A stretch of DNA of 26,971 bases, from positions 1 to 26,971 of the IMG/VR virus record IMGVR_UViG_3300046522_000240. One strand, given 5' to 3'. Below are positions 1 to 26,971 of the stretch, one piece after another. Made by a program: the position numbers and the translations under genes. The notes beneath the pieces are model-generated. The model searched no databases. It was not told the origin of the DNA and saw nothing but the letters and a program-made list of their open reading frames with translations. Every line of letters begins with the position of its first letter. Position 1 is the first letter of the stretch. The DNA is from a virus.

Positions 1-64
1 CACCGAGCCCCTGGGCGACACCTTGGAAGCGCCCTGAGGGGTCATAGATGGATCGCTCAGTCAT
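1..64 (-). CDS. Partial unknown gene, N-terminal 21 codons only
   Basis: An ATG at 64-62 opens a frame that runs off the left edge of the window; the visible residues begin MTERSIYDPSGRF. The ATG overlaps the TGA of the upstream 30-aa ORF in an ATGA arrangement, the same coupling seen across the early cluster, which is the main reason to call it. Too little is visible to assign a function. Confidence 0.5.
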   Translation of the reverse strand, partial: MTERSIYDPSGRFQGVAQGLG

Positions 65-153
65 GGCCCGCGGCTCCCCACGAACCACGCGCCGAGCACT
101 GACCCGGCTAGGAAGGCGGCCCAGATCAGGCCAATGGCGAGGTAGGTATTCAT
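61..153 (-). CDS. Tiny single-span membrane protein, 30 aa
   Basis: The 30 residues begin MNTYLAIGLIWAAFLAGSVL and are almost entirely one hydrophobic helix followed by a short polar tail (GSRGP), so an inner-membrane location is likely. Its ATG overlaps the stop of the 74-aa gene upstream (ATGA), and its own stop overlaps the start of the next gene in the same way, so it sits in a translationally coupled chain. No family is recognised. Small membrane proteins are common in early regions of T7-like phages, where some modify host functions; nothing here shows a specific role. It was called from the overlap pattern and the clear transmembrane profile. Confidence 0.6.
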   Translation of the reverse strand: MNTYLAIGLIWAAFLAGSVLGAWFVGSRGP

Positions 154-374
154 GGGTGGTGCCTCTTGATGCGTTGGCGGGTGGCGGGAACGTCCAGGAA
201 GTCAATCAGGGCCACAGCCTCATCACGGGACAGCCATATGACGTGGCTGTCGCCGCGGACTGTGACCCCGACCAGGGCCAGCAGGTTGGCATCCTCGCCG
301 CCGTTCAGGTGGGGGCGGAAGGATGTCTCGGCGGTGGTGGTGGGTTGGCCTTTGGCGCGCGTTGTGATGCGCAT
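150..374 (-). CDS. Hypothetical small protein, 74 aa
   Basis: A 74-aa soluble protein of unknown function. The first ~20 residues are polar and basic (MRITTRAKGQP), and the rest alternates hydrophobic and acidic stretches (LLALVGVTVRGDSHVIWLS, then EAVALIDFLDV), suggesting a small alpha/beta fold. The start ATG shares one base with the stop of the 95-aa gene upstream (TGATG), and the stop overlaps the 30-aa membrane ORF downstream (ATGA). No signal peptide, membrane segment or catalytic motif is visible. Its place in the tight small-gene cluster suggests an early accessory or host-takeover role, but that is inferred from context only. Confidence 0.7.
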   Translation of the reverse strand: MRITTRAKGQPTTTAETSFRPHLNGGEDANLLALVGVTVRGDSHVIWLSRDEAVALIDFLDVPATRQRIKRHHP

Positions 375-661
375 CAGAAGCCGCCCACGCGGCGGATTGT
401 GGCGCGCTCGCCGGGGTTGTGCTCGGCCAGAAAGGCCAGGTCGGCAACGGCCAGGGCATCGTCAAGTCGTGCCTGTCGGGCGACGAACATCCACGCCCCC
501 GCGTCACTGTCGAGGATGTCAGCCTCGTCCCGCTTGCACAGCTGGAACCGGCCGTTCTCCGACCCATCGCAATCAAAAATCCCCCAGCCCTGGCGCCCCG
601 AGGCAACGGCGTCGCTGTTGGTCCAACCGGGCAAATTGTCATGGTGCGGCTTCGCGTTCAT
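374..661 (-). CDS. Hypothetical protein, 95 aa
   Basis: A 95-aa acidic, soluble protein of unknown function. The ATG at 661 has a consensus ribosome binding site, AGGAGG eight bases upstream, the first strong one after a 120-base gap, so it probably opens a new translational unit. The N-terminal third contains GWGIFDCDGSENGRFQLCKRDE, followed by residues predicted to be helical (ARQARLDDALAVADLAFLAEH). Two cysteines are present but no metal-binding spacing. It ends in a TGATG overlap with the next gene. No family is recognised. Confidence 0.72.
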   Translation of the reverse strand: MNAKPHHDNLPGWTNSDAVASGRQGWGIFDCDGSENGRFQLCKRDEADILDSDAGAWMFVARQARLDDALAVADLAFLAEHNPGERATIRRVGGF

Positions 662-781
662 GGCGCGTTCCTCCTAGGTGGGATTTTCGGTGAATGCTAT
701 GCGGGTTCGGCCGCTACGTGGCGTTTGGCTACCGCTACGGGCGCATGGCTGCGTCCCGTTTCGACCGGGCCAAGGGTCTCT
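662..781. other. 120-base intergenic gap in the early cluster
   Basis: This is the longest gap inside the early gene cluster and separates two groups of overlapping genes. It ends with a strong AGGAGG site for the 95-aa gene. I see no clear promoter, terminator or long inverted repeat in it. Confidence 0.4.
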
Positions 782-1105
782 TCAGGCGGCGTGGAGGATG
801 GCGTTCAGCGTCCCCGCGACGGCATCGAACAGCCTGTTGTAGTCGTCGCCCGTTGGTGACCGGGCATCGTCTCCCGACCCATCACCCCTAGGGTCATCCA
901 TGCGCTGCGCTTGGCGGTTGATGCCACTCTCCAGGGCCAACAGCAGGGTGGTGGCGTCGCCGGCCGGATGGGCGGCCTCAGCCGCCTCAATCATCGTCTG
1001 GAGCTTCCCAGCGTCCATGGCCCACGGGATGCCCTGCCGGGCGTAGCTGGCCACCTGTTCGTTGATGGCGCGGGTCACGTGGTGCAACTGCTTCTCGGTG
1101 ATCAT
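782..1105 (-). CDS. Hypothetical helical protein, 107 aa
   Basis: The start chosen is the ATG at 1105 (MITEKQLHHVTRAINEQ), because it shares a base with the stop of the 42-aa ORF upstream (TGATG) and has a GAAGGA site; an in-frame start 16 codons further up lies inside the preceding gene. The protein looks largely helical, with a run KLQTMIEAAEAAHPAGDATTLLLALESGINRQ and an acidic middle (GDGSGDDARSPTGDDYN). No known family, signal or membrane segment is visible. It is the last gene before a 120-base gap, so it may close a translational unit. Confidence 0.7.
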   Translation of the reverse strand: MITEKQLHHVTRAINEQVASYARQGIPWAMDAGKLQTMIEAAEAAHPAGDATTLLLALESGINRQAQRMDDPRGDGSGDDARSPTGDDYNRLFDAVAGTLNAILHAA

Positions 1106-1233
1106 CACATGGCATCCTTCGGGGTTGCGTGGGCGCCACACTGGGCGCGCCATTCGTTGAGGCGATGCTTGGCGTCCCGGCGGGCGCCGTAGGCGAGTGC
1201 CAGGGCACAGCAGATGACGGCTAGGGCGGTCAT
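1105..1233 (-). CDS. Tiny membrane protein, 42 aa
   Basis: A 42-aa ORF below the usual length cut-off. It begins MTALAVICCALALAYGARRD: one short hydrophobic span with two cysteines, then a basic tail. Its ATG overlaps the stop of the 83-aa gene upstream (ATGA), and its TGA shares a base with the ATG of the next gene (TGATG), so both ends are set by coupling to genes that look real. It would sit in the inner membrane with a cytoplasmic basic tail. Function unknown. Confidence 0.65.
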   Translation of the reverse strand: MTALAVICCALALAYGARRDAKHRLNEWRAQCGAHATPKDAM

Positions 1234-1481
1234 GCGCGCCTCGCGGCTTGGATCTCGGCGAGGGCCGTTCGGGCCTCGGCTAGGTCAGTGGCGAACACGG
1301 CGTCAAATTCAACGCGACCCGCCTTGTGCTTGATGCCGCCCGCCACTTTTTCGTGCGCGGCAATTTCGCGTTCGATATCTTCGGCCAGGGTGCGGAGGGT
1401 GGCGCCGTCCAGCGTCCAGCCCTCGACCTTCGACCGGTTCCACCAGACCACGGAACGTAGGGGTAGGCCGATCATGCTCAT
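1230..1481 (-). CDS. Hypothetical protein, 83 aa
   Basis: The start is placed at the ATG at 1481 (MSMIGLPLRSVVWWN), which overlaps the stop of the upstream gene as ATGA; the longer frame starting at 1586 would lie inside that gene. A hydrophobic and aromatic N-terminus (SVVWWNRSKVEGWTLDG) is followed by a long predicted helix (LRTLAEDIEREIAAHEKV) and a second helix at the C-terminus (DLAEARTALAEIQAARR). It could be a small helical-hairpin or coiled-coil protein. Not assigned to a family. Confidence 0.7.
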   Translation of the reverse strand: MSMIGLPLRSVVWWNRSKVEGWTLDGATLRTLAEDIEREIAAHEKVAGGIKHKAGRVEFDAVFATDLAEARTALAEIQAARRA

Positions 1482-1729
1482 GCCCTCCGGGCGGTGATGG
1501 TGTAATTCCCGACCCGAACCTCTAGGAACCGATCCTCGCCACCCTTGCGGCGGAAGCCGGACACGGCGACCAGGGCTTTCGTGCATGCCTTGTCGCGGGT
1601 CATGTCCTGTCGCTCGGCGGCCCGCAGCACGGCATCCCGGAGCCCCATGCGGACGGCGGAGGGTTTCGTGCAGCGCTCTTTGGCGACCGTGAAGGGGCCG
1701 TGCGCCTCGATCAGGTAGACCTTGGGCAT
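1478..1729 (-). CDS. Hypothetical basic protein, 83 aa
   Basis: The start is taken as the ATG at 1729 (MPKVYLIEAHGPFTVAKER), which shares one base with the preceding stop (TGATG); a GTG one codon earlier is possible. The protein is basic, with a predicted helix RMGLRDAVLRAAERQDMTRDKA, and ends in a beta-rich stretch (RFLEVRVGNYTITARRA). The charge would suit a nucleic-acid or ribonucleoprotein partner, but no motif proves it. It is coupled at both ends to its neighbours. Confidence 0.7.
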   Translation of the reverse strand: MPKVYLIEAHGPFTVAKERCTKPSAVRMGLRDAVLRAAERQDMTRDKACTKALVAVSGFRRKGGEDRFLEVRVGNYTITARRA

Positions 1730-2097
1730 CACTTCGCCCCCTTGCTGGGGTTGATCACAGGGGCGGCGTCAATGACCCGCTGGACATGATCGGCGCCGAG
1801 CTTGGCCACGGCTTCCCGGAGGAGTTGGGAGGCGGCGGCGCGGTTGGTGAGGTGGTGCGCATGGCCATAGGCGAGCATGGCGCGCACCTTGACCGGATCG
1901 AGGTCGCCCACCCGATAGCCGCTGGCGCGGTGAACCAACGCCTTCATCTCAGGGGCGAAGGCGCCGTCCTGGATAACGAAGCGCACCTTGCGGTCACCTA
2001 GGGGCAGCATGATCGGCTCCCCAGTGCGCTCCTCATGGGTGATGGTGCGCCCCTTACGGGCTTTGCAGGGGGCCAGATAGGTGATCTTACGGGCCAT
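1729..2097 (-). CDS. Hypothetical protein, 122 aa
   Basis: A 122-aa basic protein that starts with ATG at 2097, four bases after the upstream stop, with GAGGA just ahead. It begins MARKITYLAPCKARKGRTITHEE. The middle holds a short beta-rich stretch (PLGDRKVRFVIQDGAFAPEM), and the C-terminal half is helical (VKVRAMLAYGHAHHLTNRAAASQLLREAVAKL), with several histidines but no recognisable metal site. It is the largest protein of this block. No family recognised. Confidence 0.72.
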   Translation of the reverse strand: MARKITYLAPCKARKGRTITHEERTGEPIMLPLGDRKVRFVIQDGAFAPEMKALVHRASGYRVGDLDPVKVRAMLAYGHAHHLTNRAAASQLLREAVAKLGADHVQRVIDAAPVINPSKGAK

Positions 2098-2100
2098 TCC

Positions 2101-2214
2101 TCAATCCTCCAGGGCAGCTGCGTAGGTCTCGCCGTCTGCGTCATGATCCTCGACCACGGCACCATCGGTATCCATTGAGTATCCTGCGGGCAGGTACACG
2201 GCGAATTCTTCCAT
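2101..2214 (-). CDS. Small acidic protein, 37 aa
   Basis: The start is placed at the ATG at 2214 (MEEFAVYLPAGYSMDTDGAV). The frame is open up to 2298, but that upstream part lies inside a repeated hairpin element that also occurs near 3215, so it is more likely non-coding leader. The 37-aa product is strongly acidic (VVEDHDADGETYAAALED). Very acidic small phage proteins are sometimes DNA mimics, but at 37 residues this is only a thought. A weak GAGAAG site precedes the ATG. Confidence 0.55.
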   Translation of the reverse strand: MEEFAVYLPAGYSMDTDGAVVEDHDADGETYAAALED

Positions 2215-2244
2215 AATGCTTCTCGCTTGTTTGGCGGCAGGACA

Positions 2245-2298
2245 ATGGCGTCCAAGGGTGCCCCCACGGCGTACCGCAGGGGAACCTAGGGCCGTCAT
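2245..2298 (-). repeat. Hairpin repeat copy 2 (early intergenic)
   Basis: The first 21 bases (2245-2265) and last 21 bases (2278-2298) are identical to those of the element at 3215-3269, while the 12 bases between differ. The two arms are imperfect inverted repeats of each other (about 14 of 21 positions pair), and the middle forms its own short stem (CGG-CGTA-CCG). It lies just upstream of the 37-aa gene. Likely an RNA processing or control hairpin in the polycistronic message. Confidence 0.7.
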
Positions 2299-2299
2299 T

Positions 2300-2482
2300 T
2301 CAGTATTGGGTGAAGGCCAGATAGGCCGGCCAGCGGCACAGGATGTAGCGGCCCGCCTCCAACCGGTCCCGCTCCTCCGGAGTGTTATTCCAGGGGTGCA
2401 GCGACAGTGCGCGGCACATCAGGACCACGTAGGGGCGCCGTGCGTGCAGCCCCATGATTGAGACGGCGGTTTCCATGTCCAT
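2300..2482 (-). CDS. Hypothetical protein, 60 aa
   Basis: A 60-aa protein that starts at ATG 2482 with a strong AAGGAGA site; the site overlaps the stop of the cysteine-rich gene upstream, placing the two in one message. It begins MDMETAVSIMGLHARRPYVV and contains HPWNNTPEERDRLEAGRYILCRWPAYLAF, rich in aromatics and arginines. No membrane span or known motif. Its stop is directly followed by hairpin repeat copy 2. Confidence 0.68.
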   Translation of the reverse strand: MDMETAVSIMGLHARRPYVVLMCRALSLHPWNNTPEERDRLEAGRYILCRWPAYLAFTQY

Positions 2483-2495
2483 TTTCGGGGTCTCC

Positions 2496-3176
2496 TTAGG
2501 CGTTCAGGGAAGCGGCTTCGGCCTTGCGCTTGCTGGCGCCATGGGCCGGAAAGGCAACGATCACCTTGCGGTCCCGGACAGCGCATAGGCCGCAGGAAGC
2601 GCACGACACGTCATCGCGATAGGTGGCGGGGCAGGTGGCGACCTTGCGGCCAGCCGGCGTGACCATGGTCCGCGGAGCGTCAACCGGGACCACGACCACG
2701 ACCGGGCCGACCTTCATGTCCGAAAGGCGGTCGGCATCTTCCAGGTTGTTGGCGGACACGTTGACGGTGAAGCCCCGCTCATTGGCGACAGCCACCGTGA
2801 CCCGGTTCACATACCAGCCCATGTCGTGGTGGGTGTAGGTGAAGCCCCGGCGCCCCTTGTTCGCATCGGCCAGGGCCATGACGGCCCCTTGGTCAATCCT
2901 GCCCTGCCCATCCTGCGGTAGGTCGCCAGCCTGATTATGGCGCCACAGTTGCCCATCCGGGAGCGCCGCAACGTTGTCGCAAAGCGCATCCCATCCGACC
3001 CGCTTCGGGTTGCTCGGCAGGCCCCGCCAGAGGATCGCAAGCGGCCCCGCTTCGGCGTAACAGCCGTTCCCCTTGAAGGGGCAAGACGCGGGGCAGGATG
3101 ACGCCTCGGTTGTGGTAACCGGGATCGGTCCGGTCTTGGCGTTGCTGCTTTTTGCAGTCCAGTAGATCGCAACCAT
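2496..3176 (-). CDS. Cysteine-rich phage protein, gp88/DUF7227-like
   Basis: The start is taken at ATG 3176 (MVAIYWTAKSSNAKTGPIPV), with AGGA eight bases upstream; a GTG at 3212 would add 12 residues. The 226-aa protein has two cysteine clusters: Cys28, Cys32 and Cys39 (SSCPASCPFKGNGCYAEAGP) near the N-terminus, and Cys182, Cys192, Cys195 and Cys198 (CASCGLC) near the C-terminus. Such spacing suits an iron-sulfur or zinc site. The N-terminal pattern NAKTGPIPVTTT..CP..CP..GCYA..GPL matches what I remember of a phage family of unknown function (DUF7227, related in style to the gp88 domain); this is from memory and untested. The middle resembles an alpha/beta enzyme core (GFTYTHHDMG, FTVNVSANNLEDADRL, VGPVVVVVPVDAP). 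Activity unknown. Confidence 0.75.
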   Translation of the reverse strand: MVAIYWTAKSSNAKTGPIPVTTTEASSCPASCPFKGNGCYAEAGPLAILWRGLPSNPKRVGWDALCDNVAALPDGQLWRHNQAGDLPQDGQGRIDQGAVMALADANKGRRGFTYTHHDMGWYVNRVTVAVANERGFTVNVSANNLEDADRLSDMKVGPVVVVVPVDAPRTMVTPAGRKVATCPATYRDDVSCASCGLCAVRDRKVIVAFPAHGASKRKAEAASLNA

Positions 3177-3214
3177 GGGAATGATCCTGTCGATGGGAGT
3201 GATTAGGCGCACCT

Positions 3215-3269
3215 ATGGCGTCCAAGGGTGCCCCCCAGGTGTTTCCTGAGGGGAACCTAGGGCCGTCAT
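3215..3269 (-). repeat. Hairpin repeat copy 1 (early intergenic)
   Basis: A 55-base element with imperfect inverted-repeat arms shared with copy 2 at 2245-2298. The central stem differs (CAGG-TGTTT-CCTG here, CGG-CGTA-CCG there), so the loop sequences changed while pairing was kept. It sits between the 44-aa gene and the cysteine-rich gene. The inner part (CCTAGGTTCCCCTCA on the minus strand) is also found, with one change, in the terminator after the capsid gene. Confidence 0.7.
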
Positions 3270-3275
3270 CCCACC

Positions 3276-3410
3276 TTACGTCATGTCGACCCGGCAGGTA
3301 TGCCCCACCATGTCGACGAGGTAGCTGCGTTCCCGCTCAATGAAGCCCGGCGGGCCGCCGGCCCAGAACTGCCAGCGGCCAGCCCGGAGGATGTAAAGGC
3401 GATGGATCAT
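3276..3410 (-). CDS. Hypothetical protein, 44 aa
   Basis: The ATG at 3410 overlaps the stop of the 73-aa gene upstream (ATGA), which fixes the start; the frame upstream of it lies inside that gene. The 44-aa product begins MIHRLYILRAGRWQFWAGGP and ends VGHTCRVDMT. Its first part (short beta strand, then R.G.WQFW) resembles the opening of its upstream neighbour (YHTLLVFEDGAWAPQF), so the two may be distant relatives, though the similarity is short. Function unknown. Confidence 0.65.
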   Translation of the reverse strand: MIHRLYILRAGRWQFWAGGPPGFIERERSYLVDMVGHTCRVDMT

Positions 3411-3628
3411 GGCTTCGGGTGGGGCAGGGTAGCGGCAATCGCCATGACAGCGGCATGGGACGGAGCCTGCGGTGTCTTGCGGATGCAATAGAAGCGGCGA
3501 TGGCGGGGATTGTCCGACCCGCTATCGATCATGTCGCGGATTTCCTGGACCACAATGTCCCGGTCCCGGTCACCAAACTGCGGCGCCCATGCGCCATCTT
3601 CGAAGACCAGCAAGGTGTGATAGGCCAT
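3407..3628 (-). CDS. Hypothetical protein, 73 aa
   Basis: The start is ATG 3628 (MAYHTLLVFEDGAWAPQFGD), four bases after the upstream stop; the longer frame up to 3811 overlaps that gene and looks like out-of-frame translation. The N-terminal half looks like a small alpha/beta unit: strand, turn with a tryptophan, then helix (DRDIVVQEIRDMID). A basic stretch (PRHRRFYCIRKTP) follows, then a hydrophobic helix-like tail. Small proteins with this layout are frequent in phage accessory regions. No function assigned. Confidence 0.65.
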   Translation of the reverse strand: MAYHTLLVFEDGAWAPQFGDRDRDIVVQEIRDMIDSGSDNPRHRRFYCIRKTPQAPSHAAVMAIAATLPHPKP

Positions 3629-3632
3629 GGTG

Positions 3633-3806
3633 TCAAGCCCCCATGATGCGGTAATCGAGGAGGAACGCGCCAACCGGCTGGGCGAAGCGGCCCGTGCCAT
3701 CGAAGGCGAAGGAGTAATGGACCACACCATCCGTGACGGCAGTGATGCGAACGGGCCGCCCAACCGGGGCGTATGCATCGTTCCAGATCTCATTGGCTTT
3801 GGGCAT
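3633..3806 (-). CDS. First early gene, hypothetical, 57 aa
   Basis: The start is ATG 3806 (MPKANEIWNDAYAPVGRPVR), with GGAG six bases upstream; that site lies inside the dyad GTCAAG-N5-CTTGAC. The frame is open to 3923, but the added residues look non-coding. The product is a small beta-rich protein (VRITAVTDGVVHYSFAFDGTGRFAQPVGAFLLDYRI) compatible with an SH3-like barrel. It is the first gene after the 1.2-kb non-coding stretch and so would be the first early gene. No family recognised. Confidence 0.65.
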   Translation of the reverse strand: MPKANEIWNDAYAPVGRPVRITAVTDGVVHYSFAFDGTGRFAQPVGAFLLDYRIMGA

Positions 3807-3823
3807 GTCAAGCTCCACTTGAC
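3807..3823. repeat. Dyad GTCAAG-N5-CTTGAC at early gene start
   Basis: A dyad with 6-base perfect arms and 5 unpaired bases. It covers the ribosome binding site of the 57-aa gene (GGAG lies inside it) and ends just before its ATG, so a hairpin or a bound protein here could affect translation or transcription. Related dyads occur at 4094, 10652, 19922 and 22167. Confidence 0.5.
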
Positions 3824-3953
3824 CGGAGGAATGGGACTGTTTCGGCCCGCCTAGGGCCATCATCAGGGGCACCTCATGGCACCCGACAGTTTCCGTCACC
3901 GGTTGCCGCTGCATGCTCCCCAATTCATGGGCTGGCGTTGCGGGCCGATTAGC

Positions 3954-3972
3954 CCTAGGGGCGCTCCCTAGG
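3954..3972. repeat. Perfect hairpin CCTAGGG-GCGCT-CCCTAGG
   Basis: Seven-base-pair perfect stem with a 5-base loop in the leader of the early genes. There is no U tract on either strand, so it is not a simple terminator; it may be a processing or control hairpin. Confidence 0.55.
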
Positions 3973-4093
3973 TCGGCGGTCCCTTATGCTTGGCGGGGCC
4001 GCTTGCCGTGCCGTCTGGCGTCGCCATTCGGTGATTGAAGACAACCACGAATGGGACACTGCCGACAATCCCCTATTTTCAAGAAAGTTTGCG

Positions 4094-4109
4094 GTCAAGT
4101 CGACTGGAC
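4094..4109. repeat. Imperfect dyad GTCAAG-N4-CTGGAC
   Basis: Matches the GTCAAG-N4-CTTGAC dyad at 11 of 12 arm positions, with a perfect AGTCGACT core. On the minus strand it provides a TTGACC that could be a -35 box, but no good -10 box follows. Confidence 0.35.
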
Positions 4110-4189
4110 AGGCAAAAACCTAGGCTTTGTGCGGGTTACAGCCTCGAAAAAAAAATCTACAGGTGCAGCCAATGCGCTCCCAATGTGCC

Positions 4190-4270
4190 CCTTGGGTGCC
4201 GCCTTGGGTGTTGCAATGGTGGGATTGCCTTGGGTGGGGCCTTGGGTGTTGCCAGGTGCATCCTTGGGTG
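4190..4270. repeat. Cluster of five CCTTGGGTG repeats (iteron-like)
   Basis: CCTTGGGTG occurs exactly five times on the plus strand, starting at 4190, 4202, 4228, 4240 and 4262 (CACCCAAGG on the minus strand); a near copy (CCTTGGGTT) is at 4460. Start-to-start spacings are 12, 26, 12 and 22 bases. T7 carries arrays of a short repeat next to its terminal repeats, so an end-processing, packaging or origin role is plausible by position. No protein known to bind it can be named. Confidence 0.7.
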
Positions 4271-4274
4271 ATCC

Positions 4275-4291
4275 GTGGGACTTTTTCCCAC
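4275..4291. repeat. Perfect hairpin GTGGGA-N5-TCCCAC
   Basis: Six-base-pair perfect stem with an A/T loop (CTTTT on plus, AAAAG on minus), directly beside the repeat cluster. There is a T5 run before it on the minus strand but none after it, so it is not a standard terminator in the direction of the genes. Confidence 0.5.
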
Positions 4292-4355
4292 AAAAAGAAA
4301 ACGTCCAGTGTACGCCCCACCAAAAGGACGGACACGATTAGATCGCACACGATTG

Positions 4356-4386
4356 ATTATCGAGACAACAGTTATCGCGATATCAA
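4356..4386 (-). promoter_or_regulatory. Possible host sigma70-type early promoter
   Basis: On the minus strand TTGATA (4386-4381) and GATAAT (4361-4356) resemble -35 and -10 boxes, but the spacer is 19 bases, longer than ideal. It is oriented toward the early genes and lies in the AT-richer part of the end region, where host-polymerase promoters of T7-like phages are expected. Weak evidence. Confidence 0.28.
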
Positions 4387-4799
4387 AGCTAAGGCCGAGC
4401 CCAACCTGGCCCGGTCACACGGTACATCCCCTGATACATCCGATCTACCCCCAGGGATTGCCTTGGGTTCAGCCCATGCTGTGCCCGTACTGTGCCCGAT
4501 GGTGGGATGGAAGGCGCGATGCAGGTGTGCCTGCGCGGGAGCTTCTCCGCGTCACGCGAGGGGGTACGGGGGGGTACGCGCGCGCTGCCGCCTATCCGAT
4601 TGACCCAACGGAAATTTGGCCCATTTTAGAGCGTCCCCTAGGGAACCACCTGGGGAGCCGCCTGGGGCCTCTCCTGAGGCTGGCCTATGGTGGGGAGGGC
4701 CTGGGGGAGGATTGGCCTGTACGGGCTCCCGAGGCCCGCCTGAGAGGGCTTCCTGGGGGTGGCCCTGGGGGAAGCATCCATTGGACATCCAACCCGGAA

Positions 4800-4815
4800 C
4801 TGAGGCGCTCCTCAG
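4800..4815. repeat. Perfect hairpin CTGAGG-CGCT-CCTCAG
   Basis: Six-base-pair stem with a 4-base loop in the GC-rich part of the end region, which is dense in CCTGGGG and CCTNAGG strings (about 4630-4830). No U tract; function unknown. Confidence 0.45.
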
Positions 4816-4939
4816 GAGTACCTAGGTAGGGAGGTGTAGGGAGGGTGTGTGTAAGGGTAACCCCAAGGGGAGCACCTACCATCCAACCAACATCAAACAC
4901 CTACCCTCTATACCTAACTGAACCCTGGGGTGGGATAGG

Positions 4940-4979
4940 AGGGGGGCTTAGTGAGGGATATATCGTGGTATACCCCCCT
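4940..4979. repeat. Inverted repeat enclosing promoter B
   Basis: AGGGGGG at 4940-4946 pairs with CCCCCCT at 4973-4979, leaving a 26-base loop that contains the T3-like promoter core. The promoter at 26002-26023 is enclosed the same way, also with a 26-base loop. Confidence 0.6.
4943..4964 (-). promoter_or_regulatory. T3-like phage RNA polymerase promoter (B), end-region
   Basis: The minus strand reads ATATATCCCTCACTAAG followed by CCCC. The core CCCTCACTAA is identical to the T3 RNA polymerase promoter core, and 13 of 17 positions match the T3 consensus from -17 to -1. It matches the other promoter in this window at 16 of 17 positions. It points toward the early genes, just past the large terminase gene, where T7 places its end-associated promoters that also serve replication. 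The start would be G then CCCC, not the GGG that T7 polymerase prefers. Confidence 0.75.
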
Positions 4980-5049
4980 AACTCACTGATCTCTCAGAGA
5001 GAACGGGGGATATCCACAGGAGTGGGCTACTAGGCCCAGGAGGGGGCCA

Positions 5050-6819
5050 TTATTGGCTGTAGAGGTTGTTCCAGAAGGCAGCACCGCGGTCGTCGTGGCC
5101 GGTCTTGCTCTGGTACTGGCCGTTCAGCCAGGCGCCGGCCTGAGGCGCTCCTCCGAAGTCCTCCACGAACTTCTCGAACATGGCGTCTAGGGCGGCCTCC
5201 TGGGCCTCCTCCACGCCCTTGTCGCTGTCCTTGGCCATGGCTAGCAGGAAGTGGTTGCATGCCCCTGCAAGGGCGTCCAGGCGGTCGTCGTGGGCCAGGG
5301 CGCCGCGCTCGCGGGTGATGTGGGTGAGCTGGTAGGTCAGGGTGCGCTCGCGCCAACGGTCGCCGCCGTGGATCATCGCCGAGCGCATGTCGTTCTCCAG
5401 CACCTTCGGATCGACGATCAGCTTGTGCTGGTTCAGGAGGGGCTCAAGGATGTCGATGATCCGGGCCTCCTTGGCGGTCTTGGCGCGATCCTCAAGGAAC
5501 TCGCAGGGGTAGCCGGCTCGGGTGAACACGGGCTTGAGCAGCTCGGTGAACATGCCGTCGCCGAAGTTGCTCTCGATGATCATGGTGTTGACCGCCTGGA
5601 GCTTGGCGATCGACGCCAGCTTGCTCAGGGTGGCGTCCTCGTAGCCGCCCTTGAAGCCGCCCGAGGCGACCAGGAAGAGGCGCCCGTTGGAGTACCGGAC
5701 AACGGCGTAGGCGGTCTCGTCGGCGCCCCGGCCAGAGGGATCAACATACATGGCCGTGCCGGCGTAGGGGAGGAAGTGCTCCTTGTCGGTGAACATGGGC
5801 CTGTGGACGCGGTCGCCCTTGAGCCCGTAGACGCAGTCCGAGAGGCCCTCGTAGACCTGGTCGGGGCCACCAGCCCAGATGTACTTGGCCGGGGCCAGCT
5901 CCGCATCCACGTCCGCCACGATCAGGTCGGAGAGGCGCAGGGGGAACTTGTCGAGGTCCGATAGGGCGGTGTCGAGCATGAACTGGAGGGCGTATCCGGT
6001 GCGCCCGTAGGAGGCCCGGCGGGATGCCAGGTTGGCCTCGCTGAACCTGGTGCAGGTCGGGGTGCCTGGCTTGGCCCCCTTGTCGATCATCGCCTGGATG
6101 AACGGGGCTAGGCGGTCGCCATACTTCTCCGGGTCTGCCGGCACCTCCGCGGTCCAGATGCGGATCTTGTAGCCGTCCGGGTCGTGGGCGGTGTCCTCGG
6201 CCCGGCGGTTGTAGAGGCTGTCCTCGGTCTGGGGGGTGCCCAGGTAGGTGATGACCGCGTGGGGCTCCGGCTTGATGATGGCGTCGAATTCCTTCACCAG
6301 CTCGTTCAGCTTCTCCCGCTGGCCCTGGGTGGCCGAGTTGTTCGGCACCTCGATATCGTCGGCCAGGATCTCGTCGGCGCGTGAGCCGGTGATCTGGCCG
6401 GTGATGCCCACGGACTTCACCGAGGGGTCTTTCGAGGCAGCCGCGGGGGCCACGTCGAACATCAGGTTACTGTCCCGGTCGCCCTTGGAGGGGTCGGGCT
6501 TCAGGTGCTGGAGGATCGGCATCTCTCGGATCAGGCGCTTGATGAACACGCTCAAGCTGTCGGCGAGCTGCTTCGAGGCCGAGATGATCTCGACCTTCCA
6601 ATCGGGGTTGCAGTAGAGGCGCCAGCACACAAATGCCGAGTAGATCCAGCTCTTGCCCACGCCCCGGAAGGCCATGATGATCTTCCGGGTGGGGCCGTGC
6701 TGCATGTGGTAGGCGATGTCGTACTGAACCGGGGTCGGGTCAGGGAGGCCGAGGTGCTTCCAGACGACGTAGAGGAAGTTCCGGAAGTCCTCCTTCAGGG
6801 GATCAATGTCTTCGGTCAT
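5050..6819 (-). CDS. terL: Terminase large subunit (T7 gp19-like DNA packaging ATPase/nuclease)
   Basis: A 589-aa packaging motor protein that pumps DNA into the prohead at the portal vertex and cuts concatemers. Walker A is FRGVGKS at residues 51-57; a Walker B-like ILADDIE is at 151-157; a coupling-type motif YLGTPQ is at 192-197. The C-terminal RNase H-like nuclease shows acidic residues in YVDPSGRGADETA (Asp360), IIESNFGDG (Glu416) and ALAHDDRLDAL (around Asp511-515). Length matches T7 gp19 (about 586 aa). The ATG at 6819 is preceded only by a weak site. It is the last late gene, with the non-coding end region directly downstream. It likely works with the small subunit two genes upstream. 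Confidence 0.97.
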   Translation of the reverse strand: MTEDIDPLKEDFRNFLYVVWKHLGLPDPTPVQYDIAYHMQHGPTRKIIMAFRGVGKSWIYSAFVCWRLYCNPDWKVEIISASKQLADSLSVFIKRLIREMPILQHLKPDPSKGDRDSNLMFDVAPAAASKDPSVKSVGITGQITGSRADEILADDIEVPNNSATQGQREKLNELVKEFDAIIKPEPHAVITYLGTPQTEDSLYNRRAEDTAHDPDGYKIRIWTAEVPADPEKYGDRLAPFIQAMIDKGAKPGTPTCTRFSEANLASRRASYGRTGYALQFMLDTALSDLDKFPLRLSDLIVADVDAELAPAKYIWAGGPDQVYEGLSDCVYGLKGDRVHRPMFTDKEHFLPYAGTAMYVDPSGRGADETAYAVVRYSNGRLFLVASGGFKGGYEDATLSKLASIAKLQAVNTMIIESNFGDGMFTELLKPVFTRAGYPCEFLEDRAKTAKEARIIDILEPLLNQHKLIVDPKVLENDMRSAMIHGGDRWRERTLTYQLTHITRERGALAHDDRLDALAGACNHFLLAMAKDSDKGVEEAQEAALDAMFEKFVEDFGGAPQAGAWLNGQYQSKTGHDDRGAAFWNNLYSQ

Positions 6820-6935
6820 GCGTCTCGCTTCGCCAGGAGCCCGCCTAGGCCGTCCCAGGGGTGGGATGGTGTGGACGTAGCTGTCCCCCAGGGCGGCCCT
6901 GTACGGGGCTCCTACGGCGTTCTAGAGGGGGTCGA
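6820..6935. other. 116-base leader of the large terminase gene
   Basis: Gap between the 171-aa gene and terL, GC-rich with runs such as CCCTGGGGG on the minus strand. I see no T3-like promoter and no terminator with a U tract. Confidence 0.35.
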
Positions 6936-7451
6936 TCAGGTGGCCAGCTTCGAGGCTTTTAGGACGGCCACCGACTCGTTCACCTTGTTCCCGAGGGAGG
7001 TGATAGAGTTCCGAAGCTCGGCGTTGATGCTGATAATCGTGTTCAGCTTGGAGGTCAGCGACGCGATGGCGTTGGCCGCTGTTGCGATGTCAGTCACCGC
7101 GGCGATGGTGCCGGCGTTGACCGTGCCCCCGGAGCTGTTCACAAGGGTGGAGACCGCGGTGATTGCGCCTAGGCTGTTGGAGCTGGTGCCAGTGGTGGCG
7201 ACCGTCAGGGCGGTGATCGGGGTTCCGGGCGCCGTTGCCGCGGCAGCAGCGTCGGACGTGGTGCCCGTGACCTTGATCGTGGACGGGGCGACCAGGGCCA
7301 CAGCGAGGACCAGGTTACCGGCGACCACCGAGGCGGTCACAGCGCCGCCGTTGACGGTCGTCGTGATGGCCCCTTGGGCGTCGAAGGGGAGTGGGAAGGT
7401 GGTCTCCCCCGTGTTGCCGGGGAAGGAGTAGGTGAAGGAGCGGGTGGCCAT
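6936..7451 (-). CDS. Unknown 171-aa protein between the terminase subunits; fibre-like composition
   Basis: Not recognised. The start ATG shares a base with the small terminase stop (TGATG). The first ~60 residues are beta-rich and carry a motif seen in phage fibre or decoration modules (RSFTYSFPGNTGETTFPLPF). The middle is low-complexity in Ala, Thr, Val and Ser (SDAAAAATAPGTPITALTVA). The last ~60 residues form a helical, heptad-like region (IASLTSKLNTIISINAELRN). This fits an oligomeric, possibly trimeric, surface protein such as a head fibre or decoration protein, but that is inference. A gene between the small and large terminase is not part of the basic T7 order. No signal peptide or catalytic motif. 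Confidence 0.8.
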   Translation of the reverse strand: MATRSFTYSFPGNTGETTFPLPFDAQGAITTTVNGGAVTASVVAGNLVLAVALVAPSTIKVTGTTSDAAAAATAPGTPITALTVATTGTSSNSLGAITAVSTLVNSSGGTVNAGTIAAVTDIATAANAIASLTSKLNTIISINAELRNSITSLGNKVNESVAVLKASKLAT

Positions 7452-7723
7452 CAGTTCACCACCGGATGACCATCGTCATCAAGCTGGGTCGGGAACGGAA
7501 GGGCGTGGCGGGCCGCGGCGAGCGCCTTGGTAGCCGGGTTGGTGTCAACGTCGGCCGAGATGTTGTTGTTCTTCAGGAAGGCGTTGACCTGGGCCATCAC
7601 CGCGGCGGACGGGGGGCGGGTCACGCCATCCTCATCGGCCTGCGGCTGGAGGGCCTCGGTGAGCACCTCGGCGAACTGCCGGTGCAGCTCGGCCAGCTTG
7701 GCCATGGTGGCCTTAGCGGACAT
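7451..7723 (-). CDS. terS: Terminase small subunit (T7 gp18-like DNA maturase A)
   Basis: A 90-aa protein, close to the 89 aa of T7 gp18, that would recognise phage DNA ends and regulate the large subunit. An N-terminal helix (KLAELHRQFAEVLTEAL) is followed by a conserved-looking segment TRPPSAAVMAQVNAFLKNNNI, typical of small terminase proteins of this phage group, where a proline-rich turn precedes a helix ending in FLK.N.I. The start ATG at 7723 follows AGGAGA; that site is formed by the stop region of the upstream membrane protein. It is coupled to the 171-aa gene downstream. Identification rests on length, motif and position. Confidence 0.85.
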   Translation of the reverse strand: MSAKATMAKLAELHRQFAEVLTEALQPQADEDGVTRPPSAAVMAQVNAFLKNNNISADVDTNPATKALAAARHALPFPTQLDDDGHPVVN

Positions 7724-7734
7724 GAATGGGTCTC

Positions 7735-7968
7735 CTAGTGAAAGAGTTTCGTGATGTCGAGGTAGGGCAGAATGACAGACGCAGTGGCGGCCAGTCCCAG
7801 CAGGTACCAGCGCCAGTTCTCCAGCGTCGAGACGCGGTCGGACACTTCGCCGATCCGGTCCTCGATCTCGTCAATACGGCGGTCCTGCCGGTCAAACCGC
7901 GCTATGACTGCGTCTAGTTTGCCCTCGACCCTGCCCAGCAGTAGGGTGTGATTTTCGTTGTGATCCAT
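7735..7968 (-). CDS. Coiled-coil membrane protein, XhlA/holin-like, 77 aa
   Basis: The N-terminal ~50 residues form a charged heptad helix (VEGKLDAVIARFDRQDRRID, then EIEDRIGEVSDRVSTLENW), followed by one membrane span (WYLLGLAATASVILPYLDI) and a short tail. This layout, amphipathic helix then a single C-terminal span, matches XhlA-type haemolysin/holin-associated proteins. It lies between the tail fibre and small terminase, where T7 has its holin gene 17.5, so a role in lysis is likely but unproven. The ribosome binding site is weak. It lies just beyond a hairpin terminator, so its expression may depend on read-through. Confidence 0.75.
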   Translation of the reverse strand: MDHNENHTLLLGRVEGKLDAVIARFDRQDRRIDEIEDRIGEVSDRVSTLENWRWYLLGLAATASVILPYLDITKLFH

Positions 7969-7992
7969 TTGATCTCACAGGGGGGAAGGAGG

Positions 7993-8016
7993 AGGGGGCC
8001 CCCGAAGGAGCCCCCT
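7993..8016 (-). terminator. Hairpin terminator after the tail fibre gene
   Basis: AGGGGGC-type stem of about ten pairs with one mismatch and a TTCG loop on the minus strand, six bases past the fibre stop codon. The following tract is C/T-rich rather than pure U, so termination may be partial. Confidence 0.6.
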
Positions 8017-8021
8017 TAGGT

Positions 8022-10601
8022 TTAGCCCACGAGGGCTTCGAGCTTGCGCAGGCGGGCGTCCGCCGCACGGTTCAGGAAGAAGTTGAGCTGGTCCGCCTGG
8101 AGGCCGAAGTGGTCTGCCTCCTCATCGCGGATGACGAAGGAGTAGCGCCGCCAGTCAAGTCCATGGGCCGCCAGGATGCTCATGATCTCCTGCACCGTGG
8201 TACCGATGTGGAGCTGCCCATCCGGGCCGTCTTCCAACCACTGCCACGCGCCGAGGCCCGCAGCGATGTCACGGGCCGCGTCCAGCTCTATATCGTGCAG
8301 TTCCCGAACGGGGGTCTTCAGGCGCGCATCGGAGGTCACGATGGTGCCGTTGGTGGCTCGCACCTCGGTCCAGACCTGGCCGGCGATGCCCAGCGAGAGA
8401 GTGTTGGTCACCGCGGGGTAGAAGCCGGAGCCGCCGTTGAAGGTGAACTCCTGGGTGCCGGACTTGGTGGCGATGCCGAACACCGCACCGTCGTGGATCA
8501 GCTCGGCCTTGGCGTTGCCGCCTCGGTTGAAGGTCAGGCCGATGGAGGTGTCCGAGGGGATCACGCCGCCCGTCTGACCGCGCACGAACATGCCCGTTCC
8601 GGTGACCTGGAACGTGTCCGCGGTGATCAGCCCGGTGTCGCCCACCTGGATGTCCGCGGGGAACACTCGGGTGGCCACCACGATGCCGTCCGATCGGGTG
8701 CACATGAAGCGCGCCACGCGGACCACGCCGGGGATCGATACGGGGAAGGCGGGGATGGTGGGGGTGACGGGGTTTCCGTCGTCATCGTTCCCCGCATAGA
8801 AGGAGCAGAACTGGAAGTCGAAGGTGGGGGGACGGGTCGCGCCACCCACGGGGATCATCGCGGGGTCGAAGAAGGTGTTGACCGGCTTGATGAAGGAGCA
8901 GCCGGTGAGCAGCGCGCCGTTCTTCCAGCGACCACCGAAGTAGTAGGTGTGGGTAGAGCCGCCGAGGAACAGCGTGTTGTCGATCAGCACCGATCCGGGG
9001 CCGAAGGAGCCGGGCGTCACCGGGCACGTGATCGTGTAGCCGGTGAGGGGGTCGGTCGAGAGCTGGCAGCTATTCAGCTTGATGTCGTTGAAGGACGCCG
9101 AGACGATCCTGGTGCCCTTCAGGAGCACGCTATCGGACACCTGGGCGTTCTGTGCGGAGATCTCAAGTGCGCCCGTGTAGAAGTGGAGGTGCCGCGCCCA
9201 GATGCCGCCGCCTTCAAGGTTCATCGACATGGCGATTGGCGCCGTGCCGCCCCGGTACGTGATGTTGTTGATGTCGCAGTCGGCGGCCTGGTTGACGTTG
9301 ACACCGCGCATCCGGGCGTTCTCGCAGTACCAGTCCCTGTAGGCGCAGTCGTTGGCCGGGGCCGCGTCACCCACGACGCCCGAGGCGGTACCCACGTAGC
9401 CCACGTCGATGCACTGATCGGCGATGGTCCGGGCGTCCACATGGATGCCCACGATGGCCTTCGAGTTCGCGTTGCGGAGGGTGAGGACCGCGGGGCCGAT
9501 GCCCCCGGTGTAGTCGGTCTTACCGCTGGAGGCGTTCCTGGTGTACCCAGTGGCCTGAGCGTAGGCCCCGGCCTTGGCGGCAAGGGTCGAGCCGAAGTAG
9601 ATGCCACCCTCTCCGTAGAAGCCCCGGACGCTGTCCTGGGGGCCGGTCACGCTGCCATCCCAGAAGGAGCCGTTCAGGCTCAGGGGGCCGACGACGTAGG
9701 TGCCATGCGGGAGGATCAGCTCCTTACGCATGCGAATGCAGGCGTCGATGGCGCCCTGGATGGCCGCGGTGTCGTCCGTGACGTTGTCACCCCTGGCGCC
9801 AAACTGGCGGACGTTGGGGCGGGCCTCGGCGATCTGCCACCAGTTGCCCGAGGCGTCCTGTCGGGTGCCGGGGTGGACAATAGCGGGGGCCGCCCCGAGG
9901 CGCCGCCACACGGCATGGCCCAGGTCGCTGGCATCGTTGAAGCCGCCCACGCGGACGTGCGACCTGAGGACCGTTGGGGTGGTCGCCATGGCCGCCTGGA
10001 GCGAGACGTAGTCATAGCTCGGGTCGTAGCCCGGCGGCACCGTGGTGGTGTTGACGAATGTCTGGAGCGCGGCACGGACGGCGGCTATGGTTGCCCCGTC
10101 GCTGTCCTCGACCGGGTAGGCGAGGTTTTGCAGGCGCTTGCCTCGGGCCTCCCAGAACGCCTCGGTGGAGCCCAGGGACAGCGCCTTGTCGGCGCGGAGG
10201 TTCAGGGCCACGTCGGCGGCCAGGCGGGAGGACGTCTCCGCAGCCATGGCGGCGTTCACCGCTGTGGTGTCGCGCAGGTTCTCCTTGAAGCTGGTCCAGC
10301 GGGCCTCCTGGATAAGGTGGAGGAGCTGGGTGTTCTCGATGTTCAGGTCCGCCGCGACCAGGGAGCTGTCGTCCTGGTACTGGGTGATCGCGGAGGCGTT
10401 CGGGGTGACGCGCCAGATGACCAGGGCATCGCCCACGGCGGTCGGGATCGACACCAGGCCGGGGCCAACCCAGGTGATGGCCACGGGGACGCCGTTATTC
10501 TGCGCGACCCAGTAGGACTGGGAGATGTAGTCAGCCGAGATTGGCCACGGGCCGGAGGTGCCGTTGCCCGTGTATTCGAAGGAAGTCTGGATGTCTGCCA
10601 A
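8022..10601 (-). CDS. Tail fibre/tailspike with beta-helix and C-terminal S74 chaperone domain
   Basis: An 859-aa receptor-binding protein. Residues 1 to about 140 resemble the T7 tail-fibre attachment domain (SFEYTGNGTSGPW at the start, then a helical part). From about residue 263 (VRQFGARGDNVTDDTAAIQG) it has the entry motif of pectate-lyase-type beta-helix proteins, which often bind or cut surface polysaccharide. From about residue 754 it has a peptidase S74 intramolecular chaperone: SDARLK with Ser757, Asp758 and Lys762, then a VQE motif; this domain assists trimer folding and usually cuts itself off. The start is TTG at 10601, five bases after AGGAG, with no better ATG. It has its own hairpins on both sides. 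The sugar target cannot be read from sequence. Confidence 0.93.
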   Translation of the reverse strand: MADIQTSFEYTGNGTSGPWPISADYISQSYWVAQNNGVPVAITWVGPGLVSIPTAVGDALVIWRVTPNASAITQYQDDSSLVAADLNIENTQLLHLIQEARWTSFKENLRDTTAVNAAMAAETSSRLAADVALNLRADKALSLGSTEAFWEARGKRLQNLAYPVEDSDGATIAAVRAALQTFVNTTTVPPGYDPSYDYVSLQAAMATTPTVLRSHVRVGGFNDASDLGHAVWRRLGAAPAIVHPGTRQDASGNWWQIAEARPNVRQFGARGDNVTDDTAAIQGAIDACIRMRKELILPHGTYVVGPLSLNGSFWDGSVTGPQDSVRGFYGEGGIYFGSTLAAKAGAYAQATGYTRNASSGKTDYTGGIGPAVLTLRNANSKAIVGIHVDARTIADQCIDVGYVGTASGVVGDAAPANDCAYRDWYCENARMRGVNVNQAADCDINNITYRGGTAPIAMSMNLEGGGIWARHLHFYTGALEISAQNAQVSDSVLLKGTRIVSASFNDIKLNSCQLSTDPLTGYTITCPVTPGSFGPGSVLIDNTLFLGGSTHTYYFGGRWKNGALLTGCSFIKPVNTFFDPAMIPVGGATRPPTFDFQFCSFYAGNDDDGNPVTPTIPAFPVSIPGVVRVARFMCTRSDGIVVATRVFPADIQVGDTGLITADTFQVTGTGMFVRGQTGGVIPSDTSIGLTFNRGGNAKAELIHDGAVFGIATKSGTQEFTFNGGSGFYPAVTNTLSLGIAGQVWTEVRATNGTIVTSDARLKTPVRELHDIELDAARDIAAGLGAWQWLEDGPDGQLHIGTTVQEIMSILAAHGLDWRRYSFVIRDEEADHFGLQADQLNFFLNRAADARLRKLEALVG

Positions 10602-10617
10602 GGTGGCTCCTAGAAAT

Positions 10618-10640
10618 GGAAAAGGCCCCCGAAGGGGCCT
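10618..10640 (-). terminator. Rho-independent terminator between gp16-like and fibre genes
   Basis: Perfect 7-bp stem AGGCCCC/GGGGCCT with a UUCG tetraloop and a following U4 run on the minus strand. It sits in the gap between the two longest late genes and should reduce transcription into the fibre gene. Confidence 0.82.
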
Positions 10641-10651
10641 CTTAGGTTGTT

Positions 10652-10667
10652 GTCAAGCCGACTTGAC
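10652..10667. repeat. Dyad GTCAAG-CCGA-CTTGAC
   Basis: Perfect inverted repeat GTCAAGYCGRCTTGAC, identical on the opposite strand to the copy at 22167-22182. It lies just past the gp16-like stop codon and ahead of the terminator. Confidence 0.55.
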
Positions 10668-10672
10668 CGGCG

Positions 10673-13600
10673 TCAGTCGTCACGCATGGGATGCCACTCC
10701 CCCTGGGGCGTCTTCTTGGGTAGGCCCGAGGTGAGCCAGGAGAGGGCACCGGAGAAGAGCACGGAGTTCGAGTAGGGAAGGGTGTGGAGGACCGCGTTGG
10801 CCTCTGGCTGGGATGGTGCCCGGCCGTGCAGCAGCGGGGACATGATGCCGCCTATGGCCTTCGCCGCGGTGACTGCTAGGTCCGCCGTGGGGTTGCCGAA
10901 GAGCGGGTCGCTTTGCAGCCCGGTCGAACGGCCATTGAAGATGTGTGCCTTGCCGCCCGAGCCGTAGAAGGCCCCGGCGTCGAGCATCATCGGGATGACC
11001 GAGGAGACGCCCATGTTCTGGAAGGTGTTCAGGCCGAGGTTGGCGTAGCCGTTCCCCGAGACCTTGTCCTTCCAGAACTGGTCCCTCTCCTTGCCCTCGG
11101 CGTAGCCGAAGGAGGCGATGTAGGTCCGCCCGGTGAAGGCCGCCGCCGCCGAGAACGCCGTACACATGAAGATGGCGTAGGAGGTGGGGTCACGCATGTG
11201 GATGTTGTGGAGGGTCTGCTTGAAGTAGCTGCCAACCATGAATGTCCTGAACTGCAAGGCCACCTTGATGCCCCTGTGCTGGAGCCAGGTGGGCATGGCG
11301 CCCAGGTCGTTCTCCTGGATGATCTTGCGCGCCCAGCGGTTTACGCCCAGCTCGAAGTGGGAGCGGGCTTCCAGGTCCGTCCAGGCGTTCAGGTTCAGGC
11401 CACGGGTGTTGAGGCCGCGGGTGCCCCCGGTGTGCGTCTTGAACTGCTCCAAGATGCGCGGGAGCATCTCGTCAGACCAGCCATTGGCGCGCATCCTGGC
11501 CATGTTCTGGGGGGTTGCCCCGACCTGGGCCGCCCTGGCGAACCGGTACATGATCCCGCGGTAGGCGGTCTGCTTCAGCATCCGGTTGACGGGGCGAAGG
11601 AGGGATACCGTTGCCACCGCCGCGGCGCCCTTGCGCAAGACTTGGTCGGTGTTCCGCAGCCATGGGGCCACGGAGCTGGTCAGGCTGTCGGTCTCGTCCC
11701 AGGTGGTGGGCATCGCATAGCGGAGGTCATCGTCGCCAAAGGCTTCCATGATCTCGCGGCCCAGCTTGTCCCCCTTGGCGATCCCCTTGGGTGCGCTTCG
11801 GACGACGCTCTTCAGGCTCGGGACGCCCTGGATCGACGCCACCACGCCCAGGTGGGCCACGGTGTTGTACGTCTCGGCCGCCTGGGCGAACCCCATGTTG
11901 TTCATGAGGCGTAGGAAGTTGAAGTTCTGGAGCAGTCGGGCGAACGCCGCGAGGTTGCCCTGGTCGCTGCTGTGGGGCAGCCCCAGGATGCCTCGATACA
12001 TGTGCTCCATGTGCTCGATGCTGGCCGCGGAGGTGGCCCTGGCGGTCCCGTTATTGGCTCCCTGGGCGCGGACCACGGTCTGTAGCGCCTCGAACTCCGA
12101 CCGCTTGGTGACGCCGTCCAGCAGGTGCTCACCCGTCTCCGGGTTGGTGATGCGCATCCTCGCCAGGGAGACCTGACCGGCAGCCTCGTGGCTGTAGTGC
12201 TCGAAGACGTGCCAGGCGTTGTTGTCGGTGAAGTCCCGGATGGTCAAGGAGTGCTTCGCGCCGGCCTGGTCGAAGACATCAACTGGGACGTTCTCGGACA
12301 GCCGGGCGCGGAACTTGTTCCGGCTCATGTTGCCGGCATCGGTCTCGGGCTTGAAGGACTTGGCGACCGCCTCGGCGTCACCTTCGGAGATCCCAAGGGA
12401 CTTCAGGACATCCGTGAGGGTATCCGCATCGTCTCCCGACAGGGCGTGCTCAAGTCGGCTGGTGAGCCCGGCGTCGCGCTCCATGAGCTTCTTGTACATG
12501 CCCGAGGCGACCCTATGGGCGATCTCGTGGTCGAGCAGGGACTGGGCGTCCTTCAGGGAAGTGCGGATGACGCCAATCACGCCAGCCTCGCCGATCTTGT
12601 CAGTCCACTCGTTCAGCTTCGCGAAGTCCCATAGGCGGGGGAAGTAGAACTTGTTCTTCTCGACGTTCTCCGCACCCGACACGGCCCGCCTGGTGGTCCC
12701 ATCGATGAGCCCAGGGTTGGCCTTCAGCTCCTGCCAGCGCCCGAGGTTGTCCCTCAGGATGTCGCCGGCCTTCGCCACGTTGGGATCATGGACTGTCAGC
12801 GGGTTGCTATCGGTGATGTAGCGGGTCACGCTGTCATTGAACTCGTCCGCGTGGCGCCAGCGCATGAACCGGCTGATGCCCTTGGCCTTCAGCCATCCGT
12901 CATAGGCGTCCCGGAACCCCGGAGCCGCCCGGCCGATGGCCTGGTCGCGCAGGATCAGGGCTTCCTCTGAGGCCCCGAAGATGGTTGTCAGGCCCTTGTC
13001 CGCGTTGCCCACGCTGTCCTGGCCGATTGCGTTGCCGATGGCTCGGGCGGCTTCGTCGTCCATGGACTTCAGGCGCCCCACCGTGTCCTGGCGGAGCTTG
13101 CCCGCAAAGGCCGCCCTGGGGGCCACGCTCTCAGGCAGATTGGTCCATAGCGCCACGTCGTCCCGGAGCGCCATGCGGCCCGCCGAGGCGGCGCCTGCGG
13201 AGCCGGGGGCGACCAGCGCGGTGCCGTTGAGGGCATCCTTGCGCATGTCCTGCCCGACCTTGACCAGGTGGTCCGAGGCCCGTAGAGAGGCCGCCGAGCG
13301 GGTGGCCCAGGCGCCGAAGCCGGCCCCGAAGATGCCACCTAGGGCCGCCCCGTAGAGCACCGAGTTGGGATCGGTGCCGTACTGCCCCACATTCGAGAGG
13401 GCCTGGGAGCCACCGCCAACCGCCGCCTCAACCCCCGCGGTGAGGCCGATGCGGCCCGCCCGACTGAGTTGAAGCGCCAGCGCGGCGCCCTCCGAAAGCC
13501 CACCTGAGGCGAGCCCCGCAGCGAGCGCCGGGGGGTCAGTGAGGGTGGAGATGATGTCCGCCGCGGTGCCAGTCCAGCCGGCTCGGCCCAGCAGCTCGTT

Positions 13601-14419
13601 GCGCTTGTTCCGGTCGGCGATCTGGGAGGCGATCCAATCGGCGTTGTTCGCGGACACGGCATCCGAGAGATCGCCCCACTGGTCCGGCGGAAGGGCGTAC
13701 TTCTCGGCTAGGGCCTTCACGTCCTCCTTGGTCTGCATGTAGGAGGGGTCGGGTTGCAGCTCCGGGCGGTCCTTCAGGAAGTAGTCGAGGACGTGGAAGA
13801 CCGTGCTGTTGTTGTCGAGGGCGGCCCTGAAGGTCTCGCTTACGGTCGGTTCGGGGGCCTCTTCGGGATTGTCCTGAGGAGCCGCGGGAAACGCGCTGGC
13901 GGGGATTGCATCCACCGCCCCTCCCGTGTCAGGGGCCGAGGTGTCAATCGGGACGGCGGCGCCCCCCAGGATCTGCTGGGCGTAGTTGCGCCCGTCCGCC
14001 CAGCCCATGCCGCCCCTAGGGTTGCCCCTAGACCAGCCGGCGGGGCGCTCGAAGTCGATCATGGCGTCCGTCGCTTCGTCCACGTTGGTGGCCGTGCGGA
14101 GCCTGTCACCGACAGCCTTCTCGGTGGTGTTCAGCTCGTGGTCGAGGAAGTCGAACTGGGCGAACAGGTCGGTGGAGGAGCGGCCCGCCGCGGCGGTGAA
14201 CTCCTTCATCTTGGTCATGCGACCCCCGGTGGTCCCCGGAGGGTCGCGCCAGCCAAAGGCGCCGAGGCCGGTGTACTTCCCGGTGGCCTTGTCCTTGTCG
14301 TGCTCCTTGGTCGGGTTAAGGCCACTCTCGACCAAGCCCCTGCCGACGATGGCCGCAGCTCCGGCGTCTGAGTAGCCCTTGCTCTTGAAGTAGGCAAAGG
14401 CGGCGGTGGTGTCGGCCAT
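10673..14419 (-). CDS. Internal virion protein D (T7 gp16-like) with N-terminal lysozyme-type domain
   Basis: A 1248-aa ejection protein, similar in size to T7 gp16 (1318 aa), which leaves the capsid during infection and helps open a channel through the cell envelope. The N-terminal ~150 residues look like a phage tail lysozyme domain: FKSKGYSDAGAAAIVGRGLV, then ESGLNP with a likely catalytic Glu31, then a GLGAFGW motif; this resembles Phage_lysozyme2 rather than the lytic transglycosylase domain of T7 gp16. Residues about 280-400 include Gly/Ala-rich hydrophobic stretches that could insert in membrane. The rest is long, largely helical and without motifs. ATG 14419 follows AAGGAGG. It lies directly after the gp15-like gene in the T7 order. 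Confidence 0.92.
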   Translation of the reverse strand: MADTTAAFAYFKSKGYSDAGAAAIVGRGLVESGLNPTKEHDKDKATGKYTGLGAFGWRDPPGTTGGRMTKMKEFTAAAGRSSTDLFAQFDFLDHELNTTEKAVGDRLRTATNVDEATDAMIDFERPAGWSRGNPRGGMGWADGRNYAQQILGGAAVPIDTSAPDTGGAVDAIPASAFPAAPQDNPEEAPEPTVSETFRAALDNNSTVFHVLDYFLKDRPELQPDPSYMQTKEDVKALAEKYALPPDQWGDLSDAVSANNADWIASQIADRNKRNELLGRAGWTGTAADIISTLTDPPALAAGLASGGLSEGAALALQLSRAGRIGLTAGVEAAVGGGSQALSNVGQYGTDPNSVLYGAALGGIFGAGFGAWATRSAASLRASDHLVKVGQDMRKDALNGTALVAPGSAGAASAGRMALRDDVALWTNLPESVAPRAAFAGKLRQDTVGRLKSMDDEAARAIGNAIGQDSVGNADKGLTTIFGASEEALILRDQAIGRAAPGFRDAYDGWLKAKGISRFMRWRHADEFNDSVTRYITDSNPLTVHDPNVAKAGDILRDNLGRWQELKANPGLIDGTTRRAVSGAENVEKNKFYFPRLWDFAKLNEWTDKIGEAGVIGVIRTSLKDAQSLLDHEIAHRVASGMYKKLMERDAGLTSRLEHALSGDDADTLTDVLKSLGISEGDAEAVAKSFKPETDAGNMSRNKFRARLSENVPVDVFDQAGAKHSLTIRDFTDNNAWHVFEHYSHEAAGQVSLARMRITNPETGEHLLDGVTKRSEFEALQTVVRAQGANNGTARATSAASIEHMEHMYRGILGLPHSSDQGNLAAFARLLQNFNFLRLMNNMGFAQAAETYNTVAHLGVVASIQGVPSLKSVVRSAPKGIAKGDKLGREIMEAFGDDDLRYAMPTTWDETDSLTSSVAPWLRNTDQVLRKGAAAVATVSLLRPVNRMLKQTAYRGIMYRFARAAQVGATPQNMARMRANGWSDEMLPRILEQFKTHTGGTRGLNTRGLNLNAWTDLEARSHFELGVNRWARKIIQENDLGAMPTWLQHRGIKVALQFRTFMVGSYFKQTLHNIHMRDPTSYAIFMCTAFSAAAAFTGRTYIASFGYAEGKERDQFWKDKVSGNGYANLGLNTFQNMGVSSVIPMMLDAGAFYGSGGKAHIFNGRSTGLQSDPLFGNPTADLAVTAAKAIGGIMSPLLHGRAPSQPEANAVLHTLPYSNSVLFSGALSWLTSGLPKKTPQGEWHPMRDD

Positions 14420-14428
14420 GTGGCCTCC

Positions 14429-16723
14429 TTATTCAGTGGTAGGGTGCGGCCGAGCGCGGCGCACGGTCTGGGGCAGAGCCAGGAACTCCTGGTTGGCTCG
14501 CTGCTGGGCCGCGATCTTGTCGGCCTGCTCGGTCATCTGCCTGTCGTGGGCGTCCCGCGAGGCTTGATCGGCGGCGGCGATGTCATCCATCGAGACGTAG
14601 TTGCGCCCGATGGGGTTGCCGAATTTGTCAACCAACCGCCACCGGCCCGCGGCGTTGCCGTCCTGGGTTAGGGTCAGATCCTCAGGGGAGTAGTCGCCCT
14701 TCTCGTCATCGGAGAGGGTGCCGTAGATCCGCTGGACCTGGGCGGTGAGCTGCTCGCCGATGTTCGCCTTGTAGTCCCTGGAGTTGTTCGGGATCGCGTA
14801 GCCGTTCACCAGGATGTGGCCGGCGGCGAAGGTCTTGGCGGCCTGGGCGGCTGCCTCAGGTGGAGACAGCCCGAGGTCCATCAGGCGCTTGGCCTGGTCC
14901 CGCACGCGCGGGCCGACCGTGCCGATGTTGTCCGCGTAGTTGCCGCTGAACCAACCCTGGGCGCCAATCTTGGTGGCGTCCTTAACGGCCTCGTCAAGGG
15001 TGGCCTGGTCACCTGCGGACATCTGGCCCCGCCCCCGTTGGTCCGCCGGGATTGCCGAGAGCTGAAGGGAGGAGTTGGCTGCCTGATCAAAGCTGTAGCC
15101 GTTGGAGATCAGGGCATCCATATCCTGGTAGAACTGCTTCGTCTGGGCGTCCTTGGTGAGGGTCTGGGCATACGTCGGATTGAACTCGTTGGTGGCCCGG
15201 TAGGTCTCGTAGGCGTCAGCCAGCCTGAGGTACTGCTCGGTGCCCTTCTGGAAGTCAACCGAGCGGGCACCCACGAAGGATGTCTGGAGGATGCCCTGGG
15301 TGCGCGTGTCATCGATCCCGTTGCCGGCGAACTTGTTGGCGAGGAGCTTGGCCTTGGCTGCGGTCGGCAGGTTCCCCTGGACCGCGGCCCGGTCAATCTC
15401 GGTGTAGTATGCCTGCCGGATCTCCTTCGCCTGATCGACAACGGTGATGGTTGTGGTTCCCGTGCCCGTGGCGTTCGGAACCTCTCGGTCCTTGGCCAGC
15501 ACGAAGTTGCCCTCCTCGGCGAGCCTCAGGGCGTCGTTATGCACAGCCTGGGTGGCCGCCGCGGACGCCTGCTGGGCCTCCAGCTTCGCCTGGGCCTTGG
15601 CGGCCTTATCGCGCTCCTGCTGGAGGTTCACGTTGGACTGGGCCACCAGCTTGTAGGCGGCCTGGGGCTCCATCCGCTTGTTCTTGATCTCGATCTCGGC
15701 CTTGGTCAGGTCGAAGGTGCCTGCCTGAACCTGGGCCGCGATGTCGATCACCGCCGGCCCTGCGGCCTTCTGGTTGTTCTCTACCTGCTTGGCCGCGGCC
15801 TGCTCCACCCAGGCGTTGTAGCGCCCAGCATACTTGGCCGTCTGGGACAGCGGCCCAACGCCCCCTCGGTCGTCCGACATGATGGCGACGAGGGTATCCG
15901 GGTCGCCCTGATCGACCAGCGCCTGGAGCGCCGGGGCCAGCCCGTCATCGAACTCGGCAGGCGTCTGGGCGCCGGTATGGACGTTGCCGTCCTTGATGCG
16001 CTTGATGCCCGCAAGCATGCCCGCGGTGCCGCTGCCGTTGGCTTTCGCCTCGGCGATCACCTTGAGCACCTGAGGGGTGGTGTTGTCCACCACGCCCTGC
16101 TTGAAGTCCTGGGTGCGATCCGAGCGCTGCTGGAGGCGAAGCTTATCGGTGAGCTGGGCGAAGCTCCGGGCGGCCTGCTGTTGCGCGTGGGGGTCGCCGG
16201 GGAGCGCCTGCATCATGGCCTGCTGGCCCTGGGCGATGAGTGCTCCAACGTCACCCTTGATCTTGTCGAAGCCTGGACTGTCGTACTGCTGGAGCACGGC
16301 ACCGGCCGCGTCCATGCCGGCGTTCGCTCCGTAGAGGTTCATGTAGCGGGCTCGCGCCCAGCCACCCTCCCACTGGTCGATCTGGCCAGACTTAACGAAC
16401 TCGCGTTGCTGGTCGAGGGTCATGCCCCCAATCTTTGCATCGGCGCTGGCCTCCTGCCTGGTCTTCTCCTTGTCCGCCCTGTCCGCCACGAAGCGGTCGA
16501 GGGCAGGGGCCAGGCCCTGGAGACCCTGGGCGAGCGCCAGGAAGCCGTCGCCGGCACCCTGGGGCGCCCTCACTGGAACATAGGTGTCCACCGAGCGGGC
16601 CTGGGGGCCGGCTGAGGGAAGCGGCTGTAGCTCGGGGAGGCGCTGGGGGCGGCGGGTGGTTTGGCTTCCACCATCAATCTTGGTTTCGGTCACGGGCGCC
16701 ATGCCCGAGATCAGCTTGGCCAT
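14429..16723 (-). CDS. Internal virion protein C (T7 gp15-like)
   Basis: A 764-aa protein, close to T7 gp15 (747 aa), expected in the internal core stacked on the portal and ejected into the host periplasm. The N-terminus is proline-rich and disordered (about 1-50), followed by a pattern common to this family: GDGFLALAQGLQGLAPALDR, then a charged helix and MTLDQQREFVKSGQI, then RARYMNLYGANAG. The remainder is mainly helical, with an Ala/Gln-rich coiled-coil stretch (about 370-410). ATG 16723 follows GGGGAG and the upstream stop by three bases. Identification rests on size, composition and its place between the gp14-like and gp16-like genes. Confidence 0.9.
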   Translation of the reverse strand: MAKLISGMAPVTETKIDGGSQTTRRPQRLPELQPLPSAGPQARSVDTYVPVRAPQGAGDGFLALAQGLQGLAPALDRFVADRADKEKTRQEASADAKIGGMTLDQQREFVKSGQIDQWEGGWARARYMNLYGANAGMDAAGAVLQQYDSPGFDKIKGDVGALIAQGQQAMMQALPGDPHAQQQAARSFAQLTDKLRLQQRSDRTQDFKQGVVDNTTPQVLKVIAEAKANGSGTAGMLAGIKRIKDGNVHTGAQTPAEFDDGLAPALQALVDQGDPDTLVAIMSDDRGGVGPLSQTAKYAGRYNAWVEQAAAKQVENNQKAAGPAVIDIAAQVQAGTFDLTKAEIEIKNKRMEPQAAYKLVAQSNVNLQQERDKAAKAQAKLEAQQASAAATQAVHNDALRLAEEGNFVLAKDREVPNATGTGTTTITVVDQAKEIRQAYYTEIDRAAVQGNLPTAAKAKLLANKFAGNGIDDTRTQGILQTSFVGARSVDFQKGTEQYLRLADAYETYRATNEFNPTYAQTLTKDAQTKQFYQDMDALISNGYSFDQAANSSLQLSAIPADQRGRGQMSAGDQATLDEAVKDATKIGAQGWFSGNYADNIGTVGPRVRDQAKRLMDLGLSPPEAAAQAAKTFAAGHILVNGYAIPNNSRDYKANIGEQLTAQVQRIYGTLSDDEKGDYSPEDLTLTQDGNAAGRWRLVDKFGNPIGRNYVSMDDIAAADQASRDAHDRQMTEQADKIAAQQRANQEFLALPQTVRRARPHPTTE

Positions 16724-16726
16724 CGG

Positions 16727-17251
16727 TTACTCCCCTGGTGGCTGGTATTTGAGGTAGCTTTCAGCGCCCTGCGCGCCGACCTTCAGCAGCGCCATGCCGG
16801 CGTCCAGGAAGGACGGGCCGGGGGTCTTCTGGTAGGTGCCGCGGGCGGTGATCTGGGCGTTGATGCCCTTCTTCTGCTCGTCAAACTGCTGGCTGCGGTT
16901 GGAGGCGGAGCGGTCGATGGAGCCGATGTTCTGGCCATACTGACGCTCGATGTCCCCCAGGAGGAGATCCACGGTGTTGCCTGAGGCGCCGTCTAGCTGG
17001 GCTATGGTGGTCGCCTGGGCGGACTTGTAGGCGAGGCGCTCTTGGATGCGCTTCTCGGTGTCGTCCTGGGCAGCCTGGAGCTGCTCTCGGTTCTGTTGGG
17101 CCTGCTGCCCCCCGCCCGCGTCTACCGCGGCACGGAGGTTGGCCCGTCCGGCAGCGTTGGCGGCGTCCGCGGCCTGGGCCTGGCCGAACATCTGGAAGCC
17201 CGACTGGAGGCCCCCCAGGCCCGCCGAGGCGAACATCAGGGGATCGCACAT
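16727..17251 (-). CDS. Internal virion protein B (T7 gp14-like)
   Basis: A 174-aa protein (T7 gp14 is 196 aa) that would be part of the internal core and, after ejection, of the outer-membrane pore. The start is set at ATG 17251 (MCDPLMFASAGLGGLQSGFQ), since it shares a base with the preceding stop (TGATG) and has GGGAGG seven bases upstream; the longer frame to 17407 lies inside the previous gene. MCDP at the N-terminus, a Gly/Ala-rich hydrophobic start and a long Gln/Ala-rich coiled coil (AQAADAANAAGRANLRAAVD, then QQAQQNREQLQAAQDDTEKR) are typical of this family. Confidence 0.88.
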   Translation of the reverse strand: MCDPLMFASAGLGGLQSGFQMFGQAQAADAANAAGRANLRAAVDAGGGQQAQQNREQLQAAQDDTEKRIQERLAYKSAQATTIAQLDGASGNTVDLLLGDIERQYGQNIGSIDRSASNRSQQFDEQKKGINAQITARGTYQKTPGPSFLDAGMALLKVGAQGAESYLKYQPPGE

Positions 17252-17712
17252 CAGCATGCCTCCCGCTGGTAGTGGTTCATGGGGAAGCCGTCGTCGGTGG
17301 TGTGCATCAGGGGCTCGAAGCCCAGCCACTCCATCCAGAAGACCAGCTCGGGAATGTCGCTGCGGCTGGTGTTGATCAGCCGGTCGTAGTCGAGGAGCTT
17401 GATCCACGCCGAGGAGCGCCTAAGGATGGCTACGGAGTGCTTCTCGAAGGCGTCGTCGGTGGCCATGAACCAGACCCCGGCGATGCTCTCGGTGACCGGG
17501 CTGTCGATGGGGACGGCCCCGAAGATGCAGATAGGCACGCCATCAGCCAGGCCAACGTGGCACGGGCGGGAGCAGTCCATGCCAGTCTGCATGGCCCGGA
17601 AGGGGGAGATGTTCTTGGCGGCCAGTACCTCCCGGTCTGCCCTGTGGAGGTGCCTAGCGATGTACTGAAGGTCGGCCCAGGTGGCCTCCCGGATGGTGTA
17701 GGTGGTGGCGAT
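17251..17712 (-). CDS. gp13-like GNAT-fold protein (internal virion protein A / DUF2833 type), apparent ATC start
   Basis: Coding signal extends 40 codons upstream of the first ATG (17592), with no stop and no in-frame ATG, GTG or TTG before it. The added residues (TIREATWADLQYIARHLHRA, then DREVLAAKNISPFRA) complete a GNAT-like N-terminus, and an AAGGGAGG site lies five bases before an ATC at 17712-17710. The whole 153-aa product reads like the acetyltransferase-fold phage family found at the T7 gene 13 position: substrate-side helices, IFGAVPI strand, VWFMATDD strand, HSVAILRRSSAWI helix and EWLGFEP near the end. T7 gp13 is 138 aa. Either AUC is the start or translation begins at 17592 with a truncated domain. 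It ends in a TGATG overlap. Confidence 0.82.
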   Translation of the reverse strand: MATTYTIREATWADLQYIARHLHRADREVLAAKNISPFRAMQTGMDCSRPCHVGLADGVPICIFGAVPIDSPVTESIAGVWFMATDDAFEKHSVAILRRSSAWIKLLDYDRLINTSRSDIPELVFWMEWLGFEPLMHTTDDGFPMNHYQREAC

Positions 17713-17713
17713 G

Positions 17714-20041
17714 CTAGCCTCCCTTGTTGTGCGCGTAGCCGGTGAACCGGGCGTTGAGGAAGTACGCGCTGAATGGACTGTCGTTCACGATGCGGATGCG
17801 GACTTCGTCGTTCTTGCCCTTGACAGGCACCGACAGCTCCCCGTCCTCGAGTGGCATCTGGCCCAGCTCGTAGGTGGAGCCAGCCAGGCGGCGATTGGTG
17901 AAGATGGTCTTCTCGACGCTTCCGTTCGGGCGGATCACCTCAACCCGGCAGTAGCCCGTCTTCTGCACCTTGAGGAACAGCCGGGATATCTGCGTGCGGT
18001 CTGGGGAGATGGCATCGCCGTTCCGGTCCCGGAAGAAGAGCTGCGACAGCTCGACCACCTGGGGGACCACGATGCCCGCCTGGAGGGTCAACCCAGAGAG
18101 GTCACCTGAGGCGTAGAAGTGGGTGGCGTCATAGGTCAGCGGAACCACCACACCCGGCCTGAAGCGGCCCCCGATGCCGGCGGTGACCACGGCCTTGAAG
18201 ATGCGGCTGTCACTGAACGGGATGGGCCAGGTGGTGAGGTTCGGGCCAGCGTTGTAGACGCCACCCGAGAGGGTCACCCGGCGGTCCAGGTAGAGCCCGA
18301 CCTGGTCCTGGAATGCGGAGGGCTGTAGAGCCAAGCGCTCGAAGCTGACTCCGTCCGTGGGGTGGGCCACGACAAGGTAGAGGACGCCGTCGAGCCACTG
18401 GGCGGCCCGAATGATGGTCCCCTCGGCGAACACCCAGCGGTTCCACGCCGCCTGGACCTTCTCCTGACCACGCCAGTAATAGGTGTATGTGAAGAGGATG
18501 TTCGGAGCATCCGTGGTCAGGACCACCAGCATGTTGTTAGGCTCGCTGGCCACCAGGGACCGGATGTTCTTGGGCACCAGGGCCTGGACACTGTCGGACG
18601 CCTCGGTGGCATCATTGGACAGCGTGTCGCCCTCTCGGAAATACTCATTGATCGCCGAGAAGGAGCCCTTGGAGTTGGCAAAGAAGATGCTGTTTCCGGA
18701 CGCCACGGGGAGCCCTGAGGGGTTCATCGCGAAGTTCGTGGAGAGGTTCGCCGCGAAGGTCTTGGGCGACAGGAGGTCGCTTCCCTTCACCGCGTACTGG
18801 GCCACGCTGTTGAAGAGGATGAGATCCTCGTTCTGCTCCAGCGCGTAGAAGAGGGGGCTCACCTTGCCCTTGCCCACGGCGTAGTCGATGGGGTCGGTGT
18901 CGAGGAGCTGCATCGCGCTGTCCCGGAAGAAGTCGAAGAATGACCCCGCCTTGGACATGACGATGTTCTCACTCGACAGGATCACCATGCGGTTCCGGTA
19001 GAAGGTCAGGTAGGAGACGAAGTGGCCCACGAAGGATGGCCAGGGCGAGATGGTCTCGTCCCCGCACTCGCGCTGGTCCCAGGCCACCTCCTCGAAGGTG
19101 AAGGTGCCATCGGCCTGGCGGATCAGGGCGTGGGGCATGGAGGCCGGGTCGAGGCCCAGCCCAGTGTCCGGCGCCACGGTCTCCCGCCAGACACCTGAGG
19201 CGCCGCCTGAGGCGTCGAACTTGACCCAGTACTTCTCGAACTTCAGGTCATCGTTTGCCGCCACCTCCACCACCATGCCATCACGGCCCTTGGCGGGGAG
19301 GTCTGAGAAGTTCTGAACCCGACCCTTGATGAGGACCATGTCCTTGTCACCACCACCGTCCGAGCTGTCCATCGTGATGACGACTTCAGCGGGGGCCGTG
19401 AAGCGGATGGTGGAGCCCATAACCTCTACGGTCCAACCTGGGAGGTCAACCGAGGTGAACTCGTTGGCGAGGTTCTCGGCGATCCATGCAGTGGTCACCG
19501 TCTCGGCGCTCTCTCCGTCCAGGTTGTCGGTGGTGACGTTGTGCTCAACCCCGTTCAGCGTGAGGCTGTACTTGGTCGTCGGCGCGGCGTTGCGCACCCA
19601 GACCCACAGCTCATTGGGCTCCACGGGGGACCGTGAGGCGCTCTGGAGGACCGGCTTGCCGCGGTTGCTGATGAAGGTATAGTCGGCGTTGGTGAAGGCC
19701 GTGAACTGCCGCAGCTCGGTGCCGAACAGGTAGGCGGTTCCGTTGGGGAAGGTGACCGCCTTCTCGACGCCGTTCAGATCCCAAACCTTGACATTGCCCG
19801 CCCAGATGGCGACCCAGTAGCGCTCCGCATCATCCCGGTCGATCAGGTGCCAATGAGCGTAGAAGGGGACATCCCATCCGGTGTTGGCGATGAATTCCGT
19901 GGGGGGCCTACGGCCGCCTCCGTCAAGTGGACTTGACAGGAGATTGTCGCCCACCTCCAGAGAGGTAGCGGAGCGGAGCACTGCCGGCTGCTGGGAGATG
20001 CCCGAGATGAAGTTGGCGATGGCCTGCTGTCGGAGCTGCAT
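17714..20041 (-). CDS. Tail tubular protein B (T7 gp12-like nozzle)
   Basis: A 775-aa protein, close to T7 gp12 (794 aa), forming the tail nozzle below the gp11-type adaptor. The start is placed at ATG 20041 (MQLRQQAIANFISGISQQPA), because it shares a base with the stop of the gp11-like gene (TGATG) and because N-termini of this family contain the NFISGISQQP-type motif; the 17 extra residues upstream lie inside that gene. The body is beta-rich, with segments such as EGDTLSNDATEAS, NNMLVVLTTDAPNILFTYTY and WRGQEKVQAAWNRWVF, the last typical of nozzle proteins. A perfect dyad (19922-19937) lies within the 5' coding part. Confidence 0.95.
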   Translation of the reverse strand: MQLRQQAIANFISGISQQPAVLRSATSLEVGDNLLSSPLDGGGRRPPTEFIANTGWDVPFYAHWHLIDRDDAERYWVAIWAGNVKVWDLNGVEKAVTFPNGTAYLFGTELRQFTAFTNADYTFISNRGKPVLQSASRSPVEPNELWVWVRNAAPTTKYSLTLNGVEHNVTTDNLDGESAETVTTAWIAENLANEFTSVDLPGWTVEVMGSTIRFTAPAEVVITMDSSDGGGDKDMVLIKGRVQNFSDLPAKGRDGMVVEVAANDDLKFEKYWVKFDASGGASGVWRETVAPDTGLGLDPASMPHALIRQADGTFTFEEVAWDQRECGDETISPWPSFVGHFVSYLTFYRNRMVILSSENIVMSKAGSFFDFFRDSAMQLLDTDPIDYAVGKGKVSPLFYALEQNEDLILFNSVAQYAVKGSDLLSPKTFAANLSTNFAMNPSGLPVASGNSIFFANSKGSFSAINEYFREGDTLSNDATEASDSVQALVPKNIRSLVASEPNNMLVVLTTDAPNILFTYTYYWRGQEKVQAAWNRWVFAEGTIIRAAQWLDGVLYLVVAHPTDGVSFERLALQPSAFQDQVGLYLDRRVTLSGGVYNAGPNLTTWPIPFSDSRIFKAVVTAGIGGRFRPGVVVPLTYDATHFYASGDLSGLTLQAGIVVPQVVELSQLFFRDRNGDAISPDRTQISRLFLKVQKTGYCRVEVIRPNGSVEKTIFTNRRLAGSTYELGQMPLEDGELSVPVKGKNDEVRIRIVNDSPFSAYFLNARFTGYAHNKGG
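19922..19937. repeat. Dyad GTCAAGT-GG-ACTTGAC inside the nozzle gene
   Basis: Perfect seven-base arms separated by GG, near the 5' end of the tail tubular B gene. It belongs to the GTCAAG-N4-CTTGAC set. It encodes LSSPLD, so coding need could partly explain it. Confidence 0.5.
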
Positions 20042-20637
20042 CAGCGGGCTCCCAGGTCGCCGTAGCCGTATCCGTAGCGGACACTGCGCCACCCGGTGGT
20101 GACGTTGGCCTGGAGCGCCTCGGCGTTGTCGTTCAGCACCGCCGCGTAGGCCATCAGCTCGTCCCGGTCGGGCTGCCGGATGGTCGCCGCGTCGCCCTGC
20201 TCATCCCCCTGGAACAGCCGCTTGGCCTTCCTGGCGACATACTCACGGGCCGCATTGGGCATCTGATCGAACGGCAGCAGCAGGCGCAGCGTCACCTTGG
20301 CCGTGGCGCCGATGACGAAGGTGTGATCAACGGTGTCGTACAGGCGCGTGCCCCGGAGGACGTAGCGGTTGTCCCAAGGGAACGCCTTGAGGGTGTTCAG
20401 GGGCAGGTTGATGAAACCCGTGGGGACATCCGGGGGGAGATCGAAGGTCTCGGTGTTCCAGATCCAATCCTCGGCGCTGTCCTGGAAGGCCCGCATGGTG
20501 TCGAGCAGCAGGGTGTGGGCGGAGGCGGCATCAATGGGAACGTCGTCGCCTTCCAGGCGGTCCACCGCGGAGGAGCTGATGCTGGCGAGCATGGAGTTGA
20601 CCGCGCCCAGCTCGGTCTGAAGGGAGTACAGGGCCAT
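20041..20637 (-). CDS. Tail tubular protein A (T7 gp11-like adaptor)
   Basis: A 198-aa protein (T7 gp11 is 196 aa) that forms the dodecameric ring joining portal and nozzle. Family-like features include the N-terminal LGAVNSMLASIS segment, an aspartate-rich DAASAHTLLLDTMRAFQDSA region, WNTETFDLPPD, and the C-terminal DRDELMAYAAVLNDNAEA helix with a Tyr/Gly-rich end (YGYGYGDLG). ATG 20637 follows GAGGAGG. It is the first gene after the capsid terminator and is coupled to the nozzle gene by a TGATG overlap. Confidence 0.95.
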   Translation of the reverse strand: MALYSLQTELGAVNSMLASISSSAVDRLEGDDVPIDAASAHTLLLDTMRAFQDSAEDWIWNTETFDLPPDVPTGFINLPLNTLKAFPWDNRYVLRGTRLYDTVDHTFVIGATAKVTLRLLLPFDQMPNAAREYVARKAKRLFQGDEQGDAATIRQPDRDELMAYAAVLNDNAEALQANVTTGWRSVRYGYGYGDLGAR

Positions 20638-20658
20638 TCGGCCTCCTCGGTTGGGGGA

Positions 20659-20704
20659 AGAAAAAAAGCCCCCCTAGGTGCCCGGTGAGGGGAACCCAGG
20701 GGGG
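20659..20704 (-). terminator. Strong terminator after the capsid gene (T-phi analogue)
   Basis: On the minus strand a stem of CCCCCCTGGGT against ACCTAGGGGGG (one G-T pair region), a 14-base loop, then C and seven U residues. T7 has its late terminator at the same place, after gene 10, to favour capsid expression. The stem and loop are related to the early hairpin repeats at 3215 and 2245. Confidence 0.88.
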
Positions 20705-20751
20705 CGGGTAGGTGGTAGGCGCCGGACTATCTGCGGCCCGGCCTGTTGGTA

Positions 20752-21684
20752 TTAGGCGATGGCCAGCTCGACCGCGGCCTCCGGGCGCAACACGCCATGG
20801 CCCACCGCAGTCTTAGCGAGCATCAGCCAGGACTGGCGACGGGTCTCCCAGACAGCCTCGGACTTCACGTCCAGCAGCTTCAGGGTGCCCGCGGCGCTCT
20901 TGTGCCACACGATGCCGGCGGTCTTGGTGAAGTCGCCGTTGTAGATCGTCTGGGCGCCACCAGTGACGTTGGTCGTCGGGACGGCATTGCTCTTGACGAT
21001 GCTGATGCCGGCAGCCTTCAGGACCGTGCCCTCGGAGTACATGCCAGAGCCGCCAAAGTCGCGGTTGATCAGCTTCTGGGTCTTCGACACCAGGCCGAAA
21101 TACTGGACCGGGCGGAACGCCGCATAGCGGTTGTCCTCCGGGACGTTCTTGGTGTCGAGCACCGCGGCGGCGTCGAAGATGGACGCGGCCAGGGCCTCGG
21201 GATCGGAGATCAGCGTCGCGCCAGTGATGGTCGCGCCGCCGTTCTGGCCCGTGATGACGGCCGCCGCACGGGCGGTGTTCACCAGGACGCGGGCCTTGGT
21301 GTCGTCGAGGTCGCGCGCCAGCTTGGCGCCCAGCTCGGACGAGAACTCGCCACGGACATCGTAGAAGTTCATCAGCGTGTCGATCTCAGCCAGGGTGACA
21401 TGCGAGATCAGCATGCCGTCCAGGTTGATGACGCGCTCGGACACCGGAATGCCGGTGCCAGTCAGCTCAGTGCCGGGGGTGTGGTAGCCGCTCGACGCCT
21501 GGCCGATGACCGGGAAGGTCGCCGACTTGCCGTTGGCAATGGAGCGGACGTAGGTGAGGGCCATGAAGACGTTGACCCGGTTGAAGGTGCTCAGCACCTC
21601 ACCCGAGAAGATCTTCAGGAACAGCGCGAGCGGATCGCCAGCGCCGTTGTTCTGGCCGGGACGCGAAACAGTGTTGTCAGCCAT
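20752..21684 (-). CDS. Major capsid protein (T7 gp10-like)
   Basis: A 310-aa HK97-fold head subunit. The start is ATG 21684 (MADNTVSRPGQNNGAGDPLA), with AAGGA upstream; 28 further in-frame codons upstream look non-coding. Conserved-type segments include LALFLKIFSGEVLSTFNRVN, ALTYVRSIANGKSATFPVIG and the E-loop-like HTPGTELTGTGIPVSERVIN; the later part has EDNRYAAFRPVQYFGL and GGSGMYSEGTVLKAAGI. Somewhat shorter than T7 gp10A (about 345 aa). It is preceded by 480 bases of structured, gene-poor sequence and followed by a strong terminator, consistent with separate high-level expression. I see no clear slippery site for a 10B-type frameshift product. Confidence 0.95.
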   Translation of the reverse strand: MADNTVSRPGQNNGAGDPLALFLKIFSGEVLSTFNRVNVFMALTYVRSIANGKSATFPVIGQASSGYHTPGTELTGTGIPVSERVINLDGMLISHVTLAEIDTLMNFYDVRGEFSSELGAKLARDLDDTKARVLVNTARAAAVITGQNGGATITGATLISDPEALAASIFDAAAVLDTKNVPEDNRYAAFRPVQYFGLVSKTQKLINRDFGGSGMYSEGTVLKAAGISIVKSNAVPTTNVTGGAQTIYNGDFTKTAGIVWHKSAAGTLKLLDVKSEAVWETRRQSWLMLAKTAVGHGVLRPEAAVELAIA

Positions 21685-22167
21685 AGTGGTAGTTCCTTGC
21701 AGAGATTTGAGAGGGATAGGGCCTCCCATGCCTCCACACGGCGGAACGCAGTTATCCCACCAAGGCACCCCTCAGGGCGCCCCTTAGGGGCCATGTCGTT
21801 CGTGTAGATCCACGGTTTCCCATGTTGGCGGCAGGGCCGCCTTGTAGCCGCGTATGGCCCCCTGAACATCAGGTCGGGCTCGAAGAACGCAGCGCTACGT
21901 GTCTCTCTCAGTCTTGCAAGGGTAGAGCGCGGGTGGAGGATCGAACTCCATGCATCGGCCGGGCGACCTAGCAGTGTCCCAGACCCCGCGCATTGTGCCG
22001 GTATCGCATCCCGGCGGTGGCCCCTAGCACAATCGAGGGCTCTCCTTAGCGTGGCCCCAGGGGCTGGCGCTTAGTGTTCTCCCGTGGACCGGCTCCACGC
22101 TCAGTGCCTTTCTTACGAATTCGCCGGCTCCCATGCCCACCCCTTGCGGGGCCACGGGGGATACGTG
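21685..22167 (-). other. Gene-poor structured leader upstream of the capsid gene
   Basis: About 480 bases with no convincing gene. In transcription order it contains a CCCC-GCAA-GGGG hairpin with a GNRA loop (22151-22140), GTGGA-GCCGG-TCCAC (22098-22084), an AGCG...CGCT hairpin with an inner GCCCC/GGGGC stem (about 22072-22047), a GTGC...GCAC stem with an inner CCGG pair (about 22030-21995), a tRNA-like cloverleaf (21991-21926), and a GGCCCCTAAGG-containing hairpin near 21790-21750. An 84-aa frame (21869-21615) runs into the capsid gene and has no ribosome binding site. The density of foldable sequence suggests a functional RNA in the capsid mRNA leader. Confidence 0.6.
21926..21991 (-). ncRNA. 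tRNA-like cloverleaf, atypical or degenerate
   Basis: On the minus strand GCGCGGG (21991-21985) and CCCGCGC (21933-21927) form a perfect 7-bp acceptor-like stem. Just inside the 3' side is a textbook T-arm: TGGAG-TTCGATC-CTCCA, whose loop fits the TTCRANY consensus. The remaining part offers a 5-bp arm TCTGG-GACACTG-CTAGG (two G-T pairs) and a 3-bp arm TCG-CCCGGC-CGA. The total of 66 bases is about seven short of a normal tRNA; U8, the GG of the D-loop and U33 are not where they should be, and no CCA follows. It may be a degenerate phage tRNA, a tRNA mimic or a processing signal. Confidence 0.5.
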
Positions 22168-22182
22168 TCAAGTCGGCTTGAC
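22167..22182. repeat. Dyad GTCAAG-TCGG-CTTGAC at end of o-spanin gene
   Basis: Perfect inverted repeat overlapping the o-spanin stop codon; the reverse complement of the copy at 10652-10667. In both cases it closes a gene that precedes structured non-coding sequence. Confidence 0.55.
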
Positions 22183-22410
22183 AGCCAACCCCAACACGGC
22201 GCCCAGCTTGGACTTGCAATCCGCATGGGCGTCGTAGAGGTCGAGGATGTACAGCCCCACAGCACGGTCGTCCGCATCCTCAGCGGGAACCTCAGGGGCA
22301 CCCGAGCAGCTCTTAAGGCTGTCCGGGATTAACAGGACTGGCTTGGCGCTCTCGCAGCCCGCGCAGAGCAGCGCGAACAGCAGGACCGGTACAGCCACCA
22401 ACGGGCGCAC
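22168..22410 (-). CDS. o-spanin (Rz1-like outer-membrane lipoprotein)
   Basis: The start is placed at GTG 22410 (read MRPLVAVPVLLFALLCAGCE), because GGAGG lies six bases upstream and the product then has a clean lipoprotein signal: one arginine, a hydrophobic core and CAG-C as the cleavage box (Cys at -3 instead of Leu is slightly unusual). A GTG at 22449 would give a poorer signal. The mature part has the Rz1-like pattern of proline and paired cysteine residues (IPDSLKSCSGAPEVPAED, then AVGLYILDLYDAHADC). At 80 aa it would be an outer-membrane lipoprotein that joins the i-spanin to fuse the two membranes at lysis. Its first 98 bases overlap the i-spanin gene in another frame, the classic Rz/Rz1 layout. 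Confidence 0.87.
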   Translation of the reverse strand: MRPLVAVPVLLFALLCAGCESAKPVLLIPDSLKSCSGAPEVPAEDADDRAVGLYILDLYDAHADCKSKLGAVLGLAVKPT

Positions 22411-22642
22411 TCTGCACCTCCACTCTGATGGGTTGAAGGGAAGCGGCACGCTCCGCAGCCTCTTGGGCCACGGCCTCTACCGCCTGGGTGGCTCGCTCTT
22501 GTGCAGCGAGTTCAGCCTCCTTCACCACCAACTCTGTGGTGAGACCGGCATTCCTGTCCCGCAGGATCTTCACGTAGACCGCCACCGACGCGGCCAGGAT
22601 GATCAGGCCGATGCAGCCGTAAATCTTGAGGTTGTCCAGCAT
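22313..22642 (-). CDS. i-spanin (Rz-like)
   Basis: A 109-aa inner-membrane spanin subunit. The start is set at ATG 22642 (MLDNLKIYGCIGLIILAASV), which shares a base with the stop of the 32-aa ORF upstream (TGATG); an in-frame start at 22675 lies inside that ORF. An N-terminal membrane anchor (residues about 8-25) is followed by a periplasmic coiled coil rich in Glu and Ala (LTTELVVKEAELAAQERATQ, then AVEAVAQEAAERAASLQ) and a Pro/Arg-rich tail, as in Rz proteins. The tail overlaps the o-spanin gene. It acts last in lysis, after a holin and an endolysin; no endolysin gene is visible in this window. Confidence 0.87.
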   Translation of the reverse strand: MLDNLKIYGCIGLIILAASVAVYVKILRDRNAGLTTELVVKEAELAAQERATQAVEAVAQEAAERAASLQPIRVEVQSAPVGGCTGPAVRAALRGLRERQASPVNPGQP

Positions 22643-22740
22643 CAGCTCACCCACCAGCGCCGCATCTGGCGCCACGCATACCGGAGGTAGGCCAGCTCGG
22701 CTCGAAGAGAGGCCCTCACCTCCCTGAGAAACGTCCTCAT
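22642..22740 (-). CDS. Tiny basic ORF in the lysis cassette, 32 aa
   Basis: ATG 22740 has GGAGG eight bases upstream, formed over the stop of the 60-aa membrane protein, and the TGA overlaps the i-spanin ATG. The product (MRTFLREVRASLRAELAYLR, then YAWRQMRRWWVS) is strongly basic, with tryptophans at the end, and forms an amphipathic helix rather than a true membrane span. It fills exactly the space between two probable lysis genes with good translation signals, so it is likely expressed. A role as membrane-active helper, or simply as a coupling ORF, are both possible. Confidence 0.6.
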   Translation of the reverse strand: MRTFLREVRASLRAELAYLRYAWRQMRRWWVS

Positions 22741-22744
22741 GTGG

Positions 22745-22927
22745 TCAGCCTCCGATGATCATGGTGAGAGAGGAGAGCAGGGCGGCTTCCCGACCCTGGA
22801 TGGTGGAGTAGGCAGCCCCCGCGACGGCAACCCAGATGAGCAACCTACGGGGGCTCAGGGTGCCGTCCTTGGGGTCAATCAGGCCCAGAAACCTCAGGGC
22901 CTTCATGTAGCCAGGGACGCGGCGCAT
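22745..22927 (-). CDS. Small membrane protein, holin candidate, 60 aa
   Basis: The first half is polar and basic (MRRVPGYMKALRFLGLIDPK); the second half contains a hydrophobic span (LLIWVAVAGAAYST) and a weaker one at the C-terminus (ALLSSLTMIIGG). ATG 22927 shares a base with the scaffold stop (TGATG), without its own clear ribosome binding site, so translation is probably coupled to the scaffold gene. Its place directly ahead of the spanins suggests a holin, but proteins of this size and shape may also be other small membrane factors. A second candidate holin is the 77-aa coiled-coil protein at 7735-7968. Confidence 0.75.
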   Translation of the reverse strand: MRRVPGYMKALRFLGLIDPKDGTLSPRRLLIWVAVAGAAYSTIQGREAALLSSLTMIIGG

Positions 22928-23775
22928 CAGTAGCCGGTGCTCCGGGCGATCTTCGCGTGGACCGCCTTGCGGAACGCCTCGTCCGTCGCATAGCGCGGGT
23001 CGGACTGGGCGGCCACCTGCTCGGTGAAGGAGGCGTAGATGTCCTGGGCGCCAACGCCGGGGGTGTTGGTGGAGGCCAGGAGGTTCGGGCTGGCGCCCTC
23101 TGCCGCCTGGAACTTCGCCAGGAGCCCCTGAAGGACCACCGAGGCAGCAGCCACGTCGGTCCCTGCGAGCGCCTTGTTAGCCGCGTCGATGTGCGCCGCG
23201 GGGACCGCAGCGGCACCTTCGGGTGAGCCGAGCCACGCGGCCAGCTCATTGAAGCGCGCCTTGCCGGTCTCGACGGTGTCGCCGAGGGTCTGGTAGAGGC
23301 TGTCGGCGCGCTGGGAAGTCAGGGCAGCCTGGCCGGCAATGTAGGTGTCCACCGTGGACTTGGACAGGCCCTTGGCCGCCAGCTCGGTGTAGTCCGCATC
23401 GGTCAGCTTGCCGCCCTGGGCAGCGTACTTGGCGGTGTAGGCATCCATGTCGATGCCCGCCGCCTGGGCAGCCACCTGGCCGGCATCCACGGTCACCTCA
23501 GGGGCAACCTCGGGGGTCGGCTCGGTGACTGCCGGCTGGCCCGTGGCAGGATTAACTAGCGCGGGCTTCGGGGTGCCCAGCTTCGCTTCAAGGGCGGCAT
23601 AGCTCTTGGCCATGTCCTCCCAGGTATTGAACTTCGCGGGCAGACCAGCGGGGCGCTCGGCCGGCGCGGCAACAGCGGCGGGGGTGGCCGCTACGGAGCC
23701 GTCCGGGTTCTGTCCGGGGGCCAGCGTGATGCCCGCGGCGGCAACCTGCTCGGCAGTGACGGGGGTGTCGGTCAT
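22927..23775 (-). CDS. Capsid assembly scaffolding protein (T7 gp9-like)
   Basis: A 282-aa scaffold (T7 gp9 is about 307 aa) that directs prohead assembly inside the shell and leaves before packaging. It is acidic, Ala/Pro-rich and low in aromatics at the start (about 1-45), then carries the family-like segment RPAGLPAKFNTWEDMAKSYA followed by ALEAKLG. Mainly helical later parts include VDTYIAGQAALTSQRADSLY, and it ends with a charged helix (RYATDEAFRKAVHAKIARST) suited to bind capsid. ATG 23775 overlaps the preceding stop as ATGA. It lies after portal as in T7, but the capsid gene is separated from it by the lysis-like cassette. Confidence 0.92.
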   Translation of the reverse strand: MTDTPVTAEQVAAAGITLAPGQNPDGSVAATPAAVAAPAERPAGLPAKFNTWEDMAKSYAALEAKLGTPKPALVNPATGQPAVTEPTPEVAPEVTVDAGQVAAQAAGIDMDAYTAKYAAQGGKLTDADYTELAAKGLSKSTVDTYIAGQAALTSQRADSLYQTLGDTVETGKARFNELAAWLGSPEGAAAVPAAHIDAANKALAGTDVAAASVVLQGLLAKFQAAEGASPNLLASTNTPGVGAQDIYASFTEQVAAQSDPRYATDEAFRKAVHAKIARSTGY

Positions 23776-24014
23776 CGCTGCGTCACCGTCAGGCCGCTGG
23801 GCATCACGAAGCCATCCGGCAGGCCATCGCCCTTGAGGGGCGAGACAGCGCGGTGGACGTGGACGCCGTGGACCTTCAGCTCGCCGTCGTCTCCCAGCTC
23901 GATCTGCGCGGCCATGCTAAACGGGGCCGGATCGACGGGCTGGGTAACGGTGGTGGAGGCGTTGAAGACCGGGAGCGCCCCGGCTTCTAAGGTTACTGCT
24001 TTGGAACGGGCCAT
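23772..24014 (-). CDS. Hypothetical protein between portal and scaffold, 80 aa
   Basis: An 80-aa protein that starts at ATG 24014 with AAGGAGG four bases upstream; it overlaps the scaffold start as ATGA. It begins MARSKAVTLEAGALPVFNAS and is beta-rich with two histidines close together (VHGVHVHRAV). No domain is recognised. Because it lies between portal and scaffold and shares translation with the scaffold, a role in head assembly is reasonable, but nothing in the sequence proves it. Confidence 0.78.
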   Translation of the reverse strand: MARSKAVTLEAGALPVFNASTTVTQPVDPAPFSMAAQIELGDDGELKVHGVHVHRAVSPLKGDGLPDGFVMPSGLTVTQR

Positions 24015-24032
24015 GGGGCCTCCTTGGGGTTG

Positions 24033-25592
24033 TTACTGGGAAGCCCCTTGCTGTGGGGCCATCTGGTCCTTGGCAATCGCCATGGCGCCGGGAACAGCGT
24101 TCTGGGCGGCCTGCTCAAGCTGCGCCTGCTGCTGGGCCGCCTGCACCTCTTCAGGTGTTCTGACGAGGCCCTTGCTATCAACCCCGAGGCCAGCGGCCAC
24201 GCGCTTGATCAGGTCGGTCGGATTGAGATACTGGGCCAGCACTTCGGGCGGCAGGAAGCCCTGGAGGGCGCCCATGAGATCCCGCAACCTCATGAAGTCC
24301 GCCCCGCGGCCCAGTGCATCAAGGCCAGTCAGCGCAATCGGCTTGACCAGCCCAGCCGGGAGGCGGGGGAAGGTGCCCTGGCGCTTCATGCGGGCGATGG
24401 TGAGGGTCACCAGGGGGAGCTGGAAGTCCTTAGCCAGCATCGTGTAGGCGCCGCCCTGGGCCTGCTCCAGCTCACCCGCCACATAGCGGATCTCTTCGGC
24501 CGTGACCCGTTCACCGGATCTCTGCACCGCGGAGTTGAGGAGGAAGGCGTAGGACAGGCGGCCTTCGATGTCACCGGCCAGTTCCTTGGCGACCCGGAAG
24601 TCAACCGACTTCCCCTCGGCCTGGACGAAGGTAACGTCCTCGGCACGGCCGGCGCGGACATCACCGTTCTTGGCGTCCTTGATGGCCTTGATGGTGGTCT
24701 GCCCATTGGGCGCCACCAGGATGATCAGCTTGGCGAGCGCAGCGACGCCCTCCACGATGGCCTTGCTCAGGTTCTCCAGCGAGCGGAGGTCACCGAGGAA
24801 CTCCTCAACATGTGAGCGGGAGTAGTCCTCACCGTCCACCTTGACAAGGCGGAGGGGAAGCCAGGGGAGGGCGTCGAGCGGATAGCTCCCTCGGGAGCTG
24901 GGGACGATATGGCCGTTGACCTCTTGCTCCACTCGGTAGTGGTTGCCGTTGCGCCAGACGCGCGTATAGAGGTCAAGCTGGTTAATTTTCGAGATCGACT
25001 GGACTTCGCCAGAGAGGACAGCTGCGGACTTCTCCGGGGTGGCCGCTCGGATCTCGGCAGGCACCACCTCAGGGGCGACGGTCTCTTTGACAATCAGCTC
25101 GATCAGGTTTCCCATATCGTCGCGGCGAACGATGTAGCGGTCGAGGCGGAACCCCTTAAGGCCACCTTCGGGGGGCACGAAGAGGAGATAGTTGCCAGCC
25201 ACGATCAGATGCTTGAAGGCTTCAAGGGCGGTGGCCCGTGTCTCGGCGCCTTCGATGTTCTTCATCACCCGGCGTTCGAGGTTGGACAGCGCCTCATCCA
25301 TCGCCGCTAGGGCGGACGGGTCGGCGGTCATCTGCTCGATGCGGGCTTCGTCCTGCTGGAGGCGCATGAAGGGCGCGTTGGGGGGCAGGACGGCGGTGTG
25401 AAATTTGTTGGCGAGGAAGTTGACGCCACGGCTGCCAACGGACTGCCACGGCTCATAGAGGTTGGCCCCGCTGGTGCCATTTCTCGGCAGCAGGGCGGGG
25501 ATGGTCAGCTCGGCACAGGTGTAGGCTCGGTTGAGGTACTGGGTTCGGTCACCCTCTCCTGTGGCGTAGCGTGACGCAATGGACAGCGCCAC
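24033..25592 (-). CDS. Portal protein (T7 gp8-like head-tail connector)
   Basis: A 519-aa protein (T7 gp8 is 536 aa) forming the twelve-subunit ring at the packaging vertex. The start is GTG at 25592, sharing one base with the stop of the preceding small gene (TAGTG); the N-terminus reads MALSIASRYATGEGDRTQYL. Family-like segments: EPWQSVGSRGVNFLANKFHT, APFMRLQQDEA, AEDVTFVQAEGKSVDFRVAKE and SGERVTAEEIRYVAGELEQA. The C-terminal ~40 residues are Gln/Ala-rich helix. It is the first large structural gene after promoter A, with the scaffold two genes downstream, as in T7. Confidence 0.95.
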   Translation of the reverse strand: MALSIASRYATGEGDRTQYLNRAYTCAELTIPALLPRNGTSGANLYEPWQSVGSRGVNFLANKFHTAVLPPNAPFMRLQQDEARIEQMTADPSALAAMDEALSNLERRVMKNIEGAETRATALEAFKHLIVAGNYLLFVPPEGGLKGFRLDRYIVRRDDMGNLIELIVKETVAPEVVPAEIRAATPEKSAAVLSGEVQSISKINQLDLYTRVWRNGNHYRVEQEVNGHIVPSSRGSYPLDALPWLPLRLVKVDGEDYSRSHVEEFLGDLRSLENLSKAIVEGVAALAKLIILVAPNGQTTIKAIKDAKNGDVRAGRAEDVTFVQAEGKSVDFRVAKELAGDIEGRLSYAFLLNSAVQRSGERVTAEEIRYVAGELEQAQGGAYTMLAKDFQLPLVTLTIARMKRQGTFPRLPAGLVKPIALTGLDALGRGADFMRLRDLMGALQGFLPPEVLAQYLNPTDLIKRVAAGLGVDSKGLVRTPEEVQAAQQQAQLEQAAQNAVPGAMAIAKDQMAPQQGASQ

Positions 25593-25789
25593 TAGACCGG
25601 GATCTGGAGGCCGGGGCGACCAGCCGGCTTCGGGGCCGTGAGGTCGATGCGTAGCTTGGACCGACCAACGCGGTTCGCGTCCTGCGCTGTGGCAGCCGGG
25701 GCGACCGGATCAGCGATACCTTCGGCGGTCTTCTCGGGGGTCGGGAGTGGATGGGGGTCGGGCTTCTTGATCTTCGGTGGACCGCACAT
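25592..25789 (-). CDS. Small virion/tail assembly protein, gp7.3-like
   Basis: The start is ATG 25789 (MCGPPKIKKPDPHPLPTPEK), one base after the stop of the 57-aa gene; an upstream frame to 25864 overlaps that gene and is out of place. The 65-aa product is proline- and lysine-rich and probably disordered, ending GRSKLRIDLTAP then GRPGLQIPV. Many T7-like phages have a small protein directly before the portal that begins MCG/MCS-P and ends with an LRI...L.IP pattern, the position of T7 gp7.3, which is needed for tail assembly and host adsorption. The assignment is by position and end pattern only. Confidence 0.72.
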   Translation of the reverse strand: MCGPPKIKKPDPHPLPTPEKTAEGIADPVAPAATAQDANRVGRSKLRIDLTAPKPAGRPGLQIPV

Positions 25790-25790
25790 G

Positions 25791-25964
25791 CTACTGGGCT
25801 GCCTCCTCCTGTTGACGGAGGCGGGAGACCAACATCTCGACCACTGACCGCTGACCCGCTTCAAAGAAGATCTGATCGGGATGGGTTCCCGGTAGCGGTG
25901 CCTTCAAGGGGTAAGCCTGAAGGAGGTAGGTTACTAGGGAAGGATCAATGTAAGGGTCTTCCAA
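25791..25964 (-). CDS. Hypothetical 57-aa protein with TTG start
   Basis: This frame has no ATG at its start and is easily missed. TTG at 25964 follows AGGAGG by four bases. The product (MEDPYIDPSLVTYLLQAYPL at the start, then HPDQIFFEAGQRSVVEMLVS and RLRQQEEAAQ) has a clear protein-like pattern: a helix with LVTYL, a proline-rich turn, and a second helix with FEAGQRSVV. Similar short proteins with an F.AGQRSVV helix occur just ahead of the gp7.3/portal genes in related phages, from memory. It fills the gap between promoter A and the gp7.3-like gene and ends one base before the next ATG. Function unknown. Confidence 0.75.
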   Translation of the reverse strand: MEDPYIDPSLVTYLLQAYPLKAPLPGTHPDQIFFEAGQRSVVEMLVSRLRQQEEAAQ

Positions 25965-25967
25965 ACT

Positions 25968-25997
25968 GCCTCCTAGGTGATAGCTAAGGGGAACCCC
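25968..25997 (-). promoter_or_regulatory. Hairpin-family element supplying the RBS of the 57-aa gene
   Basis: The minus strand reads GGGGTTCCCCT, seven bases, then CACCTAGGAGGC, matching the shared parts of the early hairpin repeats and of the capsid terminator. Here the right arm has A instead of G in the G run, which creates the AGGAGG used by the TTG-started gene. Confidence 0.5.
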
Positions 25998-26039
25998 TGC
26001 TGGGGCTTAGTGAGGGGTATATTCAAATTCCAGCAGGGG
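25994..26039. repeat. Inverted repeat enclosing promoter A
   Basis: CCCCTGCTGG at 25994-26003 and CCAGCAGGGG at 26030-26039 form a perfect 10-bp stem with a 26-base loop that holds most of the promoter. In read-through RNA this would be a strong hairpin, comparable in position to the T7 R6.5 RNase III site beside promoter phi6.5. Confidence 0.7.
26002..26023 (-). promoter_or_regulatory. T3-like phage RNA polymerase promoter (A), late genes
   Basis: The minus strand reads ATATACCCCTCACTAAG then CCCC. It matches the T3 promoter consensus at 13 of 17 positions, including the whole CCCTCACTAA core, and the promoter near 4950 at 16 of 17. It lies in the gap between the DUF3310 gene and the 57-aa gene, so it would drive the portal, scaffold and later structural genes, like phi6.5 of T7. 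Confidence 0.8.
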
Positions 26040-26047
26040 AGTAGGGT

Positions 26048-26524
26048 TCAGGCGGCGGCCTTCTGCTCCTCGAACGCGATCAGGACATCCAGCATGTGCC
26101 GGGCCTTCTTGAGATCCTGCACTCCGCCCTTCTTGCGCCACCGGGACACGTACTTGATGACGTTGCCCTCAGCGAACGGGATGCCGTTGGCCATCACGTA
26201 CTCGATGGGCTGGATGGCCATGTCGGTGTAGTGGGAGCCGCCTACCTGGGTGGTCGAGGGGGCCACCTGGGGGATCTCCGGGATGGCCTGGCGGTGGCCT
26301 GGGGTGTAGCCGGTGGCGGTGTCGATCTCGGTGCCGTTGGGCGCCAGCTCAAACTTGCTGGCGTAGTAGTTGTGCGCCAGGCCGTCGTCTGCTCTGATGT
26401 TTAGGTCACCATCGCAGTCCAGGCCGTAGACCATGTAGAACTTGCCGGGGGTAATGTGCTGTTGGGGGGTGGAGTTGGCCCGCAGCCTGACCCAATTACC
26501 CCCGTAGATTTTCACGGCTGCCAT
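26048..26524 (-). CDS. DUF3310-domain phage protein (SaV-like), 158 aa
   Basis: Residues about 93-150 match the DUF3310 pattern: QVGGSHYTDMAIQPIEYVMA, then EGNVIKYVSRWRKKGGVQDL and KKARHMLDVLI. This helical domain is frequent in phages, often in nucleotide-metabolism regions; its biochemical role is not settled. The N-terminal ~65 residues (VKIYGGNWVRLRANSTPQQH, then ITPGKFYMVYGLDCDGDLNI) look like a small beta-barrel module of the kind fused to such proteins. ATG 26524 follows AGGAGAG and overlaps the end of the exonuclease gene by 13 bases, so the two are co-translated. Promoter A lies downstream of its stop. Confidence 0.88.
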   Translation of the reverse strand: MAAVKIYGGNWVRLRANSTPQQHITPGKFYMVYGLDCDGDLNIRADDGLAHNYYASKFELAPNGTEIDTATGYTPGHRQAIPEIPQVAPSTTQVGGSHYTDMAIQPIEYVMANGIPFAEGNVIKYVSRWRKKGGVQDLKKARHMLDVLIAFEEQKAAA

Positions 26525-26971
26525 AGGATCGGCTCTCCTGTTGTGTAGTTGAAATCGGTGTTGCGGAGGATGCGGGCCACGCGGGCCTGCACCAGGGCGT
26601 CATCCTCGTTCAGCCCGGCTGCGGCGTAGTGGGACAGGACGATGCTCCACAGGGGCATGTCTGGGCGGGGATCGTTGACCCACTCGACCACCTCCTGACC
26701 CTTCCGGGGGCCACGGGAGATAGTCTTCGTGTGCCAGTCGGTGTAGAGCCGCCCCTTAACGATCTCCTCGGCCTTCTGCACTCCGATCCCAGGGCATCCC
26801 GAGTAGCCATCCGTGGCGTCACCCGAGAGGGTCTGCCGCATGTGCCACTCGTCGGCTTCCTGCGGCGTCACCTCGAAGATCCCCTGCTCGGGCTTGCCCT
26901 GGTTGAAGTGGAAGCCGGGGATGGTCTTCATGTCCTTGTCGAGGGACACGCAGATCTTCTCCCCCTTGATG
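26512..26971 (-). CDS. 5'-3' exonuclease (T7 gp6-like), C-terminal part
   Basis: The open frame continues past the right edge of the window: codons for IKGEKICVSLDKDMKTIPGF precede any ATG, so the gene is cut by the window and only about 153 residues are visible. VSLDKDMKTIPG is a conserved strand-turn of gp6-type exonucleases, and SGDATDGYSGCPGIGVQKAE is the helix-hairpin-helix (H3TH) motif of the FEN/5'-3' exonuclease family, with two catalytic-type aspartates around GDATDG. T7 gp6 degrades host DNA for nucleotides and removes RNA primers. It acts in the cytoplasm during replication. It is followed by an overlapping DUF3310 gene. Confidence 0.9.
   Translation of the reverse strand, partial: IKGEKICVSLDKDMKTIPGFHFNQGKPEQGIFEVTPQEADEWHMRQTLSGDATDGYSGCPGIGVQKAEEIVKGRLYTDWHTKTISRGPRKGQEVVEWVNDPRPDMPLWSIVLSHYAAAGLNEDDALVQARVARILRNTDFNYTTGEPILWQP

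Follow-up and report, generated by a model that had tools for sequence, protein, structure and literature searches.

Where an inverted repeat encloses a phage promoter in its loop, is this an RNA element, a structured promoter or a coincidence of GC-rich DNA? The question is raised by IMGVR_UViG_3300046522_000240 (G000), a virus fragment 26,971 bases long whose minus strand carries T7-like genes; it was analysed over its whole length and is called the window here. The initial annotation had described two promoters in it, each in the loop of a perfect inverted repeat, and had taken the enclosing repeats to be of fixed geometry.

Gene order in the window

The fragment end falls within an exonuclease gene (phrog_107), and the phage's own RNA polymerase gene lies outside the 27-kb record. 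Besides the end of the exonuclease gene, the minus strand encodes a DUF3310 protein, portal, scaffold, capsid, tail tubular proteins, a tail-fibre protein and the large terminase. A nucleotide search of the window against a phage collection returned no match, and the same was found for Rfam. Site 1 is located between the DUF3310 gene immediately upstream (26048–26524, minus strand; nucleotide-kinase-like, PF11753, phrog_236) and two small genes that precede the portal gene. The first of these (25791–25964, minus strand, 57 aa) has a TTG start at 25964 behind AGGAGG and an ATG-started counterpart in the Inquilinus prophage (G001) described below; the second (25592–25789, minus strand, 65 aa) starts with ATG and has a counterpart in the same prophage. 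The portal gene follows (24033–25592, minus strand; head-tail adaptor, T7 gp8 counterpart, phrog_449, E 3.5e-164). Site 2 lies directly behind the gene for the large terminase subunit (5050–6819, minus strand, phrog_38), which stops shortly before promoter 2. In T7 and T3 the corresponding places are held by phi6.5 and phiOR, and the order exonuclease, DUF3310, site 1, small genes, portal is also that of T7 and T3; like phi6.5/R6.5, site 1 falls between the exonuclease region and the genes leading to the portal. Elsewhere, between capsid and tail tubular protein A and at the position of T7 Tphi, the window carries a strong intrinsic-terminator-like hairpin, with a 12-bp stem followed by seven T (20669–20705, minus strand).

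Promoter sequences and presumed start

The core CCCTCACTAAG is present in exactly two exact copies in the whole record, at 26006–26016 and 4947–4957, both on the minus strand. As the initial annotation had reported, the 17-mers at the phi6.5 position (promoter 1, ATATACCCCTCACTAAG, 26006–26022) and at the phiOR position (promoter 2, ATATATCCCTCACTAAG, 4947–4963) are identical at 16 of 17 positions. Both are oriented with the genes, as is typical of the promoter repeat of a T7-type single-subunit RNA polymerase, and the Inquilinus prophage has its own promoter repeat at both places. Judged from sequence, the copy at site 1 is probably an active promoter.

The resemblance to T3 promoters is partial. 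The T3 consensus AATTAACCCTCACTAAAGGG has CCCTCACTAA in common with the window promoters, whereas the latter have one base less ahead of the presumed start G, which is followed by a C-run and not by GGG; they read CCCTCACTAAGCCC and are not T3 promoters proper (CCCTCACTAAAGGG with a GGG start). Counted from the presumed start G, both sites begin GCCCC; if the core is aligned to T3 instead, +1 falls on the C following this G. The earlier remark that the initial transcript, G-CCCC, is unlike the GGG with which T7 and T3 transcripts begin holds for the sequence, whereas the start position itself is presumed. Two of the three promoter copies of the Inquilinus prophage likewise read GCCCC and the remaining one GAUCC; GCAG or GGAGG is found in other relatives. 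The GCCCC start is a lineage trait and not part of the hairpin.

Anatomy of the hairpin at site 1

The inverted repeat at site 1 was found as first described, with perfect 10-bp arms and a loop of 26 bases. In minus-strand RNA the 5′ arm is CCCCUGCUGG (26030–26039) and the 3′ arm is CCAGCAGGGG (25994–26003); both covary with the arms of the Inquilinus prophage. The 26-nt loop between them (26004–26029, minus strand), identified from the inverted repeat and RNA folding, contains promoter 1. In RNA initiated at the promoter, the 3′ arm and the two C that precede it may form a 5′-terminal hairpin by themselves, GCCCC-AGCA-GGGGU.

Might such a repeat simply have arisen by chance in GC-rich intergenic DNA? 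Further repeats of 10–11 bp do exist in the window, at loops of 39–57. However, with shuffled flanks, arms of at least 10 bp arose at site 1 in 0.025% of trials (P about 0.00025), and P is about 0.0007 for the corresponding hairpin of the Inquilinus prophage. Also, every arm substitution between these two phages preserves pairing, and four Studiervirinae phages have the same geometry in the same place. Arms of 10 bp are found at 0.12% of all window positions, and site 1 is the sole stem of at least 8 bp (loop 20–32) in the exonuclease-to-portal stretch. A chance origin is thus very improbable.

The hairpin in the nearest relative

The closest relative is a T7-like prophage of Inquilinus limosus DSM 16000 (IMGVR_UViG_2523533609_000001, G001), in which the capsid protein is 88% and the portal protein 72% identical. 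No other close relative came up when viral and bacterial genomes were searched by portal, nor in a search by capsid or in 17 genomes from the same order. A T7-like phage genome lies within a 0.8-Mb chromosomal contig of I. limosus (L098, NZ_AUHM01000001.1) and is apparently a prophage.

The Inquilinus prophage encodes a T7-type RNA polymerase (phrog_414), and its promoter repeat, TTTTCCAAACCCTACCGTTAG, is unlike that of the window. This repeat occupies the positions of sites 1 and 2, and a further copy, slightly diverged, follows immediately behind the polymerase gene. The sequence AAACCCTACCGTTAG is thereby found after the RNA polymerase gene, at site 1 and after the terminase, like phi1.1, phi6.5 and phiOR (minus strand; behind the polymerase gene, L095 8466; before the portal operon, L094 11719; behind the terminase, L093 6537). 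The core reads CCCTACCGTTAG where the window has CCCTCACTAAG, and promoter specificity appears to have changed between these near relatives despite the 88% identity of their capsids.

At site 1 the Inquilinus promoter is enclosed by UCCCGGCGGGG/CCCCGCCGGGG, a hairpin of 10–11 bp. In a gap-free alignment with the window all 10 hairpin pairs are kept, of which seven are unchanged, two have gone from U-A to G-C and one from C-G to U-G, and slid registers leave 35–60% paired; this covariation comes from two sequences, and the shuffle control is weak, with 125 of 500 shuffles reaching the observed score. If the 3′ arm folds alone, both doubly changed positions fall in the loop of the resulting short hairpin, which would therefore not account for the corresponding change in the 5′ arm. 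The two phages share the same genes, a site 1 hairpin with covarying arms and the lack of a lower stem, but differ behind the terminase, where no repeat encloses the Inquilinus promoter copy (4 bp, P 0.68). No enclosing repeat was found around the copy behind the polymerase gene either.

Counterparts in the T7 group

The nesting of a promoter in a hairpin at the phi6.5 position is already known from other phages. The primary source for the T7 sequence is Dunn and Studier (1983). When all T7 promoters were folded with their flanks, phi6.5 (NC_001604, about 18519–18580) was located in AAGGTCCCTA-[26 nt]-TAGGGGCCTT, with a second stem below. The T3 record (NC_003298) annotates a stem_loop at 17135–17206, 'RNase III recognition site R6.5', with promoter phi6.5 (17160–17182) inside it, and the upper stem of this hairpin has 10 bp and its loop 25 nt. 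In the Yersinia phage phiYeO3-12, phi6.5/R6.5 is annotated as in T3 and has a 10-bp upper stem, a loop of 24 and a lower stem, and phi6.5 of Klebsiella phage K11 has an 8-bp stem, a 22-nt loop and a lower stem. A literature search on R6.5 yielded a T7 figure legend only; in a paper on T7 gene expression, R6.5 is named as one of the sites at which RNase cleaves strongly in this phage (PMC5592923).

Site 1 resembles the T7 and T3 elements in having a phage-polymerase promoter in the loop of a 10-bp stem, with a loop of 25–26 nt there, at the same gene position behind the gene 6 region and ahead of the genes leading to the portal, and it resembles K11 and phiYeO3-12 in having the phi6.5-like promoter in a hairpin loop at the same place. 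Its stem of 10 bp and loop of 26 nt (25994–26039) fall within the about 10-bp upper stem and 22–26-nt loop that characterise the group. In contrast, a 9-bp lower stem and an asymmetric internal loop are found in the T7-group phages (T7, T3, K11 and phiYeO3-12, all four with the lower stem), whereas the window and the Inquilinus prophage have neither. Also, the arm sequences are unrelated to those of T7 and T3. Given its anatomy, its gene position, the covariation of its arms and a geometry matching T7, T3, K11 and phiYeO3-12, we take site 1 to be a genuine element under selection that most likely acts as phi6.5/R6.5 does; lacking the lower stem, it is classed as a variant and not as a proven member of R6.5.

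Among the 15 T7 and 14 T3 promoters tested, phi6.5 alone is enclosed by a stem of more than 6 bp, two of the three Inquilinus copies stand without an enclosing repeat, and several more distant relatives have the promoter at the same place without arms. The general proposal that the promoters of this phage are enclosed in repeats of fixed geometry therefore fails by the refuting condition that the initial annotation had itself named.

More distant relatives

In 19 phage contigs with 40–52% portal identity, the sequence ahead of the portal gene was inspected. Several of these relatives have a clear promoter repeat upstream of the portal and behind the terminase (for instance GATTACCCCTCACCATAGGAGG and TCTAAACCCCGACTATAGCAG), and none of the 19 contigs has a hairpin of at least 8 bp around the portal-upstream copy. 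Arm covariation in related phages, which had been suggested as a check, was observed at site 1 of the Inquilinus prophage. Since the 19 more distant contigs are without it, the hairpin of site 1 is either old and often lost, or regained. No comparable promoter-enclosing hairpin was found in gh-1, SP6, LUZ100, TRX32-1 or BB8, and none of the five contigs that an exact search of IMG/VR for TATACCCCTCACTAAG returned shows the site 1 arms or the conserved neighbourhood of this site.

Proposed function of the site 1 hairpin

We consider it likely that site 1 is a late phi6.5-like promoter placed in the loop of an R6.5-like hairpin, which forms in read-through RNA and marks this RNA for processing or stabilises its ends. 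The promoter would be used by the phage's own T7-type RNA polymerase. Read-through RNA from upstream promoters would carry both arms and could fold into the 10-bp hairpin, whose loop would contain the promoter, and RNA initiated at promoter 1 would begin within the loop, without the 5′ arm, and would be unable to fold the hairpin. The hairpin would single out read-through RNA as a target of processing, with host RNase III as the most likely enzyme, or it would stabilise the new ends, and the messages for DNA metabolism would be separated from the virion messages. In T7 and T3 this arrangement turns read-through RNA into an RNase III substrate; here, too, the hairpin would form in vivo and be cleaved. 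Of the roles initially proposed, support was obtained only for that of a processing hairpin in read-through RNA, and only at site 1; it comes from the phi6.5/R6.5 position, stem and loop and from the covariation of the arms.

Within this scheme, RNase III cleavage is the favoured mechanism and a stabilising structure would be its main rival. The missing lower stem and internal loop count against cleavage. The RNase III of S. meliloti, another alphaproteobacterium, has been reported to need longer double-stranded substrates than that of E. coli (PMC6121014), and for this reason a 10-bp stem may be a poor RNase III substrate.

It is also conceivable, if less probable, that the structure is left uncut, the 10-bp stem stabilising the 3′ end or slowing the decay of read-through RNA and, in promoter-started RNA, the 3′ arm refolding alone into a 5′-terminal hairpin that would shield the virion message. 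A hairpin of the 3′ arm by itself, (A)GCCCC-NNNN-GGGGU(U), can form in the window phage and the Inquilinus prophage alike, the stem is short for RNase III and lacks its lower part, and the reported preference of the S. meliloti enzyme for longer duplexes (PMC6121014) points the same way. However, the T7 and T3 counterparts are annotated as RNase III sites, and R6.5 of T7 is listed as strongly cleaved (PMC5592923). Rather unlikely, in our view, is a third option, in which the arms form an RNA switch that depends on the start site and by which the two RNA sources are treated differently without RNase III. Here, read-through RNA would fold the long 10-bp stem, and promoter-started RNA would free the 3′ arm to form a 5′-terminal CCCC-NNNN-GGGG hairpin beside the ribosome-binding site.

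Whichever way the hairpin acts, the arrangement of phi6.5 within R6.5 is found here outside the enterobacterial T7 group, and the nearest relative is an alphaproteobacterial prophage. Between the window and the Inquilinus prophage, promoter and arms alike have been replaced in sequence, and the hairpin has persisted. If this is confirmed, the pair would offer a test of selection on the RNA fold itself and of the processing of a 10-bp stem without a lower stem.

The repeat behind the terminase

At site 2 the 7-bp inverted repeat AGGGGGG/CCCCCCT encloses promoter 2 with a loop of 26 (arms 4940–4946 and 4973–4979, minus strand). With shuffled flanks, arms of at least 7 bp arose in 1.1% of trials (P about 0.011), and 7-bp arms are found at 0.9–2% of window positions. 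The arms are a G-run against a C-run, for which RNAfold favours a different pairing, and with one G-U pair permitted the best pairing moves to 8-bp arms around a loop of 29. An enclosing repeat at phiOR is absent from the Inquilinus prophage, T7 and T3, and the site 2 hairpin neither stands clearly above chance nor is kept in relatives. Hence, the repeat is probably best treated as a chance feature, and no function is assigned to it.

The initial annotation had also drawn attention to the equal loops of the two repeats. The geometry is as described at both sites, but its constancy rests on n = 2, and the loops of the true homologues vary, with 26 nt in T7, 25 in T3, 24 in phiYeO3-12, 22 in K11 and 24–26 in the Inquilinus prophage. 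Five inverted repeats of at least 7 bp in the window have a loop of exactly 26, and because three of the five are away from any promoter, the equal loops are weak evidence. A constant 26-nt loop was rejected as a rule, the range across phages being 22–26 nt and the agreement of the two sites a coincidence.

A DNA cruciform or another DNA-level structure that regulates initiation equally at both sites would be in keeping with a promoter in an inverted-repeat loop at each of them. A 26-bp loop with arms of 7–10 bp is unfavourable for cruciform extrusion. The other promoters of the Inquilinus prophage, T7 and T3 are without such a repeat, the arms at site 2 are weak and the geometry fits a known RNA element; the cruciform promoter was rejected on these grounds, and we regard DNA-level regulation as extremely unlikely. 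No evidence was found for the cruciform promoter or for the block to opposing transcription that had been listed as possible roles.

Several other features were observed in this part of the window. The upstream half of promoter 2 can pair with an inverted copy just ahead of it (GGGGGGTATA..TATATCCCTC, 4955–4979, minus strand), and a like pairing is seen behind the terminase of the distant relative L053 (GGGGTTATAG..CTATAACCCC, about 11690–11725, plus strand). The approximately 1.8 kb behind the terminase (3213–5049), with promoter 2 at the start, contain few convincing genes and are rich in short repeats (CACCCAAGG and CCCAGG); this region may hold a replication origin or a packaging end region. 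Two 38-bp repeats that are 82% identical (ATGACGGCCCTAGGTTCCCCT..., minus strand) are also found in the region behind the terminase, at 3231–3269 and 2260–2298.
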